A DNA stretch of 64,000 nt, taken from the NCBI RefSeq assembly GCF_002197845.1, contig NZ_NIDE01000020.1, forward strand, positions 419,460-483,459, read 5' to 3'. The notes under the pieces are model-generated. The model was given only the letters and a program-made list of their open reading frames with translations. It made no database searches and was not told the origin of the DNA. A program made the position numbers and the translations under genes. Positions 1 through 64,000 of the stretch are shown piece after piece (the stretch's first letter is position 1; every line of letters starts with the position of its first letter). Source of the DNA: Fimbriiglobus ruber (GTDB lineage Bacteria; Planctomycetota; Planctomycetia; Gemmatales; Gemmataceae).

Positions 1-1227
1 GGGGGCGGCCGAAGCCGAACGGAGTTTGTCCAGCAGCGCGATCTGAGTCTTCGCGGCCCGGGCCTGCGCCAAAAGCGGGCCGCCGTTCGGCCAGTCGTCG
101 ACGAGGTCCGGCTGGTACGCCCGATCGAGGGCCCGGGGGTCGCCGACAGCGGCTTGAAGCTGGGCCCAGGCCGCCGCCCGTTTCCGGGCGCCCGCGACCG
201 TCTGCGCGATCGCGGGCGGTTCGGCGGGGATCGTCTTCCCGGCCGCCGTCAGCCGGTCGGCCTCGGCAGCGATGGCCGCCCAGTCCTTCGGCACCGCTAC
301 GCAGAGCCCGCGTAGAGTCCCGAACGGGTCGAGGGCGAACGGCGGGATTTTCGAGAAGGGCCGCCCGCAAGTGTCGCGGAGGGTGGCCGACCACTCGCGG
401 ACGACGGGGTCCGTCGAGCGAAGTAGCTCGGGCCACAGCTTCGACGCCGCGGGTTTTAATAGGTCGTCCGGCGAGAAGAGGAGGTTCTCGTTGTCCTCCG
501 CAAGAACGTACCGCTGGTACAGGGTCGGGTCGGCCGCGACGGCCCGCAGGGCGACCAGGATGATCCACGCCGCGAAGTGGTCGATCCCGAGAGTGAGGGG
601 TTGGGTCACCCGCTCGGGGTGCTGGTACGCCGGCTTGCCAACTTCCAGTTGCTCGTTCCCCACGAGTCCCGGCACGCACATGCCGTCGTAATCGACCAGG
701 ACCGGGAGGTTATTCACGACCATCACGTTGTCGTGTTGCAGGTCGCCGTGGGCGATGTCGGCTTGTTGGAGGTTCGTGACCAGTTTGGCCCACGCGTCCG
801 CCATCGTGCCGACGGCCGTCAGGTCTTTCTTCTGCATCGTCTCCCGGAGCCACTCACCCAGGGACGAGCCCGTAACCCAGTCCATCGTTTGGAGGGGAAA
901 CCACTCGCCGCGGACGCGGATGCCCTGCGGGTCGTACCGGAACCCGACGAGGCACCCGGGCCGGCGGGCGCCGAGCCGGGTCACGTGTTCGGACACCGCG
1001 CGGTACCGGCGTTCGCGGTCCGGGCTGGGGAAGTTGAATAGCTTGAGGGCGACGACCCCGCCCGCGTGGGTCATCTTGTACACGCTCGCGAACGCGCCGG
1101 CCCGCGCGCGGGGCACCCGCATCTTGTTCGTTTCCGCCTGGCACGCCTGGAGGACCGGGTCGCGGAACGCGCCGGCCGGGTTCTGCAGTGCGTCGCGGTA
1201 GTCGGCTTGGGCCGGCCAGTTCGCCAT
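1..1227 (-). CDS. Divergent protein kinase-like protein (YegI/TerY-P-associated type), 3' end outside window
   Basis: The frame is open from an ATG at 1227 to base 1, so only the N-terminal 409 residues are seen. A kinase fold is indicated by a loose glycine loop (ARAGAFASVY, residues 41-50), a VALKLF lysine (K62), HGDLQHDN (catalytic-loop Asp162, Asn167) in place of HRDxxxxN, and DYDG (Asp179) in place of DFG. The HGD/DYD variants resemble the kinases of TerY-P and related GTPase-linked systems, not ordinary Hanks kinases. It starts 22 bp after the stop of the upstream GTPase, so the two are probably co-transcribed. About 200 residues after the kinase core are Ala/Arg-rich and helical. Whether a helix-hairpin-helix or other tail follows cannot be seen. 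Confidence 0.8.
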   Translation of the reverse strand, partial: MANWPAQADYRDALQNPAGAFRDPVLQACQAETNKMRVPRARAGAFASVYKMTHAGGVVALKLFNFPSPDRERRYRAVSEHVTRLGARRPGCLVGFRYDPQGIRVRGEWFPLQTMDWVTGSSLGEWLRETMQKKDLTAVGTMADAWAKLVTNLQQADIAHGDLQHDNVMVVNNLPVLVDYDGMCVPGLVGNEQLEVGKPAYQHPERVTQPLTLGIDHFAAWIILVALRAVAADPTLYQRYVLAEDNENLLFSPDDLLKPAASKLWPELLRSTDPVVREWSATLRDTCGRPFSKIPPFALDPFGTLRGLCVAVPKDWAAIAAEADRLTAAGKTIPAEPPAIAQTVAGARKRAAAWAQLQAAVGDPRALDRAYQPDLVDDWPNGGPLLAQARAAKTQIALLDKLRSASAAP

Positions 1228-1249
1228 CGCTCCTCGCACCCCCGCCGGT

Positions 1250-3370
1250 TCAAGACAAGACCTTGTACCCTTGCATGTGCGTCAGCCAGAGAAGGGGCTC
1301 GATGACCCCGAACGGGGCCATCGTCCGCCGCTTCACATCCTTCACCCCGAGTTCGCCCTCGAACAGACTCACGGACGACATCGGGAAAAACAGGACCTGG
1401 CCCCCGAAATACCCGCGGAGGATGCCGAGTAGGTCGATCCCGGGAAAGAGGAGCGGCAGCATTTGCTCGACGACCGCCGAGCGGGCGGCGACGACCCCGG
1501 TCGTGATCGTCGGGCGGCCGTCGCCCGCCTTCAGAATCTTCTGAATGAACGGGACGGCCTGGCCGCGGATCGGGTTGTCGCTCACGAGCAGATCGAATTT
1601 GGAGATACAGACGGCGACCGGAATCGGAATCACCTCGCCCGCGGGCACCCGATGGAGTTCGCGCAGGTCGTCGTAGTACGCCTGCATCGCGCGGATCTGG
1701 TCTTCGAGCCGCAGGTGGCCGTTCCGCCCGTAGAGCTGCGTCGGGTCCAACAGCATCATGAACCCGTCGTTCATCACCGCCCGGCGCCGCAACAAATCGG
1801 TTTCGAGCCGGGCGTCCATCATTTCGCCGGAAAAATCGAACACGTTGACCAGAACCGTGTTCGCCCCCGCCCGGTCGGCGTCCCGCACGCGCAGGACGAC
1901 GGGTTCGGGCAGGGTGTGAACAGTCGCCCCGGCTTGCCCCTGTTTCCGCAGGACCAGGTCGATGTACCGTTCGAACAGGTCGTCCCCGAGCGAGGGCGTC
2001 GGTTGGATCAAGGCGGACGTCGGGACCGACCCGCTCCGAACCCGGTCGTAAGCCGTCACCAGCATGTGCGTCTTCCCGGACGACCGCACGCCGACGACGG
2101 GAAAACAGAGGCGGGCGAACCGCGAATCACTCTTTCGGAACCGGAACGTACAGACCTGGCACTCGACGTATTCCGGTTCGGGATACCGCTTGTCCGGGAC
2201 CGCGGCGTCTCGAACCGCTAATTGCCCGGCCGCCCGGCACCGCGGGCACTCGTTGACTTGTTCGGCCAGCCGCCTCCGGTTCCGGCGGACCGCGAGCAAG
2301 AGGGGCGCCGCGGAGCCGGCGGCTAATCCGGCCGCGAAGACAGCGCGGCCGACATTAATCGCGAACTCCCGGAGTTGCGACTCCGACTGCAACTCTTCCA
2401 GTCGTTTGCGGTCGCTCGTCATTTTCGCCCGATCGGCTTCCGCCTCGTCGGCCAGTCGTTCGGCGACCATTGCGTCGAGTCGCAGCTTTTCCAGCTGTCC
2501 CCGGAGGTCGTCTTCCTTCTGCCGGAATCCGTCCGCCGTCTGGGACGAGTCTTCGCGCGCGGCGAGCAACCGCGCCCACGCGTTGACCGCCTGAGCCCAC
2601 TTCAAATCGGCGGCGCGTTGTGCGGTGGTGGCGGCCGTTTCAGCGGCGGCCGTGTCGGTCGTCAACCGGGCGTCCTCTCGCTCCGCCCATGAGGCCTTTT
2701 CCAGTAACGCCCCGCACCCACTCAGCCCGAGCAATCCGATCGCGGCCACGGAGCCGATCGCGGCAGCCCGACGGGAGTACGCCGCGCGGCGCCGGGCGAC
2801 GCGGGTTTCGCGGGCCGCCAGGCGCCAGCAGACAAACCAGGCGCCAGCGCCCCACAGCACGATTCCGGCATCCACGAGCGAACCGCGGAACGGCGCGGCC
2901 CGATTCGCCTCGAAATCAAACCCGTAATCGGCCTGGCGGGCGTCGACGGCCCGCTGAAACTCGATCCGGCTGTGGTAGATCCCGCGCCAGTCGGCCTCGA
3001 CCACGGCCCGACGGTCGCGCACTTTCGCCGCGAAGACGTCGGTCCGCTGTCGTAAGTCGCCGGACGTCTTTTCGAGGGCCACCCGAAAACGAGTGAGGAT
3101 CACGTCCGGCTTCTCGAAGTCGTCGAGACTCTGGATATCCTCTTTAAGTGAGGGCGGGGAGATGACGGTCATTTCCCATTCGGCGAGTTCTTTTTTTGCC
3201 GACAGGACATGCCATTCGAGCCGCTTGGCGACCAGTTTATCGTCGGCACCGCTGTCTTCCGCGCGTGCAAACCCGTGCGCCAAAAATGATAACAGAATGG
3301 CCGAAAGGATTGCCCGCCGTGCCCACGATTCGGCGGCCCGTCGGACCAGATCGAGGAAGCGGGTCGCCAT
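1250..3370 (-). CDS. Membrane-anchored, zinc-ribbon GTPase (double-GTPase-like)
   Basis: About 706 aa. In order: a signal-anchor-like N-terminus (residues 17-37), a periplasmic-looking helical part, membrane segments near 170-185 and 203-222, a long Ala/Glu/Arg coiled coil (about 225-335), another membrane segment (about 340-360), a zinc ribbon with CPRC...CQVC (about 375-407), and a P-loop GTPase domain. GTPase motifs seen: Walker A GVRSSGKT (about 426-433), G3-like DFSGE, and SKFD as the G4 base-specificity motif. The combination recalls the DO-GTPase/TRAFAC-type proteins of NTP-dependent conflict or signalling systems. It is followed by a kinase-like gene after 22 bp. ATG 3370 is preferred to the TTG five codons upstream. 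The substrate and role are unknown. Confidence 0.78.
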   Translation of the reverse strand: MATRFLDLVRRAAESWARRAILSAILLSFLAHGFARAEDSGADDKLVAKRLEWHVLSAKKELAEWEMTVISPPSLKEDIQSLDDFEKPDVILTRFRVALEKTSGDLRQRTDVFAAKVRDRRAVVEADWRGIYHSRIEFQRAVDARQADYGFDFEANRAAPFRGSLVDAGIVLWGAGAWFVCWRLAARETRVARRRAAYSRRAAAIGSVAAIGLLGLSGCGALLEKASWAEREDARLTTDTAAAETAATTAQRAADLKWAQAVNAWARLLAAREDSSQTADGFRQKEDDLRGQLEKLRLDAMVAERLADEAEADRAKMTSDRKRLEELQSESQLREFAINVGRAVFAAGLAAGSAAPLLLAVRRNRRRLAEQVNECPRCRAAGQLAVRDAAVPDKRYPEPEYVECQVCTFRFRKSDSRFARLCFPVVGVRSSGKTHMLVTAYDRVRSGSVPTSALIQPTPSLGDDLFERYIDLVLRKQGQAGATVHTLPEPVVLRVRDADRAGANTVLVNVFDFSGEMMDARLETDLLRRRAVMNDGFMMLLDPTQLYGRNGHLRLEDQIRAMQAYYDDLRELHRVPAGEVIPIPVAVCISKFDLLVSDNPIRGQAVPFIQKILKAGDGRPTITTGVVAARSAVVEQMLPLLFPGIDLLGILRGYFGGQVLFFPMSSVSLFEGELGVKDVKRRTMAPFGVIEPLLWLTHMQGYKVLS

Positions 3371-3552
3371 CGGTGTGCAAAACAATCGAGGGAAGAGACG
3401 TTATGATCCTATTCGCGAAGTCCGGAATCGGGCAACATCAATCGGGTGTCTCACACGAAGTTAGTGCGACGAGACGCTTCGGTCGCGGGGAGTAGACCGA
3501 GAGCTTGGCCGTCGTTACGGTGTTCTGCTCACGTTCTCTTTTTGCGATGCCC

Positions 3553-4425
3553 CTACGGCGCGGGCGCGGCCAAGAGTTCGTCCCAACTTCCGGCGGTCGC
3601 CACGCGAATGCATAGCTCTTCCAGCCGGGTCAGGTCGTGGATCGCGCGAATGGCCTGCACCGTTCGTTCATCCGGCCGACCGAACTGATTCTGGCCGATC
3701 GACCGCAAGACGTTCTGCATCGCAAGAACGCCCTTCTCTTGGCCTTTCTCTAGACCCTCTTCGAGAATCGCTTGGTAAGTCGAAGATTCTTTCATGGAAG
3801 TCATCCCTTGAAATAATCGCGCGCACATGTCAGGCGGATACCGGAGGCCCGAGAGGATGTAGGCGGCCGATTCCAGCATCGGCACCAACCCGGACTCATT
3901 GTAGGCGTTTATGTGGTCCGCCATCTGTTCTATTATGCCCGGCAGTTCGCGTTCTGTCACCGCGCTGATGGGAGCGAGTGGCAGCAACGCGGGGCCGCCC
4001 GTGAGTAACGTCTCGGGCGGCAACTTCCACACCCGGATGACCCGGTACCTGAACTCCAGGTACGACTCCTCACCAGCGAACCGGCGGGTGTGCGTGCCGG
4101 TCAGTTGCGGGGAATTCGCCTCGGGCCGGAGCAGGATCACGACCGACCGGACGAGGAGGTTGTGCTTGTCGTCCAGGAGCCCGTTCCGCACGTGAAGCTT
4201 GACGGGCAGCTGGGCCGCGTCGTGGCCGGCGACGAACTCCAGGTGGAGCAGGTACGGCGGATCGGTATGGACCCGCAGCACCTTGTCCGCCGCCCCAGTA
4301 ACGGTCGCGATGTCCGCGTCGATGGCCTCGGTTGGGCCGGCCGGCACGCCCGCGAACGCCGGCCACGCCGCCGGCGCGACTTCCACCAGGGCTTTGATTG
4401 TCGCATCAAACGCTTTGGCCGACAC
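3553..4425 (-). CDS. Rpn family recombination-promoting nuclease / putative transposase (PD-(D/E)XK)
   Basis: 290 aa. The N-terminal half has the layout of the Rpn/YhgA-like PDDEXK family: an early Asp (about 38, in EAIDADIA), then YLLHLEFVAGHD, which supplies the (E)xE core strand, followed by VRSVVILLRPEA and YRVIRVWKL strands. The C-terminal half is helical with the EEGLEKGQEKG tail found in many cyanobacterial and planctomycete members. Such proteins are DNA endonucleases linked to RecA-independent recombination in E. coli, but these multicopy planctomycete relatives are uncharacterised. It is monocistronic, with flanking gaps on both sides. The family is assigned by pattern only. Confidence 0.72.
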   Translation of the reverse strand: MSAKAFDATIKALVEVAPAAWPAFAGVPAGPTEAIDADIATVTGAADKVLRVHTDPPYLLHLEFVAGHDAAQLPVKLHVRNGLLDDKHNLLVRSVVILLRPEANSPQLTGTHTRRFAGEESYLEFRYRVIRVWKLPPETLLTGGPALLPLAPISAVTERELPGIIEQMADHINAYNESGLVPMLESAAYILSGLRYPPDMCARLFQGMTSMKESSTYQAILEEGLEKGQEKGVLAMQNVLRSIGQNQFGRPDERTVQAIRAIHDLTRLEELCIRVATAGSWDELLAAPAP

Positions 4426-4633
4426 AGGCTCCCCCGTTCGGGTCGACCGATAGTACCATGCCGCCCGGGTTATTTCGCAGACATTCCGTTATTGTTATCG
4501 GCACAATGTGGTATGGTCCGCTACCCGGCAGCGCCGCGGCGAAGCCCAGCGGCCGTTCCGCAAAACGGGTTGCGGCCAATCCAGGTGGTCCGATGCGAAC
4601 CCGAAGATCCCCGCCCGATTAAGGACGATCACC

Positions 4634-5479
4634 ATGACGCGATCTTGCGCATTTTTCACGGCCCTTCTGACACTCGTGACCGTGTCGGCCCAACCCGCGG
4701 CGAAACCGGCCGGTCGCAATGCCCCGCGACCGATCGAGGGGCAGGACACGGTATTCGTCGAGGAAATGACCTGGATGGAAGTCCGCGACGCTCTCGCGGC
4801 TGGGAAGACAACGGTCATAGTCCCGACGGGCGGCGTCGAGCAGAACGGCCCGTTTGTGGTCACGGGCAAGCACAATTACATCATCCGCGCTACTGCCGAA
4901 GCGATCGCCCGAAAGCTGGGCAACACCCTCGTCGCCCCAGTCGTGGCGTTCGTTCCCGAAGGTAACCTCGAACCGCCGAGCGGGCACATGAAGTACCCGG
5001 GCACGATCAGCCTGACCGAAGATACTTACGAACGGCTCCTGACCGACATCTGCCTGAGCTTTCGCGCCCACGGCTTTCGCGAGATCGTTCTCATCGGCGA
5101 CAGCGGCGACAACCAGCACGGGATGCAAGTCGTCGCCGACCGGCTCAATGCCAAGTGGGGCGCAGCCGATCGGACACGCGTCCGCTTCATTCCCGAATAC
5201 TACAACTACGATGAGGTCGACGCCTGGCTGGAGAAGAACGGCGTCCGACAGATGGACGAAGGACTACACGACGACTTCGCCATCTCGGCAATGCTCGCCG
5301 CGGTCGACCCGAACCTCGTCCGGGCACGGCAGCGACAGGCGACCGGCAAGTTTAAGATCAACGGAGTCGATCTGGCTCCGGTCGAGAAAACGGCCGAGTG
5401 GGGCCGCGCGATCATCAAGTTTCGGACTGACATGACTGTCGCCGCGATTCGCAAGGCGCAGACTGTGCCCAAGCGGTGA
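4634..5479 (+). CDS. Exported creatininase family protein
   Basis: 281 aa from ATG 4634. The ORF is open further upstream, but the signal peptide (MTRSCAFFTALLTLVTVSA) starts here. Creatininase-family hallmarks are present in altered form: PTGGVEQNGP (residues 64-73; family PxGSxEQHGP), GHMKYPGTISL (about 117-127) and LIGDSGDNQHG (about 153-163; family NGHGGN). The family holds Zn/Mn-dependent cyclic amidohydrolases (creatininase, MftE-like peptidases, FAPy deformylase). Here the usual EQHG histidine is Asn and the NGHGGN histidine is Ser, so metal binding or substrate may differ. There is no operon partner. The exported location suggests a periplasmic hydrolase. Confidence 0.75.
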   Translation: MTRSCAFFTALLTLVTVSAQPAAKPAGRNAPRPIEGQDTVFVEEMTWMEVRDALAAGKTTVIVPTGGVEQNGPFVVTGKHNYIIRATAEAIARKLGNTLVAPVVAFVPEGNLEPPSGHMKYPGTISLTEDTYERLLTDICLSFRAHGFREIVLIGDSGDNQHGMQVVADRLNAKWGAADRTRVRFIPEYYNYDEVDAWLEKNGVRQMDEGLHDDFAISAMLAAVDPNLVRARQRQATGKFKINGVDLAPVEKTAEWGRAIIKFRTDMTVAAIRKAQTVPKR

Positions 5480-6100
5480 ATCGCACCGCTTTTTGTAACT
5501 GCGGCCGATTCACCTCCCCCTCACATACACGCGTGTCGTTGTCGATGCTCAGTCAGAAAACACGACACATGGCGCAAAAAGCGCAAAAACCCTCCCCGCT
5601 TTGAGGGCGCGACGCGGCCGGGTTCCGAACGGGAAGAAGGATCCACCCCAGACCGTGATCGGCACGAAACGCTGGAAAGCGTCTGGCAACTCCGTCACAC
5701 CGTCGCCCACAACGTCGGTGTGATCACCCAGTCGGACGTTCTGAAGTTTCGCTTGATGGTCAGAGAAGAGGTCGTGTCGCCCCGGTTTCTTGTTCCGACC
5801 AGAGATGACATCCGCCATCTAAAACGCTTCCCGGATGAGACAGCGAGACAGCCGACCATTGCAACGACCGGATTGATAAACGACTGGCGGAAGCGTTGAC
5901 GGCACTTCATGTGGGCGATCCGACTTTGCTGGTTCCCAAGGTTGTGGCGGATCGAATAACTTCGACCTTCGGGTTCGTGTTGAACGTCGCCGGGGTCGAT
6001 GGACCGCTACCACCACCGTAGTCCATTTCTCCGGTCGCGCCGGACGACGGACGACAGTGTCAGCCTCCGTCGTACTTGAACGATATGATCTATACCGAGT
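5480..6100. other. Intergenic region without a convincing gene
   Basis: A 621-bp gap between the creatininase-like gene and the diiron-enzyme operon. Open stretches on either strand (for example an 89-codon frame on the minus strand at 5549-5818) have no recognisable motif, no ribosome site and ordinary random composition. A 60-codon plus-strand frame ending at 6021 has no start codon and could be a decayed gene end, but it cannot be assigned. A short run of GCGCAAAAA units lies near 5574-5591. Confidence 0.5.
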
Positions 6101-6865
6101 TCAAAGACGTACTGGCACTGCCGCTGAAGTGGGATTATTAATCGCGTCACGCAGTTCCACACCACTTGGCGCCCCTGCAACCTCGTAAAGATCGCGGTAG
6201 AGTCGGTCGAAGATGTAGGCCCCGAGTGAAAGCCCCTGTTCCACGCAATACCACGTCCGCGGGTCGTCGAGTGTCGGCTCGACCACGGCGAAGAACTCCT
6301 CCGCGTGCCGTTCGTCGATCGCCGCGTGAAGCTTGTAGTGGACTAACCGGTCGGCCGGCACCCACCCGTTGCGGACGACGATCCGTCCGATCGTCGCGGA
6401 AATCCCGGCGAACGCCTGTTCGATGACTCCCATGCAGCAAACGCCGATCGCGAGTTCGTCGAGAACGCACGCGGAGGCCAGGACACTGTTGAACGCGCGA
6501 ACGCACGGCCAAATCGGCATCGCGTCCAACTTGCTGGGGTCTGCGTCGATGGTCCGGAGGAACTGCTGGAAGGTGGTGTGGTGGAACGCCGATTCGTCGA
6601 ACTCGCCGTGTTCTTCGACCAGATTGTGCAGGATGTCCAACCTTCTTTTGGGGTCATCGATCCGGCCGACCAGGGCCGACATCGGCCGCGGAAAAAAAGT
6701 GACGGCGAAAAAGAACTGTTCCTGGGTTCGGCGGAAACACGGAAGGTCCATCGATCCGTCTTCCAGTGCCCGGAAGAACTGGTTGCCCAGAATGTTCACT
6801 TGCCCGAGTATTTCGCTTGCGCGGGTGGTGATCCGCGGCGCCCGGGATTCGGTCGACGTTGACAC
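6101..6865 (-). CDS. Heme-oxygenase-like diiron oxidase/oxygenase (PqqC/CADD/HDO superfamily)
   Basis: 254 aa from GTG 6865, with a GGAG box upstream, starting two bases after the stop of the preceding gene. The all-helical sequence has the metal-ligand pattern of the HDO superfamily: NLVEEHG (E84/E85), AFHHTTF (H95/H96), VIEQAF (E149), and HAAIDERHAEE (H180, D184, H187). Family members such as CADD, UndA, BesC and SznF use a labile diiron centre to cleave C-C bonds, decarboxylate or N-oxygenate amino-acid-like or fatty substrates; PqqC is a cofactor-free relative. It is the last gene of a three-gene unit with an aminocarboxypropyl transferase and a GNAT, which suggests it finishes the synthesis of a small amino-acid-derived product. 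The substrate is unknown. Confidence 0.78.
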   Translation of the reverse strand: MSTSTESRAPRITTRASEILGQVNILGNQFFRALEDGSMDLPCFRRTQEQFFFAVTFFPRPMSALVGRIDDPKRRLDILHNLVEEHGEFDESAFHHTTFQQFLRTIDADPSKLDAMPIWPCVRAFNSVLASACVLDELAIGVCCMGVIEQAFAGISATIGRIVVRNGWVPADRLVHYKLHAAIDERHAEEFFAVVEPTLDDPRTWYCVEQGLSLGAYIFDRLYRDLYEVAGAPSGVELRDAINNPTSAAVPVRL

Positions 6866-6867
6866 GG

Positions 6868-7812
6868 TCAAATCTCCGCGGTGTTGACGTTCCAAACGCT
6901 TGGCTGAAGTCCGGCACCATACACGATCGCCGGAGCGACGGTCACCGGAACATCCGGTAAGAGTTGGAGGATGGAATCGGTTTCTTCCAACGGAACTGCC
7001 ACGAATAGAGCCGGGAAGGTTCGCTCGAATGCTATCCCCAAGGCGGTTCGAAGAAGCGCCGCGCCACTTCCCGGACTGGCGTAACCAAATCCAGACAGGT
7101 GTGCGCTACGCAATTCCGTTCCATCGTTTGCAATCAACCGCTTGGCCCGAGCGGTATCTTCCACCCACCCGCCCGCCGACCCGTTCGGGGCGACCAAGCC
7201 GACCGGATCGATCTCGGATCGCACCGCCGATGTGCCGTCGTCTGTGTGATAGCGTCCGCGGGCTAGAGTCCGGAGTCTGGCCCGCGCGATATCCACGGGC
7301 ACGACCCATTCAGGTGCTATCCGTGCGCCAACTGACGTGTCGAAACGGAGTACGGAGACCCGCCCGACTTCGCGGAAGATCGGAATGCCGAGCCGGCCGG
7401 TGTAACGCTCGGGCGTGACCGGCGTTCCCCCCATCACCACCGCGAACGCGGCGACAACCTTATCCCCGACCCATTCCCGCGCGCCGTTCGCGAGGTCGGG
7501 TAACACGCGCCCGCCCCGAGCGGAGGGGGCAATCTTCAGATCCCCGAAATACGCGGCCGAACGACGTTCGCCGTCCGGAAGTACAAGATCGCGGACCGCC
7601 ACGCCGAGCGTGCCGACCACGCGACCGCCACGACAAGCAACCAAAGAGGTTGCCTCACCCATCGCGCGAAAGAACCGCGAATAGTCGGCCCCGTGAGAAA
7701 TCCGAAACCAACGTTCCGGGCCGAGCGGGTAGGTGAACTGTTGCTCGAATCGTTCCAACTCCGCGACCAGTTCGGCCGATAGGGTCGCGGACAGGGCGGT
7801 GAGTTCGGTCAT
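6868..7812 (-). CDS. GNAT-like acyltransferase
   Basis: 314 aa from ATG 7812, overlapping the stop of the upstream gene in an ATGA, so translation is probably coupled. The N-terminal half reads like a GNAT core: SLVACRGGRVVGTLGVAVRDL (strands 2-4), then AAYFGDLKIAPSARGGRVLPDL, where the R/G-rich turn sits at the acetyl-CoA pyrophosphate loop. The C-terminal half looks like a second, degenerate GNAT-type domain. It probably N- or O-acylates an amine made by the upstream aminocarboxypropyl transferase or used by the downstream diiron enzyme. That role is inferred from operon position only. Confidence 0.65.
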   Translation of the reverse strand: MTELTALSATLSAELVAELERFEQQFTYPLGPERWFRISHGADYSRFFRAMGEATSLVACRGGRVVGTLGVAVRDLVLPDGERRSAAYFGDLKIAPSARGGRVLPDLANGAREWVGDKVVAAFAVVMGGTPVTPERYTGRLGIPIFREVGRVSVLRFDTSVGARIAPEWVVPVDIARARLRTLARGRYHTDDGTSAVRSEIDPVGLVAPNGSAGGWVEDTARAKRLIANDGTELRSAHLSGFGYASPGSGAALLRTALGIAFERTFPALFVAVPLEETDSILQLLPDVPVTVAPAIVYGAGLQPSVWNVNTAEI

Positions 7813-8894
7813 CGCTTCCGCCCGAGATGAAGAGCCCGGTAAAAAAAACTCCGATCCCGCCGGTGTAACAAATCCGCGTCGTGGACATTCCACTCAAACG
7901 ACGACCCGGCCGCCGGAATGTCGAGCGTCGAGTTCAACTGCCGAATAAGAACTGTCCCGCCTGGTCTGAGTGCCTGAGCCGCGAGGTCGAGCGTCGCCCG
8001 CGCTTCGTCCGGTGTCAGCCAGTCGAGGATATTGGACAGGTGAACAAAGTCCGCTCGCCCGGTTTCTGATTGCAGAGCAGAAGCCATTGAGCCGCGGACG
8101 AACTCGGGCATTGGACTCGACCTGGGTTCGAGATCCAACCACGGGCTACGGGCACTGTCCGGGTAGCGACCGGCGAGCAACTGCCAGAGATACGGGTTGT
8201 CGGCAGCGGGGAGTGTCGCAAAGACATGACGAGTACGACGGGCAAAGTGCCGGGCGAACGGCTCGACCGGATTCTTGGTCGCTTCTAGCCCGAACAGAGT
8301 TACCAAATTCGGCAGGGCGAAGGCGTTATCGAACGCCACTTCGAGCCTGTCTCCCAGTCGAGTACCTGGCGCCACCAATCGAGCCTGCTCGGTCGGGTCC
8401 GACAAACTGAGAACGTGGGCCAGTTCGTCCCGGACATCCTTCAAGGCGTCGCCCAACGCGACAAAACACCGCTCGTACCGCCCCGCATAATCCGGTCCCA
8501 CTTCTGCGACAAACGGTGGAGGACCGAGGGCGTCAGCCGGGAGACCGAGACCAGACAGGCGAGATATCAGTGCGGCTGCCCGATCGGCCATCGACATCGG
8601 TGCGTGGCCGAGGATCGCGAGACGGTTGGCAGGTGAGTCGTTTAACAGACTCAGTTTGAGGGCGGTGAGGGCCAACTGCGCCGGGTTCGGATCGACGACG
8701 CTGAGGTGAGCAACATTCGGATGGGTCGCGAGTAGCGCGGCCGTACACCCGCCCGATGCGACCATGACGACCCGCGCCTCAGCGGGCAATCGGTCGGCGA
8801 CCCACCAGTCGATCAGCGGGTCTTCGCGAACCTGCGCGAATGCGATTGGCAGCCGCGCCGCCTCGGTCGCCCAGGTTTGAGAGAGCGGTGACAT
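7809..8894 (-). CDS. BtaA-like / DUF3419 SAM-dependent 3-amino-3-carboxypropyl transferase
   Basis: 361 aa. The SAM site VVMVASGGCTAALL (about residues 42-55) followed by SVVDPNPAQLALTALKLSLL is the DUF3419/BtaA signature (GSGGCN...DxNPAQ...ELK). BtaA transfers the 3-amino-3-carboxypropyl group of SAM to diacylglycerol, giving diacylglyceryl-homoserine for betaine lipids. A late methyltransferase-like stretch (LSNILDWLTPDEARATL, then ALRPGGTVLIRQLNS) is also typical. There is no BtaB N-methyltransferase nearby. Instead the gene overlaps a GNAT and is followed by a diiron oxygenase, so the homoserine-type product is probably acylated and oxidised instead of permethylated. It heads the three-gene unit. 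Confidence 0.78.
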   Translation of the reverse strand: MSPLSQTWATEAARLPIAFAQVREDPLIDWWVADRLPAEARVVMVASGGCTAALLATHPNVAHLSVVDPNPAQLALTALKLSLLNDSPANRLAILGHAPMSMADRAAALISRLSGLGLPADALGPPPFVAEVGPDYAGRYERCFVALGDALKDVRDELAHVLSLSDPTEQARLVAPGTRLGDRLEVAFDNAFALPNLVTLFGLEATKNPVEPFARHFARRTRHVFATLPAADNPYLWQLLAGRYPDSARSPWLDLEPRSSPMPEFVRGSMASALQSETGRADFVHLSNILDWLTPDEARATLDLAAQALRPGGTVLIRQLNSTLDIPAAGSSFEWNVHDADLLHRRDRSFFYRALHLGRKR

Positions 8895-8942
8895 GTTTTT
8901 GAATTACCGAAGAGTGGCCACAGAAATTGTCTCACCGCAATC

Positions 8943-9650
8943 CTACACTGCCGCCAGCCACGCCGCGGCGGCAACGGCTGCCGTTTCGACGCGGAGAACC
9001 CGCTTCCCCAAACTCACCGCCCGCCACTCTGCTGCTACTGCAGCGGTGACCTCGTCAGCCGTCATCCCACCCTCTGGCCCGATGGCGATCGCCACTCCTT
9101 GATGCACTTCCGCTGTAGATATCGTGTTGATGGCTGGTGCGGCAGCCGTGTGCAAGACGAGTTTGAGCGCAGGCAGGTCCGGCTGAACGAAGAAGTCGTC
9201 CCATTTTCGCGGCGGGTCGACCGACATCAGGACGTTTCGGCCGCACTGCTTACTCGCCTCGATCACCGCCCGCTCCATCTTCTCAACTTTGTCCTCCTTC
9301 GGGCGGACGACGGACCGCTCGGTCACCAGCGGAACGAATCGCGTCGCGCCGAGTTCGGTCAACTTCTCGATGAGGAAGTCGGCCCGATCACCCTTCGGCA
9401 ACGCGACGCCCACGATCAGCGGGAACCCGAGTTCACGGTCGGCAGCCAACGGTTTGGAAACGATCAGAAGGGCCGACTTCTTCCCGACAGATACGACTTC
9501 CGCGGGGTAGTCGTGACCATCGCCGTTGAACAACGTCAGGCGGTCGCCCGGGCCGAAGCGCCGGACGGTGGTGAGGTGGTGGGCTTCGGGGCCGTCGAAC
9601 ACGAACTCGCCCGGGGCCAGCTTGGATGAGGTATAGAAGCGATCAGACAT
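8943..9650 (-). CDS. rsmE: 16S rRNA (uracil-1498-N3)-methyltransferase RsmE
   Basis: 235 aa from ATG 9650 (an upstream GTG is less likely). N-terminal PUA-like part: RFYTSSKL, then HHLTTVRRFGPGD. SPOUT methyltransferase part: VALPKGDRADFLIEKLTELG and the knot motif AIGPEGGMTADEV, ending LGKRVLRVETAAVAAAAWL. These are the diagnostic RsmE motifs, and the length is normal. It methylates N3 of U1498 in the assembled 30S subunit. It follows ruvB by 60 bp on the same strand and precedes the DUF3419 operon. Confidence 0.93.
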   Translation of the reverse strand: MSDRFYTSSKLAPGEFVFDGPEAHHLTTVRRFGPGDRLTLFNGDGHDYPAEVVSVGKKSALLIVSKPLAADRELGFPLIVGVALPKGDRADFLIEKLTELGATRFVPLVTERSVVRPKEDKVEKMERAVIEASKQCGRNVLMSVDPPRKWDDFFVQPDLPALKLVLHTAAAPAINTISTAEVHQGVAIAIGPEGGMTADEVTAAVAAEWRAVSLGKRVLRVETAAVAAAAWLAAV

Positions 9651-9710
9651 GAGCCGTCCGCGAAGGGGGTCGTTTGGCGACGTGGGTAATTTCACGCTCC
9701 AAGATTCGCG

Positions 9711-10751
9711 TCAGTCGAACAGGGACGGCCCCTTCTCATCGGGCCTGGGCTTGGGAAACGGCTTCTGCAATAGAGCGAACGCCTTGGGCGTCGCCATCCG
9801 GCCGCGGGGCGACCTGACCAAAAACTGTTCGCGGAGCAGGTACGGCTCGATCTCGTCGGTCAGCGTGTCGGTCGAAATGTTCATCGTCGCCCCGATCGCT
9901 TCAACGCCGGTCGGCCCGCCGGAGAAGACGTCGATCAATACCTCCAGATACCGGCGGTCGTTCTTATCCAGTCCGTCGGCGTCGACCTCTTTTACGTCCA
10001 GCGCTTCGTGGGCGAGGGGTTCGGAGATCGTCCCGTCGCTCCGGGCGGCGGAATAGATCCGTGCCCAGTGGAGTAGAGAGTTCGCCACTCGCGGCGTCCC
10101 CCGGCTGCGGCGGGCGATTTCGTTGCAGGCTCCGTCCGAAACAGGCGTATTCAGTTTCTTTGCATTTATGCCGACGATCTGGGCGAGTTCGCCGATAGTG
10201 TAATAGTCGAGGTGCTCGCGCATTTTGAAGCGGTCGCGCATCGGCCCGGAGAGCATGCCGCCGCGCGTCGTTGCCCCGATGAGTGTGAAGCGCTTGAGGG
10301 TCATACTAATGGTCCGCGCATTCACCCCTTCGCCGAGGACGATGTCGATGCGGAAATCTTCCATCGCGGGGTAAATGAACTCTTCCACCACGCGGGGCAT
10401 GCGGTGGATTTCGTCGATGAACAGGATGCTCCCCTCTTCCAGGTTGGTGAGGAACGGGAGCATGTCGGCCGGCTTGGAGAGCGCGGGGCCGCTGGTCATC
10501 TGAATGGTGGTGCTGAGTTCGTTCGGCAGGACGGTAGCGAACGTCGTCTTGCCCAAGCCCGGTGGACCGTCGAAAAGGATGTGCCCCAGCGGTTCCTTGA
10601 GCTTCCGCGACGCGTCGACCGCGATTTGCAACCGCTCGGCCACCTTTTTCTGCCCGATGACTTCGCGCAACAGCTTCGGCCGCAGCGCCGCGTCGCGCTT
10701 GCGGTCGTCGTCGGACGGGCCACCGGGGCCGATGATCTTTTCGCGTGCCAT
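9711..10751 (-). CDS. ruvB: Holliday junction branch migration DNA helicase RuvB
   Basis: 346 aa. AAA+ motor of the RuvAB complex. Seen: VIGQKKVAERLQIAV, Walker A DGPPGLGKTTFA, Walker B FIDEIHRM, sensor IGATTRGGMLSGPMRDRF, and a C-terminal winged helix ending YLLREQFLVRSPRGRMATPKAF. It is full length with all ATPase motifs intact. It lies downstream of ruvA and ruvC in the order C-A-B and presumably belongs to one repair operon with rsmE. Confidence 0.96.
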   Translation of the reverse strand: MAREKIIGPGGPSDDDRKRDAALRPKLLREVIGQKKVAERLQIAVDASRKLKEPLGHILFDGPPGLGKTTFATVLPNELSTTIQMTSGPALSKPADMLPFLTNLEEGSILFIDEIHRMPRVVEEFIYPAMEDFRIDIVLGEGVNARTISMTLKRFTLIGATTRGGMLSGPMRDRFKMREHLDYYTIGELAQIVGINAKKLNTPVSDGACNEIARRSRGTPRVANSLLHWARIYSAARSDGTISEPLAHEALDVKEVDADGLDKNDRRYLEVLIDVFSGGPTGVEAIGATMNISTDTLTDEIEPYLLREQFLVRSPRGRMATPKAFALLQKPFPKPRPDEKGPSLFD

Positions 10752-10804
10752 ATGTCCAACTCACGTCAGCTATGTGAGGAGTATGCCTGTTCTTCGCACG
10801 GCGG

Positions 10805-11464
10805 CTATCCCCTGCTGTAAACCAGCGTAATCGCTTCCTCGACCGACTTGAACGCCTTGCCGGAGGTCAACAACTGGTCGAGTTTCGTGCGGGCTTCGAG
10901 CGGCGGGTGCCCGAGTGACATGAGGACTTGGTAAATGTCCTCGATCAACTGTCCGTCTGCCGTACTCGCGGCCGTGCCGCCTTTCGGCGAACCGCTCGCG
11001 CCGTCGGCCCCACCCTCCACGACCTGGCCGCCCATCACGGCGAACTTTGTCACCTTCCGCTTGAGCGTGGTGACGATCTGTTCGGCCGTCGCCGCCCCGA
11101 TGCCGGGGAGCGTGGTCAGCCATTTCGAGTCCTGGCGGCTGATCGCGTCCGCGATCTCCTTCACCGGGCGGGAGAGCGCCTTGAGTGCCTTCTTCACGCC
11201 GATCTTTTCGACCGTGCAAAACAGGTCGAAAAACTCTAGCTCGGCTTCTGTGTTGAACCCCACCCGACGGGGTATGAACCGGCTCGACGATTGATTGCCT
11301 TCGAGGTACTCGGTCGTGTGAAACGTGACTTCCTGCCCGGTCTTCAACTGCAACTGCCGGCGCACCATCTCCGGCACCATCACCTGATACTCGAACGGCC
11401 CCACCTGGAGCCGGACCTCGTCGTCCAGCACACGATTCAAAACGCCGGTCATCTTGGTAATCAT
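10805..11464 (-). CDS. ruvA: Holliday junction DNA helicase subunit RuvA
   Basis: 219 aa from ATG 11464 (MITKMTGVLNRV). The longer frame upstream runs into a repeat and is not used. OB-fold N-terminus (GVLNRVLDDEVRLQVGPFEYQVMVP), then helix-hairpin-helix region (LPGIGAATAEQIVTTLKRK), a Gly/Ser-rich linker, and a C-terminal RuvB-binding domain (MSLGHPPLEARTKLDQLL). It binds four-way junctions and loads RuvB. The 5' leader contains one arm of the ladder repeat that also overlaps the ruvC end. Confidence 0.93.
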   Translation of the reverse strand: MITKMTGVLNRVLDDEVRLQVGPFEYQVMVPEMVRRQLQLKTGQEVTFHTTEYLEGNQSSSRFIPRRVGFNTEAELEFFDLFCTVEKIGVKKALKALSRPVKEIADAISRQDSKWLTTLPGIGAATAEQIVTTLKRKVTKFAVMGGQVVEGGADGASGSPKGGTAASTADGQLIEDIYQVLMSLGHPPLEARTKLDQLLTSGKAFKSVEEAITLVYSRG

Positions 11465-11478
11465 GATCCAAACCAGTA

Positions 11479-11568
11479 GCCACAAATGAATACAGATTGA
11501 CACGGATCAGAATCGTCAGGATTTATTCTTCTTCCGATCCGTCTTCATCCGTGTTGATCTGTGGCGAA
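11479..11568. repeat. Ladder-type inverted repeat overlapping the 3' end of ruvC
   Basis: The arms GCCACAAATGAATACAGATT... (from 11479) and the complement of ...GTTGATCTGTGGC (to about 11567) pair over about 34 positions with some mismatches. Each arm is built of 10-11-base units around CACGGAT/CAGAT. The right arm is coding: it specifies the last residues of RuvC (PQINTDEDGSEEE) and its stop codon. The same style of element occurs at 12273, 42048 and 60154. Confidence 0.75.
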
Positions 11569-12128
11569 TTTTCTTCGTCCCCGAACAGGGCCGAGCGGTT
11601 GACGCCGGTGAACGTCACCGACCGGGAGCCGGTCGTGATCGTCTTGGCGGTCGTGTAGTAGTGACACAGGGCGATCGCGAGGGCGTCGGAGACGTCGTGC
11701 GGTTCGGGCGCGCGGGCGAGGCCGAGTTCGCGGGTGATCGCGGCCTGGATCTGTTCCTTGCCCGCCCGCCCGTGGCCGGTGATCGTTTTCTTGACCCGGG
11801 TGGACGGGTAACTCAGCACGTCGATCCCCTTCTGGGCCCCGGCCAGGAAGAAGCAACCCCGGGCGTGGGCCATCAGGATGGCGGTCCGCGGGTGGTCGTA
11901 GTGGGCGTACAGTTGCTCGACGACCATGATCGTCGGCTTCCACTGGTCGAGAACTTCCACCAGCCCATCGTAAAGGACTTTGACCCGCCGGGCCATGTCC
12001 GCAGGATCGCGGCCGGCCGCCGACCGGATTACGCCGGCCTCGCAGACGCGCGGGCCGGCGTCGGTCACGTCGAGAATGCCGTACCCTGTTGTCTGGAGGC
12101 CGGGGTCGAGGCCGATGATGCGAGCCAT
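11523..12128 (-). CDS. ruvC: Crossover junction endodeoxyribonuclease RuvC
   Basis: 201 aa from ATG 12128 (MARIIGLDPG). The Holliday junction resolvase active site is visible: D8 in GLDPG, E71 in MVVEQLY, and H144/D148 in PHDVSDALAIAL. The core would end around residue 170. The last 16 or so residues (from ENSPQINTDEDG) are acidic, unlike RuvC tails, and are encoded by an intergenic ladder repeat that has supplied the stop codon. It heads the ruvC-ruvA-ruvB set on the minus strand. Confidence 0.93.
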   Translation of the reverse strand: MARIIGLDPGLQTTGYGILDVTDAGPRVCEAGVIRSAAGRDPADMARRVKVLYDGLVEVLDQWKPTIMVVEQLYAHYDHPRTAILMAHARGCFFLAGAQKGIDVLSYPSTRVKKTITGHGRAGKEQIQAAITRELGLARAPEPHDVSDALAIALCHYYTTAKTITTGSRSVTFTGVNRSALFGDEENSPQINTDEDGSEEE

Positions 12129-12272
12129 GAGGACGGTCCAAGGAGTAGCACGGCGAACGCACCCCACCGAGGCGCACAACGAGCCCATCGGCATTTCCGC
12201 CGGCCGTCGTTTGCCGTTTGTGCCATAGAGGTGAACTTTTTTCTACCCCACCTGCCGTACCATCCCGATTTT

Positions 12273-12376
12273 CGCCGCAGATGTACGCGGATAAACGCGG
12301 ATCAGAAAAGAGATCAAAACAATCTGATCTGCTTATCTCTTTTCTCATCCGCGTTTATCCGCGTGTATCTGCGGCG
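12273..12376. repeat. Ladder-type inverted repeat (42-bp arms, 20-bp loop)
   Basis: Arms 12273-12314 and 12335-12376 are reverse complements at about 39 of 42 positions. Each arm repeats CGCGGAT-type units (GTACGCGGATAAACGCGGAT). The transcript would form one long hairpin. It lies 6 bp downstream of the sigma factor stop codon and upstream of ruvC, so it may end or protect the sigma factor mRNA. Its unit structure matches the element at 11479. Confidence 0.88.
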
Positions 12377-12382
12377 AGATAA

Positions 12383-12991
12383 TCATGATTCTTCGCCGGG
12401 GCCGAGCAATTCCTGAAGTTTCTGGACGAGTCGGGTGAGGAGGACGCGGGTGGCTACGTCCGACTTCTTGAGCCGGGCCGCCACATCTTTGGTTGGCAGC
12501 CCGTCCACATACCGCAAACGAAGGGCTTCTCGGTGTTCCGCGGGGAACGTCGCCAGAACGTCGAGGAGCCGCTGTTGACGCTCGTTGCGGACGACCGCCT
12601 GGGTGGGCGTCGTCATGCTCGCAGCCAGTAGGGCGACGAGGTCCTGGCTGCCTTCCCCGACCGGCACGTTGCCCGGCACCTCCCGCTCCGCCGCCCGCTT
12701 GCCGGCCGCGAAATGTCGGTGGTCGTCGACGATACATTGCTCGGCCAGGTGGCAGAGCCAGCCGAACGGGTCGCGTCCTGTCAGGTCGGTCTGTGGCAGT
12801 TCACGGATCGCCTTGACGGCCAATTCTTGGAGTACGTCGGCCGGTTCGAGTTTGCCGCGGAGGGTTGACCCGAGGCGGTTGGTGACGAACGCGAACAGCG
12901 CCGGTTTTCGGCGTTCGAGGAAGGAGGCCAGAGCAACCGCGTCGTGACGGCGGACGCGGTCGATTAACGGGTCATGCTCTTCGTCGGTCAC
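12383..12991 (-). CDS. ECF-type RNA polymerase sigma factor
   Basis: 202 aa from GTG 12991, chosen because GGGAG lies 7 bases upstream. Region 2 reads LRGKLEPADVLQELAVKAIRELP with the FGWLCHLAEQCIVDDHRHF helix. Region 4 reads FPAEHREALRLRYVDGLPTKDVAARLKKS, followed by a recognition helix and a leucine-rich end. This belongs to the planctomycete ECF groups that sit beside Ser/Thr kinases and lack a classical anti-sigma gene. It is divergent from such a kinase, about 100 bp away, so the kinase may control it or be its target. Confidence 0.88.
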   Translation of the reverse strand: MTDEEHDPLIDRVRRHDAVALASFLERRKPALFAFVTNRLGSTLRGKLEPADVLQELAVKAIRELPQTDLTGRDPFGWLCHLAEQCIVDDHRHFAAGKRAAEREVPGNVPVGEGSQDLVALLAASMTTPTQAVVRNERQQRLLDVLATFPAEHREALRLRYVDGLPTKDVAARLKKSDVATRVLLTRLVQKLQELLGPGEES

Positions 12992-13093
12992 GATTGTTCT
13001 CCCGATGGGCCGCACCTCTTCGCCGGCCCGCGACCGGCCGTATTATATCCCAACGAGGGTTCCCCATCCCGTGCTTTCCGAGGTGGTACCACG

Positions 13094-15382
13094 ATGTCAA
13101 TCAATCCCGCACCCGCCCGGACCGAAACTGCGTCCCAGGTGTGGGAGGTCGTCGGCAGCCAGCTCGACGCGTTCGCGAATGCGTGGCAGGAGGGCACGCC
13201 GCCCGACGTGGCGCGATTCCTGCCTGCCGAACCGCCCGCGGTCCGCCGGCTCGTTCTAGTCGAGCTGATCAAGCTCGATCTCGACCAGCGGCTCCAACGG
13301 GGCGAACCCCGGCCGCTCGAAGAGTACCTGCGCGAATTTCCCGAGTTGGTGACCGACGGCATTCCCAGCGACCTTTTGTACGAGGACTTTCACCTTCGCC
13401 GACAGGCTAACCTGCCCGTCGACCCGGCCGACTATTACCGGCGGTTCCCGGACCGGGCGGCCGAACTCGCCCGCTTGCTGGGCGAGTCCGTCAGTACCCG
13501 GTCGACGGCGGTCACCGCCGCTCGCGTGCCGGTCGACCTGACGCCCGGTGACCAGCTGGACGACTTCGACTTGCTGGCCGTACTCGGCCAGGGCCAGTTT
13601 GCGAAAGTGTTTCTGGCCCGTCAGCGGGCGATGCAGCGCCTCGTCGCCCTCAAAGTTTCTTGCAGCCGCGGAGTGGAAGCCCAAACGCTGGCCCAACTCG
13701 ACCACCCGCACATCGTCCGTGTTTATGACCAGCGGCAGGTGCCCGACCGCGGCGTACATCTCGTTTACATGACGTATTTGCCCGGCGGCACGCTGCAGGC
13801 GCTGATCGACCGGGTCCGGCATTTATCGCCCGACCGGCGGTCTGGGCAATCTCTCTTGGGCGCGGTGGACGCGGCGCTCGACGGTCGGGGCGAAGTTCCG
13901 CCCCACGCGTCGTCCGTCCGTCGCGAATGGACCGCTCGTAGCTGGCCCGCGACTGTGTGCGCGCTCGGGGTCAAGCTGGCGTCGGCCCTGGACTATGCCC
14001 ACCGCCACGGTGTTCTGCACCGGGACATCAAGCCGGCGAACGTGCTACTCACCGCCGAGGGGGAACCGCTGCTCGCGGACTTCAACGTGGGCTGTTGCTC
14101 GAAGGTGGAGGGGGCCGGACCGGCCGCGTTCTTCGGCGGCAGCCTGGCGTACATGGCCCCCGAACACCTGGAAGCGTTCAACCCGGACCACCCCCGCTCG
14201 CCCGACAGCCTGGACGGTCGGGCCGACGTTTACGGGTTGGCGGTGACGCTCTGGGAATTACTAACCGGGGCTCGACCCTTCGGTCCGGAATCACTTCAGG
14301 GCGGGTGGCCCAAGACGTTGGAGGCGATGACGGCCCGGCGGCGCGCCGGCTTGCCGTCCGAGTTGGTAGGAGAAGATAAGGCTCCAGGCTGGAGGGGACT
14401 TTTGCTTCGACTCCGGCGCCGGAACGCGAAGAACCCCGCCCAAGATCATGACGGAGATGTCCCGGGCTTGCGGGCGGTCCTGATCCGGTGCCTCGACCCG
14501 GACCCCGACCGTCGGCCAGCCGACGCCGGGGAGATGTCTCGCGAACTGGCGCTCTGCCTCCGTCCGGCGACGCGGGCGTTGGTCCGCCCCGCTCGCGGAG
14601 GGTGGATAGAATGCGTTCGACGATACCCGGTCGTTACCCTTTTCGCGATCGGGCTCGTCCCCAATGGCCTGGCTTCGTTGTTTAATATATATTATAATGA
14701 CAAAGAGATTATTACGCCTTGGGGAAGACAGGCAGTTGATGTTTTTAATATAATAATTGCCATAATTAATAGCATTTTCTTTCCTCTAGGCTTGACGTTT
14801 TTTTGGTTTGCCCTGGCGCCGGTTGCACGCGGAGTACGCCGAATGCGTGTGGGCCACACCCTGCCCGGGGCCGACCTTGCCGCACTCCGCAAGAGATGCC
14901 TTCGCCTCGGACGGATCGGGGCGGGCGTGTGTGCGGGTTGCTGGGCGGTCGCCGGAATCGTCTGGCCTGTTGTCTTGAGGGCCGTCGTCGGCCCGCCGCC
15001 GCAGGGGATCGAAACGTACGTCCACTTACTGATTTCACTCACGATCTGTGGACTCGTAGCCGCCTCTTACCCGTATTTTCTCGTGACGTTTTTGGCGGCA
15101 CATGTGTTTTATCCGGGGCTTCTCGGGCCCGACGGCCCGACCGCGGCGGACGGAACTGCCATCCGCCGCGTTGAAGGGGAACTCGGCGTATTCCGGGCGA
15201 TGGCGGCGGCCGTGCCCCTCGTGGCCATGGTCGTACTCGCCGTTCGGCAGACGTCAGACCAGTACGCGGTTGCTATTCTCGGGGCGGCGGGGTTGGTCGG
15301 CGTCGGGTTAGCCTACCTGCTTGAGGGACGGATCCGACGCGACCTCGCCGCCCTGGCCGAGATTCCGACGCGAGACGAATGA
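13094..15382 (+). CDS. Membrane-bound Ser/Thr protein kinase
   Basis: 762 aa from ATG 13094, with a GAGGTGG ribosome site 8 bases upstream. A helical N-terminus (about 1-145) precedes a Hanks-type kinase domain: LGQGQFAKVFLA (about 164-175), VALKVS lysine K187, HRDIKPANVLL (D311), DFNVG where DFG is expected (329-333), MAPEHL, and GLAVTLWELLTG. After a juxtamembrane part, about six membrane helices run from residue 520 to 750 (for example GLVPNGLASLFNIYY, NIIIAIINSIFFPLGLTFFWF). The catalytic Lys and both Asp are present, so it is probably active despite DFN. It is divergent from an ECF sigma gene. Bases 14681-14811 are strikingly AT-rich. Confidence 0.9.
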   Translation: MSINPAPARTETASQVWEVVGSQLDAFANAWQEGTPPDVARFLPAEPPAVRRLVLVELIKLDLDQRLQRGEPRPLEEYLREFPELVTDGIPSDLLYEDFHLRRQANLPVDPADYYRRFPDRAAELARLLGESVSTRSTAVTAARVPVDLTPGDQLDDFDLLAVLGQGQFAKVFLARQRAMQRLVALKVSCSRGVEAQTLAQLDHPHIVRVYDQRQVPDRGVHLVYMTYLPGGTLQALIDRVRHLSPDRRSGQSLLGAVDAALDGRGEVPPHASSVRREWTARSWPATVCALGVKLASALDYAHRHGVLHRDIKPANVLLTAEGEPLLADFNVGCCSKVEGAGPAAFFGGSLAYMAPEHLEAFNPDHPRSPDSLDGRADVYGLAVTLWELLTGARPFGPESLQGGWPKTLEAMTARRRAGLPSELVGEDKAPGWRGLLLRLRRRNAKNPAQDHDGDVPGLRAVLIRCLDPDPDRRPADAGEMSRELALCLRPATRALVRPARGGWIECVRRYPVVTLFAIGLVPNGLASLFNIYYNDKEIITPWGRQAVDVFNIIIAIINSIFFPLGLTFFWFALAPVARGVRRMRVGHTLPGADLAALRKRCLRLGRIGAGVCAGCWAVAGIVWPVVLRAVVGPPPQGIETYVHLLISLTICGLVAASYPYFLVTFLAAHVFYPGLLGPDGPTAADGTAIRRVEGELGVFRAMAAAVPLVAMVVLAVRQTSDQYAVAILGAAGLVGVGLAYLLEGRIRRDLAALAEIPTRDE

Positions 15383-15528
15383 GCTTCGCCGCGGCTGGAG
15401 ATTTTTACCCGGGAAATGGTGGTAACACGACGAGTCGGCTTTCGCTTAAAACAGAGATACGCCTTGATACAGTACCCTACGCGTCCTCGGCGGTACGCCA
15501 CCGAGTGACGGATTTACGGGAAGTCGTC

Positions 15529-16152
15529 ATGCCCTACCGAGTCTGGGCGGCGGTCATTGTTATGACCCTCGCCTTCGTTCCGGCCGGTTCGTGCGGGGAC
15601 ATCACGCCGGAGGGTAAAAAGCTGGCCGAATCGCTCGACGCGATGGACGTGGAACACCTCTGGATACCCAAGCATCGGGTCGCCTGGAAGACCGGAAAGT
15701 CGCTCGGGCCGGAACTCATGGACGGCAGATCCCATACCCACTGTAGCGCCTTCGTCGCGGCCGTTTGCCTGCGGCACGACGTCTACATTCTGCGGCCGCC
15801 GGAACACACGACGACCCTTCTGGCTAACGCCCAGGCGGACTGGCTGGCGGGCGAGGGCGAGAAAAAAGGCTGGAAGTCGGTGAAAACCGCGACTGCGGCC
15901 CAGCAGCAGGCCAATCAGGGGAAACTGGTCGTGGTGGTGTTCAAGGAAGCGAACCCCGAGAAATCCGGGCACATCGCGATCGTCCGCCCGAGTACAAAAA
16001 GTGATGCCGACATCCGGGAGAGTGGCCCGGAGGTCATTCAGGCCGGGAAGACGAACGCCAACAGCACGAGTGCCCGGGAAGGCTTCAAAAACCACAAAGC
16101 CGCCTGGCCGGACGGGCTGCGGTACTACGTTCACGAACTCAAAGGCGACTGA
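15529..16152 (+). CDS. Exported NlpC/P60- or CHAP-like cysteine peptidase
   Basis: 207 aa from ATG 15529, with a GGGAAG ribosome site. A signal peptide covers about 1-22 (VWAAVIVMTLAFVPAGSCG), with a possible lipobox Cys. A papain-like hydrolase core is suggested by THCSAFVAAVCLRHDV (nucleophile C72) and KSGHIAIVRP (catalytic-type H148), the spacing used by NlpC/P60 and CHAP amidases acting on peptidoglycan peptides. It could act on cell wall or exported peptides. The assignment rests on these two motifs only. Confidence 0.6.
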   Translation: MPYRVWAAVIVMTLAFVPAGSCGDITPEGKKLAESLDAMDVEHLWIPKHRVAWKTGKSLGPELMDGRSHTHCSAFVAAVCLRHDVYILRPPEHTTTLLANAQADWLAGEGEKKGWKSVKTATAAQQQANQGKLVVVVFKEANPEKSGHIAIVRPSTKSDADIRESGPEVIQAGKTNANSTSAREGFKNHKAAWPDGLRYYVHELKGD

Positions 16153-16241
16153 TACGCCGCTACGAGGGGGCTTGTCCTCTGTCCAGCGATCGATGGAAGG
16201 GGTCGTTAGCAGTCGGGTGGCTGGGATTCCAGGGAGGGCGT

Positions 16242-16618
16242 CTTGGGGCTCGGCCCCAAACCCCGCCGGAGGGGTCGAACCCCTCCGGACCTCCCATCTG
16301 CTCCCGATCCGTGAGCCGATCCCAAAGCGGCTCGACCCACGGATCGCTCGCGGGACCGTTTCGAGAACCGACGAAGAGTCACTGTCTTCCCGCCGCGCGC
16401 GAGCCGTCGCTGTCTACACGCCGCAATCAACCCAGGCCTCTCCCAGTCCGTGAGCATTTGCTCGCGAAGAGTCGCTGTCTTCCTGCCGCAATCAGCCCAG
16501 GCCCCTGCGAGCGATCAGAGGCTCGATCCGCTTTGGGATCGAGCCTCTGATCGGGAGCAAGTCGGGAGGTTCGGAGGGGTTCGACCCCTCCGGCGGGGTT
16601 TGGGGCCGAGCCCCAAAA
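16242..16618. repeat. Composite palindromic element with about 115-bp arms and internal direct repeats
   Basis: Arms of roughly 115 bp (16242-16358 and 16503-16618) are imperfect reverse complements. Both share the block GGCCCCAAACCCCGCCGG and a CCCAAAGCGG core. The middle holds direct repeats GAAGAGTC(A/G)CTGTCTTCC (near 16372 and 16458) and a diverged third unit (CGTCGCTGTCTACACGCCGC). It has no transposase and no credible coding frame. It fills nearly all of the space between the peptidase and the WD40 gene. It may be a MITE or a REP-type array. Confidence 0.85.
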
Positions 16619-16774
16619 CGTCACCCCACAAAAACCGTCCACATGACCAGGCACCGGCAGCAGTCCAGGTGAGTCGCCGATACCCGATACCCAGCCCCAT
16701 TTCCCTGCGTTGGTGGTTCCGGGTATACTCATTTCTGCTGCATCGGTTTGCTATTGCGCCGAGAGAGGTTCGCT

Positions 16775-19700
16775 ATGATTCGTGCGTTCGTTGCCGCGCT
16801 CTGTGCCACCCTTTTTGCCGGTCTTGTTTGGGCCGGCGATCCCGCGCCGACCGCGGCCAGCGTAAACGAAACGCTCGACAAATATCGTGCCGAGCGGGAA
16901 GTCGCAGCCAAGACGTTCGGCCCGGCCGAGTTAGCCGCGGCCGATGATCTAGCGGCCCGCGCGACGGCCGCCTTGAAAGACGGCAACCTGAGCGGTGCCG
17001 CCCGGCAAGCACGGGACGCCCGGTGGCACCTGCCGTTCATCCCGCCCGACCTTCCGCCCCATGTGAGCCGAGTCCTCGGCGTGGCCCGGCTCCGCCACAG
17101 CGACCGGGTCAACGCCCTGTCGTACAGCCCGGACGGGAATACGCTCGCCTCCGCTTCTCGTGATGGAACGGTCCGTCTCTGGGATCTGGGCAATGGGCGG
17201 GAAATCCTCACCTATCACGGCCACGAGAAGGCCGAACCAGAAACCGAGAAACTCAATGTCCTCAAGGTTCCCGGGGCTGTCTTCTCGCCGGACGGGGCTG
17301 TGGTCGCGTCGTCGGGCGGGCATGAGATTCACGTCTGGGACGCGAAGACGGGGAAACTCGTTCACACGCTGTCCGCGCACAAGGCCCCGGTCCGCGGGCT
17401 CGCGTTCGTTGACGCGAACACGCTCGTGTCCGGTGGCGACGACCGCAAGGTGATAGTTTGGGATGTCCGTCAGGAAAAGCCGGTGACGACCTTTGCCGAG
17501 CAAGCCCAGCGCGTCGAGGCGGTCGCCGTCGGCGGGAAGGGGAAGCTCATCGCCTCGATCAACGCGGTCGGCGAGTTGTTCGTCTACGCCACGCACTCGG
17601 ACAAGAAAACGCCGCTCATGTCGATCGCCGTCACCGACGGCTCGGCGGCCGGGACCGGGGTCGCGTTCGCCGGCGACGGGGGCATCGCCACGACCGGCGG
17701 CGACCCCAAGATCAAGCTGACCTCCGGGCCGTCTACGGACGCCCCAGCCACCGGCGTCGGCGCGACCGTTCGCACGTATCAGGGCCACACGGGCAAAATC
17801 ACCGCCCTCGCGGCGACGGCCGACGGCAAATTTCTGATCACTGGCGGCACCGATCAGACAGTGCGGGTCTGGGAAGTCAGTTCCGGGAAACAACTCTGGT
17901 CGTTCCACGGTCACCCGGCGGCCGTCACCGCGATCGCCATTAACGCGGCGGGGACACAAATCGCCTCCGGCGCGGAAGACGGCTCGATCCGCCTCTGGCC
18001 CCTCTCCCCGGCCGACGATCACCGGGCCGCCACCGACGCGACCGAGGCTCTCTGGACTGTGGCCGTCTCCCCGGACGGGCGGCGGTTCGCCACCGGCGGC
18101 GCGGACCGACTGGTGCGGATCTACGACACCGTAGCGGTCAAACTGGAAAAGCCGCTCGCCGGGCATTCTGGCGCGGTCACTGCCGTCGTGTTCCTGGATG
18201 CCGGAACGGTCGCGTCCGGGGCCGGGGACAAACTCGTCAAAGTTTGGGATCTCGCGAGCGGGAAAGCCATCGATTGTGCGGGCCACAAGTCGGCGGTTCT
18301 CGCAGTCGCCGCCGACGGATCGGGGAAACTGGTCGTGTCCGGGTCGGCCGACAAGACGGTCCGCGGTTGGGACCGAGGGGCGGGGAAAGAGTTGTGGGCC
18401 TGGACCGGGAAGTCGGCTGTTTGCGCGGTCGCGGTCCGGAAAGACGGACGGCGGGTCGCGGTGGGCACGGCGGACGGGAGCCTCACGATTCTTTCGGTCG
18501 ACGGCAGCGAGACGCCCAAGGTTCTCGCCTCGGTTCCCGCGCACGCCGCGGGTGTCGCCGGCGTCGCCTACCACCCGGACGGCACCCGAGTCGTGACGTG
18601 CGGCGGGGACGGGATCGCGCGGACCTGGTCGCTGCCGGACAACGGCCCGCCCGCCAACCTGGCGAAGTTCGAGGTGCCGGCCCGGTCCGGGCCGGTGACG
18701 ACGGTCGCCCTCTCGACCGTTGCGTTCTCGGCGGACGGGCGACTGATCGCGACGGGCGGCGCGGACGCTATTCCCCGCGTGTGGGACGTGCAGACCGGCG
18801 GCGAGGTCCGCGGGTTCCGCGGGCACACGGACTGGGTCACTGGCGTTGCCTTCGCCCCGGACGGGCGGGCGCTGATTTCGGTGGGCGTGGACAAAGCCGC
18901 CCGCGTGTTCGAGATGTCGCGGCCGGAGTCGAGCGGGACTGCCGGGCACAGCCTGCCGGTCAAGTGCGTGGCCGTGAGCCGGGACGGCTTACTGCTCGCC
19001 ACCGGATCGGACGACAAAACAGTGAAGGTCTGGGATCTCGCCACCGGCCACGAAGTGGCCACGCTGACGGGCGCGACCGCCCCCCTCAACGCGATCGGGT
19101 TTACAGGGCCGAACGAACTCGTCGGCGGGGGCGACGACGGGCTCCTCCGCTGGTGGTCCGCGCGGCCGGGCAAGGAAATCCGAACCGCCCCCTGTGGCAA
19201 TGTGTTCAACCTGGCGATCGCCCCTGACGGCAAGGTGGGCGTCGTTTGGGCGCGGACCCGCGAAAAGACGACCGGATTCGAGCTGTATGGGACCACTGGT
19301 GTCGCCGAGCCCGGTGTCACCGAGAAAGGGCGCGAGGCGTCGTGTGCGGTACTCTCGGCGGACGCTGCCTTGGGTGTCACCGGCGGCGAGGACGGCGTCG
19401 TCCGCATCTGGGATCTGGGCACCAAGGACCGCGTCGGCGGCGACTGGCCGCTCTTCGTCAACCGAGTCGCCGACCTCGCGCTGACGCCGGACAAGAAGAC
19501 GCTCATCGCGATCGACATCGACGGCACGGTCAAGATTGGCGACGTGGCGAAGCGGGCCGCCGAGCCGGCGATCCCGGCCGTCACGGATGGCGTCAACGGG
19601 CTCGTCGTCTCGCCGACCGGCGATAAGTTCGCCACCATTTCCAAAGTCGGGGTCGTAAAACTATGGGACTTGAAGGGTAAGGAGCTCCGGTCGTGGAAGT

Positions 19701-19798
19701 TCTCCAGTCTGCCCGCCGCCGCGGCGTTCACCCCGAACGGGAAGCAGCTGGTGACCGGCAATGGCGACGGGACGGCGTTCGTTCTCGACTTGCCTTGA
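16775..19798 (+). CDS. Exported WD40-repeat protein
   Basis: 1007 aa from ATG 16775, with a GAGAGAGG ribosome site and signal peptide MIRAFVAALCATLFAGLVWA. An Ala-rich helical stretch (about 30-95) is followed by some 15 WD40 blades. Many end in the typical VRLWDL, IHVWDA, VIVWDV, VRVWEV, VKVWDL, PRVWDV, VRIWDL tripeptides, preceded by GH and DGxxLAS/ASG motifs. This is enough for two beta-propellers. The export signal points to a periplasmic or surface scaffold. There is no enzyme domain and no obvious partner gene. Confidence 0.88.
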   Translation: MIRAFVAALCATLFAGLVWAGDPAPTAASVNETLDKYRAEREVAAKTFGPAELAAADDLAARATAALKDGNLSGAARQARDARWHLPFIPPDLPPHVSRVLGVARLRHSDRVNALSYSPDGNTLASASRDGTVRLWDLGNGREILTYHGHEKAEPETEKLNVLKVPGAVFSPDGAVVASSGGHEIHVWDAKTGKLVHTLSAHKAPVRGLAFVDANTLVSGGDDRKVIVWDVRQEKPVTTFAEQAQRVEAVAVGGKGKLIASINAVGELFVYATHSDKKTPLMSIAVTDGSAAGTGVAFAGDGGIATTGGDPKIKLTSGPSTDAPATGVGATVRTYQGHTGKITALAATADGKFLITGGTDQTVRVWEVSSGKQLWSFHGHPAAVTAIAINAAGTQIASGAEDGSIRLWPLSPADDHRAATDATEALWTVAVSPDGRRFATGGADRLVRIYDTVAVKLEKPLAGHSGAVTAVVFLDAGTVASGAGDKLVKVWDLASGKAIDCAGHKSAVLAVAADGSGKLVVSGSADKTVRGWDRGAGKELWAWTGKSAVCAVAVRKDGRRVAVGTADGSLTILSVDGSETPKVLASVPAHAAGVAGVAYHPDGTRVVTCGGDGIARTWSLPDNGPPANLAKFEVPARSGPVTTVALSTVAFSADGRLIATGGADAIPRVWDVQTGGEVRGFRGHTDWVTGVAFAPDGRALISVGVDKAARVFEMSRPESSGTAGHSLPVKCVAVSRDGLLLATGSDDKTVKVWDLATGHEVATLTGATAPLNAIGFTGPNELVGGGDDGLLRWWSARPGKEIRTAPCGNVFNLAIAPDGKVGVVWARTREKTTGFELYGTTGVAEPGVTEKGREASCAVLSADAALGVTGGEDGVVRIWDLGTKDRVGGDWPLFVNRVADLALTPDKKTLIAIDIDGTVKIGDVAKRAAEPAIPAVTDGVNGLVVSPTGDKFATISKVGVVKLWDLKGKELRSWKFSSLPAAAAFTPNGKQLVTGNGDGTAFVLDLP

Positions 19799-20446
19799 TC
19801 GAACGAACCAAGGCGTTCGGCGGCAAATACTTTGGCCATCCTGATTGCCCGAGTAAGTGTGACGACCCGCCGGTCCTAAAACAGGGGTTTCAGCGCAATA
19901 AGGCGTTCGGCAGGAATTAGCTTACCCACCGGTTGAAGCTACTCCGACTTGCCCCCCGGCGTTATGAAATCGGTCGGCGGGTACGCTATCACATGCCGAA
20001 CGCCTAAATGCAAAAAATGCTCCCAATCGCCATGGCCCGGCAGTCGCGGAGACGCGCCGGCCCCAAAACGGGGGTTTCAGCGCAATAAATGCAAAAAATG
20101 CTCCCAGGCGTCACGGCTCGACGGCCTCGCGGAGTTCCGCAGGTTGTTGGAGTGGGTCAAGTATCAACTGCCGAACGCCCAACCGGAATAGACTTCATCC
20201 TTTTTTCCAGGCCTCGACCAATGGCGATGCCTGGCTTCCGTGTTAAGGTGAAAAGAGAACGTCCCACGGACGACGGGCCTCTGGTCTGGCACGAACGGCC
20301 CAGACGGTCGTTTTTTGTCAAGTGAACGGATCGAGCGGTTTCGCTGGCCGACTTCCATCACGAACCCGACCGAACGCGGAACCTAGGCCCGCACGCCTCC
20401 GTCCAAATGGATCGCGACCCCCGAAAACCGCTTACCGGAGATTACG
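19799..20446. repeat. Intergenic region with short direct repeats, no gene
   Basis: Two copies of TAAATGCAAAAAATGCTCCC (20005-20025 and 20086-20106) and two copies of a unit ending GGGGTTTCAGCGCAATAA (about 19861-19903 and 20051-20088) alternate here. Extra fragments AGGCGTTCGGC/GCCGAACGC occur around 19810, 19904, 19995 and 20170. The units look like a degenerating dispersed repeat. No coding frame with a credible start or family motif was seen. Confidence 0.65.
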
Positions 20447-21163
20447 ATGACGAAGTATCGGTTCCTCGCCGCGACCGGCCTCCTGGCGGGCCTCCTCCTC
20501 GCCGCGACCGGCCCGGCGGCCGATAAAGGCGACGCCGAAGCGAACAAGAAAGCGCTGCAGGAAGTCGGCGACCTCGCCGGCGAGTGGAAGGGGAGCGGCG
20601 AGGCGAAGATTGCCGGCCGGAACACGATCTGGAAAGAGACCATCAACTGGGGCTGGAAGTTCGACAAGAAGAACGGGGACGCGTGGATCACGCTGGAAGT
20701 GAAGGACGGCAAGTTCCTCAGCGGCGGCAGCCTGAAGTACGACGCCGAGAAGAAACTCTACCGCTTGACCGCCACCGACACGGACAAGAAAGAGATGGTT
20801 TACGAGGGCAAGCTGACCAAGAAGGGGCTCATCCTCGAACGCAAGGAAGCCGGCAGCGGCGACGTCCACCGGCTGACGGTGTTCACGCTGGCCGACGGCG
20901 CCCGGATGATGGTTCAGGGCGACGTTCAGACGAAGGGCAAGGGGCCGTTCAGTACCGAGTTCAAAATCGCCGCGAACAACGCGGCCGAGTCGTTCGCGGG
21001 CGGCGGCGGGAAGAAACCCGAATGCGTCGTGACCGGCGGTCTCGGGACGATGGCCGTTTCGTACAACGGCAAGACGTACTACGTCTGCTGCAGCGGCTGC
21101 CGCGAAGAGTTCACCGCGAACCCAAAGAAGTTCGTGGACGAGTTCGAAAAGAAGAAGAAGTAA
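20447..21163 (+). CDS. Exported protein with C-terminal YHS/TRASH-type metal-binding domain
   Basis: 238 aa with GGAG seven bases before ATG 20447. Signal peptide MTKYRFLAATGLLAGLLLAATGPAA. Residues 35-185 form a beta-rich lipocalin-like part (GDLAGEWKGSGEAKI, WKETINWGWKF, HRLTVFTLADGARMMVQGD), similar in style to DUF1579-type or copper-related exported proteins. Residues about 190-235 are a YHS/TRASH module: CVVTGGLGTMAVSYNGKTYY, then VCCSGCREEFTANPKKF. TRASH/YHS cysteines bind transition metals, so metal sensing or delivery in the periplasm is plausible. A terminator follows directly. Confidence 0.75.
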   Translation: MTKYRFLAATGLLAGLLLAATGPAADKGDAEANKKALQEVGDLAGEWKGSGEAKIAGRNTIWKETINWGWKFDKKNGDAWITLEVKDGKFLSGGSLKYDAEKKLYRLTATDTDKKEMVYEGKLTKKGLILERKEAGSGDVHRLTVFTLADGARMMVQGDVQTKGKGPFSTEFKIAANNAAESFAGGGGKKPECVVTGGLGTMAVSYNGKTYYVCCSGCREEFTANPKKFVDEFEKKKK

Positions 21164-21177
21164 CATCGTGACGAGTG

Positions 21178-21208
21178 AACCCCGCCCGCTGGCCGCCGGG
21201 CGGGGTTT
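21178..21208 (+). terminator. Rho-independent-like terminator after the YHS-domain gene
   Basis: AACCCCGCCCG and CGGGCGGGGTT form a perfect 11-bp stem with an 8-base loop, followed by T. It lies 15 bp after the YHS gene stop. It argues that the next gene begins at 21255, not at the GTG at 21168 that would place this hairpin in its coding region. Confidence 0.8.
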
Positions 21209-21254
21209 CGCTGTTCCGATCGCGGCTGCTCGTCTCGCCCGGGGAATCGTCGAA

Positions 21255-21617
21255 ATGGTCTTCGCGGTACGGTGCCCGTCCGGCCGGTGCCGGAAGTACA
21301 TGCTGGTGGAAGAAACCGACCGGGGTCGGGCGATCCCCTGTTTGATCTGCAAATTCCCGATTCAGATCCCGCCCGTCAAATCGTCCGCCCCGCAGCCAGC
21401 CCCAGCCCCGCCACCGCCGCCAGTGCAAGCAGCCGATCAGATTCCGCCTACACCGCTCGCGATTCCACTCCCGGTCCCGCCGCCCGCGCCTCTTGCGGTA
21501 CCGATTCCGTCACCGCCTGCGATTCCGGTACTCCTCCCCGTTGCGGAGAAACTCGCCCCTGGACCGGGCGGGGACGATCTGATTTTTCTGGACGACGAGG
21601 TATTGGGGCTGGAGTGA
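21255..21617 (+). CDS. Small zinc-ribbon, proline-rich protein
   Basis: 120 aa from ATG 21255. An N-terminal treble-clef or zinc-ribbon pattern (C7, C12, C29, C32: CPSGRC ... CLIC) precedes a long Pro/Ala/Val-rich segment (about 40-100) and an acidic end (GGDDLIFLDDEVLGLE). Planctomycete genomes hold many such short ribbon-plus-low-complexity proteins; no function is known. The earlier start at 21168 is rejected because it reads through a terminator hairpin. Confidence 0.5.
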   Translation: MVFAVRCPSGRCRKYMLVEETDRGRAIPCLICKFPIQIPPVKSSAPQPAPAPPPPPVQAADQIPPTPLAIPLPVPPPAPLAVPIPSPPAIPVLLPVAEKLAPGPGGDDLIFLDDEVLGLE

Positions 21618-21709
21618 GGCGACTCGTAGGGCACGCGATTGGATTGCCGCACCACAAGCCCAGCGATGACGCGCTGCGGCGACCAACCACACACCCGCCT
21701 ATCATTAAG

Positions 21710-21979
21710 TTGTCGGCCCTCCTGGCGTTGGCCGACTCCCGGACCGGGTTCCAACGGCTCCTCACCGAGGTCACCCTCGGCCGGGTCGGACTCATTCTCG
21801 ACCTCAAGATGGGTCGGCTGGCCCGGTCGTGTAAGGATTGGCACCATCTGCTGGAAGTCTGTGCGCTGGTCGGTGCCTTGCTGGCCGATCGGGACGGCGT
21901 GTACGACCCGCGGGATGGGAACGATCGCTTCCTCCTCGAACTGACCGGAATCATGTCGGAAGCGGAACTCGTGAGTTAG
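21710..21979 (+). pseudogene. Serine recombinase remnant (catalytic domain fragment)
   Basis: The frame reads TGFQRLLTEVTLGRVGLILDLKMGRLARSCKDWHHLLEVCALVG, then DGVYDPRDGNDRFLLELTGIMSEAEL. This matches the resolvase-type catalytic domain of large serine recombinases common in Gemmata-like genomes (motifs SRLARxxxDWHxLLE and GxxSExEL). The N-terminal strand with the catalytic serine is not recognisable, and the frame stops right after SEAELVS, so the DNA-binding part is gone. It is a relic of a mobile element beside the broken TM0106-like gene. Confidence 0.75.
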
Positions 21980-22275
21980 CGGAGCCGCAGGGATGTCCCG
22001 GGCTCCAGGCCGCGTGTGTCGATCGGCTGGTCGCGGATCTGGTCCCGAACTGAATCCCGCTCCAGTCGTAACGGTTCCCCTGAATGTATTCCATGACCCC
22101 GTGACCAAAAGCTAACGCGCCGACGCCCGCCTACAACCTCTCCGGCCGGCGATAGGGCGACCTGCCCGGGTTACAATCGCCCAGGCCGGTAGACCACACC
22201 TCCACCACACTTGACCGCACGGCGGCGGCGACTTCGTGTCCAGTCAGGGATGAAGATCCGCAGAGGGCCGCCGTG

Positions 22276-23145
22276 ATGAAGATCACCAATGAGATCCTTG
22301 AAGCCCACCTCAACTGCAACACCAAGGGCCTGCGCAAGCTCGCCGGCGAATCCGGCACCAAATCGGACTACGAGATGATGTCGACCGAAGCGAGGCAGGC
22401 ATCGCGTGAGGCAGCCGTCGCCAAACTCGTCGCCCGCATCCCCGACGCCTCCCGCGGGGTGCCGGTCACGGTCGAGACGTTGAAGGAAGGGAAGCTTCTG
22501 CTGGCCGACGCCACGCTTGAGGACGAAGCCATGTCGCTCCACCTCGAAGCATTGAAACGGTCGGAAGGAGCCTCGAAACTGGGCGACCATCACTACGTCC
22601 CCGTCCTCCACGTCAACGGCGTCAAGGTCGGCACGCGGGAGAGGCTCTTTCTGGCCGTCTTCGGGCTCGCCCTCTCGGGAGTGCAAGGGTTCCGGCCTGC
22701 GGTCGGTTTGGTCATCTGCGGTCCCGAGGGACGGCCCGCCAGAGTTGAACTGGATGGTAAGCTTTACGGCCAGGCAGAGCAGGCACTGGGTGAACTCAAA
22801 CGAATTCAAGCAGGAGGTGAGCCGTCGAGGCTGGTGTTGAACAAGCACTGCCAACAGTGTGAGTTCAGACAGCGGTGCCACGAGGAGGCGGTGAAGGCCG
22901 ATGAAATCAGCCTGTTGTCAGGCGTTGGCGAGAAGGAGTTGAAGCGGTACAACCGCAAGGGCATTTTCACGTTGACGCAGCTGTCCTGCTCTTTCCGTCC
23001 CAGGAGGAGAAGCAGGAGGTCACCACCGCTTGAGAAACGCCAGCACGCCTTGCACGCGATGGCGATCCGGGACAGGCGAATCTACCTCTTTTGGGGCGCC
23101 GAGCCTCCACGACAGTCCCGTCCGGGTCTACCTGGACATGGAAGG
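22276..23145 (+). pseudogene. TM0106-type RecB-like nuclease, frameshifted and cut by an IS3-type element
   Basis: ATG 22276 opens a protein matching the TM0106 family: KLGDHHYVPVLHV, the Fe-S cluster cysteines C14 and HCQQCEFRQRC (C192, C195, C201), and LLSGVGEKELKRYNRKGIFTLTQLSC (helix-hairpin-helix). A TTTT run at 23089-23092 shifts the frame. In the next frame the family continues as SPVRVYLDMEGLP, the start of the RNase H-like exonuclease domain, and then meets the IS end at 23146. The missing exonuclease half is not found beyond the element. The full protein would be a Cas4/RecB-like plus 3'-5' exonuclease fusion. Confidence 0.82.
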
Positions 23146-23205
23146 GCTGCCGGTTTGACGGACAAGCCGAATGCTTAGTATGGTCGATCGGAAAGGAGTC
23201 GTGTC

Positions 23206-23511
23206 ATGGCCAAGAAGCCCGTTCCCACGACCCCGAAGTCTCCTCCACCGCGCCGGCAGTTTTCGGACGCGTTCCGGCGGGACGCCGTCCCGATGCTCCT
23301 CGACGGCCACACCGCGGTGTCGGTGGCCGAGCGGGGCCTCTCGGGACCGAATCTCTTGTACCGGTGGAAGGCCCAACAACGCGACCCGTCCGGCCCCCTC
23401 GCCTCGTCCCTCGATGACCGCGTGCGGGAACGCGAGACCGAACTCCTTCGCGTCACCCGCGAACGCGACATCCTAAAAAACGCGGTGCCCATTTTCGGCC
23501 GGCGCGAGTGA
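23206..23511 (+). CDS. IS3-type transposase OrfA
   Basis: 101 aa. HTH region RRQFSDAFRRDAVPMLLDGHTAVSVAERGLSGPNLLYRW and a C-terminal leucine-zipper-like helix (RERETELLRVTRERDILKN), typical of IS3 OrfA. The protein is identical to OrfA of the second copy. Near its end, the in-frame slippery heptamer A_AAA_AAC (23475-23481) would move ribosomes into the OrfB frame. OrfB also starts by a GTGA overlap at 23508. Probably expressed but without a functional OrfB. Confidence 0.88.
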   Translation: MAKKPVPTTPKSPPPRRQFSDAFRRDAVPMLLDGHTAVSVAERGLSGPNLLYRWKAQQRDPSGPLASSLDDRVRERETELLRVTRERDILKNAVPIFGRRE

Positions 23512-24363
23512 CCGACGTGTACTCGGTGGTCGAGACCGTCGCCCGTGAGGCGAGTGCTCCCGCGGCCACCGTCGGCGACCTCCGCGGCGTGACTCGGGCG
23601 GCGGATGACACGTGGCCGTCGGCCGAGCCGGGCCTGCGGGCGCAGCAACGCGCTGACGCCGGTCGTCGTGAGCATTCTCCCGACACACAAGGGGCGTTAC
23701 GGCGCCCGCCGAATTGCCAAGGAGTTGGGAGACCGGGAGATCGCGTGTGGCCCCCGGGGGGTGGCAAAAGTGCCGAGGAATCAACGCCTTCGTGCGATTC
23801 CGCCGCGCTCGCTCGTCCCCCGAACCGCGCACGGGCGACACACCCTGGGGTACAACCCGCATCGGCCGTCGGATCGGGAGGACCCGACCCGCGTCAACGA
23901 ATGGTGGGTGGGGGACGGTACCGATTTGCCGTTGCGGGGCGGCGGGTTCGGGTACCTCGCGGGGTCGAGGGGCCGGTACCCGCGGGCCATCGTCGGGGGT
24001 CGGTCGCGGCATCCATGACCGCGGGGCTCGTGGTGGACGGGACGTGTCGCGCCACGCGATCCGTTCGCGTCCACCGGGTGCGGGGTGGATCCGTCACACC
24101 GACCGCGGTGGCCCGTACGCGGGAACCCCGTATCGGGCGGTGCGGGCCCGGGCCGAGATGCGCCAGGGCATGAGCCGGCGGACAATTGTTACGACAACGC
24201 ATTCCTGGAATCGTGTCGGGGGACACGCCAGCGGGAACTCGAAATGACCGCCGACGACACGGTCCCGACGGCCCGGACGATCGCCGCCGAAGACGTGCGG
24301 TAGTACCGGCTCGAGCGGAAGCATTCGTCCCTCGGACGCCTCACCCCACACCAATTCGAAACT
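23508..24363 (+). pseudogene. IS3-type transposase OrfB, multiply frameshifted
   Basis: An rve/DDE integrase is recognisable in pieces: VTDVYSVVETVA, HKGRYGARRIAKELGD, TRVNEWWVGDGTDLPL (first Asp), HTDRGG (second Asp), NCYDNAFLESCRGT (catalytic Glu), and HSSLGRLTPHQFE. Reading them needs at least three frame changes, plus a TAG at 24301-24303 in place of an aromatic residue before YRLERKHSSLG. It is inactive. The frame change before HTDRGG and the TAG are shared with the other copy. Confidence 0.85.
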
Positions 24364-24448
24364 CAAGATCAGACCAATCTATAAGCAACTGCACTGTCCG
24401 TGAAATCGGCAGCATCTCAGGATACTCTTGTAGATTGGTTGGAGTAAA

Positions 24449-25030
24449 ATGTCCCGAGACGATTCCTCCCCCGCGACCAGAGTTCCGATGCGCAGCACTC
24501 GCACGGTCATCGCCGTCGTACTCGTCGGGTTTGTCGGCGGATGCGGCCTGCCCGGTAATGGACCGAGCGCCCAAGACAACGAGGCCGCGTTGAAGGTCGG
24601 CGATCCGGCTCCGCCGTTGACGGTCGACAAATGGATTCAAGGGGCCGAGGTCAGATCGTTCGTACCGGGCCAGGTGTACGTGATCGAGTTCTGGGCGACC
24701 TGGTGCGGGCCGTGCATCAAAGAGATGTCGCACCTGGACGAGTATCAAGCCAAATACAAAAACGAGGGCGTCACGATCATCGGGTTCACACCCGACATGT
24801 TCAATTCCGCCGATGAGGTGACGGCATTCCTGGGGCAGAAGCACCCGAGACCCGGTTATACCTTCGCCCACGAGACGGGACGAGTCACCTACGATGCGTA
24901 CATGAAAGCGGCCGGGCAGAGCGGCGTGCCGTGTTCGTTCGTCGTCGACAGGGCGGGGCGCATCGCTTACATCGGGCACCCGACTTATCTGGACGACGTT
25001 CTCCCCAAGGTGGTCGCCGGGACTCGCTGA
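24449..25030 (+). CDS. TlpA-like thioredoxin-fold lipoprotein
   Basis: 193 aa from ATG 24449 (GGAG four bases upstream). A long n-region, then VIAVVLVGFVGGC with lipobox Cys32. Mature part: KVGDPAPPLTVDKWIQG, active site WATWCGPC (85-89), GVTIIGFTPD, and GVPCSFVVDRAGRIAYIGHP with the cis-Pro-type loop. It is a periplasmic disulfide reductant of the TlpA/ResA type. Its nearest relative in the window is the longer protein at 51719-52867, which shares most motifs. It starts 36 bp after the IS3 copy, so its original promoter may have been replaced. Confidence 0.88.
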   Translation: MSRDDSSPATRVPMRSTRTVIAVVLVGFVGGCGLPGNGPSAQDNEAALKVGDPAPPLTVDKWIQGAEVRSFVPGQVYVIEFWATWCGPCIKEMSHLDEYQAKYKNEGVTIIGFTPDMFNSADEVTAFLGQKHPRPGYTFAHETGRVTYDAYMKAAGQSGVPCSFVVDRAGRIAYIGHPTYLDDVLPKVVAGTR

Positions 25031-25246
25031 TCGGGTTGCCCCTCTTTTACAGGCACGGCGCAAACACATCTGTTTCCTGATAGTTGCGACATGAGTCACC
25101 GGCTGTCTCGTTCGCCTCCGGCAGCAAGGCGCAACGTCAGGCGCCGGCAAGAGAAACGAGCGTGATAGCCATTTATTGTGTACGCCCGAACACGTTTCTG
25201 TTGACGCACGCGTAGAATGGGGCACCTTGAATCGAAGGAGGAGCCC

Positions 25247-26260
25247 ATGTCGCGCTTCTGGCAACACTTCATTTCCGACGGCGGGACGACGAACCCGGAC
25301 GACCCGCCTACCCGCAGCACGCCGGCCGACGACGGCGACGGCGACGCTCTGGACGCGTTCTCCCGCGTCGTCGTCAACGTCGCGGAGAAACTACGGCCGG
25401 CCGTGGTGAACCTGCGCGTGGGGCGCGGGCCGCGGGGCGGAGCGGGGTCGGGCGTGTTGTTCGCACCCGACGGTTTCCTTCTGACCAACTTCCACGTTGT
25501 CAACGACCACGACACCGTTCGCGTCCGGACGAGTGACGGCGGCGAGTTCGCGGGCCGGGTGGTCGGGACCGACCCGTGGACCGATCTGGCCGTCGTTCAA
25601 GCCGACGGGGCCGGCCTACCCTTCGCCACCCTCGGCGACTCGGGCAGCCTCCGCGTCGGGCAACTCGCGGTGGCGATCGGGAGCCCGCTGGGGTACGAGT
25701 CGACCGTCACCGCGGGCGTCGTCAGCGCGCTCGGCCGCACCCTCCGGAGCGTGTCCGGGCACATGGTCGACAACGTCATTCAGACCGACGCGGCACTCAA
25801 CCCCGGCAACAGCGGCGGCCCGCTCGTCGACGGCCGCGGCCGGGTGATCGGCATTAACACGGCCGTCCTCCAACCCGCCCAGGGCATTTGCTTCGCCGTC
25901 CCGGTCAACATCGCCAAGGTGGTCATCCCCCACCTGCTGGCCCACGGCCGCGTCAAGCGGGGCTACCTCGGGCTCCACGCCCGGCAGGTGCCGGTTGCCC
26001 CGGATGTCGTCAAGCGGTTGGAACTGGTCCAGAAAACGGGCATCGAGATCATGCTGTTGGCCGAAGACGGTCCCGCGGAGACGGGCGGACTGTGGGTCGA
26101 CGACATTCTCGTCGGGTACGCCGGCCATCCGGTCACCGCCGTCGAAGACCTGCACCGGCTGCTCGCCCAACTCCCGATCGGCGAACCGCAGACGGCCGAA
26201 CTCATTCGTGACGGAAAACGCCTCACCCGCCGGGTCGTCCCGGGCGAATACCCGGAGTAG
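25247..26260 (+). CDS. HtrA/DegP-like trypsin-type serine protease with one PDZ domain
   Basis: 337 aa from ATG 25247, fixed by an AAGGAGGAG ribosome site. Chymotrypsin fold with catalytic triad H83 (TNFHVV), D113 (PWTDLAVV) and S189 (NPGNSGGPLVDG). One PDZ domain at about 240-335 (GLWVDDILVGYAGHPVTAVEDLHRLL). No signal peptide is seen: the N-terminus is polar and Asp/Pro-rich, so this member may act in the cytoplasm, unlike standard DegP. Family role: protein quality control. It stands alone on the plus strand. Confidence 0.9.
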   Translation: MSRFWQHFISDGGTTNPDDPPTRSTPADDGDGDALDAFSRVVVNVAEKLRPAVVNLRVGRGPRGGAGSGVLFAPDGFLLTNFHVVNDHDTVRVRTSDGGEFAGRVVGTDPWTDLAVVQADGAGLPFATLGDSGSLRVGQLAVAIGSPLGYESTVTAGVVSALGRTLRSVSGHMVDNVIQTDAALNPGNSGGPLVDGRGRVIGINTAVLQPAQGICFAVPVNIAKVVIPHLLAHGRVKRGYLGLHARQVPVAPDVVKRLELVQKTGIEIMLLAEDGPAETGGLWVDDILVGYAGHPVTAVEDLHRLLAQLPIGEPQTAELIRDGKRLTRRVVPGEYPE

Positions 26261-26464
26261 CGTTGCAAATAGAGTATTGTTTCGGCGTCGGTCGCCACAA
26301 CGCCCAGACTATTTGTGGCACCGACTGTTTGGCGGACCGTGCGTCTGCTTACCGAATTTCCCCCACCCGCACCGGAGAAATTAGCTGCACCCGCCTCGAC
26401 GACCGATGAATAATACGGCTGGCCACAGCGTCTCCTGATTCATCAGTCAATCCGTTGGTGCGTG

Positions 26465-26941
26465 ATGTCCTCTCCGCAAGATCGCCAGATTTCTCCTCGT
26501 CGCGAAACGTTTTTGGCCCGTCTGTCGGGTGTTGCCACCCGCTGGACGGGCACGTCGAATGCCTTCGGGGTGGCTGCGTTGATCGTCGTGCTTTGGATCG
26601 CCAGCGGGCCGTTCTTTCATTTTTCCGACACGTGGCAACTCGTGATCAATACCGGGACAACCATCGTCACGTTCCTGATGGTGTTTCTGATCCAACGGAC
26701 CCAAAACAAGGATTCCCAGGCCGTTCACTTAAAGCTCAACGAACTGGTCGCGGCCATGTCGGGCGCGAGCAACCGGCTCATCAACGTGGAAAGCCTGTCC
26801 GAAGGGGAAATCAAAATCCTGCACGCCCACTTCTGCAAGCTCGTCGAGTTGGCCAAGGCGGACGAAAAGCTGACCGATTCACACTCCGTCGAGGAAGCCG
26901 TCGAACGACACAGCCGCAAGAAGAGTGAAGCCACCGATTAA
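26465..26941 (+). CDS. Low-affinity iron permease family protein
   Basis: 158 aa. Two membrane helices (SNAFGVAALIVVLWIASGPFF and WQLVINTGTTIVTFLMVFLI) followed by QRTQNKDSQAVHLKLNELV, the family signature of PF04120-type small membrane proteins related to part of yeast Fet4. A cytoplasmic helical tail ends in charged residues. Transport activity in bacteria is not proven for this family. ATG 26465 is taken; the preceding GTG at 26462 is equally possible. Confidence 0.85.
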   Translation: MSSPQDRQISPRRETFLARLSGVATRWTGTSNAFGVAALIVVLWIASGPFFHFSDTWQLVINTGTTIVTFLMVFLIQRTQNKDSQAVHLKLNELVAAMSGASNRLINVESLSEGEIKILHAHFCKLVELAKADEKLTDSHSVEEAVERHSRKKSEATD

Positions 26942-27056
26942 GTGTTGAGATCGAATAAGCCGAGCACTTCGACCCCGCGGCCCACGTCTCCCGCCAGTTC
27001 AGATGAGCGTGCCCGCCGACGAACTCGGTGGACGCCAACGGTGACGGTCACTCGGC

Positions 27057-27833
27057 TCAACCGTTGATCTCCAATTCCGTCCACTCCGTGATTCGCCGAT
27101 ACCGGGCGAACACGAACCGACAGACGACCGCGCACATCACCAGCCAGAACAGCCCGCTGGCGACGACCCGCAGTGTGTGGTCTTTGCCCTCGGGATGAAC
27201 CAGATCCACCCAGAGTAGGTTGTCCGATTGCAGGGCGTGCAGGGCCGAGAGTAGCACCGGTCCTCCGGCCAGGAGCGGGGCGGCGCACGCGACCGCCACG
27301 AGTAGCGATCGGCGGGTCAACCGACCTGACGTGGCCCGGATGAACCCGACACACAACATCGCCGAGACGAACGCGTGGGCGGTGACGACGGCCGCGGTGG
27401 CGGGATCGATCCGGAGGGCGGACCACGACACGCCGCTCGCATACCGGAGTACGGGAATCAGGCAGATGTTGGCGAGTACGAATCCCGCGAAGACGGCGGC
27501 GACGCGGGCGGCGTGCCGGAGACTGCTTTCGTCCGGCCGCGGCTGAGACCAGCGGGTGGCCCGCCGCTCCCAGTCCGTACCGGGCAGTGGGGTCATCAGG
27601 AACCGCTCGACCCGCGGCACCGTGGCCTGGAGTTCCTTCGTCAGTTCCGCCGGGTCGCCGAAGCGCTGGACGGCCAACCGCAGGGCCAGAGTATCGTCCC
27701 CGAACCGGGCCCGTTCCTCGCCGTAGATGGCGGCGAGGTGGGCGAGGAGTTCTTCCCGCATCTTCATCTTCCGTCCCGGACCAGCCCGGACCGGCCGGAC
27801 GACGCGCTCGACGTGGACCATGAGTTCGGTCAT
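27057..27833 (-). CDS. Permease prefix domain-like membrane protein
   Basis: 258 aa from ATG 27833, overlapping the PadR stop in an ATGA. The N-terminal 75 residues (MREELLAHLAAIYGEERARFGDD, then LAVQRFGDPAELTKEL) form the DUF1700-like 'permease prefix' helix bundle usually found beside PadR regulators. About five membrane helices follow (AAVFAGFVLANICLIPVL, AVVTAHAFVSAMLCVGFI, SLLVAVACAAPLLAGG, VVASGLFWLVMCAVVCRFVF). It may be an anti-sigma-like sensor or a detached part of an ABC permease. No ATPase gene is adjacent. Confidence 0.75.
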   Translation of the reverse strand: MTELMVHVERVVRPVRAGPGRKMKMREELLAHLAAIYGEERARFGDDTLALRLAVQRFGDPAELTKELQATVPRVERFLMTPLPGTDWERRATRWSQPRPDESSLRHAARVAAVFAGFVLANICLIPVLRYASGVSWSALRIDPATAAVVTAHAFVSAMLCVGFIRATSGRLTRRSLLVAVACAAPLLAGGPVLLSALHALQSDNLLWVDLVHPEGKDHTLRVVASGLFWLVMCAVVCRFVFARYRRITEWTELEING

Positions 27834-28174
27834 GCCGGTGCCCCCAGAATGCCGCCGATGACGGCGGTGAAGTGTTGCCATTCGGACCGGGCGTCGGCGA
27901 GACGGCGTGTGCCCTTCGGGGTGAGGCGGTAGACCCGTCGCCGCGGCCCCCGGCGCTCGGACACCCCGTCCTCCCACGCCGACTTGACGTAGCCCGCGGC
28001 TTCGATCCGGTAGAGGGCCGGGTAGAGCGACCCTTCCCGGAGCTTGAGCGCCCCGGACCCGGCCGCCTCCAACCGCTGCCAAACCTCGAACCCGTGCGCC
28101 GAGCCGCGCTCCAGGGCGGACAGGATCAACGCATCCAGGTGCCCGCGAAGGGCGTCGCCGCTGATCGGTTCCAT
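27830..28174 (-). CDS. PadR family transcriptional regulator
   Basis: 114 aa from ATG 28174. The winged-helix core is clear: GHLDALILSALERGSAHGFEVWQRLE, LREGSLYPALYRIEAAGYVKSAW, and the wing RRVYRLTPKGTRRL. PadR proteins repress phenolic-stress, multidrug or envelope genes by binding AT-rich dyads. One such dyad lies just upstream of the start codon, and the next gene is translationally coupled, so auto-repression of this two-gene operon is likely. Confidence 0.9.
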   Translation of the reverse strand: MEPISGDALRGHLDALILSALERGSAHGFEVWQRLEAAGSGALKLREGSLYPALYRIEAAGYVKSAWEDGVSERRGPRRRVYRLTPKGTRRLADARSEWQHFTAVIGGILGAPA

Positions 28175-28181
28175 GCCTATA

Positions 28182-28200
28182 TATTTAGCCAGACTAAATA
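28182..28200. promoter_or_regulatory. Putative PadR operator
   Basis: A perfect dyad TATTTAG-CCAGA-CTAAATA (7-bp arms, 5-bp spacer) begins 8 bp upstream of the padR start codon, in otherwise GC-rich DNA. The AT-rich arms and position fit a PadR-family autoregulatory operator. It lies about 270 bp from the divergent efflux operon start, so control of that operon is possible but less direct. Confidence 0.7.
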
Positions 28201-28466
28201 CACCTGTCAACGAGAATTTCCTGCCGTCCACGAAGTCGAAGCGGTCATCGATCGGTCAACGTGTGGCGCTCCGCGTGCCCGTTTCATGAAAGCTTCACGC
28301 CAGATCTTTGGGAAAGCTGTAGAGACCCGTCCGGCAATGCCGATTATTACGAAGGGGAGGAGTCCGAGAACCCGCGCCTCGCAATGCGAGACTATGGGAA
28401 CTGTTTTCGGATCGGTTTGTCGACGAGTTCTCGATCTCCGTCGGTTCAGCCGTAACCATAGCTGGG

Positions 28467-30101
28467 GTGGACGTGACATCACGCGGACTCTCCCTGACCG
28501 TCGCGGCTGCCTGGCTCGCCGGCGCGGGCTGTGCGAGTCGTCAGGTCGTTCCGGCGACGGCTGATGCGCCGGCTTCGCCTGCCGCCGCGCAAACGCAGAC
28601 GAGCCCGCCCACGCCCGAATCGGTTCTTCCCCCTATTAGTCAGGTTAAGCACGAAGCCCTGCAAGAGCGGCCGATCCCGAAGAACGGCCAACCGACACCC
28701 AATAAATCTGACGACACGGAAACGGCGCCGACGCCCAAGAAGTCCAACAGTCCGGAAGCGGCACCGAAGTCTCTGCTAAATGACGACAAGCCCGGGGCCG
28801 CCGCGAAGCCGGCCGTCGGGCTGACGCTCGACCAGGCCATCAATTTCTGTCTGCTGAACGATCCCAAAATCCGGGCCGGGTTCGAGGCGATCAACCAGGC
28901 CAGCGCCGACGCCCTGACCGCCTCGCTCAAGCCGAATCCGATCCTCTTTACCGATATCCAGCTGCTCCCCCTGACGCGCCCGTTCACCGTCCAGGATCAG
29001 GGCGGGCCGCCCCAGTACGACTTCCAGGTGTCGTACCCGATCGACTGGTATCTGTTCGGCAAGCGGGCCGCCGCGATGGCCAGCGCGGCCCTCGGCGTCA
29101 AACAGTCTGAGGCCGACTACGCCGACCTGATCCGCCAGCGCGTCACGCAGGCGGCACTCGCGTATTACGACTTGCTCGAAGGCCGCGCGCTGCTGGCCCT
29201 GGCCCACCAGGACGTCGAGAACCTTCGGACGGTCGAGGAGGCCAGCCGGAAGGCGGTCGAGGCCGGCGGGCGGCCGACGGTGGAACTCAGCCGCGTCCGG
29301 CTCGACCTGCTGAAGAGCTTGCAGGCGGTGCGGGACGCCGAGGTCGTCGTCGGCACGGCCCGCGCGAAACTCCGTGCCCTGCTAGGCCGCGCGGACGCCG
29401 CCCCCACATTTGAACTTTCGGACACGCTCGACCGCACGTTCGTCGGCGACCCGCCCGATGTCGAAGAGGCGATCGAACTGGCCAAGGCCAACCGACCGGA
29501 CTTGCGGTCGCTCCGCGTGCAGATCGACAAGGCCCGGGCGGACATGGACGTCGAACGGCGGAAGGCTTACCCGGACGTCACTCCCCAAATCGGGTATACG
29601 CGGCAGTTCCAGCGGCAGGCGATCGGGTTCCCGGACGCGAATTCTTACATGACCTCGCTGACCATGAGCCTCCCCATCTACAACCGCAACCAGGGGAACC
29701 GGGCCAAGGCCCAGTCCGTGTACACCCAGAACATCTTGCAGCTGCAATCCGGCGAAGTCGACTTGCGGGCCGAACTTGAGCAGGTTTCGCTCGAATACCG
29801 GGCCGCGTACCAGACGGCTCGGGCCGTCGCGCAGGAGCAGTTGCAGCTAGCCGGGCAGGTGCGCGACAGTATTGTGAAAGCGTACGCGGCGGGCGGGCGG
29901 CCCCTGCTTGATGTCCTGGACGCCCAGCGGAATTACCGCGACACCTATCGGCTTTACATCAGCAGCCGCGCCTCGTATTGGCGGGCCGTATACCGGTTCC
30001 ACTCCGCGATCGGTGGAGAGGTCACACCCAATGCCAGACAGCCCGCCCAGTCTCCCGCCGGCGGTGCCGGAGGCGCCACCGCAGCTCCCGTCGGCCCCTG
30101 A
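28467..30101 (+). CDS. TolC family outer membrane efflux lipoprotein
   Basis: 544 aa, GTG start at 28467 (a second GTG at 28473 is possible). Signal with lipobox AAAWLAGAGC, then about 100 low-complexity Pro/Thr residues, then two OEP repeats: LTLDQAINFCLLNDPKIRAGFEAI and VEEAIELAKANRPDLRSLRVQI, with long amphipathic helices. It is the outer membrane channel of the tripartite pump encoded by the next two genes. The family resembles CusC/CzcC-type proteins. Its 3' end overlaps the adaptor gene by 71 bp. Confidence 0.9.
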   Translation: MDVTSRGLSLTVAAAWLAGAGCASRQVVPATADAPASPAAAQTQTSPPTPESVLPPISQVKHEALQERPIPKNGQPTPNKSDDTETAPTPKKSNSPEAAPKSLLNDDKPGAAAKPAVGLTLDQAINFCLLNDPKIRAGFEAINQASADALTASLKPNPILFTDIQLLPLTRPFTVQDQGGPPQYDFQVSYPIDWYLFGKRAAAMASAALGVKQSEADYADLIRQRVTQAALAYYDLLEGRALLALAHQDVENLRTVEEASRKAVEAGGRPTVELSRVRLDLLKSLQAVRDAEVVVGTARAKLRALLGRADAAPTFELSDTLDRTFVGDPPDVEEAIELAKANRPDLRSLRVQIDKARADMDVERRKAYPDVTPQIGYTRQFQRQAIGFPDANSYMTSLTMSLPIYNRNQGNRAKAQSVYTQNILQLQSGEVDLRAELEQVSLEYRAAYQTARAVAQEQLQLAGQVRDSIVKAYAAGGRPLLDVLDAQRNYRDTYRLYISSRASYWRAVYRFHSAIGGEVTPNARQPAQSPAGGAGGATAAPVGP

Positions 30102-31275
30102 GCCGAAGCCCACACCAAGCGTCTGGGCGCGAGTGTGGGGTGTCGCGCAAATCATCCTGGCTCTGGCCGTCACGTGCGGCGTTCTCGCGTGGCTCCTGCT
30201 CGCGCCGCCCGCGTCACCCCCCGGTGGGACCGACGCCCCGTCGGCCGCGAACGAAGCCGTCTCGTTGGTCGGCTCGCGGAGCATTCGGATCGACCCGAGC
30301 TCGCCCATCTCGCAAAAGCTGGACGTCCTCACCGTCAAGGCCACGACCATCACAGACCCCGTCATGACCGTGACGGGCACCGTCGCCGCCAGCCTGCGGC
30401 CGGGCGTCGGCAAAGACAAGGACAAGGATTCGTGGCAGTTCAACTCCCCGGAAGTCCTGACGGCGTACACCGACTGGCAAAAAGCCATCCTCGATATCAC
30501 CTTCACCGAAACCCAGGCCATGCGCATCCGCGAACTCGCCGTAACGCGGAACAGCGCACAAACCGAGGTGGTGGAGCGGTTGCGAAAACTCGTCTCGGCC
30601 GGGACCGATAGCTTGAAAGACTTGCGCGTCGAGGAGACGAACAAACTCCAGTACAAGATCCAGGGCGATAAAGACGTTTACGAGGCGGACACCGCGGTGC
30701 GGAACGCCCGAAAGACGGAAGCGGCGCTGGCCCGGCAACTCCAGCAAGCCGGCCTCGACCCCGGCCTGATCACGACGACGACGTCCGAGGTCGACCTGGT
30801 GATGGCCGAGGTGCCGGAAGGCAAGCTCACCCGCGTGATGATCGGCCAGGGCTGTCAGGCACAGTTCTTCGGCATCCCGGGACAAATCTTTAGCGGTAAA
30901 GTTGTCAGCCTGTCGCCGGTGGTGACGAAAGACCGCCGGACGCTCCGCGTGCTATTCATCATCAACGACCCCAAGGACCAGCTCCGGCCGGGCATGTTCG
31001 CCGAGATCGGTCTCGGCACGGATGCGCGGCAAGTACTCCGGGTGTCGGCCGATAGTGTCGTCCATGCCGACCGGGCGGATTACGTGTTGATCGGGACCGG
31101 CCCGGACGAGTGGCGGATCACGGAAGTTCAGATCGGAGAACTGTTCGGCAGTGAGTTGGAGATCCTCTCCGGCGTGAAGGCCGGGGACCGGGTCATCGGG
31201 AAGGGAGCCGTGCTGCTCAAGCCGGTCATCGTCCGGGCCGTCCGAACGCCGGTACAGGGAGAGGTGCGGCCATGA
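30031..31275 (+). CDS. RND efflux periplasmic adaptor (HlyD/CusB-like)
   Basis: 414 aa from ATG 30031, preceded by GGTGGAGAGG. A Pro-rich cytoplasmic N-terminus precedes a membrane anchor (VAQIILALAVTCGVLAWLLLA). Barrel-sandwich and hairpin region (about 75-260), then beta-barrel motifs GQGCQAQFFGIPGQIFSGKVVSLSPVV and KDRRTLRVLFIINDP, and LRPGMFAEIGLG, standard for membrane fusion proteins. The hairpin is short. It links the inner membrane RND pump to the TolC-like channel. Its stop overlaps the start of the pump gene in ATGA. Confidence 0.88.
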   Translation: MPDSPPSLPPAVPEAPPQLPSAPEPKPTPSVWARVWGVAQIILALAVTCGVLAWLLLAPPASPPGGTDAPSAANEAVSLVGSRSIRIDPSSPISQKLDVLTVKATTITDPVMTVTGTVAASLRPGVGKDKDKDSWQFNSPEVLTAYTDWQKAILDITFTETQAMRIRELAVTRNSAQTEVVERLRKLVSAGTDSLKDLRVEETNKLQYKIQGDKDVYEADTAVRNARKTEAALARQLQQAGLDPGLITTTTSEVDLVMAEVPEGKLTRVMIGQGCQAQFFGIPGQIFSGKVVSLSPVVTKDRRTLRVLFIINDPKDQLRPGMFAEIGLGTDARQVLRVSADSVVHADRADYVLIGTGPDEWRITEVQIGELFGSELEILSGVKAGDRVIGKGAVLLKPVIVRAVRTPVQGEVRP

Positions 31276-34200
31276 TCGCCCGATTGATCGAGGCCGCCGT
31301 CAGGCTCAAATGGCTGGTCGTCCTGTTTGCCTTCCTGGTCGTCGGGGCCGGCGTCTGGTCGTTCCGCCAGCAGCCGATCGACGCTTACCCGGATATTTCG
31401 TCGCAGATGGTCCAGGTCATTACCGTTTACCCCGGTCGGGCGCCGGAAGAGGTCGAGCGGCAGGTCACGATCCCGGTCGAGAACGCCATGCTCGGAACGC
31501 CGAAGGTCCAGATCGTCCGCTCGCGGACCATTTTCGGGCTCTCGCTGGTGCAGATGATCTTCGAGGAAGGAACGGAAAACTATTGGGCTCGCCAGCGCGT
31601 CACCGAGAAACTGAACGATCTGACTCTGCCGGACGGGGTCCAACCCCAGCTTGGCCCGCTGGCCACCGCTTACGGTGAAGTTTACCGATACGAACTGACG
31701 ACCGACGGCGGCACCGACCTGACGACGCTCCGGGAGCTGAACGACTGGGTCGTGATCCGCGCCCTGAAGCGGGCGGCCGGTGTGGCCGAGGTCGCCAACT
31801 TCGGGGGGTACGAGAAGCAGTTCGCGATCACGTTTTACCCGGCCCAGCTGGAGAGATTCGGGTTGACCCTTTCGGACGTAGAGGACGCGGTCAAAAAGAA
31901 CAACTCGGCCGGCGGCGGCAGCGTCGTCTCCCGCGGGAGCATGTCGCTCGTCATCCGCGGCGGCGGGTTGCTCGAAAACATCCACCAGATCGAGGGGATT
32001 TTCGTCAAATCGGTCGGCGGGACGCCGGTCTACTTCCGGGACGTGGCCGCCGTGGGGTACGGGGCCAAAGTGCCCAACGGCATTTTTAGCAAGGACCACA
32101 CGGACGAGTCGGTCGAGGGCATCGTACTCATGCGGAAGGGCGAAAATCCCTCCCAAGTTTTGGAGCGGGTCCAGGCGGGCGTCGCGGAACTCAACGCTAG
32201 CGGATTGCCGCCGGGCGTTCAGATCCGCTCGTATTACGACCGCACGCAATTGGTCGATAGCACGCTCCACACGGTTTCCCACAGTGTTTTGCTCGGGATT
32301 ACGCTCGTCGTCCTCGTGCTACTACTCTTCCTCGGCCGCCCTGCCATGGCCACGCTCGTCGCGGCGACGATTCCCTTCTCGCTGTTGTTCGCTCTGGTCC
32401 TGATGTACGCGACCGGCATTCCGATCGGCCTATTGTCGATCGGGGCGATCGACTTTGGGATCATCGTGGACGGGGCGGTCATCATGGCGGAACACATTGC
32501 CCGCCGGCTCGGTGAGGCGAGTCACCGCGGCGGGCGCCTGAACGTCCCCCGGGTTGTCTTGTCGGCCGCCCTGGAAATGGAGCGGCCGGTCTTCTTCTCG
32601 GTCTTGATGATCGTCGTTGCATACCTCCCGCTCCTGTCGCTCGGCAGTATCGAAGGGTTGTTGTTTCGCCCGATGGCTCTGACGATGGTGTACGCCCTGG
32701 GCGGGGCGCTGCTGTTCGCACTATTTCTCGTACCGGTGCTGGCCACGATCCTGTTTCGCAACGGCTATTCCGAGTGGGAAAACCCTCTCCTTCGGTGGTC
32801 GCGGCCGGTGTATAGTGCCGTCCTCCGCGGACTGTTAGCCGTCCGCTGGTTGGTCGTCGCGGCTGCGATTTGCGGCATGGCAATCGTCGGCATGAGGGTC
32901 GTACCGCACCTGGGTATCGAGTTTCTCCCGTACATGGACGAAGGCGTCATCTGGGTCCGAGCCAACTACCCGGAAGGGACATCCCTGGAGCAAACCAGTG
33001 AGTACGGCCGGCGGCTGCGCGAGATCGCCCTGGAGTTCCCGGACGTGAAGTTCGTGGTCGTGCAGACCGGCCGAAACGACGACGGGACGGACCCGTTCCC
33101 GCCGAGCCGGATCGAAATGATGGTGGGTCCGCACCCCCGCGAGCATTGGAAGCAATTCCGGACCAAACGCGACCTCATTGCGGCCCTCGGAAAACGATAC
33201 CGGGACGAGTTCCCGACCACCCGGTTTAACTTCACCCAGCCGATCATCGACAGCGTGACCGAGGACACCAACGGCACCTCGGCCAACCTGGCCGTCGAGT
33301 TCTCCGGCCCCGATTCGACCGTCCTACTCGACATGGCCCACCAGACGGTCGACCTACTCCGCGAAATCCGTGGGGCGACCGACGTGAACGTCGAGCAAGA
33401 AGGGCCGCAACCGCAGCTCGTGATTACCCCGGACCGCGCCCTCTGTGCCCGGTACAACGTGCGGATCGAGGACGTAGCCAAGCTCATCAACATGGCGATC
33501 GGTGGCGACCCGGTCGGCAGTCTATACGAGAGGGACCGGAAGTTCGACATCGTCGCCCGACTCGACCGGCGGGCCAAGGAGTCGCCGACGGCCATCGGGC
33601 GGGTGCCCGTCTACACCGCGGACGGGGTGCCGGTACCGCTCGCGCAGGTTGCCCGGATCGAGGTCATCGACGGCCAGACGCTGATCGCCCGCGAGAACAG
33701 CCGACGGCGCATCACCGTCCGCTGCGACATCGTCGACCGTGACCAGGGCGGGTTCGTGGAGGAGGCCCAGAAGCGGTTCGCGGAAAAAATCAAGGTGCCC
33801 GCCGGGTACAAGATCGGCTGGCTCGGGATGTTCGAGAACCTCGACCGTGCGTACAAGCACTTCCTGACGCTCATCCCGGCCACCATCGGGCTGATCTTCG
33901 TCCTGCTGATCGTGACCTTCAAATCCCTCCGCTCGGCCATTCTGGTGGTGGCCGTGGTTCCCTTCGCGGGCGTCGGCGGCGTGATCGCGTTGTACGTTCG
34001 CGACATGCACATGAACGTCTCGACGGGGGTGGGCTTCGCCGCCCTGTTCGGGATCGCGATCATGGACGGCGTGCTGATGGTCCGGTGGATCAACACGCTC
34101 CGCGAGCAAGGCATGGACCGCCGGGCGGCCATCGTCGAGGGCGCCCAAGAGCGCCTGCGGCCCATCCTCATGACGGCGATCGTGGCCATTTTCGGCCTGC

Positions 34201-34415
34201 TCCCCGCGTCGCTCGCGACCGGGCTGGGGTCGGACGTGCAGCGGCCGCTGGCCACGGTCATCGTGTGGGGGCTGTTCAGCTCGACGGTTTTGACGCTATT
34301 TGTCGTGCCCGTGCTGTATGATCTATTTTCACCACGGATCACTCGACTCGATACCCCGTCTCCGGATCATGCTCCCACGGGTCACAGTCATGACGCACCA
34401 GCAAGCGTTTCTTGA
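31272..34415 (+). CDS. CusA/CzcA-type heavy-metal RND efflux pump
   Basis: 1047 aa. Typical RND order: TM1 at the N-terminus (LKWLVVLFAFLVVGAGVWSF), porter domain with DAYPDISSQMVQVITVYPGRAPEEVE, a TM bundle with the proton-relay helix GAIDFGIIVDGAVIMAEH, a second porter half, and a C-terminal TM bundle (VGFAALFGIAIMDGVLMV). The APEEVE and IDFGIIVDG motifs place it in the heavy-metal-efflux subgroup, not the AcrB drug group. The metal cannot be read from the sequence. It overlaps a molybdopterin oxidoreductase gene by 26 bp. Confidence 0.92.
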   Translation: MIARLIEAAVRLKWLVVLFAFLVVGAGVWSFRQQPIDAYPDISSQMVQVITVYPGRAPEEVERQVTIPVENAMLGTPKVQIVRSRTIFGLSLVQMIFEEGTENYWARQRVTEKLNDLTLPDGVQPQLGPLATAYGEVYRYELTTDGGTDLTTLRELNDWVVIRALKRAAGVAEVANFGGYEKQFAITFYPAQLERFGLTLSDVEDAVKKNNSAGGGSVVSRGSMSLVIRGGGLLENIHQIEGIFVKSVGGTPVYFRDVAAVGYGAKVPNGIFSKDHTDESVEGIVLMRKGENPSQVLERVQAGVAELNASGLPPGVQIRSYYDRTQLVDSTLHTVSHSVLLGITLVVLVLLLFLGRPAMATLVAATIPFSLLFALVLMYATGIPIGLLSIGAIDFGIIVDGAVIMAEHIARRLGEASHRGGRLNVPRVVLSAALEMERPVFFSVLMIVVAYLPLLSLGSIEGLLFRPMALTMVYALGGALLFALFLVPVLATILFRNGYSEWENPLLRWSRPVYSAVLRGLLAVRWLVVAAAICGMAIVGMRVVPHLGIEFLPYMDEGVIWVRANYPEGTSLEQTSEYGRRLREIALEFPDVKFVVVQTGRNDDGTDPFPPSRIEMMVGPHPREHWKQFRTKRDLIAALGKRYRDEFPTTRFNFTQPIIDSVTEDTNGTSANLAVEFSGPDSTVLLDMAHQTVDLLREIRGATDVNVEQEGPQPQLVITPDRALCARYNVRIEDVAKLINMAIGGDPVGSLYERDRKFDIVARLDRRAKESPTAIGRVPVYTADGVPVPLAQVARIEVIDGQTLIARENSRRRITVRCDIVDRDQGGFVEEAQKRFAEKIKVPAGYKIGWLGMFENLDRAYKHFLTLIPATIGLIFVLLIVTFKSLRSAILVVAVVPFAGVGGVIALYVRDMHMNVSTGVGFAALFGIAIMDGVLMVRWINTLREQGMDRRAAIVEGAQERLRPILMTAIVAIFGLLPASLATGLGSDVQRPLATVIVWGLFSSTVLTLFVVPVLYDLFSPRITRLDTPSPDHAPTGHSHDAPASVS

Positions 34416-35655
34416 CGAACACCGGGAATTGACACGTCGCTATTTTTTGCGCCTGGGAGTGGTTGGGGCGGTGGCAGTCGGCGGGCGAGCCCGGGCCGCC
34501 GATGGCGATAAGGACAAGCCGAAGCCGCGAACGAAGCCCGCGAACGCCGACGTGCAACCGGAGCCGTATTTCACGCTGCCCGAGGATTTCCAGGATGTTT
34601 CGCGGGGCAAGCCGATCCCGCACCGTTTAACCGACGCGCAAAAGCGCGACGCGGGATTGACCCGCGAGACGTGGAAACTGGAAGTCATCTCCGACCCGAC
34701 CCATCCCGCCGGACTGGGCAAGCCGTTGACCAAGACGGGCGGCACGGCCCTCGATTTTGAATCACTATTGAAGCTCGGCGAAAAGCACGCGGTCCGCTTT
34801 CCCAAGGTGATGACGTGCCTGAACATGGGCTGCCCGCTGGGCATGGGCCTGTGGGAAGGGGTGCCGCTACGGGAGGTCGTCTGGCTGACCCAGCCGCGCG
34901 ACAATTTACGCCGCGTCTTTTATTACGGCTTTCACAACGATGACCCCAAGCAGATGTTTCGTAGTTCGCTGCCCGTCGGCCGGGTGTTAGAAGACCCGTT
35001 CGACCTCCCGCCGGTCATCCTGTGCTACAAGCTGAACGGCCAGTGGCTCAATTCGGAGCGCGGCGGCCCGGTGCGGGTGGTGGTTCCGGAGGCTTACGGC
35101 TTCAAATCGATCAAATGGCTCACGCACGTCGTGCTGACGAACCTGGCCCACGCCAACGACACCTACGCCGACGACAACAACGATGTCGATAGCCCGCTCA
35201 AGACGTTTGCGGCGTCGCTGACCGTTCCCCAGGTTGCCAAGGCGGGTGAAGCGATCGCGGTATCGGGTTACGCGCAAGTCGGGATCTCGGGACTGTCGAA
35301 AGTGCAGGTATCGATCGAACCCAAGAACACGCCTCGTCCAGCCGACGACCCGTACTTCACCAAGGCTCCGTGGGTCGATGCGGAAGTCCTCTCGCCTCCC
35401 AAGCGTTGGGGCGCCCTCGCCGACGGTAAGATCCCGGCGAACACGCACGGCTTCGACGCGGCCGGGAAGCCGAAGTCGTGGCCCATGCGACTGACCAACG
35501 TCCACTGGGCGGCGGTGTTACCCGCTCTCCTCGCGGGCGAATACACGTTCCGCAGCCGGACGATCGACGAGAAGGGGCACGCCCAACCGATGCCGCGGCC
35601 GTTCCGCAAGTCGGGTCGGGCGGCGATCGAATCCGTGTACGTTACCGTGAAGTAG
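34390..35655 (+). CDS. Tat-exported molybdopterin-dependent oxidoreductase (sulfite oxidase-like)
   Basis: 421 aa from ATG 34390. An N-terminal twin-arginine signal (TRRYFLRLGVVGAVAVGG) indicates folded export with cofactor. The Moco domain holds the cysteine-bearing segment PKVMTCLNMGCPLGMGLWEGVPLREVVW, then PVILCYKLNGQWLNSERGGPVRVVVPEAYGFKSIKWL, which is the sulfite-oxidase-family RGGPxRxxVP.xxGxKxxKW motif. A C-terminal Mo-co dimerisation-like beta domain follows. The electron acceptor is not encoded nearby. Its overlap with the RND pump gene implies co-expression with metal efflux. Confidence 0.88.
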   Translation: MTHQQAFLDEHRELTRRYFLRLGVVGAVAVGGRARAADGDKDKPKPRTKPANADVQPEPYFTLPEDFQDVSRGKPIPHRLTDAQKRDAGLTRETWKLEVISDPTHPAGLGKPLTKTGGTALDFESLLKLGEKHAVRFPKVMTCLNMGCPLGMGLWEGVPLREVVWLTQPRDNLRRVFYYGFHNDDPKQMFRSSLPVGRVLEDPFDLPPVILCYKLNGQWLNSERGGPVRVVVPEAYGFKSIKWLTHVVLTNLAHANDTYADDNNDVDSPLKTFAASLTVPQVAKAGEAIAVSGYAQVGISGLSKVQVSIEPKNTPRPADDPYFTKAPWVDAEVLSPPKRWGALADGKIPANTHGFDAAGKPKSWPMRLTNVHWAAVLPALLAGEYTFRSRTIDEKGHAQPMPRPFRKSGRAAIESVYVTVK

Positions 35656-36404
35656 ACTCTGCGCCGCTGGCTAGCCAGTGGAGCCGGTTCCCCAGAATAA
35701 CACGCTCTCGACACATCGACCGGATCGGCTCTCTCCTGCTATCAGACTAACCTCGGACACCGGTGCGGAAGACCAGGGATGACAGGACCAGGATTCGAGT
35801 GCCGGAGGGAATTTCTGCGCTTTTTGCGCCAAAAACGCTGTTTCGTGAGAGAGTACAGACCAGGGCATACTTGCAAGGCCGGCACCCCCCTATTACATGA
35901 ACAAGAACAGACCAGCACACGAATATGGCGGGAGGTTTTTGCGCCTGTCGACCGCATGGGGGATCGAACTTTAACGACCAGAGGCAAACGCTGCATAGCT
36001 TCTGGCATGGGTACAGCCTGTTTCGCAGTCATGGCCATCAGAGCAAGGGGCGGTCCGTTAATGATGCCGTGGCTCCCTTATCTTCCTGCTTTCTCACTTT
36101 CAAGAATTCTCGTTTCTTGAGTTTTCAAGAATTTCCATGTACTCGCGAGTTCCCGTAGGTCGGCTAGCGTATCGCGGCTCATCCAGGTGGCTTGTTTTGG
36201 GCTGATTGTCGACGGTACTACCCTGGGGGGTCCGTATCGGAAATCGCTTGCAGAAACGGTGGAATCCCAAGCGTTTCCAACATTCTTCTTGAGGGTTCGC
36301 CTAGTTCGGGATCAAGACGTTATTGGGTAAGCCGCGGACCTGTGACGCCGCCAAGTTATCGCACTTCAGGTAGGAACCTATCCAGTCGTCTGTCCCGTAC
36401 GGTC
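35656..36404. other. Intergenic region without a recognisable gene
   Basis: About 750 bp of lower-GC sequence between the oxidoreductase and the ISKra4-type element. Short open frames (up to 113 codons) show no family motif and no ribosome site. Small features: GCGCTTTTTGCGCC near 35817, and near-repeats of TTTCAAGAATT at about 36098 and 36122. It may be a decayed gene; nothing definite can be named. Confidence 0.45.
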
Positions 36405-36413
36405 GATTGAATT
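36405..36413. repeat. Left 9-bp target site duplication of the ISKra4-type element
   Basis: GATTGAATT directly before the left terminal repeat. The identical 9-mer follows the right terminal repeat at 38163-38171. Confidence 0.9.
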
Positions 36414-36588
36414 GGGTGCAATCGCTTTCCGAACAGTTGTCTCTTTCGTTTTCCAAGGGGTTTTACGCTTGTCCTCGCCGGATGACGAGCGTTTTGCTGG
36501 CATTAATGCCCGAATTGGGCTGTAAAAAAGCTGGGGCATGCCGTACCAGACCGTTCTCTTACCAACGGTTAGGATCCAGGCACGCCCC

Positions 36589-38136
36589 ATGGATGGGAAG
36601 CATAAAGACGACTGGGAACCGCGTCCAGACGACTTCGGCGATTCGGCCGGTGTCGAACGCGAGGCGCGTCGAGCCTTCGACGAGGTCGTGCGGTTCTGTT
36701 CCGCCAGCGACAGCCTTTTCCGGGCGTTCGAACAGAACTTGCTCACGCGACTTTTTGCCCTCGGTTGTTTGCTGACGCGGCTGTTTCTGGCATGCCGCCA
36801 TGAACGTCTGGAGGCATCGCCGCCTCCGGGTTTTCGCCGGGGCGCCCCCAGGGTCCAACGGACCCTGAAGACGCTATTCGGCCCCGTGACGTTCGGTCGT
36901 TCGCAGATGATTCGCCTCGTCGCTGGCGCCAGTTTCTACCCGCTCGATGCGACCTTGGGTCTGACCCGCGACGGCTTTTCTCCCTGGGTGATCCAGTTCG
37001 TGACGCGGTTGGCGACCCGGATGAGTTTCGCGTCGAGCCGATTGCTGTGCCGGTCGGTGTTGGGGTGGTCGCCGTCGGTGGAGTCGATCGCGGAAATGGT
37101 GATCGGTCTGGGACAGATGGCGGAGCCGTTCATGAAGCAACAGCCGGCGCCCGCGAACGACGGCGAGGTATTGGTGATCGAGGTGGATGGGAAGTGTCCG
37201 CCGACGGCCCGGGCGGACGAGTTGGCCAAGCGTCGGGGTCGGCGGCGGAAGCATGCGAAGGCCTGTGTGTGCGGTTGCCAGCGTCATCGCGGTCAGGCGA
37301 AGCGGAAGCGGCGTGGCGGCAAGAAACGCCGGAAAAAAGGGGACAAGAGCAAGAACGGCAAGGAGGTGGTGGTGATCGTGATGTACACGCTGGAACGGGG
37401 CGAGGACGGCCGCCTCCACGGCCCGAGGAACAAGAAGGTGTGGGCCTCGTTCGGCCAGCGTAGGCGGGCGGCGTTGTGGGCGCGGGCTGAGGCGACCAAG
37501 CGTGGGTTCGGTCCGGACACGACTAAGACCGTGCAAATCGTGGTCGATGGGGCGAGCGGGTTGAGAAGCAACTTGGCGGAGGCGTTTCCGAACGCGATTG
37601 TGACCGTCGATATCTGTCACGTGGTGGAGAAGTTGTGGGAACTCGGTCATCGGTTTCACCAGGAAGGCAGCGACGAACTGAAGACGTTGGTGGAGGAATG
37701 GAAGGAGTTAGTGTACGCGGGCCGGGCGGAAGAGTTGGTGACGCGGTTGAGGGGTTTGCTCGACGGCGTCCCCCGGAATGGACCGGGAACGCTGGCCAAG
37801 CGGAAAGGACTGGGAAAAGTGCTGGGCTACATCGAACCGCGTCTGTCGATGATGAAGTACGCCGAGTGGCGTGAGCGGGATTTGGTGATCGCCTCGGGTC
37901 AGGTGGAGGGCGCGGTGCGTCATGTGGTGGGCGAGCGGATGGACTGCGCGGGGATGCGTTGGATACCGGGCCGGGCCGAGGCGTTGCTGCACCTACGTTG
38001 CATCGAGATCAACGGCGACTGGGAAGAGTTCATCGCCTTCACGGACCAACAGATTCTGCACCGCCTCATAGAATATGAGGCGGTGCAGATTCGATCCAAC
38101 AAGCCGCTAAAATGCGGCTTCGCATTGGCCGCGTAA
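36589..38136 (+). CDS. ISKra4 family transposase
   Basis: 515 aa from ATG 36589. DDE-type features: VLVIEVDGKCPP (first Asp), IVTVDICHVVEKLWELGH (second Asp), and IASGQVEGAVRHVVGERMDCAGMRW (catalytic Glu, ISKra4 signature GxVExxxxxxxxxRxxxxGMRW). A Cys pair and an Arg/Lys-rich insertion (about 205-260) lie between strands. No frameshift or stop was found. The last 30 codons contain two strong hairpins. Confidence 0.9.
   Translation: MDGKHKDDWEPRPDDFGDSAGVEREARRAFDEVVRFCSASDSLFRAFEQNLLTRLFALGCLLTRLFLACRHERLEASPPPGFRRGAPRVQRTLKTLFGPVTFGRSQMIRLVAGASFYPLDATLGLTRDGFSPWVIQFVTRLATRMSFASSRLLCRSVLGWSPSVESIAEMVIGLGQMAEPFMKQQPAPANDGEVLVIEVDGKCPPTARADELAKRRGRRRKHAKACVCGCQRHRGQAKRKRRGGKKRRKKGDKSKNGKEVVVIVMYTLERGEDGRLHGPRNKKVWASFGQRRRAALWARAEATKRGFGPDTTKTVQIVVDGASGLRSNLAEAFPNAIVTVDICHVVEKLWELGHRFHQEGSDELKTLVEEWKELVYAGRAEELVTRLRGLLDGVPRNGPGTLAKRKGLGKVLGYIEPRLSMMKYAEWRERDLVIASGQVEGAVRHVVGERMDCAGMRWIPGRAEALLHLRCIEINGDWEEFIAFTDQQILHRLIEYEAVQIRSNKPLKCGFALAA
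38056..38088 (+). other. Perfect hairpin inside the transposase 3' end
   Basis: CTGCACCGCCTCATA (38056-38070), loop GAA, TATGAGGCGGTGCAG (38074-38088): a 15-bp perfect stem within coding sequence for QILHRLIEYEAVQ. A second hairpin, AAGCCGC-TAAAAT-GCGGCTT, follows at 38101-38120. They could block inward transcription, control transposase mRNA, or be chance from codon choice. Confidence 0.7.
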
Positions 38137-38162
38137 ACTCTGTTCGGAAACCGATTGCACCC

Positions 38163-38171
38163 GATTGAATT
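38163..38171. repeat. Right 9-bp target site duplication of the ISKra4-type element
   Basis: GATTGAATT, identical to 36405-36413. Its last base is also the first base (plus-strand order) of the WD40/LRR gene stop codon. Confidence 0.9.
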
Positions 38172-40423
38172 CATTTGAGGACCACATTCAGCCTGGGCAA
38201 CCGAAGCCGGAGTTTGGCCACCCCCGCCTCTGTCACTTTTGCCCCCGTTGCCGAGATCTGCGACAGGTTTGTCAGCCCGGCCAAATGGTCAAGACCTGCG
38301 TCTGAGACCATTGTCCCGCGAACGTCCAGGTACTTTAATCGAGTCAGCCCTTTGAGGTGGATCAATCCCGCGTCAGTCACTCGCGTCCAGGCGACCGAAA
38401 CGTTCTCAAGGGTGGTGAGGTCGGTAAGGACTTCCAGCCCGGCGTCCGTAATCTCGTACCCCAATTTCGTGTCCCCGTACAGCTGAAGTTCCCGGAGTTT
38501 CGGCAAGCCTTTCAGGCGGCTTAGCGCTTCGTCCGTAATCCGCCGCTTGGTCCACCCCAGGTTCACCGAGGTGACGGCTCCATCCGGGTCCGTCTTCACA
38601 CGCCCATTGCAGGCTCGCACCGCCGCCGGGAGATCGTACTGTTGGTTAATCAGGGCGTTGACGAAGTCGTCCCTTGACCAGAATACCGTACACCCCGGCA
38701 GTGCCTTCCGAAATGACGCTGCGGCCGACTCGGTGATGGGCGTGCCGACCACCCCGAGTTCGACGAGTTCGGTCGACCCCCGGAGCCGATCGAGTCCGGT
38801 GTCGGTCACCGCGGTCCGATCGAGCCGGAGCTTCCGGAGCCGCTTCGCCTCCGCCAGAACGCCGACCTCGGTGTCCCCGACCCGCGCCCCGGTCAGGTCG
38901 AGTTCGACCACCTCGCTCCCCTCCCGCCGGACCTTGCCTCCGTGCTTCCGGCCCAGTGCGGTCACCGCGTCTGATTGCTCGGACGCGGTTTGCTCGGGAT
39001 CGGGCGTACTCCCAGGGGTTGGTATATCCCAAAACCGGATCACCCCGTCCGCGCCGCCGGTGACGATCGTCTTCCCATCCGGTGTGATCGCCACCGCACC
39101 CATCCACCCCCGCTGGCCGGACACGACCGCCCGTGCCTGACGGGTGTTCACATCCCACACCCGGGCCTCGTCTACAATCACCGCCTTGTCCTCCAGGGCG
39201 TAGTCCCCGTTCGCGGCGACCAGAATGCTTCCGTCCGGGGTGAGGGCGACGGTCCGGACATTAGTCGCGTGGTTCGGGAGGGTACCGGTAGTGCTCCCGT
39301 CCGGGTTCCACAACCGGACGGCTTTGTCCCCGTTGCAGGTGGCCAGGACCCTGCCGTCCGCGGAAGCGGCGAGCGTCCGGATATGACCCGGGGGACTTTT
39401 CAACGCCGCCAGGACCTCCCCCGTAGCGGCATTCCGCAGCACAACCCCGCCGGCCTCGGTGTTGGCCAGGAGTGTCCCGCCCTTGAGAAACGCCAGACCC
39501 GCGTAGCTGGCCCGCTCGCCCGTCCACTCGTCCCGCGCCTTCCCGGTGGCCACATCATGCACGGCCACATGTGCGTATGGGACGCCGACCTTTCCGAACC
39601 GTTGATCCTGGACCTCGCGCACGACGGACCCGAGGACCGCCAGTTCCTTGCCGTCCGGCGAAAAGGCGAAAACCCCGGTACCCGTCCCCGCGAATGTTCG
39701 TTCGGTCTTTGAGCCCACGTCCCACAAATGGACGACCCCGTCGACTCCGGCCGCGGCCACGGTCTTGCCGTCAGGGGATAGGGCGACGGAGTGGATCGGG
39801 CCCTTTCCGACGGGGAGCGTCGCCCGCTCTCCCGGCGGGTCCATGTCCCACACTCGGACAACGTCTCGATCGGCGGTGGCCGCCAGTCGCCCGTCCGCAC
39901 TGAGGGCTATCGCCCCGACCGGCCGGTTCTGCTCGGCGGTGAGCGTCGCTCGCGGCTTGCGAACGACTGGGAGCGGTCGTGCACGCGGGTCCGCCGTCGC
40001 CTGCACGACCGTCCCTTGCCCGGCGGTTGTCTGGTCTGGCGTTGCTGGTGGCGGCAGAGCCTTGCGGGAGAATGCAACGATCGCGGCGAGTCCACCAATA
40101 ACGACGACCGCGACGAGTACGGCCGCTGCTCCGCCTATGAGTACCCAGGGCGGTGAACTCCGAACCGGTTTCTTTTTCCGTCGGGGCCGGGGCCGACCGT
40201 CGTCTTCAGCTTCCGTGTCCCTCATCATCTGGCCACGCTTCCTGGCAGCCGGCGCGGGCGTTTTCGGTGATGAGGTGGGTTCGTCCGCAGCCGCTACCTC
40301 GGGACCCGGCATGGGGATGACCATCGGGGTCTTGCACTTGGGGCATTTGACGGTTGTGCCGGCGGTGGCATCCGGTGCATTCAATCGGGTGTCGCATTCG
40401 GGACAGAGAATTGCAATCGGCAT
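38171..40423 (-). CDS. Zinc-ribbon, membrane-anchored WD40 and leucine-rich-repeat protein
   Basis: 750 aa from ATG 40423, with GGAG about 7 bases upstream. In order: an MJ0042-type zinc ribbon (CPECDTRLNAPDATAGTTVKCPKC, about 7-30, in pieces CPEC and CPKC), a basic linker, one membrane helix (VLIGGAAAVLVAVVVIGGLAAIVAF), about seven WD40 blades (VVRVWDM, VVHLWDV, AVRLWNP, IRFWDI), then leucine-rich repeats at about 525-750 (LRKLRLDRTAVTDTGLDRL, LKYLDVRGTMVSDAGLDHL). Two propeller/solenoid scaffolds outside a membrane anchor suggest protein-protein interaction. The gene is complete; the ISKra4-type element inserted exactly at its stop codon. Confidence 0.87.
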   Translation of the reverse strand: MPIAILCPECDTRLNAPDATAGTTVKCPKCKTPMVIPMPGPEVAAADEPTSSPKTPAPAARKRGQMMRDTEAEDDGRPRPRRKKKPVRSSPPWVLIGGAAAVLVAVVVIGGLAAIVAFSRKALPPPATPDQTTAGQGTVVQATADPRARPLPVVRKPRATLTAEQNRPVGAIALSADGRLAATADRDVVRVWDMDPPGERATLPVGKGPIHSVALSPDGKTVAAAGVDGVVHLWDVGSKTERTFAGTGTGVFAFSPDGKELAVLGSVVREVQDQRFGKVGVPYAHVAVHDVATGKARDEWTGERASYAGLAFLKGGTLLANTEAGGVVLRNAATGEVLAALKSPPGHIRTLAASADGRVLATCNGDKAVRLWNPDGSTTGTLPNHATNVRTVALTPDGSILVAANGDYALEDKAVIVDEARVWDVNTRQARAVVSGQRGWMGAVAITPDGKTIVTGGADGVIRFWDIPTPGSTPDPEQTASEQSDAVTALGRKHGGKVRREGSEVVELDLTGARVGDTEVGVLAEAKRLRKLRLDRTAVTDTGLDRLRGSTELVELGVVGTPITESAAASFRKALPGCTVFWSRDDFVNALINQQYDLPAAVRACNGRVKTDPDGAVTSVNLGWTKRRITDEALSRLKGLPKLRELQLYGDTKLGYEITDAGLEVLTDLTTLENVSVAWTRVTDAGLIHLKGLTRLKYLDVRGTMVSDAGLDHLAGLTNLSQISATGAKVTEAGVAKLRLRLPRLNVVLK

Positions 40424-40978
40424 GATTGGCTCCGAATATCGAAAGCTCGACAAGTCAAGTTTCGTCGCGTTTTCGGAGAGGGTGTGTTGCCACTAATAAT
40501 GTTCCGATCGGACAAGTGTCGAGATACGCATGTTCGATTCGTGTGTGCAACTCATGCAAAATATTAGACCGCGCCAGAAGCTTTGACACAAATGGAATCG
40601 CACGCGGTCAGCCCTAAAAATGTTGGCCGATGTAAATATGCTGACGACTGCCATGTTGTTATCGCCAGTCACCGATTTGCAGCAACTTGCAGCAACCAGC
40701 GTGAAAATTGTGCCCTTGTAGCCGAAATGGACGAACTATAAACTGTAATTCTGCCTAAGAAATCGTGGTTTTCCTGCGATTGCGGTGTCCGCAACCGTTG
40801 CTTCGGGACCAAGAAGTCGCAAGTTTAAGTCCCATAGTCCAGACTCGTACGATAATACCAAGTCGTATGCCCTGCGAGTTCTCTTCGCTCCTTTTTCGAG
40901 CTTCTCTTGAGATAGACCCATCCCGGCTGCGCAAAGAACAATCAGCACTCCCGGGAATTGCTCCGACCACTCCTACAC
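40424..40978. other. Intergenic region without a recognisable gene
   Basis: About 555 bp upstream of the zinc-ribbon/WD40 gene and downstream of the MoxR gene. The part 40490-40760 is unusually AT-rich. Short frames on either strand (up to about 70-100 codons) have no conserved motif. It probably holds the promoter of the WD40/LRR gene. Confidence 0.5.
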
Positions 40979-41989
40979 TTACCGCTTGCCATCTTCCTTT
41001 TCTTTCACGTCGTTCACGATCGACGCCAGAATGGTGTCGGTGGAGATGTTCTCGGCTTGCGCTTCGAAGTTGAGCAGAACGCGGTGCCGCATGGCGGGGA
41101 AGAAGACCTTGCGGATGTCCTCGAAACTCACGTTGTAGCGCCCTTCGAGTAGCGCGCGAACCTTGCCGGCGAGAATCAACGCCTGCGCGCCCCGCGGACT
41201 GGCTCCGGCGCGGAGCAAGCGGGTCGCGTCTGGCGTCGCGTATTCGCTGGTCGGGTGCGTCGCGAGCAAGAGGCGGATGGCGTAGTCCTGAACGGGCGCG
41301 GCGACCAAAACCTCGCGAACGAGCTGCATCCAGATCGCGATCTCGTCCGCGTCCATCACTTTATTCGTGGTCTGTTTCTCGTTCCGCGTCGTGCGGTCGA
41401 GGATCAGGTTCAATTCCTCCCGCGTCGTGAACGGGACGATCAGTTTGAACAGGAAGCGGTCGAGTTGCGCTTCGGGGAGCGGGTACGTGCCCTCCTGCTC
41501 GATCGGGTTCTGGGTGGCCAGCACGAAGAACGGCTCGACGAGCTTGTGAATCGTCCCGCCGACGGTGACGCTGTGCTCCTGCATGGCTTCCAGCAGGGCG
41601 GACTGCGTTTTCGGCGTCGCCCGGTTAATTTCGTCCGCGAGTACGATCTGGGCGAACAGCGGGCCGGACTGGAAGCGGAAGTCGCGCCTTCCGTCCGGCG
41701 ACTCCGAAATGATATTCGTCCCGATGATGTCCGACGGCATCAGGTCCGGAGTGAACTGAATGCGGGCAAATTTCAGTTCGAGTGCCTGGGCGAGAGTGCG
41801 GATGAGCAGCGTCTTCCCGAGCCCGGGGACGCCTTCGAGCAGGACGTGCCCGCCCACGAACAGGCACGTCAGCACGCCGCGGACGATCTCCGGCTGGCCG
41901 ACGATCACCTTGCCGATCTCGGCCTCCAGCGCGGCGAATCGCTGGCGGAAGTGGGCGGCCCGTTCGGGCATCGGTGCGGTCGGATTCAT
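40979..41989 (-). CDS. MoxR family AAA+ ATPase
   Basis: 336 aa from ATG 41989. Seen: KVIVGQPEIVRGVLTCLFVGGHVLLEGVPGLGKT with Walker A GVPGLGKT, Walker B VLADEINRA, sensor FVLATQNPIEQEGTYPLPEAQLDRF, and the C-terminal lid (AGASPRGAQALILAGK). MoxR ATPases act as chaperones, often assembling or activating complexes with VWA-domain partners. The next gene upstream on the same strand encodes a double-VWA membrane protein, so the two probably work together, though a 207-bp repeat-containing gap separates them. Confidence 0.93.
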   Translation of the reverse strand: MNPTAPMPERAAHFRQRFAALEAEIGKVIVGQPEIVRGVLTCLFVGGHVLLEGVPGLGKTLLIRTLAQALELKFARIQFTPDLMPSDIIGTNIISESPDGRRDFRFQSGPLFAQIVLADEINRATPKTQSALLEAMQEHSVTVGGTIHKLVEPFFVLATQNPIEQEGTYPLPEAQLDRFLFKLIVPFTTREELNLILDRTTRNEKQTTNKVMDADEIAIWMQLVREVLVAAPVQDYAIRLLLATHPTSEYATPDATRLLRAGASPRGAQALILAGKVRALLEGRYNVSFEDIRKVFFPAMRHRVLLNFEAQAENISTDTILASIVNDVKEKEDGKR

Positions 41990-42047
41990 GGTGCTTCGTA
42001 CCCAGGTTCGGTGATCACGGTAGCTAGTAATCGAGAAAGCTAAGATA

Positions 42048-42187
42048 GCCACAAAAAGGCACAAAAAAGCACAAAAATTAAGAGAGCCCAATTGTTCTAA
42101 AGATTATATTGTGCGTTGATATCAAATAGCCTCATGGTTTGCGGTTTATGTCTTAACTTTTCGTGCTTTTTTGTGCCTTTTTGTGGC
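42048..42187. repeat. Ladder-type inverted repeat between VWA and moxR genes
   Basis: Left arm 42048-42082 (GCCACAAAAAGGCACAAAAA...) and right arm 42152-42187 are reverse complements except for one mismatch and one indel. Each arm is a series of CACAAAAA(A)G units with about 10-base period. The spacer is AT-rich, about 69 bp. It could attenuate or stabilise the transcript between the two genes. Confidence 0.85.
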
Positions 42188-42196
42188 AATTCTTTC

Positions 42197-45100
42197 TTAC
42201 GACCCCGGCCGGGGATTCTGCTCGTCTTCGTCCCGCCGTTGTTGTTGGTGCTTCGCCCGCTGCTTCGCCTTGCGCAGTTTAGCGAACGTGTCGTTCTCGT
42301 CGCCAGCCGATTGCTCGCTCGTTGGCGGCGGAGGCGGCGGGAGGTTGGGGCCGCCGGTCGGAGCCCGCGCGGCGTAATCGTCGGCACCGGCCGGGGCGGG
42401 CGGCGCGGCGGATTCGGTCGGTGACGACTCGAACCGGCGGGCGGCGCGGTCGCGGTCGAGTGCTTCCCCGACCGCTGCCTTGCGCTGGAGCAACCGGCCA
42501 AGTGCGGCCGAGTCGTCTTCCGCGACCTCCCGACGCCGAAGGCGAGCCCACACGCGGACCGCGCTGCCATTGACCTCGGCCCACTCCAGCGAGATGCGCC
42601 GAACGCCCACGTCGAAGACGAGCAGCAGCCCGGCCGCGAACACCAGCCAGAACCAGAACGGGAGCAGGGCGCGGGTGGTACTCGGCGCATCGCGGAATAG
42701 CTCGCCCGACGCGAGCAGTTGGCGAAGATCGTCGTCGGCCTCGGTGTGGAACGTCCCGCCGGTCATTTCGGCCAGGCGCCGCATCAACGGCGTGTTGCTT
42801 TCCAGGTCGGCGAATTCCGGCGAGTACGGCACGGTCACGCCCGCGCGGCCGGCATCGAACACCTTCAGCTTGGCCGTTCCGTCGGCCTCGGGGATCAGGT
42901 TGCCGTTCTTGTCCCGTTCCGGTTCGAGCGCCTGGACGTTGAGGAAGTACGACCCGGCCTCGTCGGCCGTAAACTCGGCTTCATACAATCCGCCGCCCTT
43001 GGGCTTGAACTCGACTTGCGGTGCCTGCTCGCCCGGTGCCAGGTTTCCCGGCGTGGTCACGGCGGCACGGAGTTTGAGCCCGCCGACCGGCTTGTCCTTC
43101 TCGTCGCGAACGTCCGCCGTCACGCGAACCCGGCCGTCGCGGTATTCGGTAACGAGCGTCAGTTTGCCGCGCTCGGGCTCGCGCATGACCCAGTTGACGA
43201 CCTGCTCCCAGAACTTCTGATACATGTCGGACGCGGCCCAGTCGCGGTCCCACCATTTCACTTCCGCCCCGGGCATCGTCCGCGCGTCGGACGTGAAGGC
43301 GACGGCTTTGCCGAGGCCGTACCGCCACGAGGCGAGGAGCGGGAACCGCTGGTCCGGGTACGGCGTCGGGCCTTCGAGCGACATGCCCGCCAGGACGTTT
43401 TGCTTGAGCGTGCTGCGGACGAAGCCGAACAGTTTCGGCATCGGGTTCGGTAGCCCGGGCGCTAGCACGTCGGACGCGCCCGCTCCGCCGACGACCGTCG
43501 GCACGAACGCTTCCTTGTAAATAAACGACTGGCTGACCCGGCGGCTCTCCTTGATGTAAATCGCGGGAAGTTGGTTCGGGTCGGTCACGTCGTAGAAGTT
43601 GCCCTTCTTCCCTTCGCCGTCGTTCGTCGCCTCGGCGATCGTTTTGAGCTTCGACTTCTCCGCCCCGCCGTGCGTCGCCACGCCGATGGTCGTGCAGGTG
43701 ACGCCCTTCTGACTCATCTCTTTAACGGCGGCCATCCCCGCGGCGGCGTACTGCGGGTCGCCGTCGCTGATGAGGATGCAGTGCTTGACGGAGAGCCCGT
43801 GGGCCGGATCGGTGAGAGTGTCGACGGACGAGCGGAGGAACGGGTCGAAGTCCGGCATGTCGCCGGGCATCATGGCGTCGATTTGCGTCAGAATCTTATT
43901 CCGGGACCCGCTGTCGGACTCGCCCACGGATTGGAATCGGACGTGCCAGTTTACGCCGTTGCCACCGAACCCGTACTGCGTGACCCCGACCATGTCAGCC
44001 GGGCCGAGCCGCTTCACCGCGAGCTTCGCAATGTCCTTTTGCCACTTGTTCCCGTCCGCCATTTCGGACGCGTGCATGATGAGTACGAGTCCGCCCTTGC
44101 CGGCCGCCTTGAGCGCCTTGATTTCGCAATCGACGGGCAGCGCGGCCTCGATCGGCGTCCCCTGGTAGCCGCCCGCGCCGAAGCTGTCTGGGCCGCCGAT
44201 CATCATGAGACCGCAGCCCTGGTCGTACACGGCCGAGCGGAGCATTTCCATCTGGTCGTTCGTGAACTGCTCCGCGGGGACGTTGGCGAGGATCACGCAG
44301 TCGTAGTTGCCGAGGAAGACGCCGAGTTCGCCCCGGTCCGCGGGCAGCTTCCCTGCCGGTACGCGGTCGACGCGGATCTTTGCCCGGCGGAGGGTGTCGA
44401 GGAGGTGTTCGTGCTGGGAGCCCCCTTGGTTGGCGAGCGATTCGTCCAGGAAAAGCACCCGGCGTTGCCCGCGCGACACGACCGCGGCGGCGGCCCGGTT
44501 ATTCGCCGCCCGGTCTCCCGGCAGGCCCGCGACCGCGGCCCCGCCCGCGACAGGCCGGGACTCGGTCGGCGCGAACGTCGCCCGGTACGCGAAGGCCGAA
44601 TCGCCCTGGGGGTCGACGCGATCGCGGAACCGGAACACATTAAGGCCGGGGAACAGCCGCACCTTCGGCGGGTTGCCCTCGTCGAGGACTTGGGGGCCGG
44701 ATTCGATCTCGATTCCCCGGTTCTCGCCGTTCGTCGACTTGAACACTTCGAGTCGGCCGTCCACGATCTTGTCCGGCGTCGCGTTCCGGATGAGAACGCG
44801 GACCGGTAGCCGCTGGCCCTGGCTCGTCACCGGCGGCGCCTCGACCGCCTGCACGAGGACTTCGTTTTCGTTCCGAAAGCCCGGGGCGAGCGCGATGGTG
44901 TCCATCTGCACGTCGTTCTGCTTCGCGCGAACCGCTTGTTCCTCAGCGTTGCCGATGTTTTCGTTGCCGTCGGAAATCAGCACGATGCGCTTGCCGGTGC
45001 CTTCGGGAAACGACGCGAGCGCGAGTTTGATGGCGGCGGAAATGTCTGTGTACTCGCCGTTAATAGGCCCGGCCATCCGCTCGTCGACCGGCATGCGGTC

Positions 45101-45913
45101 GACGGCGGCCGGCGGCAGTGCGAGTCGCGGCCGCTTGCCGAACAGGATGAGCCCGACCTGATCGTTCCGCCGGTTCGGCCCGCGCCTGGCCACGGACTGC
45201 TCGATGAACCCGCGGACGCGCTCCCACCGGCGGTCGACGGCCTCGACCGCCGGCTTACCGGGCTCCAGGTCTTGCGGCACGCTGAACGAGCGGTCGACCA
45301 CGTAGAGGACGGTGACGTGTTCGCTCTGCTTGCGAACGCGGGGTTCCGCGAGGGCCATCGCGAGCAGCGCGATGACCAGCGCCCGCGCCGAGATCGCCAC
45401 CCACTTCCGCACCGGCCCTAGCCCGGACAAACTCCGGCGGCTGATGAAAAAGATCAACGGCACGAACGCCAGGAGCCCCAGCCACTCGGGGCGGACGAAC
45501 TCCAACCCCCGAATGCCCCGCAAGACTTCCGCGATCGCCGTGCCAGCAGGATGAACGGCGAGACCTCCAATCCCGAAAAGAAGCACCGCGCCGCAAACCA
45601 TCCCGGCCACGAACGACCAGACGCGAAATACCAGAAGGATGAACGTCGCGATCCCGAAGCAGACCGCGCCCAGGCCCAGCACGACTGTGGCGACATCCGC
45701 GTTGTAGCCGACGAGCGAGAGCTTGACCGCGGCGAGATCGAAGAGCCCGCCGAATCCGAGGGTGGCGCACAAATACGCCAGGGCAGCCGATGCGGGTGGA
45801 ATGCCGCGGCCGGACGAGGCGCGCAGAACCACGCGGGCGGTGGCGATGACCGCCCCGGCGAGGAGGGCGAATGCGAGCCAGTGGTCGCCAAGAAAATCGA
45901 TGACACGCTGCAT
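42197..45913 (-). CDS. Large membrane protein with two VWA domains and a glutamine-amidotransferase-like region
   Basis: 1238 aa from ATG 45913. About five membrane helices in the first 180 residues. VWA domain 1 begins VLYVVDRSFSVP with the MIDAS DxSxS at about 206-212 and contains VLISDGNENIGN. A beta-rich part follows. Then a class-I glutamine amidotransferase-like stretch (LLDTLRRAKIRVDRVPA, GGPDSFGAGGYQGTPIEAALPVD) into which a second VWA-like unit (GLVLIMHASEMADG, VKHCILISDGDPQY) is built. A final membrane helix (LPFWFWLVFAAGLLLVFDVG) precedes a Pro/Gln-rich tail. Such proteins accompany MoxR/DUF58 genes; no DUF58 gene is present here. Confidence 0.85.
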   Translation of the reverse strand: MQRVIDFLGDHWLAFALLAGAVIATARVVLRASSGRGIPPASAALAYLCATLGFGGLFDLAAVKLSLVGYNADVATVVLGLGAVCFGIATFILLVFRVWSFVAGMVCGAVLLFGIGGLAVHPAGTAIAEVLRGIRGLEFVRPEWLGLLAFVPLIFFISRRSLSGLGPVRKWVAISARALVIALLAMALAEPRVRKQSEHVTVLYVVDRSFSVPQDLEPGKPAVEAVDRRWERVRGFIEQSVARRGPNRRNDQVGLILFGKRPRLALPPAAVDRMPVDERMAGPINGEYTDISAAIKLALASFPEGTGKRIVLISDGNENIGNAEEQAVRAKQNDVQMDTIALAPGFRNENEVLVQAVEAPPVTSQGQRLPVRVLIRNATPDKIVDGRLEVFKSTNGENRGIEIESGPQVLDEGNPPKVRLFPGLNVFRFRDRVDPQGDSAFAYRATFAPTESRPVAGGAAVAGLPGDRAANNRAAAAVVSRGQRRVLFLDESLANQGGSQHEHLLDTLRRAKIRVDRVPAGKLPADRGELGVFLGNYDCVILANVPAEQFTNDQMEMLRSAVYDQGCGLMMIGGPDSFGAGGYQGTPIEAALPVDCEIKALKAAGKGGLVLIMHASEMADGNKWQKDIAKLAVKRLGPADMVGVTQYGFGGNGVNWHVRFQSVGESDSGSRNKILTQIDAMMPGDMPDFDPFLRSSVDTLTDPAHGLSVKHCILISDGDPQYAAAGMAAVKEMSQKGVTCTTIGVATHGGAEKSKLKTIAEATNDGEGKKGNFYDVTDPNQLPAIYIKESRRVSQSFIYKEAFVPTVVGGAGASDVLAPGLPNPMPKLFGFVRSTLKQNVLAGMSLEGPTPYPDQRFPLLASWRYGLGKAVAFTSDARTMPGAEVKWWDRDWAASDMYQKFWEQVVNWVMREPERGKLTLVTEYRDGRVRVTADVRDEKDKPVGGLKLRAAVTTPGNLAPGEQAPQVEFKPKGGGLYEAEFTADEAGSYFLNVQALEPERDKNGNLIPEADGTAKLKVFDAGRAGVTVPYSPEFADLESNTPLMRRLAEMTGGTFHTEADDDLRQLLASGELFRDAPSTTRALLPFWFWLVFAAGLLLVFDVGVRRISLEWAEVNGSAVRVWARLRRREVAEDDSAALGRLLQRKAAVGEALDRDRAARRFESSPTESAAPPAPAGADDYAARAPTGGPNLPPPPPPTSEQSAGDENDTFAKLRKAKQRAKHQQQRRDEDEQNPRPGS

Positions 45914-46068
45914 GGACTGGCCTTACGCCCCCGGAGATGGCGCCGAAGTCGGCAAACGCCCGCCGTCCCAACACTATCCACTTCTCGCAAATCAGGGCAA
46001 GTCACGACCGCCAGTTTCCCTCGCTTTTATGACGCTTGTGCCGTGATCTCATTGCACCGGCGGGTCGC

Positions 46069-46851
46069 TCACGCGCCACGAAGCGCGTCGAGAGCGGCAC
46101 CGATGTCCGGGGCGCGCATGAGCGATTCGCCTACCAAAACGGCCCGGACGCCGGCCGCGGCGAGTTTGTGCAGGTCGTCGTACGTGCGGATGCCGCTTTC
46201 GCTCACCACCGTCACCTCGCGCGGGATCTTCGGCATCAGGTCGAGTGTGTGGTCGAGCCGAGTGGTAAAGGTCCGCAAATCCCGGTTATTAATGCCGACC
46301 AGCACCGCCCCGCAATCGAGAACGCGGGGCAGTTCGTGGGCGTCGTGCAACTCCACGAGTACGTCCAGCCCAAGTGCGACCGCATCCCGATGAAGTTCGG
46401 CGAGTCGATTGCCGGGCAGAATCTCGGCGATCAGTAGTGCCGCGTCCGCCCCGGCGGCGCGGGCTTCCAACAACTGATAGCGATCGAGGATAAAGTCTTT
46501 TCGCAGCAGCGGACAGGGAACGGCCTCGCGGACGGCGGAGAGATAGTTGAGGTGGCCCTGAAAATACTCCTCGTCGGTCAAAACGCTGATGCAGGCGGCG
46601 CCGTGCTTCGCGTAAGTCCGGGCGATCGCGACCGGGTCAAAATCCTGGCGAATGATGCCGGCCGACGGGGACGCTTTCTTCACCTCGGCGATGACACGAA
46701 CCTCACCGGGTACTTGTAGGGCGCGGACGAAGCCGCGGGCCGCCGGGAGCGAAGCCATCAGGCGTTCGAGGTCCGCTTCCGGGACGCGGGCTCGCGCGGC
46801 CGCGATCTCGCGAAGTTTCGTTTCGACGATTCGATCCAAAATGGTGGGCAT
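46069..46851 (-). CDS. trpC: Indole-3-glycerol phosphate synthase
   Basis: 260 aa from ATG 46851. TIM barrel of tryptophan synthesis converting CdRP to indole-3-glycerol phosphate. Active-site motifs: EVKKASPSAG (Lys and SPS phosphate region), CPLLRKDFILD, ELHDAHELPRV, VGINNRDLRTF (Asn/Arg), and VVSESGI. Full length and complete. No other trp gene is beside it. Its upstream region is occupied by a large palindromic repeat. Confidence 0.94.
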   Translation of the reverse strand: MPTILDRIVETKLREIAAARARVPEADLERLMASLPAARGFVRALQVPGEVRVIAEVKKASPSAGIIRQDFDPVAIARTYAKHGAACISVLTDEEYFQGHLNYLSAVREAVPCPLLRKDFILDRYQLLEARAAGADAALLIAEILPGNRLAELHRDAVALGLDVLVELHDAHELPRVLDCGAVLVGINNRDLRTFTTRLDHTLDLMPKIPREVTVVSESGIRTYDDLHKLAAAGVRAVLVGESLMRAPDIGAALDALRGA

Positions 46852-46898
46852 AAAAAGCCGCGTCTCCACGTAATTGGCGAATACCGCATTCGAGCGAC

Positions 46899-47085
46899 CC
46901 TGGGGCGTTGCCCTCGTTGTACCCCATAAGTCGGAAGTGGCGAAAATGCCCCTTCCGAATGGCCTGGAAAACAAGCGATTTCCGAACGGCGAAGCGGATT
47001 TGGGCCTTCCGAATGCCGTTTCCGCAACATCTTGTTACGAAAGACGTTGCAGACTTGTGGGGTACAACGAGGGGCGTTGCCCCAG
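46899..47085. repeat. Inverted repeat pair with 34-bp arms upstream of trpC
   Basis: Arms 46899-46932 (CCTGGGGCGTTGCCCTCGTT...) and 47052-47085 (...CAACGAGGGGCGTTGCCCC) are near-perfect reverse complements. The spacer of about 120 bp contains two copies of CCTTCCGAATG (about 46951 and 47006) and a similar TTTCCGAACGG unit. No gene inside. It separates trpC from the divergent marR and must overlap the trpC promoter region or leader. Confidence 0.82.
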
Positions 47086-47261
47086 GCTGAGAACCATCAG
47101 TCCTTCAGACTGAAAGCGACCACTTCTGCTCTCCTCGCGGTGCTGCAACAAATGAGGGAACAGTGATCTCGGGTCCACGTTTGAGACCCACTTTATTATG
47201 CAACTTCGGCCCATTTTCGAGAATGACGTGTGACCTCCCGCGTGGGGAAAAAGCTCAGCGG

Positions 47262-47289
47262 GACAATAATTGTCTGGACAACTATCGTC
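47262..47289. promoter_or_regulatory. Putative tandem MarR operator
   Basis: A perfect 13-bp palindrome GACAATAATTGTC (47262-47274) is followed two bases later by GACAACTATCGTC (47277-47289), which keeps most of the dyad. They end 20 bp upstream of the marR start codon. MarR proteins bind such 13-18-bp dyads and repress themselves and the next gene. Confidence 0.7.
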
Positions 47290-47309
47290 GGGACGGCTAT
47301 TTATTTGGT

Positions 47310-47804
47310 ATGTCCTCCGCACCGGCCCCCAAACGGCGGTCCGCCGCCCCACGATTCGACTCCCCCGAACAGGAAGCCTACCTGGGCCTTTGGCGGACTT
47401 ACGACCGGCTCCGCGCGCTGGAAGACGAGGTGTTCGGCCGTTTCGATCTGACGGCCCAGCAGTACAACCTGCTCCGCCTCCTCCGCGCCGCGCATCCCGA
47501 CCCGGTTCCCACCTTGAAACTCGTAGACCGGCTCGTTTCCCGGGCACCGGACATTACCCGGATGCTCGACAAGCTCGAAGCCGGCGGACTGATTTCCCGA
47601 ATTCGGTCCAGCAAAGACCGGCGGACCGTCCTGGTCGGCGTGACCGGTTCCGGGGTCGCCCTCCTGGACCAGATTGCCGAACCCTTGCGGGCCTGTCACG
47701 AGCGGCAACTCGGGCACCTGTCCGTCAACGACCTCAAGACCCTGACCGACTTGCTCCACGCCGCCCGGCTCCCGCACGAACCGGGCGACAGTCCCTGGCG
47801 GTAA
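47310..47804 (+). CDS. MarR family transcriptional regulator
   Basis: 164 aa from ATG 47310. Helical dimerisation ends surround a winged helix: FDLTAQQYNLLRLLRAAHPDPVPTLKLVDRLVSRAPDITRMLDKLEAGGLISRI and the wing SSKDRRTVLVGVTGSG; DRR is the family's wing signature. It sits 28 bp before a flavin-dependent oxidoreductase gene that it probably controls, with a tandem palindrome in front of its own start. Confidence 0.92.
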   Translation: MSSAPAPKRRSAAPRFDSPEQEAYLGLWRTYDRLRALEDEVFGRFDLTAQQYNLLRLLRAAHPDPVPTLKLVDRLVSRAPDITRMLDKLEAGGLISRIRSSKDRRTVLVGVTGSGVALLDQIAEPLRACHERQLGHLSVNDLKTLTDLLHAARLPHEPGDSPWR

Positions 47805-47832
47805 CGCCTTCCCTTTCTCCCGGAGGTTGACC

Positions 47833-49122
47833 ATGACCCAGGCAGCGAACGACGCGGACGTGATCGTCATCGGCGGCGGGCCGTCCGGCAGCACCGTGGC
47901 GACCCTGATCGCCCAGAAGGGGTACACGGTCGACCTGTACGAGCGCGACCACTTCCCCCGCTTCCACATCGGCGAATCGCTCATCCCCCAGACCTACTGG
48001 GTGCTGGAGCGGCTGAACATGCTCGACACGATGCGGAACAGCCATTTCATCAAGAAGTACAGCGTCCAGTTCGTGAACCAGAAGGGGAAGCTCTCCGAAC
48101 CGTTCTACTTCGTCGACCACAAGCCCCACGAGTCGTCGCAAACCTGGCAGGTTCGCCGGAGCGAGTTCGACCATCTATTGCTCAACAATGCCCGCAAGCA
48201 CGGCGTCCGCGTTCACGAAGGTGTCCGCGCCCTGGAAGTTCTCTTCGACGGTAAGCGGGCGGTCGGCGCACGGATTCAGCCCGAGAACGGGCCCGAACGC
48301 GAAGTGAAGGCGAAGGTCGTCGTCGACGCGAGCGGCCAGAGTACCATGCTCCTCGGGCGGCTCGGTATCCGCGACTGGGACCCGGTCCTGAGAAAAGGAG
48401 CCGTTTGGACGTACTGGAAGGGCGCGTACCGCGACAAGGGACACGACGAAGGGGCAACGATCGTCCTCCAGACCGAAGGGAAAAAAGGCTGGTTCTGGTA
48501 CATCCCACTGCACGACGACATCATCAGCGTCGGGGTCGTGGCCGGGTACGATCACCTGTTCCAAAACCGGTCGTCAAAGGATCTCGAAACGATCTATTTC
48601 GAGGAAGTCGCTCGCTGCCCCGGCCTCCAGCCCCGCATCGCGAACGCGACTCGTTGCGACATCTTCCGAGCCCAGAAGGAATACTCGTACCGTTCCAAGC
48701 AGGCGGCCGGCGACGGGTGGGCGGTCGTGGGCGACGCCTTCGGCTTCCTCGACCCGCTCTACTCGTCCGGGGTGCTGCTCGCGCTGAAATCCGGGCAAAT
48801 GGCGGCCGACGCGATCACCGACGCTCTCGCCGCGGGCGACACCTCCGAAAGCCGACTGCGGGTATGGGAACCCGGGTTCGTTCAGGGCATGGAGCGGATG
48901 CGGAAGCTCGTCTGCGTGTTCTACGACGGCTTCAGCTTCGGCCGCTTCGTCCACCGCTACCCGCACCTGAAAGGGCTCGTCACGGACGTCCTGATCGGCG
49001 ACCTGTTCAAAGACGAAGTGGACGTCCTCTGGCCGCTGATCGACGAAATGCAAGCCGAACACGCGGCGGCTGTTAAAGCGGCACAAACGGCCGCGGTCGT
49101 GACGACCGGTGGCAGCTCATGA
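47833..49122 (+). CDS. Flavin-dependent halogenase-like FAD oxidoreductase
   Basis: 429 aa from ATG 47833 with GGAGG six bases upstream. FAD-binding VIVIGGGPSGS (GxGxxG, 14-19), FHIGESLIP, KKYSVQFVN (Lys74/75 at the position of the halogenase catalytic lysine), GWFWYIP (220-225, the WxWxIP motif of flavin-dependent halogenases), and GDAFGFLDPLYSSGV. These motifs favour the halogenase/monooxygenase branch over geranylgeranyl reductases, but halogenation is not proven. No dedicated flavin reductase gene is adjacent. MarR control suggests response to a phenolic or aromatic ligand. Confidence 0.82.
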   Translation: MTQAANDADVIVIGGGPSGSTVATLIAQKGYTVDLYERDHFPRFHIGESLIPQTYWVLERLNMLDTMRNSHFIKKYSVQFVNQKGKLSEPFYFVDHKPHESSQTWQVRRSEFDHLLLNNARKHGVRVHEGVRALEVLFDGKRAVGARIQPENGPEREVKAKVVVDASGQSTMLLGRLGIRDWDPVLRKGAVWTYWKGAYRDKGHDEGATIVLQTEGKKGWFWYIPLHDDIISVGVVAGYDHLFQNRSSKDLETIYFEEVARCPGLQPRIANATRCDIFRAQKEYSYRSKQAAGDGWAVVGDAFGFLDPLYSSGVLLALKSGQMAADAITDALAAGDTSESRLRVWEPGFVQGMERMRKLVCVFYDGFSFGRFVHRYPHLKGLVTDVLIGDLFKDEVDVLWPLIDEMQAEHAAAVKAAQTAAVVTTGGSS

Positions 49123-49160
49123 GCAGGTGTCCTGAACGAGGCCGAGGAAAATGATCTACA

Positions 49161-49195
49161 ACACGCGGCCGGTGCTTCTGGCACCGGCCGCGTGT
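49161..49195 (+). terminator. Rho-independent terminator after the halogenase-like gene
   Basis: ACACGCGGCCGGTGC and GCACCGGCCGCGTGT form a perfect 15-bp stem with a 5-base loop, followed by TTATTT. It lies 38 bp after the stop codon and ends the marR-oxidoreductase transcript. Confidence 0.88.
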
Positions 49196-49469
49196 TTATT
49201 TCACTCGTCGACAAGACGCACGCCAAGACACTTCCTGGCACGGTCTGTGCCGTCGTTTCGCTCCTGGTTCACAACGTGGGCGTATTCCACGAGTTCTCGT
49301 AGACTCCATTCGATAGATTCACGTCAGACCCACTTGTGCGGCGTGGGGGGTTGAAATAGCCAGGTCATCCGGCGTAACTTAACCTCGGCATCGGTCGGCC
49401 CGTGCGAGGCTGGGCGAACGTTTCCATATCTGTACTTCGTCTGACAACATCCTTTGCCCGGGAGAGATC

Positions 49470-50096
49470 ATGGCTGAAATCGAAATTCCGCACCCGCACG
49501 AGGTCAAAGAGAAAGCCGAGCACCCGTTCTTGCGTATGGTCGCGTTGTCTGTTGCGTTCTATGCCGTCGGGCTGGCCATCTCGTCGTTCGGGACGCACAG
49601 CACGGCCAAGGAAATGATGCTGGCCAAGCAAGAAGAAGCCAACCAGTGGAACCGGTATCAATCGAAGTCGACCCGCGAAGCACTTTACCGGAACGAGATT
49701 TTGAAGCTGAAAGCCGAAAAAAAATCGGGCACCATGCCGCAGTACAAGGAGGAACTTCTGGCCGAATACGAAAAAGAAGAGAGCCGGATGATCGCGGACA
49801 AAAAGGAGATCGAAGAGGGAGGGAAAGATAAGGACGGGAAAGAACTTCATGGGGCGAGACATTATCAAAACGAGGTCAAGTTACTCCAGCGTAAAGACCC
49901 CTACTTCGAGTTCGCGGAAGTGATTTTCCAACTCGCAATCGTCCTCGCTTCCGTGGCGATGTTGGCGGAAAAGAAGTGGGCGTTCTACGTCAGCGTGGGC
50001 CTCGCCATCGTCGGCGTGCTGCTAACCGCGAACGGGTTCGCTCTTCTGGTCGCGATTCCTGGCATCGATCACGGCACGCACAGCGTGGCTCACTGA
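49470..50096 (+). CDS. DUF4337 domain-containing membrane protein
   Basis: 208 aa with GGGAGA upstream of ATG 49470. One membrane helix near the N-terminus (FLRMVALSVAFYAVGLAISSF), a central charged helical part containing EANQWNRYQSKSTREALYRNEI, the DUF4337 signature, and two C-terminal membrane helices (EVIFQLAIVLASVAMLAEKKWAF, VGLAIVGVLLTANGFALLV). Function unknown. A single-gene unit that ends 142 bp before the second IS3-type copy. Confidence 0.85.
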   Translation: MAEIEIPHPHEVKEKAEHPFLRMVALSVAFYAVGLAISSFGTHSTAKEMMLAKQEEANQWNRYQSKSTREALYRNEILKLKAEKKSGTMPQYKEELLAEYEKEESRMIADKKEIEEGGKDKDGKELHGARHYQNEVKLLQRKDPYFEFAEVIFQLAIVLASVAMLAEKKWAFYVSVGLAIVGVLLTANGFALLVAIPGIDHGTHSVAH

Positions 50097-50289
50097 TTTA
50101 CGGGCGGTTCGGTGGAGGGCACGCTATTGCGTGCCGTCGCTTGCAAGGACGGCACGCAGATTGTTGCGTCATATTGCCTCCTTTGACAAGCATAGGCGAC
50201 CTGCCTCTCACTGGGAGCCGTTCCCAGCGGACTGGGGTGCTGCCGATTTCACGGACAGTGCAGTTGCTTATAGATTGGCCCGATCTTGA

Positions 50290-51151
50290 GTTTCGAATTG
50301 GTGTGGGGTGAGGCGTCCGAGGGACGAATGCATCCGCTCGAGCCGGTACTACCGCACGTCTTCGGCGGCGATCGTCCGGGCCGTCGGGACCGTGTCGTCG
50401 GCGGTCATTTCGAGTTCCCGCTGGCGTGTCCCCCGACACGATTCCAGGAATGCGTTGTCGTAACAATTGTCCGCCCGGCTCATGCCCTGGCGCATCTCGG
50501 CCCGGGCCCGCACCGCCCGATACGGGGTTCCCGCGTCCGGGCCACCGCGGTCGGTGTGACGGATCCACCCCGCACCCGGTGGACGCGAACGGATCGCGTG
50601 GCGCGACACGTCCCGTCCACCACGAGCCCCGCGGTCATGGATGCCGCGACCGACCACCCGGCGATGGCCCGCGGGTACCGGCCCCTCAACCCCGCGAGGT
50701 ACCCGAACCCGCCGCCCCGCAACGGCAAATCGGTACCGTCCCCCACCCACCATTCGTTGACGCGGGTCGGGTCCTCCCGATCCGACGGCCGATGCGGGTT
50801 GTACCCCAGGGTGTGTCGCCCGTGCGCGGTTCGGGGGACGAGCGAGCGCGGCGGAATCGCACGAAGGCGTTGATTCCTCGGCACTTTTGCCACCCCCCGG
50901 GGGCCACACGCGATCTCCCGGTCTCCCAACTCCTTGGTAATTCGGCGGGCGCCGTAACGCCCCTTGTGTGTCGGGAGAATGCTCACGACGACCGGCGTCA
51001 GCGCGTCGCGTTGCTGCTCCCGCAGGCCCGGCTCGGCCGACGGCCACGTGTCATCCGCCGACCGAGTCACGCCGCGGAGGTCGCCGACGGTGGCCGCGGG
51101 AGCACTCGCCTCACGGGCGACGGTCTCGACCACCGAGTACACGTCGGTCAC
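50290..51151 (-). pseudogene. IS3-type transposase OrfB (frameshifted)
   Basis: Reads in one frame from the GTGA overlap with orfA through HKGRYGARRITKELGD, NEWWVGDGTDLPL and AIAGWSVAASMTAGLVVDG, to about 50615. It must then change frame to give WIRHTDRGG, MSRADNCYDNAFLESCRGT, and finally a TAG at about 50349-50351 before YRLERMHSSLGRLTPHQFE. Two lesions, both shared with copy 1, would inactivate the DDE integrase. Confidence 0.83.
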
Positions 51152-51453
51152 TCGCGCCGGCCGAAAATGGGCACCGCGTTTTTTAGGATGTCGCGTTCGC
51201 GGGTGACGCGAAGGAGTTCGGTCTCGCGTTCCCGCACGCGGTCATCGAGGGACGAGGCGAGGGGGCCGGACGGGTCGCGTTGTTGGGCCTTCCACCGGTA
51301 CAAGAGATTCGGTCCCGAGAGGCCCCGCTCGGCCACCGACACCGCGGTGTGGCCGTCGAGGAGCATCGGGACGGCGTCCCGCCGGAACGCGTCCGAAAAC
51401 TGCCGGCGCGGTGGAGGAGACTTCGGGGTCGTGGGAACGGGCTTCTTGGCCAT
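51148..51453 (-). CDS. IS3-type transposase OrfA
   Basis: 101 aa, identical in protein sequence to the copy at 23206-23511: HTH region plus zipper-like helix. The slippery heptamer A_AAA_AAC lies at 51178-51184 (complement). A 4-bp GTGA overlap with orfB is kept. Confidence 0.88.
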   Translation of the reverse strand: MAKKPVPTTPKSPPPRRQFSDAFRRDAVPMLLDGHTAVSVAERGLSGPNLLYRWKAQQRDPSGPLASSLDDRVRERETELLRVTRERDILKNAVPIFGRRE

Positions 51454-51718
51454 GACACGACTCCTTTCCGATCGACCATACTAAGCATTCGGCTTGTCCG
51501 TCAAACCGGCAGCACCTCGTCCGAGAAGTCGTGTGCCCCCCGAGGTGCGAACGGGAGACGTGCTTTGAAATACATCGAAAGATCGTACCTGGTATCGGGC
51601 AAAGAAAGGTGTTCGGTCAGTGTCTTGTACCGCCAAATTGAGTCCGCGGGCACCAAAAGCCGCGGGGGCAGGCATTTCGGCCCGCCCCGCGGCTTCGCAC
51701 CTGGTTGCTGTTGTTGGA

Positions 51719-52867
51719 TTACTCGTCGTCGTCTTTCTTCTTGTCTCCGTCAACCTTGTCGTCGAACTTCTTGACCTGATTTTTGACGAAGTTCTTGAGG
51801 CCCGCCGATTCGCCGTCGGCCGCGGTTACAGCCTTGTCGGCAAATTCTTTGGCCTTGGCTTTGTCGCCGGCCGCGAAGTGCGCGTCGGCCACGCCGAGTA
51901 GCGCCAGCGCGTCTTTATCACCCGCAATCTTCAAGCCGGCCTCGGCCGCTTTCAGGGACAACGCGGCGAGGGCTTTTTCCTTGCTTGCCGCGGGCCGCAG
52001 AGCCGACGACACGCTCCGCAGGATCATGGCGTCGTCCTGCTCGACCGCGTGGGCGATCGTCTCTTCGGCGAACTCCTTGGCAGCATCGTATTTCTCGGCT
52101 TTCACGAGGAAGCCAAGTTTCGGCGCCACAAAGTAAGGGATCTTGGCCAGTTTCGGGTGCTTGTCTTCGAACGACTTCAAGGCTTTCAACCCGGCTTCGG
52201 CGTCTTTCCCGGATGTGGCCTCGAACGCCGCGTTCACGTCCTTTTCTAGCTTCGCAACGAACTCTTCCGAGTCATCGGCTTTCCAGGTGTCGGCGACCAC
52301 CTGCGGCACGATCTCGTCCAGGAACATCGGGTGCCCGATGTAGGCGATGTGTCCGGTCTTATCGACGACGAACGAACAGGGGATGCCGTTCCGGCCGGCC
52401 GCCTTCATGTAGGCGTCGTTCGTCGCGTGTTCGTCTTCGTAGGCGAAGGTGTACCCGAGTTTCGGACCCCGCTTTTGCACGAACTGGGTGACCTTCTCCT
52501 CGGAGTTGTTCGACCCCTTGGAGGTGAACCCGATGATCGTGACGCCCTTGTCCTTGTATTCGGCCTGCATTTCGGACATGTGCGGCATCATCACGATGCA
52601 CGGCCCGCACCACGTCGCCCAGAATTCGACGACGTAGACGTTGCCCGGGGCGAACGATTTGACTTCCTTGCCCTGGAGCCACTTGTCGACGGTCAGCGGC
52701 GGGGCCAGGTCGCCGACTTTGAGCTTGGCCACCTTTTCCTTTTTCGGCGTCTCGTCTTTCGACTCGTCTTTGGCGGTCGGCTTCTTGACGGCCGCGGGTT
52801 TGACATCTTCCGCCAAAACGGACCCGCCGGCCCAACCGACGAGCATGGCGGCGACAATCATTCGCAT
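51719..52867 (-). CDS. Exported TlpA-like thioredoxin-fold protein with helical C-terminal domain
   Basis: 382 aa from ATG 52867 with AAGGTG upstream. Signal peptide MIVAAMLVGWAGGSVLA, Lys-rich linker, then TlpA domain: KVGDLAPPLTVDKWLQG, WATWCGPC (active site 86-90), GVTIIGFTSKG, GIPCSFVVDKTGHIAYIGHP. Residues about 195-360 are TPR-like helices (EFVAKLEKDVNAAFEAT, LALLGVADAHFAAGDKAKAKEFADKAV). It is a periplasmic thiol-disulfide protein, paralogous to the lipoprotein at 24449-25030. The C-terminal helical domain is absent from the shorter paralogue. Confidence 0.87.
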   Translation of the reverse strand: MRMIVAAMLVGWAGGSVLAEDVKPAAVKKPTAKDESKDETPKKEKVAKLKVGDLAPPLTVDKWLQGKEVKSFAPGNVYVVEFWATWCGPCIVMMPHMSEMQAEYKDKGVTIIGFTSKGSNNSEEKVTQFVQKRGPKLGYTFAYEDEHATNDAYMKAAGRNGIPCSFVVDKTGHIAYIGHPMFLDEIVPQVVADTWKADDSEEFVAKLEKDVNAAFEATSGKDAEAGLKALKSFEDKHPKLAKIPYFVAPKLGFLVKAEKYDAAKEFAEETIAHAVEQDDAMILRSVSSALRPAASKEKALAALSLKAAEAGLKIAGDKDALALLGVADAHFAAGDKAKAKEFADKAVTAADGESAGLKNFVKNQVKKFDDKVDGDKKKDDDE

Positions 52868-53168
52868 GGGGCACACCTTAGGAGTGGGACGGAGAGGTTG
52901 GGGATTGATACCCGCACACTTTATCCCGCACGACGAACGTCACCAACAAGAAAGGTCTCGTTGCTGTGTCGGTGGGGCAAGCGACGCGGAAACTATGGGA
53001 GCGATGTTCACGATTTCTTGTCTGGTCCTGCGAACTGATCATCACCGTGAACGGGAGAACATCCCAACAACAGATGACGACAGATGTGACGCTTGTCGCG
53101 TAACAAACTAACAGGCGGAGACATTTTTCCGCCGATCAACCACGACGGAAGACTTCCGCCAGAACTAG

Positions 53169-53390
53169 TCAGGGTTGATCCGGTCTCGCGTCCGGCTGGA
53201 ACGGTTCCGGCGGGACCGGGCGTTCGACCGGAGGCGAAACGGCCGGCCTCGGCTGGGAATCGCGGCCCGAATTGTTTCGCACGACGAGTGGGTCATCTGC
53301 GTGGGGCGGTCGGTGCCAGGCGCATGAACATATCGCCGGTCCCAGTGCGGCGACCGCAATACCCACAAGCCATTCGCGCGTCCCGCGCAT
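53169..53390 (-). CDS. Small putative lipoprotein
   Basis: 73 aa from ATG 53390, 11 bp after proA. MRGTREWLVGIAVAALGPAI then CSC, a lipoprotein-type signal with a Cys near residue 21, followed by a Pro/Arg/Asp-rich tail (VSPPVERPVPPEPFQ). No family recognised. Close spacing to proA and the signal peptide are the only support. Confidence 0.45.
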   Translation of the reverse strand: MRGTREWLVGIAVAALGPAICSCAWHRPPHADDPLVVRNNSGRDSQPRPAVSPPVERPVPPEPFQPDARPDQP

Positions 53391-53401
53391 CCCGTCAATC
53401 C

Positions 53402-54703
53402 TCAGGACCGCACGTGGCCGTCGCCGGTGACGACGTACTTGTAAGTCGTCAGCTCCCGCAGACCGCACGGGCCGCGGGCGTGGAACTTGTCCGTGCTGAT
53501 TCCGATCTCCGCGCCCAGACCCAGCTCGAACCCGTCGTTAAACCGCGTACTCGCGTTTACCATCACGGCAGCGGAATCGACGGCCTGGACGAACCGCCGG
53601 GTCGCGGTCACGTCCTGCGCGACGATCGCTTCGGTGTGTTTGGACCCGTAAATGTTAATGTGGGCGACGGCGGCTTCCAGGTCCGGGACGACCTTCACCG
53701 AAATGATCAGGTCCAAAAATTCGGCCGCGTGGTCGGCTTCGGTCGCCGGGGTCGCGTTCGGGAGGAATCGGCGGGTTTCCGGGCACCCGCGGATTTCCAC
53801 GCCCCGCTCGGCCAGCATGGCCCCGATCCGGGGAAGGAATTCCGCGGCGACCGCGGCGTGGACGAGTAGACTCTCCGCCGCGTTGCAGACCCCCGGCCGC
53901 TGGCACTTGGCGTTCACCACGATCCGGGCGGCCGCGTCCAGGTCGGCGGTCGTGTCGACGTAAATGTGGCAGTTGCCCTGGTAATGCTTGAGGACCGGCA
54001 TGGTCGCTTCGGCGGCCACCCGGCGGATCAGGCTCTCGCCGCCGCGGGGAATGGTCAGGTCGATGAACTCGTTGAGCTTGAGTAGGTGCCCGACGGCGGC
54101 ACGGTCGGTCGTGGGGACGAGTTGCACGGCGTCGGCCGGGAGGCCGTGCTTGGGGAGTTCGGTGGTCAGGAGTTTGTGGAGGGCGGTGTTCGAGTGGGTG
54201 GCTTCTTTGCCGCCGCGGAGGATGACCGCGTTACCACTTTTCACGCAGAGCCCGGCCGCGTCCACGGTGACGTTCGGGCGGGATTCGTAGAGGAAAAAGA
54301 CGACCCCCAGCGGCACACCGACTTTGAGAACCTGCAGGCCGTTGGGCCGGACGCCGCCCTCGCGAACCTCGCCCACCGGGTCGGGTAATGCGGCGACTTG
54401 CCGAAGTCCCTCGGCGGCAGCCCGGACGCGGGCCGGGTTCAGCGTGAGCCGGTCGATCGACGCGCCGGACAGCCCGAACCCCAGGGCCGCGGCGACGTCT
54501 TTCGCGTTCGCTTCTAGGACCTCGCTGGTGTTGGCGACGAGGGCGTCCGCACAGGCGAGGAGCCAGGCGTTCTTTTCGGCGGTGCGGACCACCGCCAGCC
54601 GGCCGGCCGCGGCTTTCGCCCGCCTGGCCATGTCGAGGCAGAGTGCGTCGAGCGCAAGCGCGGCCGGGGCGGTCGGGGAGAGAATGCTCACGGCGTGTCT
54701 CAC
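53402..54703 (-). CDS. proA: Glutamate-5-semialdehyde dehydrogenase (gamma-glutamyl phosphate reductase)
   Basis: 433 aa. Start GTG 54703 overlaps the folP stop as GTGA, implying coupled translation. Aldehyde-dehydrogenase fold with [52 protein letters not shown], and catalytic Cys in [17 protein letters not shown]; the end reads [15 protein letters not shown], as in ProA. Second step of proline biosynthesis, using NADPH. proB is not in the window. Confidence 0.94.
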
Positions 54704-55566
54704 GTTTCAGTCTTGTCAGTCTTGCGGTGCCGGCGGATCGCGTCGATCACCACCATCGCGTCTCGCGTCGGAGCCACGTCATGGACGCGCACCACGTGAG
54801 CCGAGTTCGCGGCAGCCGCGAAACAGGCGGCCGCCAGGGAACCCGCCAGGCGCTCGCCCGGCGGACGGCCGTTCAACGCCCCGATGAACCCCTTGCGGGA
54901 CACCCCGAGGCAGACCGGCCGGCCGAACCGGCGGAATTCGCCCAGGTTCGCCAACAAGGCGAGGTTGTGCTGGCCCGTCTTGCCGAACCCGACGCCGGGG
55001 TCGAGCGCGATCGCCTCCCGGGCGACGCCGGCGGACTCCAGGGCACCCAGCCGTTCGGCGAAAAAATCACCGACGTCCCGGACCACATCATCATAGTGCG
55101 GGGCCGCCTGCATTGTCGCGGGCGTCCCCTGCATGTGCATGACGATCACCCCGGCCCCGGCGCGGGCCGCGATGGCCGGCATCTCGGGGTCGCCGCGGAG
55201 GCCGGTCACGTCGTTGACGACGCTCGCCCCGGCGTCCAGGGCCGCGGCCGCGACCGCGGCTTTGCTGGTGTCCACCGAAATCGGGCAGCGGGTTTGGCGG
55301 GCTAATTCGCGGACGACGGGGAGAATCCGGCTCAATTCTTCGGCTTCCGGAACCGACGCGGAGCCGGGCCGGGTCGATTCGCCCCCGACGTCGAGCAGGT
55401 CCGCCCCCTCCGCTTCGAGGCGCAAGGCGTGGGCGACGGCGGCGGCCGGGTCGTTGAACCGGCCGCCGTCGGAGAAGCTGTCCGGGGTGACGTTGACGAT
55501 GCCGAGGACGAGCGGGCGGGCGATCTCGAACCGGCGGCCGCGGCACGCCCACACGATGGGTGTCAT
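54700..55566 (-). CDS. folP: Dihydropteroate synthase
   Basis: 288 aa from ATG 55566. Folate synthesis enzyme joining pABA and the pterin pyrophosphate. Motifs: [87 protein letters not shown], and HVVRVHDV. All sulfonamide-site loops are present and the length is normal. It lies 41 bp after the LptE-like gene. Confidence 0.95.
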
Positions 55567-55607
55567 CCCGGTGTCATACGCCCCCGCCCGGCCCGCGGGG
55601 AGGCCGG

Positions 55608-56258
55608 TCACCAGGGCTTTTCCATCTGGTTGACGATCTGCCGGGCCAAGCTGTTGATCGCCGCCTGTTCCCCGGTCGTGTTGCTTTCCCCGAGTTCCGG
55701 GAGAACCCGGCCGAAGCCGTAGATGGTGAGCGGGATGGCCCCCGTGGGCGGGGGCGGGGGCGGGGCGGCCGGAAGGGTCGTGTCGAACGGGCTGACGGGC
55801 AGCGGCGCGACCGGGCCGCGGGAACTCGTCAACACCTTCCCGGTCCGCAGATCCCGCCACACGATTTCGACCGTGATCATGACGTCGAACTCGCGGAGCA
55901 AGTTGAACTGGTTCCGGTTAAGCTGGTTCTTGTAAATGTTGGCCACGGTCCCGATCAGTTCGGTGTCCGCGCCGGCGGGGTCGGAGACCACCTTGATCGG
56001 CGAGTGCCGCTGGTTCAGTTCGCGGGCGATCGCCTCGTTGATGTCGACGTCGATGTTGCGGTACGGGTTGGTGTGGTACGCGTTGACCTTGAACAGCGGG
56101 AGATAAACCGACCGGATGTTCGAGTCGAACGGCGGGCGGGTGTCGTACCCGAATAGCGAGAAGTGACCGTCGTTCTTGCACCCGGCGGCCACGAACACCG
56201 CGGCGGCGGCAACGCCGACCGTGATGGCCGCGCGACGAACGAAGCGTTTCTGGTTCAT
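55608..56258 (-). CDS. LptE-like outer membrane assembly lipoprotein
   Basis: 216 aa from ATG 56258 (an ATG four codons upstream is possible). Signal AAITVGVAAAAVFVAAGC with lipobox Cys. GYDTRPPFDSNIRSVYLPLFKVNAYHTNPYRNIDVDINEAIARELNQR matches the planctomycete LptE-type pattern (internal repeat of 'V.VP.F.N...R..' and 'LT.AI..EI..R'). Later DTELIGTVANIYKNQLNR and ITVEIVWRDLRTGKVL are typical. LptE partners LptD in LPS insertion. A Pro-rich insert (PAAPPPPPPTGA) precedes the final helix. Confidence 0.72.
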   Translation of the reverse strand: MNQKRFVRRAAITVGVAAAAVFVAAGCKNDGHFSLFGYDTRPPFDSNIRSVYLPLFKVNAYHTNPYRNIDVDINEAIARELNQRHSPIKVVSDPAGADTELIGTVANIYKNQLNRNQFNLLREFDVMITVEIVWRDLRTGKVLTSSRGPVAPLPVSPFDTTLPAAPPPPPPTGAIPLTIYGFGRVLPELGESNTTGEQAAINSLARQIVNQMEKPW

Positions 56259-56370
56259 GAGTAACACCATCGAGGTCGCCGGCAGAGTTCGGCCCGGCTC
56301 GGCCGGGGGCTCGCGTCGGCGGCCGCCCGCGGGCGGCCGCGTTTCGTGCGGGGTGCGTCTTCGGGCGCTA

Positions 56371-57651
56371 CTACCTACCCATCGTCCCCGCGTTCCCCCA
56401 GGCTTGCGGCTGGGCGCCACCCTGGGGCGGCGGGGCCGGCGGGGTCGGGCCGGTCGCCGCGTCCGGCGTGATCGGTTCCACCACCGGCTTGCCGACGATC
56501 CGGTCCAACTCGCGGCGGACGGAGTCGAACGTCCCGGGTGGCTTGGGGTTCGCCGCCTCGTCTTCCATCTTCACCCGGACCTTCTCCAGTTCCGCGATCC
56601 GGGCCTTGGCCAAGTCCGAGAATTTCGTCCCCGGGTACCGCCGGCAGACCAGCACGTAGTAGAAGTAGGCCGACGCCGGGTGGTGGGTCCGCTCGTAATA
56701 TTCGGCCGTCTTGTAGTCCTTCTCGGCGAGCTGCATCCGCACCGCCAGCTTCTGGCGGGTCATGAGCGCGGTCTTTTCCTTGTCCGACGTGTACCCCGGC
56801 ATGCTCGCCTCGGCGTAGTGGACGAGCTGCAGGGCCTCGGCGGCCTTCTGGCTGTCGTACACGGCCCCGCCGGTGCTGTTGTTCTTCGACATGATGGCCA
56901 TCTTGATGGCCGCGTCGAGGAGCTTGCTGTCCTTGTGCATGTCGATCAGCTGGGTGAAGAAGCTGTCGGCTTCCTCGAACCGCCCGCGGTAGAAGTTGAC
57001 GTACCCGGCCCAGAACAGGGCCTTGTCCGCGTACGGGCCCGTGTTGTCGTGGACGTGGACGCTTTCCATGTACCGCAGCGCCTCGCCCTCCGTGTCGAAC
57101 GTCGGGCGGGACTTGTCGGAGATGTTGACCCCCGTCGCCTTCTTCTCCCACCACGGGGCGGCCTTGCCGGCCTTGTTTTCTTTCTGGGAGGCCTCGATTT
57201 CGGCCAGCGTGTCCCGTTCGAGCCACGAGTACGCGATCTCGTAGATCCTCGCGCACGCCCGCTCGCGGTAGACGCCGAGGGGGTGGTCGTTCAGGAGCCG
57301 GTTGTACGTGGCCGCGGCGGCGGACAACTTGTTCTGCTTCTGCAGGCACTCGGCCTCGAAGAACCGTGCTTTCTCCGCCATCAGGACGGGGTTGTACGTG
57401 TTATCCGCGATGTCGTCGAAGATCTCCGCGGCGTCCTTGAATTCCCCGGCCGCGTGCAACTGCTCGGCCTTGGCCATCTTCGCGTCGGCCTCGGGGTCCT
57501 GGTAGGAACTCGTGATGACCGACCGCATCGATTTATACGTGTTTTCTTTGAACTTCCCGTACGACTGGCACCCCGGCGCGGCCAGCGCGGCCGCCAGGAC
57601 GGCGGTCGCGACGGCGCGGGGGCCGAGTTTCGACGGTCGGGCGACGGACAT
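56371..57651 (-). CDS. BamD/YfiO-like TPR lipoprotein
   Basis: 426 aa from ATG 57651, with a GGGGGAG ribosome site 8 bases upstream. Signal AVATAVLAAALAAPGC with lipobox Cys. TPR-like helices: AEQLHAAGEFKDAAEIFDDIADNTY, NPVLMAEKARFFEAECLQKQNKLSAAAATYNRLLNDHP, YADKALFWAGYVNFYRGRFEEADSFF, TAEYYERTHHPASAYFYYVLVCRRYPGTKFSDLA. The last is close to the BamD repeat AxYYxxxxxYxAAxxRyxxvxxxYPxT. Probably part of the outer membrane beta-barrel assembly machine. It is followed by an LptE-like gene, which supports an envelope-biogenesis operon. Confidence 0.78.
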   Translation of the reverse strand: MSVARPSKLGPRAVATAVLAAALAAPGCQSYGKFKENTYKSMRSVITSSYQDPEADAKMAKAEQLHAAGEFKDAAEIFDDIADNTYNPVLMAEKARFFEAECLQKQNKLSAAAATYNRLLNDHPLGVYRERACARIYEIAYSWLERDTLAEIEASQKENKAGKAAPWWEKKATGVNISDKSRPTFDTEGEALRYMESVHVHDNTGPYADKALFWAGYVNFYRGRFEEADSFFTQLIDMHKDSKLLDAAIKMAIMSKNNSTGGAVYDSQKAAEALQLVHYAEASMPGYTSDKEKTALMTRQKLAVRMQLAEKDYKTAEYYERTHHPASAYFYYVLVCRRYPGTKFSDLAKARIAELEKVRVKMEDEAANPKPPGTFDSVRRELDRIVGKPVVEPITPDAATGPTPPAPPPQGGAQPQAWGNAGTMGR

Positions 57652-57712
57652 CTTGTCGGCTCCCCCGGCACACACGAACAGGTTCACGCCAGTCCCCCCC
57701 GACCGGTGGCCT

Positions 57713-58459
57713 TTACCCGGCGTCCACGTACCCGAGCAACCGCGGCCGCCGTCCGAGGACGGCACTGACGGCCTGCCCGAGCAACAGACGGACCTCGCGC
57801 CGCGGGGCCGCCCCCAGGGTTTGCCCGCCGCGGGCCAGGTCGCCCAGGGCGGTCCACGCGGCCGCGGACAGCGGCCGGGCGTCCCGCGCGGTCGGCCCGC
57901 AATCCGGGCACACGATCCCGCCCGCCGTCGGGCTGTACCCCACCCGAACGCCCGCGGCGTGCGGGAACGAATACTCGCGCCCACACCCGGTACAGGATTC
58001 GAGGCGCGGGCTATACCCCAGCTCCCGGAGCCAAACAAGCTCAAACGCGGACACCTGGCCGGCCCGGTCCGAGCCGACCGCCCCGAACGCCCGGAGGGCG
58101 GCGACCGCGGCGTCGAACAGCGCGGGGTGCGGGTCGAAGTCCTGCGTCCCGTCCGACAGCAACTCCGCGATGTAATACCCGGCGTACAGGGCCGTCAGGT
58201 CGGTCCGCAGGTGCGGGAATCGTTCCCCGACCTGGGCCTCGGTCAGCAAGTCGAGCCCGCCGTGGTGCTTGTGGATGAAGACGATGTGGCAGACCGTGAG
58301 CAGGTCGAAGGCGACCTCAAAATTCGACCGCAGCCGCCGGCCCCCCTTCGCCAGCGCCCGCACCTTCCCGAACTCGCGCGTCCAGAGGGTGGAAATCCGG
58401 CTCGTCTCGCTCCAGTCCGTCCCGCGGACGACCAGCGCCAGAGCTTTCTCGGTGGACAT
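57713..58459 (-). CDS. recO: DNA repair protein RecO
   Basis: 248 aa from ATG 58459. N-terminal OB fold (EKALALVVRGTDWSETSRISTLWTREFGKVRALAKGGRR), a helical middle (TALYAGYYIAELLSDG), and a zinc-binding pair CTGCG ... CPDCG at about 150-180. RecO loads RecA with RecR at gaps and anneals ssDNA. First gene of the run recO - bamD-like - lptE-like - folP - proA. Confidence 0.92.
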   Translation of the reverse strand: MSTEKALALVVRGTDWSETSRISTLWTREFGKVRALAKGGRRLRSNFEVAFDLLTVCHIVFIHKHHGGLDLLTEAQVGERFPHLRTDLTALYAGYYIAELLSDGTQDFDPHPALFDAAVAALRAFGAVGSDRAGQVSAFELVWLRELGYSPRLESCTGCGREYSFPHAAGVRVGYSPTAGGIVCPDCGPTARDARPLSAAAWTALGDLARGGQTLGAAPRREVRLLLGQAVSAVLGRRPRLLGYVDAG

Positions 58460-58602
58460 TCGGGGGAACACTCGCGGCCCGGCGGAACGAAGCGGTCGAC
58501 CCCCGTCAGGCTACCGCCCCCACAACGTGGATGGCAAGCCATCCGGGTCGGCGAAGGCGGTGTTGTGGAAGACGGATCGCGAGGGCACCGCGTTTCGCAA
58601 AA

Positions 58603-59160
58603 TTATTTGGTCGGCAGGGTCTTCTTCAGTGCGTCGTGAACTGCGGGGACATCCGTCTCGTTAATTGAGCGGTAGCCGAATACCGCGGTCACGACCCCTT
58701 TGGCCGCCACCACGGCCGTGAGGTGGGCGTCGGAGTTCACGTCCCACTTTTCCGGCCCGGTCTTATCGCCCGCGAACACCGTTAGCGACGTGGCTTGAAA
58801 CTGGAGCGATTTCTGGGCGAGCGGCAGATACTCTTTGTTCTTGTCCGCGTCCCCGCCCACCCAAACGGCCACGACCCGTTCGTCCCCGCCGCCCTTCTGC
58901 ACGGCCTCGTCCAACTTTTTGAGGAATCGGGCCATGGGGCGGTCCCACACGTCGGCCCGGACGAAGACGTACACGGTCGGCGCGTCTTTCCGGTCCGCCG
59001 CGTAGTCGACTTCTTTGCCCTCGTGCGGGCCGGTCGCGTCGAAAACTTTCAGGGCGGGTACGCGCTTGCCTTTCTCGGGGCCGGACGTCACGTCCTGCCC
59101 CAGCGAATAGGCTGGCAGACCGAGAACTACGAGAGCGACCAGCCAAAGAGATCGTGCCAT
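58603..59160 (-). CDS. Exported thioredoxin-fold-like protein of unknown function
   Basis: 185 aa from ATG 59160. Signal peptide MARSLWLVALVVLGLPAYSLG. The mature part looks thioredoxin-like (VPALKVFDATGPHEGKEVDY, TVYVFVRADVWDRPMARFL, ERVVAVWVGGDADKNKEYL, VVTAVFGYRSINETDVPAVHDAL) but has no CxxC motif, so redox catalysis is unlikely. It resembles redoxin-like exported proteins found in many planctomycetes. The gene stands alone. Confidence 0.6.
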   Translation of the reverse strand: MARSLWLVALVVLGLPAYSLGQDVTSGPEKGKRVPALKVFDATGPHEGKEVDYAADRKDAPTVYVFVRADVWDRPMARFLKKLDEAVQKGGGDERVVAVWVGGDADKNKEYLPLAQKSLQFQATSLTVFAGDKTGPEKWDVNSDAHLTAVVAAKGVVTAVFGYRSINETDVPAVHDALKKTLPTK

Positions 59161-59476
59161 ATTCCGCCCCGGGTTAGTGGTCGTGAATCGCGACCCGCTA
59201 ATGGTACGCACAACGCCGGTGAAGACTTTTGAGAAATCGGTCGCGTTTCGAGAAGTTGTGAGTTCGGTTTTCTACCCGACAGGTGTGCATTTCGGGGCGA
59301 AATGAGGTTGACCTGGGGCCGGGCACCGACACAGACTGTTATTAATACCGATGTCGACTCCGAGCCACTGTGCGCCGGGGAGAAACCGGCACGGTCGATG
59401 GTCGTTCAATAGGAACGAACCGGAGGCGAGATAAACATCCGATACTGAACGACGACGAAATCGCAGGAGTACAGTC

Positions 59477-60148
59477 ATGTTCGACATCCATCAATCGATT
59501 TACGACCAACACCACGAACGCGACGAGGCCGGGGTCGACAAGTACATCAACGGCCTGATGGACGAATTCGCCCGGTCGCCCGAGGCTCAGCCCGTGCGGG
59601 CGAAGCACGGAGACCTCGGCTGGGCGGCGTCAATGATGGGATACGCCATCGACTACATCGGCTGTACCCCTGCCGACATGACGACGCGGGACTTCGACGA
59701 AGTGCTTTTCGAACTCATCCCCCGCAAAGTTTCGGTGGAACCGGAGGCGGCCGAAGCGATCGTCGACGAGTGCCGGGCATTCTGGACCTTTGTGGCCCGG
59801 CAGTACGGATTGGAAAACGCGAAGCAGATCCTGGCGACCATCGACGACGACACCGTCGACGAACTGCAGGACGAACTCGACAACCCGGCCAACTTCGGGA
59901 TGGCGAAATCGTTTTTCATGTTGGGGTCGAAAGCGGGCTTCGACATGACGAGTCAGGAAGGGCTCGACGAGTTCACGGCTGTGTACAACGCCAGCCTTCA
60001 AGGCGGAAGCCCGCTCGGGTCACTGCCGCCCATGGCGAACTCCCCGCACTTCCTACCACCCGCGCGGCTGACCGGGGAAGCCCTCAAGAAAAAGCGCAAA
60101 GAAAAGAAGCGACAGCGTGAGGCGAAAAAACGTAACCGGCGGAAGTGA
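59477..60148 (+). CDS. Uncharacterised protein with lysine/arginine-rich C-terminus
   Basis: 223 aa with AGGAG 8 bases before ATG 59477. Helical, acidic N-terminal two thirds (RDFDEVLFELIPRKVSVEPEAAEAIVDECRAFWTFVARQYGLENA, DDDTVDELQDELDNPANFGMAKSF) and a basic tail (KKKRKEKKRQREAKK). The pattern resembles proteins that often carry SEC-C or similar metal motifs, but no such Cys cluster is present. Function unknown. Confidence 0.7.
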   Translation: MFDIHQSIYDQHHERDEAGVDKYINGLMDEFARSPEAQPVRAKHGDLGWAASMMGYAIDYIGCTPADMTTRDFDEVLFELIPRKVSVEPEAAEAIVDECRAFWTFVARQYGLENAKQILATIDDDTVDELQDELDNPANFGMAKSFFMLGSKAGFDMTSQEGLDEFTAVYNASLQGGSPLGSLPPMANSPHFLPPARLTGEALKKKRKEKKRQREAKKRNRRK

Positions 60149-60153
60149 GCCGC

Positions 60154-60302
60154 AGTCAGTCATCAAGTCAGTAGGAAGGGTTGCGTCGGGTGTGAACCGG
60201 GAGGAACCTCGGTCCTCCGGCGATGACCATTCGCCTGGGGCGAATCAGTAACACCGTTGCCTACCTGCTGACTTGACGACTTGATGACTTGATGACTGAC
60301 TC
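60154..60302. repeat. Ladder-type inverted repeat upstream of purA
   Basis: The left arm begins AGTCAGTCATCAAGTC (60154). The right arm, read in complement from 60302, has the same 16 bases and continues ATCAAGTCGTCAAGTCAGCAGG. ATCAAGTC units are repeated three times on the right and once on the left, so the arms differ by whole units. A GAGGAACC/GGTCCTCC hairpin lies in the middle. It fills most of the 239-bp gap before purA. Confidence 0.8.
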
Positions 60303-60387
60303 GGCCGCCCTTGACGGTACCCCCCGGCCCGCCTACCTTTTCCCGGTTGAACTTGCACCCGTGAAGCTCACAACCTGGTAGGTCGGT

Positions 60388-61692
60388 ATGCCCGCGACGT
60401 GTGTCGTCGGTCTCCAATGGGGGGACGAAGCCAAAGGGAAAATCGTGGATCTGCTCGGCGCGGACCACCATTTCGTCGTCCGCTACAACGGCGGCGCGAA
60501 TGCCGGGCACACGATCGTGTGGGGGAGCCGGACCTTCCGCCTCTCGATCCTCCCGACCGGCGTCCTCAACCCGAACGTCAAATCGATCATCGGCAACGGG
60601 CTCGTCGTTTACCCGCCGCGCCTGCTCGAAGAACTCGACCAACTCAAGACCGGCGGCATCACCGTCGGCGACAACCTCGCGGTCAGCGACCACGCGCACG
60701 TCATCTTCCCGTACCACATGGAAGAGGAACGCTTGGTCGAGACGAGTTCCGAAGGCGGGGCGATCGGGACGACGGGCCGCGGCATCGGCCCGTGCTACCA
60801 GGATAAAGTCGGCCGCCGCTTCGCGATCCGCGTCGGCGAACTGCTCCACCCGGACCACCTCCGCGAACGCTTGCGGTTCGTCGTCCCGTTCAAGAACCGC
60901 CTCCTGGCGGCCCTCGGGCACGGGCACTCGACTCCCGTCAAGACCTTCGACGCGAACACTCTGTGCGACGAGTACCTCGGGTACGCCGACCGCCTGAAGC
61001 CGTTCGTGACGGACACGGCGCGGGTGCTGCACGACGGGCTCGCGGCCGGGAAAAAGATCCTGTTCGAAGGCGCCCAGGGCAGCCTACTCGATGTCGACCA
61101 CGGGACGTACCCGTTCGTGACCAGTTCGAGCAGCCTGCCGTCCGGCATCTGGACCGGCACCGGCGTTCCGGCACGAAACCTCACGCGCGTGATTGGCGTC
61201 GTCAAAGCGTACACCACCCGTGTCGGCGGCGGCCCGTTCCCGACGGAGCTGAACGACGGGCCGGACGGGACCGGGGAGCGAATCCGCAGAATCGGTCGCG
61301 AGTACGGCACTGTGACTGGTCGCCCGCGGCGGACCGGGTGGTTCGACGCGGTGGCCGTCCGGTACACGGCCGCGCTCTCCGGGGCGGACGAAATCACCGT
61401 CATGCTGCTGGACGTGTTGAGCGGGTTGCCGGAGCTGAAGCTTTGCACGTCGTACCAGATCGACGGCGGCACGACCCGGCATTTCCCGAGCGACGCGTTC
61501 CAACTCCAGCGCTGCACGCCGGTCTACGAAACACTGCCGGGGTGGGCCGAGGACGTGACGAAGTGCCGCAAGCCGGCCGACCTCCCGGCCGCCGCGCGGC
61601 GGTACGTCGACCGCATCAGCGAACTGGTCGGACTCCCCGTCGCCGTCGTGTCCGTCGGCCCGGACCGTGAACAGACGATCCATCTGAAGTGA
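60388..61692 (+). CDS. purA: Adenylosuccinate synthetase
   Basis: 434 aa from ATG 60388. GTP-dependent first step from IMP to AMP. Motifs: VVGLQWGDEAKGKIVDLL (P-loop-like GDEAKGK), VRYNGGANAGHTIV, TTGRGIGPCYQDK, LFEGAQGSLLDVDHGTYPFVTSS, and GVVKAYTTRVGGGPFPTEL. All substrate loops are intact and the length is typical. First of three essential-pathway genes on the plus strand, ahead of uppS and cdsA. Confidence 0.96.
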   Translation: MPATCVVGLQWGDEAKGKIVDLLGADHHFVVRYNGGANAGHTIVWGSRTFRLSILPTGVLNPNVKSIIGNGLVVYPPRLLEELDQLKTGGITVGDNLAVSDHAHVIFPYHMEEERLVETSSEGGAIGTTGRGIGPCYQDKVGRRFAIRVGELLHPDHLRERLRFVVPFKNRLLAALGHGHSTPVKTFDANTLCDEYLGYADRLKPFVTDTARVLHDGLAAGKKILFEGAQGSLLDVDHGTYPFVTSSSSLPSGIWTGTGVPARNLTRVIGVVKAYTTRVGGGPFPTELNDGPDGTGERIRRIGREYGTVTGRPRRTGWFDAVAVRYTAALSGADEITVMLLDVLSGLPELKLCTSYQIDGGTTRHFPSDAFQLQRCTPVYETLPGWAEDVTKCRKPADLPAAARRYVDRISELVGLPVAVVSVGPDREQTIHLK

Positions 61693-61715
61693 TGGGCTTT
61701 GGCGGATAGCTCGAT

Positions 61716-61835
61716 CCCAGGGCTTACGCCCTGGGCTATTATCTGCCGCCCCGTTGGGGCTCCGAGCCCCAAACTTATCACTGGTTTTGAGCCCCAACGG
61801 GGCGGCAGATAATAGCCCAGGGCGTAAGCCCTGGG
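61716..61835. repeat. 120-bp palindromic element with perfect 46-bp arms between purA and uppS
   Basis: Arms 61716-61761 and 61790-61835 are exact reverse complements (46 of 46). Each arm itself contains the palindrome CCCAGGGCTTACGCCCTGGG and a GGGGC/GCCCC hairpin, so the transcript can fold as one long stem or several nested hairpins. It starts 24 bp after the purA stop and ends 10 bp before the uppS start codon, so it could restrict read-through or ribosome access. Confidence 0.93.
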
Positions 61836-61845
61836 AGGCCCTTTT

Positions 61846-62619
61846 ATGCCCTCACCCCACGACCCCGTTCAATACGCCCGGGCGGCCGGTCTTGATCCGG
61901 ACCGGCTTCCGCGGCACATCGCCGTCATCATGGACGGGAACGGCCGGTGGGCGGTCGAGCGCGGCAAGCCCCGCGTCGAGGGCCACCTGCGCGGGGCAGA
62001 CGTGGTGCGGGCGACGGTCACGGAATGTTGCAAACTCGGGATCGATCAACTGACCCTCTACTGCTTCAGCGCCGAAAACTGGAAGCGACCCAAGGCCGAG
62101 GTCGACTTCCTCATGTCGCTTTTAAAGCAGTACCTCCTCGACGAACGTGACCTCATCCGCGACGAGAACATCCGCTTCACCGTGATCGGCCGCCGCGACG
62201 GCATTCCGGACGACGTACTCGCCGAGATGGACCACAACATCTCGGCCAGTGCGGGCAACACGGGGCTGACGCTCTGCCTGGCGATCAATTACGGCGGCCG
62301 AACGGAGATCGTCGACGCGGTGCGGAAACTGGCCGAGGAGGTTCGCCGCGGCGAACTCGACCCGAGCCAGATCGATGAGGATCACATCAGCGGCGCGCTG
62401 TACACCGCCGGCATGCGCGACCCGGACTTGCTCATCCGCACCGCGGGCGAGATGCGGGTGAGCAATTACCTGCTCTGGCAAATTTCGTATGCGGAATTGT
62501 GGGTCACGCCCAAGTGCTGGCCCGACTTCGACGTTTCCGTATTCCGCGCCGCGCTGAGTGATTTCGCCGGGCGGAACCGGCGGTTCGGCGGGCTGGCGAA
62601 CGTGCAAGGGGCCGTGTAA
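61846..62619 (+). CDS. uppS: Isoprenyl transferase (undecaprenyl diphosphate synthase)
   Basis: 257 aa from ATG 61846. Cis-prenyltransferase motifs: HIAVIMDGNGRWAVERG (catalytic Asp30), GHLRGADVVRAT, LTLYCFSAENWKRP, LTLCLAINYGGRTEIVDAV, and DPDLLIRTAGEMRVSNYLLWQ ... YAELWVTPKCWPDF. Makes the C55 lipid carrier for peptidoglycan and LPS. It is followed 29 bp later by cdsA, the usual uppS-cdsA order. Confidence 0.96.
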   Translation: MPSPHDPVQYARAAGLDPDRLPRHIAVIMDGNGRWAVERGKPRVEGHLRGADVVRATVTECCKLGIDQLTLYCFSAENWKRPKAEVDFLMSLLKQYLLDERDLIRDENIRFTVIGRRDGIPDDVLAEMDHNISASAGNTGLTLCLAINYGGRTEIVDAVRKLAEEVRRGELDPSQIDEDHISGALYTAGMRDPDLLIRTAGEMRVSNYLLWQISYAELWVTPKCWPDFDVSVFRAALSDFAGRNRRFGGLANVQGAV

Positions 62620-62648
62620 TGCCTTTACCCTTCCGAGGCATTTAACCC

Positions 62649-63503
62649 GTGCTCCGCCACCGCCTCGTCGCTGGTTCCTTGCTTGCCGCCGGGATTGGTG
62701 CCGTCCTCGTCGCCGACGCTTCCTTCGCACCTTATTACCCAGTACTTCTGGCGTGTGCCCTGATCGCCGGGCTCCTCGCCACGCGCGAACTCGTCGCGTT
62801 ACTACCCAAGGCGACACGGCCGCGTCTCGATGTTTGCTTAATCGGCGTGCTGGCCGTACTCGTGAGCAACTGGTCGCACGTCGCGTTCGATCTGCTCGGG
62901 ATGCCCACGCAATTTGGACCGAGAGCCTGGGAGCCCGTCGTCTATGCTTACGCGGCCACGGTTCTGGTCGCGTTCCTGGTCGAGATGGCCACGTTCCGCG
63001 AACCGGGCGGCTGTGTCGGTCGTGTTGCGAACACGGCTCTAACGGTCGCGTACCTGGGGTTGTTACCCAGCTTCTTCGTCAAGCTTCGCTGGCTCCCGGA
63101 ATGGTCCGGCCTGGCGCTGACCCTCACGGTGTTCGTGCCGAAGTGCGGTGACATCGGAGCCTATTTCACTGGCCGAATGATCGGCAAACACCCGTTTTCG
63201 CCGCTCCTGAGCCCCAAGAAGACCTGGGAAGGATTCGCGGGCGGGATGCTTACTGCGGTCGCTACGGCCGTCGGGCTGTCGTTCGCGGGGTCCGTTTTTC
63301 GCTACGGTATCCCCGAAGCCGTCGGGTTCGGGTTGGCGGTCGGGCTGGCGGGAATTTACGGCGACCTCGCGGAATCGCTCGTGAAACGCGACTGTGGCGC
63401 CAAAGATGCGGCGCGGAGCATTCCGGGATTCGGCGGATTGTTGGACGTACTCGATTCCGTTCTCTTCGCCGGACCGGTAGCGTACTGGTGGTTGAGTCGA
63501 TGA
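62649..63503 (+). CDS. cdsA: Phosphatidate cytidylyltransferase
   Basis: 284 aa from GTG 62649. About eight membrane helices and the CDP-DAG synthase signature: VFVPKCGDIGAYFTGRMIGKHPFSPLLSPKKTWEGFAGG and LVKRDCGAKDAARSIPGFGGLLDVLDSVLFAGPV (family SxxKRxxxxKDxxxxxPGHGGxxDRxD, here with PGFGG and VLD). It forms CDP-diacylglycerol, the precursor of all phospholipids. The HGG-to-FGG and DRxD-to-DVLD changes occur in part of the family. Confidence 0.93.
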   Translation: MLRHRLVAGSLLAAGIGAVLVADASFAPYYPVLLACALIAGLLATRELVALLPKATRPRLDVCLIGVLAVLVSNWSHVAFDLLGMPTQFGPRAWEPVVYAYAATVLVAFLVEMATFREPGGCVGRVANTALTVAYLGLLPSFFVKLRWLPEWSGLALTLTVFVPKCGDIGAYFTGRMIGKHPFSPLLSPKKTWEGFAGGMLTAVATAVGLSFAGSVFRYGIPEAVGFGLAVGLAGIYGDLAESLVKRDCGAKDAARSIPGFGGLLDVLDSVLFAGPVAYWWLSR

Positions 63504-63626
63504 CCGCGCTCCGCGGGTTTGTCGGGGTCGAACGAGAAAAATCGGCCCGACGCGAGAACCCGGTGGGGCAAGCGCTGTCCTTATCCCCATATACCCGCAG
63601 CCGAGCGGTGTCCTTTTTGGTGAGCC

Positions 63627-64000
63627 ATGCCTGAAACCCCGACCGTAACCCGCACTCTCACCCTCGACAGCCGGGAGGAGGCCGTCATCCTCTTCGGCCC
63701 GCGGGACCAGTTCCTGCGGACCGTGCGGGACTCGCTCGGGGTCCGCGTCGTGGCCCGCGGCGACACTCTGCAAGTCGACGGGACAGACGAAACGGTCGCG
63801 CAGGCCGAACGTGTGTTTCAACAACTCCGCACGGTCCTCCGCAAGAGCGGAAAGTTGACCACCGAGGACGTCCGATCCGTTCTCGAAGTGGTCCGCGGCG
63901 GCGACGTCCGGGGCGGACCGACGAGCATGGCCGTCGCGGACGGCGGCAAGTACATGCGGCCGCGGACGGACGGGCAGGGGCGGTACGTCCAGGCTCTCAA
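63627..64000 (+). CDS. PhoH family protein, N-terminal part (3' end outside window)
   Basis: ATG 63627 opens a frame running off the right edge (124 codons). It matches the N-terminal KH-like part of PhoH: SREEAVILFGPRDQFLRTVRDSLGVRVVARGDTLQVDGTDETVAQAERVFQQL, ending with RPRTDGQGRYVQAL just before the ATPase domain. PhoH proteins are P-loop ATPases linked to RNA metabolism, often near ybeY. The ATPase motifs themselves are beyond the window. Confidence 0.85.
   Translation, partial: MPETPTVTRTLTLDSREEAVILFGPRDQFLRTVRDSLGVRVVARGDTLQVDGTDETVAQAERVFQQLRTVLRKSGKLTTEDVRSVLEVVRGGDVRGGPTSMAVADGGKYMRPRTDGQGRYVQAL

Follow-up and report, generated by a model that had tools for sequence, protein, structure and literature searches.

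What do three adjoining genes for a DUF3419 protein, a GNAT-fold protein and a heme-oxygenase-like dimetal oxidase (HDO) make together? In the window, the 64,000-nucleotide stretch of Fimbriiglobus ruber DNA analysed here, they form a unit on the minus strand, read in this order from 8894 to 6101. The first gene (7809-8894, minus strand, 361 aa) encodes a predicted SAM-dependent 3-amino-3-carboxypropyl transferase of family PF11899. The second (6868-7812, minus strand, 314 aa, C-terminus ...NTAEI) encodes a putative NMT-type double-GNAT acyltransferase, as judged from an AF2 model and its fold match, and the third (6101-6865, minus strand, 254 aa, GTG start) an HDO of family PF14518. At the first junction, GCGATGACC, the stop codon TGA and the start codon ATG overlap in ATGA (7809-7812, minus strand), while at the second, TTTGACCGTGTCA, the stop codon is followed by the two bases CC (6866-6867, minus strand) and then by the GTG start. 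The first-pass annotation had taken the three genes for one expression unit on account of this overlap and this gap, and both were confirmed in the sequence. The DUF3419 gene of the trio was the only one found in the window's genome.

Conservation and distribution of the trio

The loci compared were the best 80 of 154 relatives. The HDO, GNAT and DUF3419 genes occurred together in 72 of these 80 loci, in four arrangements, and the HDO gene by itself in six; the objection that the trio might not be kept together elsewhere therefore falls away. According to the record titles, the hosts in this set belonged to Planctomycetota, Gammaproteobacteria, Poribacteria, Verrucomicrobiota, Melainabacteria, Rickettsiaceae and others, and cultured carriers of the trio include Stieleria tagensis, Roseiconus nitratireducens and Hahella ganghwensis. 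The search of 392 Planctomycetota genomes detected the HDO in 18, the NMT-type GNAT in 17 and both in 16, with all three exceptions lying at contig ends; the hypergeometric treatment of this co-occurrence presumes independent genomes, which these are not. Among 99 relatives including the window's own genome, the identical seven possessed both an HDO, at E <= 1e-56, and, at E <= 1e-96, a close DUF3419 protein, indicating an association beyond chance. The pairwise distances of the three proteins were correlated as well (r 0.79-0.91, with none of 2000 permutations as high), to which the shared ancestry of the hosts contributes.

The distribution of the trio across genomes is patchy: in the two same-genus genomes searched, which are 86-87% complete, neither the HDO nor DUF3419 was found. 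Out of six Streptomyces records, two plasmid loci were inspected; each carried a 48% HDO match without DUF3419 and showed no clear NMT-type gene, the one weak GNAT match (E 3e-5) being located about 8 kb off. The NMT-type protein of a Poribacterium gave no match when compared with plasmids. As no match to the HDO turned up in the phage collection, a phage-borne origin of the trio was set aside. As a module the trio is real and widespread, and its three enzymes almost certainly act in one pathway.

The three encoded proteins

Two of the protein alignments comprised the sequence of the window and those of 40 of the 80 loci, and the third that of the window and 39 loci (L154 left out). The DUF3419 family includes BtaA, and the group used is the 3-amino-3-carboxypropyl group of SAM. 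The window protein is a member of this family, matching PF11899 at 68.3 bits against a curated cut-off of 28.2. Its AF2 model (pLDDT 96.2) combines a methyltransferase-type fold and a large helical insert, and its best fold match goes no further than the methyltransferase fold in general (Z 12.9, rmsd 2.7, 163 aligned); no BtaA or aminocarboxypropyl transferase was named among the fold matches listed for the model, and a profile built on the DUF3419 sequences had no match in the PDB. The residues E24, D25, S47, G48, G49, Q73, N288, D291, W292 and R318 were invariant in the 40 sequences aligned. Another protein from the same phylum (L170) scored 400.5 bits to PF11899 and carries WEDPR and SAGCN; from this score and these motifs we presume it to be of the canonical BtaA type. 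The trio proteins have REDP and SGGCT, so that the earlier description as BtaA-like holds at the family level and not for the presumed canonical residues.

These results bear on ordinary betaine lipid (DGTS) synthesis with BtaB encoded elsewhere in the genome. The trio resembles the BtaA/BtaB pathway in having a DUF3419 protein, known as a family for use of the SAM-derived 3-amino-3-carboxypropyl group and assigned here by the Pfam match, but differs in the altered canonical residues and in having an N-acyltransferase and an HDO with no adjoining BtaB seen. None of the 30 neighbour proteins Pfam-scanned at trio loci was a methyltransferase, an rRNA-type enzyme was the only one among the nine window neighbours scanned, and every neighbour family was confined to at most 12 of the 80 loci, in agreement with the first-pass remark that BtaB was not present. 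Moreover, the HDO and the N-acyltransferase have no role in DGTS synthesis, in which N-acylation would block trimethylation, as is established chemistry. DGTS synthesis, already doubted in that annotation, is thus highly improbable and was set aside.

Of 27 distant DUF3419 loci, 25 (all but G116 and G134) were inspected over roughly 3 to 10 kb each, and 21 of these 25 showed neither an HDO nor an acyltransferase in a search whose profiles were built partly from two of the inspected loci; DUF3419 by itself therefore does not imply the trio pathway. Members of DUF3419 occur in other apparent biosynthetic clusters too.

The window HDO matched Haem_oxygenas_2 (PF14518) at 64.2 bits, the cut-off being 28.9, and its profile matches in the PDB were CADD, a second 4-aminobenzoate synthase, BesC and HrmI. 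The CADD residues E81, H88, E142, H174, D178 and H181 (CT610, 1rcw), presumably its metal ligands, aligned with E85, H95, E149, H180, D184 and H187 of the window protein. All six were invariant in the 41 sequences; by sequence, the set of three histidines and three carboxylates is complete. Two of the alternatives proposed before do not align with CADD ligands, namely E84, where 40 of the 41 sequences have E, and H96, where 10 have H. These profile-level relatives and the trio HDO thus have the ligand positions in common, whereas the self-sacrificing Tyr27 of CADD aligns with F31 (F in 30 and L in 10 of 41, hence F or L in 40), and its amine-donor Lys152 with a gap beside I159. As neither residue is kept, a pABA synthase of the CADD type was ruled out for the HDO.

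The second protein had been annotated simply as a GNAT. The Pfam matches of the window protein were below cut-off (Acetyltransf_9, 16.3; Acetyltransf_1, 16.0), and those across the trio GNATs were mainly to generic acetyltransferase families. The fold alignment of its AF2 model (pLDDT 95.2) changed the predicted assignment to an NMT-type double GNAT. NMT structures covered model residues 1-314 (residues 155-496 of 6pau; Z 20.0, rmsd 3.8, 283 aligned), NMT accounted for all 50 matches listed both in Foldseek and in the re-alignment of the model, and two GNAT domains in the NMT arrangement extend along the whole predicted protein. Model residue 314, the last aligned, lies opposite NMT residue 496, 455, 451, 492 or 410, the ranges giving end points only; residues 455, 451, 492 and 410 are NMT C-termini, and Gln496 is reported to be one. 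The C-terminal residue was Ile in 67 of 74 ORFs of the NMT-type gene, and the other seven ended in V (L089) or L (L131, L143), had ambiguous bases after SAEI (L092), ran into a contig end (L126) or had a different ORF end (L079, L102). The catalytic base in NMT is described as its C-terminal carboxylate (PMC7048800, PMC4964394).

At the sequence level, no NMT family was among the 11 Pfam families to which the 41 members had matches at E <= 10, in a scan whose filters remove most matches above about E 0.1, and no NMT was among the PDB sequence-profile matches up to E 10. The FeeM family PF21926 gave no match in the 41 NMT-type members either. The likeness of the trio GNAT to NMT, as predicted, is one of fold only. 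The trio protein shares with eukaryotic NMT the full-length double-GNAT fold, and its conserved C-terminus falls where the alignment to the NMT C-terminus ends; it differs in being bacterial, in lacking a detectable sequence-family match and in its presumably non-protein acceptor.

The predicted fold speaks for an enzyme that acylates an alpha-amine and may use a long acyl chain. HisAT, also a double GNAT, is reported to be most active on short chains, yet uses myristoyl- and palmitoyl-CoA (PMC12219266). An acetyltransferase like HisAT would instead yield an N-acetyl amino acid which, after oxidation by the HDO, would be a soluble short-chain small molecule or signal. This would suit both the chain preference of HisAT and the mainly generic acetyltransferase matches in Pfam. 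We consider such a product rather unlikely, given that NMT takes all 50 fold matches listed and that the parallel assembly described below employs a FeeM-type acyltransferase.

Neighbouring genes and a parallel FeeM-type assembly

A conserved fourth gene was set aside, as no other family was present in more than 12 of the 80 loci (best 80 of 154; ORFs of at least 90 aa, by which short precursors are missed), the two largest clusters reaching 12 loci each. Two members of one cluster were scanned and proved to be ABC transporter ATP-binding proteins; the other cluster occurs in Poribacteria. The NMT fold of the GNAT model would be compatible with protein or peptide acylation, in which this enzyme would acylate a protein at its N-terminus and the DUF3419 protein and the HDO would act on that protein as well. 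This is very unlikely, since a fourth gene is found in at most 12 of the 80 loci (a short precursor being missed at this ORF length) and DUF3419 members are not known to act on proteins.

A desaturase gene joined the trio in nine of the best 80 of 154 loci, five of which also had a PAP2 phosphatase gene; one fragment came in addition, and the positions varied. Neither gene was found in 70 of the 80 loci, apart from a weak 61-residue desaturase match in L130 that was not counted. None of the nine window neighbours scanned was a desaturase or PAP2 protein. The only desaturase match in the window's genome was a 30%-identical relative elsewhere, and the fused desaturase-PAP2 protein had no match there.

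A parallel assembly of DUF3419, HDO and a FeeM-type N-acyltransferase was detected at G245, at G422 and on a Deefgea piscis plasmid, and at G345 a FeeM-type acyltransferase/HDO assembly has DUF3419 about 2.2 kb off. FeeM is a GNAT-superfamily enzyme, so that the replacement of the NMT-type by the FeeM-type enzyme is one between subfamilies. N-acyl amino acid synthases are reported to take acyl-ACP (PMC11631085, PMC8762209). The FeeM-type replacement and the desaturase/PAP2 neighbours point to fatty chains, and the MmpL transporter gene that comes after the trio on a Mycobacterium riyadhense plasmid also fits a lipid setting. The trio would have fatty N-acylation of amino acids in common with FeeM-type synthases and stieleriacines, and the putative stieleriacine cluster also includes a fatty acid desaturase (PMC7293339). 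It differs in that the window acyltransferase has no FeeM match, and neither DUF3419 nor an HDO is mentioned in the part of the stieleriacine account drawn on here (PMC7293339).

The trio could otherwise make a soluble metal chelator. A small molecule would receive the aminocarboxypropyl group from the DUF3419 protein, its amine would be N-oxygenated by the HDO, in the manner of SznF, HrmI or FlcE, and the GNAT would attach a short acyl group to give a hydroxamate-like ligand. N-oxygenating HDOs have been described (PMC13108848), and FlcE is reported to decarboxylate oxidatively and N-hydroxylate an amino acid en route to a thiohydroxamate (PMC11363339). Exporter genes adjoin some loci, namely an MmpL transporter gene after the trio on a Mycobacterium riyadhense plasmid and an ABC transporter gene in L143, and the presence of DUF3419 in other apparent biosynthetic clusters would also fit. 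However, no fourth family, transporters included, exceeds 12 of the 80 loci (best 80 of 154), and the FeeM-type replacement and desaturase/PAP2 neighbours suggest fatty chains. A chelator is therefore considered unlikely.

A proposed pathway and its implications

That the three genes form a self-contained biosynthetic pathway is the best explanation of these results. The earlier proposal of a SAM-derived head that is N-acylated and oxidised remains the best reading, to which the FeeM-HDO-DUF3419 assemblies add support; the reactions, their order, the acceptor and the product are what we infer from the gene content, conservation, ligand positions and predicted folds. The BtaA-like DUF3419 protein would move the 3-amino-3-carboxypropyl group of SAM onto an acceptor to form a homoserine-like alpha-amino acid head, as suggested by its family membership. 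The NMT-type enzyme would then acylate the alpha-amine, probably with a fatty chain, and the carboxylate at its own C-terminus would serve as the base, a step suggested by the fold, the conserved C-terminus and the FeeM-type replacement. Finally, the HDO, with its complete ligand set, would activate O2 and oxidise the carboxylate-bearing acylated product, by decarboxylation, C-C cleavage, desaturation or N-oxygenation in analogy with UndA, BesC and FlcE.

N-acylation of the transferred amino acid is judged likely, as, separately, is a long acyl chain, and we lean slightly towards the first two steps with the HDO acting on their product. Among acceptors we favour a lipid alcohol, diacylglycerol for instance; a lipid acceptor is the weakest part of the proposal and falls somewhat short of probable. 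In its full form, the proposal would amount to a new bacterial lipid class, in which a lipid alcohol bears a SAM-derived homoserine-type head, a bacterial cousin of eukaryotic NMT puts one more fatty chain on the nitrogen of this head, and the HDO then decarboxylates or cleaves it, with an enamide or a vinyl ether as possible outcomes; this full form is tentative and rather doubtful.

Bacterial aminolipids (OlsBA, GlsB, OlsH/OlsI) are likewise reported to be lipids in which the nitrogen of an amino acid carries a fatty acyl chain (PMC11631085, PMC12493201), whereas the trio would build the amino acid on the acceptor from SAM and then oxidise it, using other enzymes. In the fluopsin C pathway, the HDOs FlcE and FlcD are reported to attack a modified amino acid at its alpha-amino acid end, as the trio HDO would; that pathway differs in being cysteine-derived and is described without an aminocarboxypropyl transferase (PMC11363339).

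The literature search found no account of DUF3419 together with an HDO and no product for the trio, which may go under other names. NMT-type folds in bacteria and archaea have been noted earlier from structure databases (PMC12219266); new here is that the trio's GNAT is, by its predicted model, a double-GNAT enzyme folded like eukaryotic NMT over its whole length. As a three-enzyme pathway, the trio turns up repeatedly in many phyla, cultured species included, with no product found. It brings in an HDO for which a likely substrate can be predicted beforehand, and similar chemistry appears to have been put together with acyltransferases of two GNAT subfamilies, NMT-type and FeeM-type. It also offers a direct way to probe what bacterial NMT-type enzymes do. 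If the lipid reading is true, a cousin of NMT, or even the origin of NMT, would lie in small-molecule lipid synthesis and not in protein modification.

Organisation and spread of the three-gene unit

The trio lies on the minus strand of the window, with the DUF3419 gene (361 aa, 7809-8894) followed by the genes of a GNAT-fold protein (314 aa, 6868-7812) and a heme-oxygenase-like dimetal oxidase (HDO; 254 aa, 6101-6865). The window sequence showed that the DUF3419 and GNAT genes have the bases ATGA in common at their junction and that the HDO gene begins with GTG 2 bases past the GNAT gene stop, bearing out the single unit proposed in the first-pass annotation. Upstream on the same strand were the genes of an RsmE-type RNA methyltransferase (48 bases off), RuvB, RuvA and RuvC (8943-12194), and a creatininase-family gene was located 3' of the trio on the opposite strand.

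The HDO alignment was scanned against the genomes of 84,980 species, and the best 80 of the 154 relatives were analysed. These loci, the majority from metagenome-assembled genomes, were labelled as Planctomycetota, Gammaproteobacteria (including Legionella and Hahella), Poribacteria, Verrucomicrobiota, Melainabacteria, Rickettsiaceae and others. The complete trio was present in 72 of them, indicating that the neighbourhood, first suggested as something to look for across Planctomycetota, extends beyond this phylum and is more general than had been claimed. The order was DUF3419-GNAT-HDO in 40 loci, DUF3419-HDO-GNAT in 30 (including one where another DUF3419 gene came last) and HDO-DUF3419-GNAT in one, and the GNAT gene was on the opposite strand in one. 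Two of the remaining loci were truncated at contig ends and six had the HDO alone, among which L101 and L103 apparently correspond to the genomes G267 and G240, whose DUF3419 and GNAT genes sit together elsewhere. The retention of gene content under shuffled gene order argues for a functional link rather than recent common descent alone. The pairwise distances of the three proteins were correlated in 40 taxa (r 0.79 to 0.91). No common fourth family was detected in the 80 loci, as the next two clusters occurred in 12 loci each and the window neighbours did not recur.

A fatty acid desaturase gene was found beside the trio in nine of the 80 loci (L082, L084, L085, L113, L116, L117, L120, L136 and L152), all labelled Planctomycetota or Verrucomicrobiota, at variable positions (5' of DUF3419, 3' of HDO or in between); five of the nine (L082, L084, L085, L117 and L136) also encoded a PAP2_3-type protein, and L081 had a desaturase fragment. 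On a Mycobacterium riyadhense plasmid (NZ_OY970457.1), DUF3419-HDO-GNAT was followed by an MmpL-family transporter gene, with PE/PPE and integrase genes around. These neighbours point to a lipid context; against it count the lack of a desaturase in most of the 80 loci, the absence of desaturase and PAP2 genes from the scanned window neighbours, and the window's genome, which showed just a 30% desaturase relative.

Some loci had other surroundings. In Legionella steigerwaltii (L143:11635-14730), the trio was followed by genes for a further, distant DUF3419 protein and for an ABC_membrane_2/SbmA-like transporter. Two Streptomyces plasmids (NZ_CP108083.1 and NZ_CP108735.1) encoded a 48%-identical HDO 130 bases past an EF-hand protein gene, the other two genes not being close by.

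Co-occurrence among genomes

The HDO (E <= 1e-56) was looked for along with a close DUF3419 (E <= 1e-96) in 99 genomes, comprising the window's own, two of the same genus and the rest from its family, order and class. The two were carried by the identical seven genomes; neither was found in the two same-genus genomes, and seven more genomes had weak DUF3419 matches alone. Of 392 genomes sampled evenly from the phylum, 18 had the HDO, 17 matched the GNAT profile and 16 had both. The three exceptions were all at contig ends: a 3,190-base contig terminated within the HDO (G322), a partial GNAT lay next to the HDO where the contig ended (G300), and the GNAT was truncated by the contig end (G161). 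A close DUF3419 (E <= 1e-57, with a profile from the window protein and 39 of the 80 loci) was present in 17 genomes, and 21 others had only more distant DUF3419 proteins. In G226, where a partial DUF3419 adjoins the GNAT, and in G240, G267 and G279, the HDO was on a separate contig from DUF3419 and GNAT, some such contigs being just a few kb.

Features of the three proteins

The predicted structure of DUF3419 (pLDDT 96.2) was of the methyltransferase type in fold, and a helical insert spanned approximately residues 88 to 254. The invariant positions of the protein include E24, D25, S47-G49, Q73, N288, D291, W292 and R318. L170 (400.5 bits), a relative from this phylum presumed to be of the canonical BtaA type, differs at the motifs and had no methyltransferase among its four scanned neighbours. 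Separately, on a Rhizobium plasmid (CP041205.1), DUF3419 was lined up with genes for a ketoacyl-ACP synthase III, an oxidoreductase, an MBL-fold protein and a CoF synthetase, apparently a biosynthetic cluster of a different kind.

The AlphaFold2 model of the GNAT-fold protein (pLDDT 95.2, pTM 0.91) was searched with Foldseek, and all 50 matches listed were N-myristoyltransferases (NMTs) or an NMT1-containing complex (best E 1.9e-13). Re-alignment of residues 1-314 to residues 155-496 of human NMT2 gave a Z of 20.0 and an rmsd of 3.8 over 283 aligned residues with 12% identity; no sequence-level match to NMT was obtained in a PDB profile search or with Pfam families over 41 members. The catalytic base of human NMT1 is described as the carboxylate of the C-terminal Gln496 (PMC7048800), a feature that one review calls unique to NMT among GNATs (PMC4964394). 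In 67 of 74 ORFs, the trio GNAT ended with (T/S)-x-(E/D/Q)-I, the stop codon following immediately. Because of this conserved C-terminus and the fold alignment, the trio GNAT has the predicted architecture of NMT and probably shares its C-terminal base. NMT-type folds in bacteria and archaea were noted in 2025 from structure databases in a paper on human HisAT, whose relevant passages make no mention of the surrounding genes (PMC12219266).

The PDB matches of the 41-sequence HDO profile were CADD (E 9e-14), a second 4-aminobenzoate synthase (9pj4), BesC (7twa) and HrmI (9n1a). The full set of metal ligands suggested earlier was upheld at the sequence level, as E85, H95, E149, H180, D184 and H187, mapped via the CADD alignment, were identical in all 41 sequences; Q48, R75, N81, H86, F125, H176 and Y177 were also invariant. 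Tyr27 and Lys152, the self-sacrificing residues reported for CADD (PMC11965152), were not conserved. The substrates of characterised HDOs are described as chiefly amino acids and fatty acids, and several of these enzymes bind the substrate carboxylate on iron (PMC13108848, PMC13185094). By analogy, a homoserine-like DUF3419 product would suit such a carboxylate-binding HDO.

A parallel assembly and the proposed pathway

FeeM-type N-acyl amino acid synthases belong to the GNAT superfamily. When 25 of the 27 more distant DUF3419 loci of the phylum sample were inspected with profiles derived in part from two of them, a FeeM-type protein and a different HDO immediately adjoined DUF3419 in G245 and G422, and a FeeM-HDO pair lay about 2.2 kb from it in G345. 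The Pfam FeeM match at G422 scored 28.8, over the cut-off of 27, and the G245 and G345 proteins were detected solely with a profile built from the pair (E 1e-41 and 1e-27). In the Deefgea piscis plasmid NZ_CP054144.1, the order was FeeM-like (17.4 bits, E 0.004, under the Pfam cut-off), HDO, DUF3419 and adenosylmethionine decarboxylase. G251 alone had a distant NMT-type protein beside DUF3419 (G251:C109; E 3e-9); the two genes overlapped by 4 bases, and no HDO was found within the stretch examined. The profiles used gave no FeeM-type, HDO or NMT-type match in the other 21 loci.

Given the superfamily relationship, the exchange of NMT-type for FeeM-type proteins represents a swap between distant subfamilies. 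As a FeeM-type acyltransferase accompanies the same two partner classes, N-acylation is the likeliest role of the trio acyltransferase. The acyl group is probably fatty; N-acyl amino acid synthases are reported to take acyl-ACP, often long-chain (PMC11631085, PMC8762209).

The pathway first put forward, in which a SAM-derived product is N-acylated and then oxidised or cleaved, survives with further support, its second enzyme now being specified as NMT-type rather than a plain GNAT. DUF3419 would use SAM to aminocarboxypropylate an acceptor, the NMT-type enzyme would acylate the alpha-amine of this product, and the HDO would oxidise the N-acylated product. For an N-acyl amino acid whose carboxylate is free, analogy to characterised HDOs predicts that the last step may be UndA-like decarboxylation to an enamide, BesC-like C-C cleavage or FlcE-like N-oxygenation.
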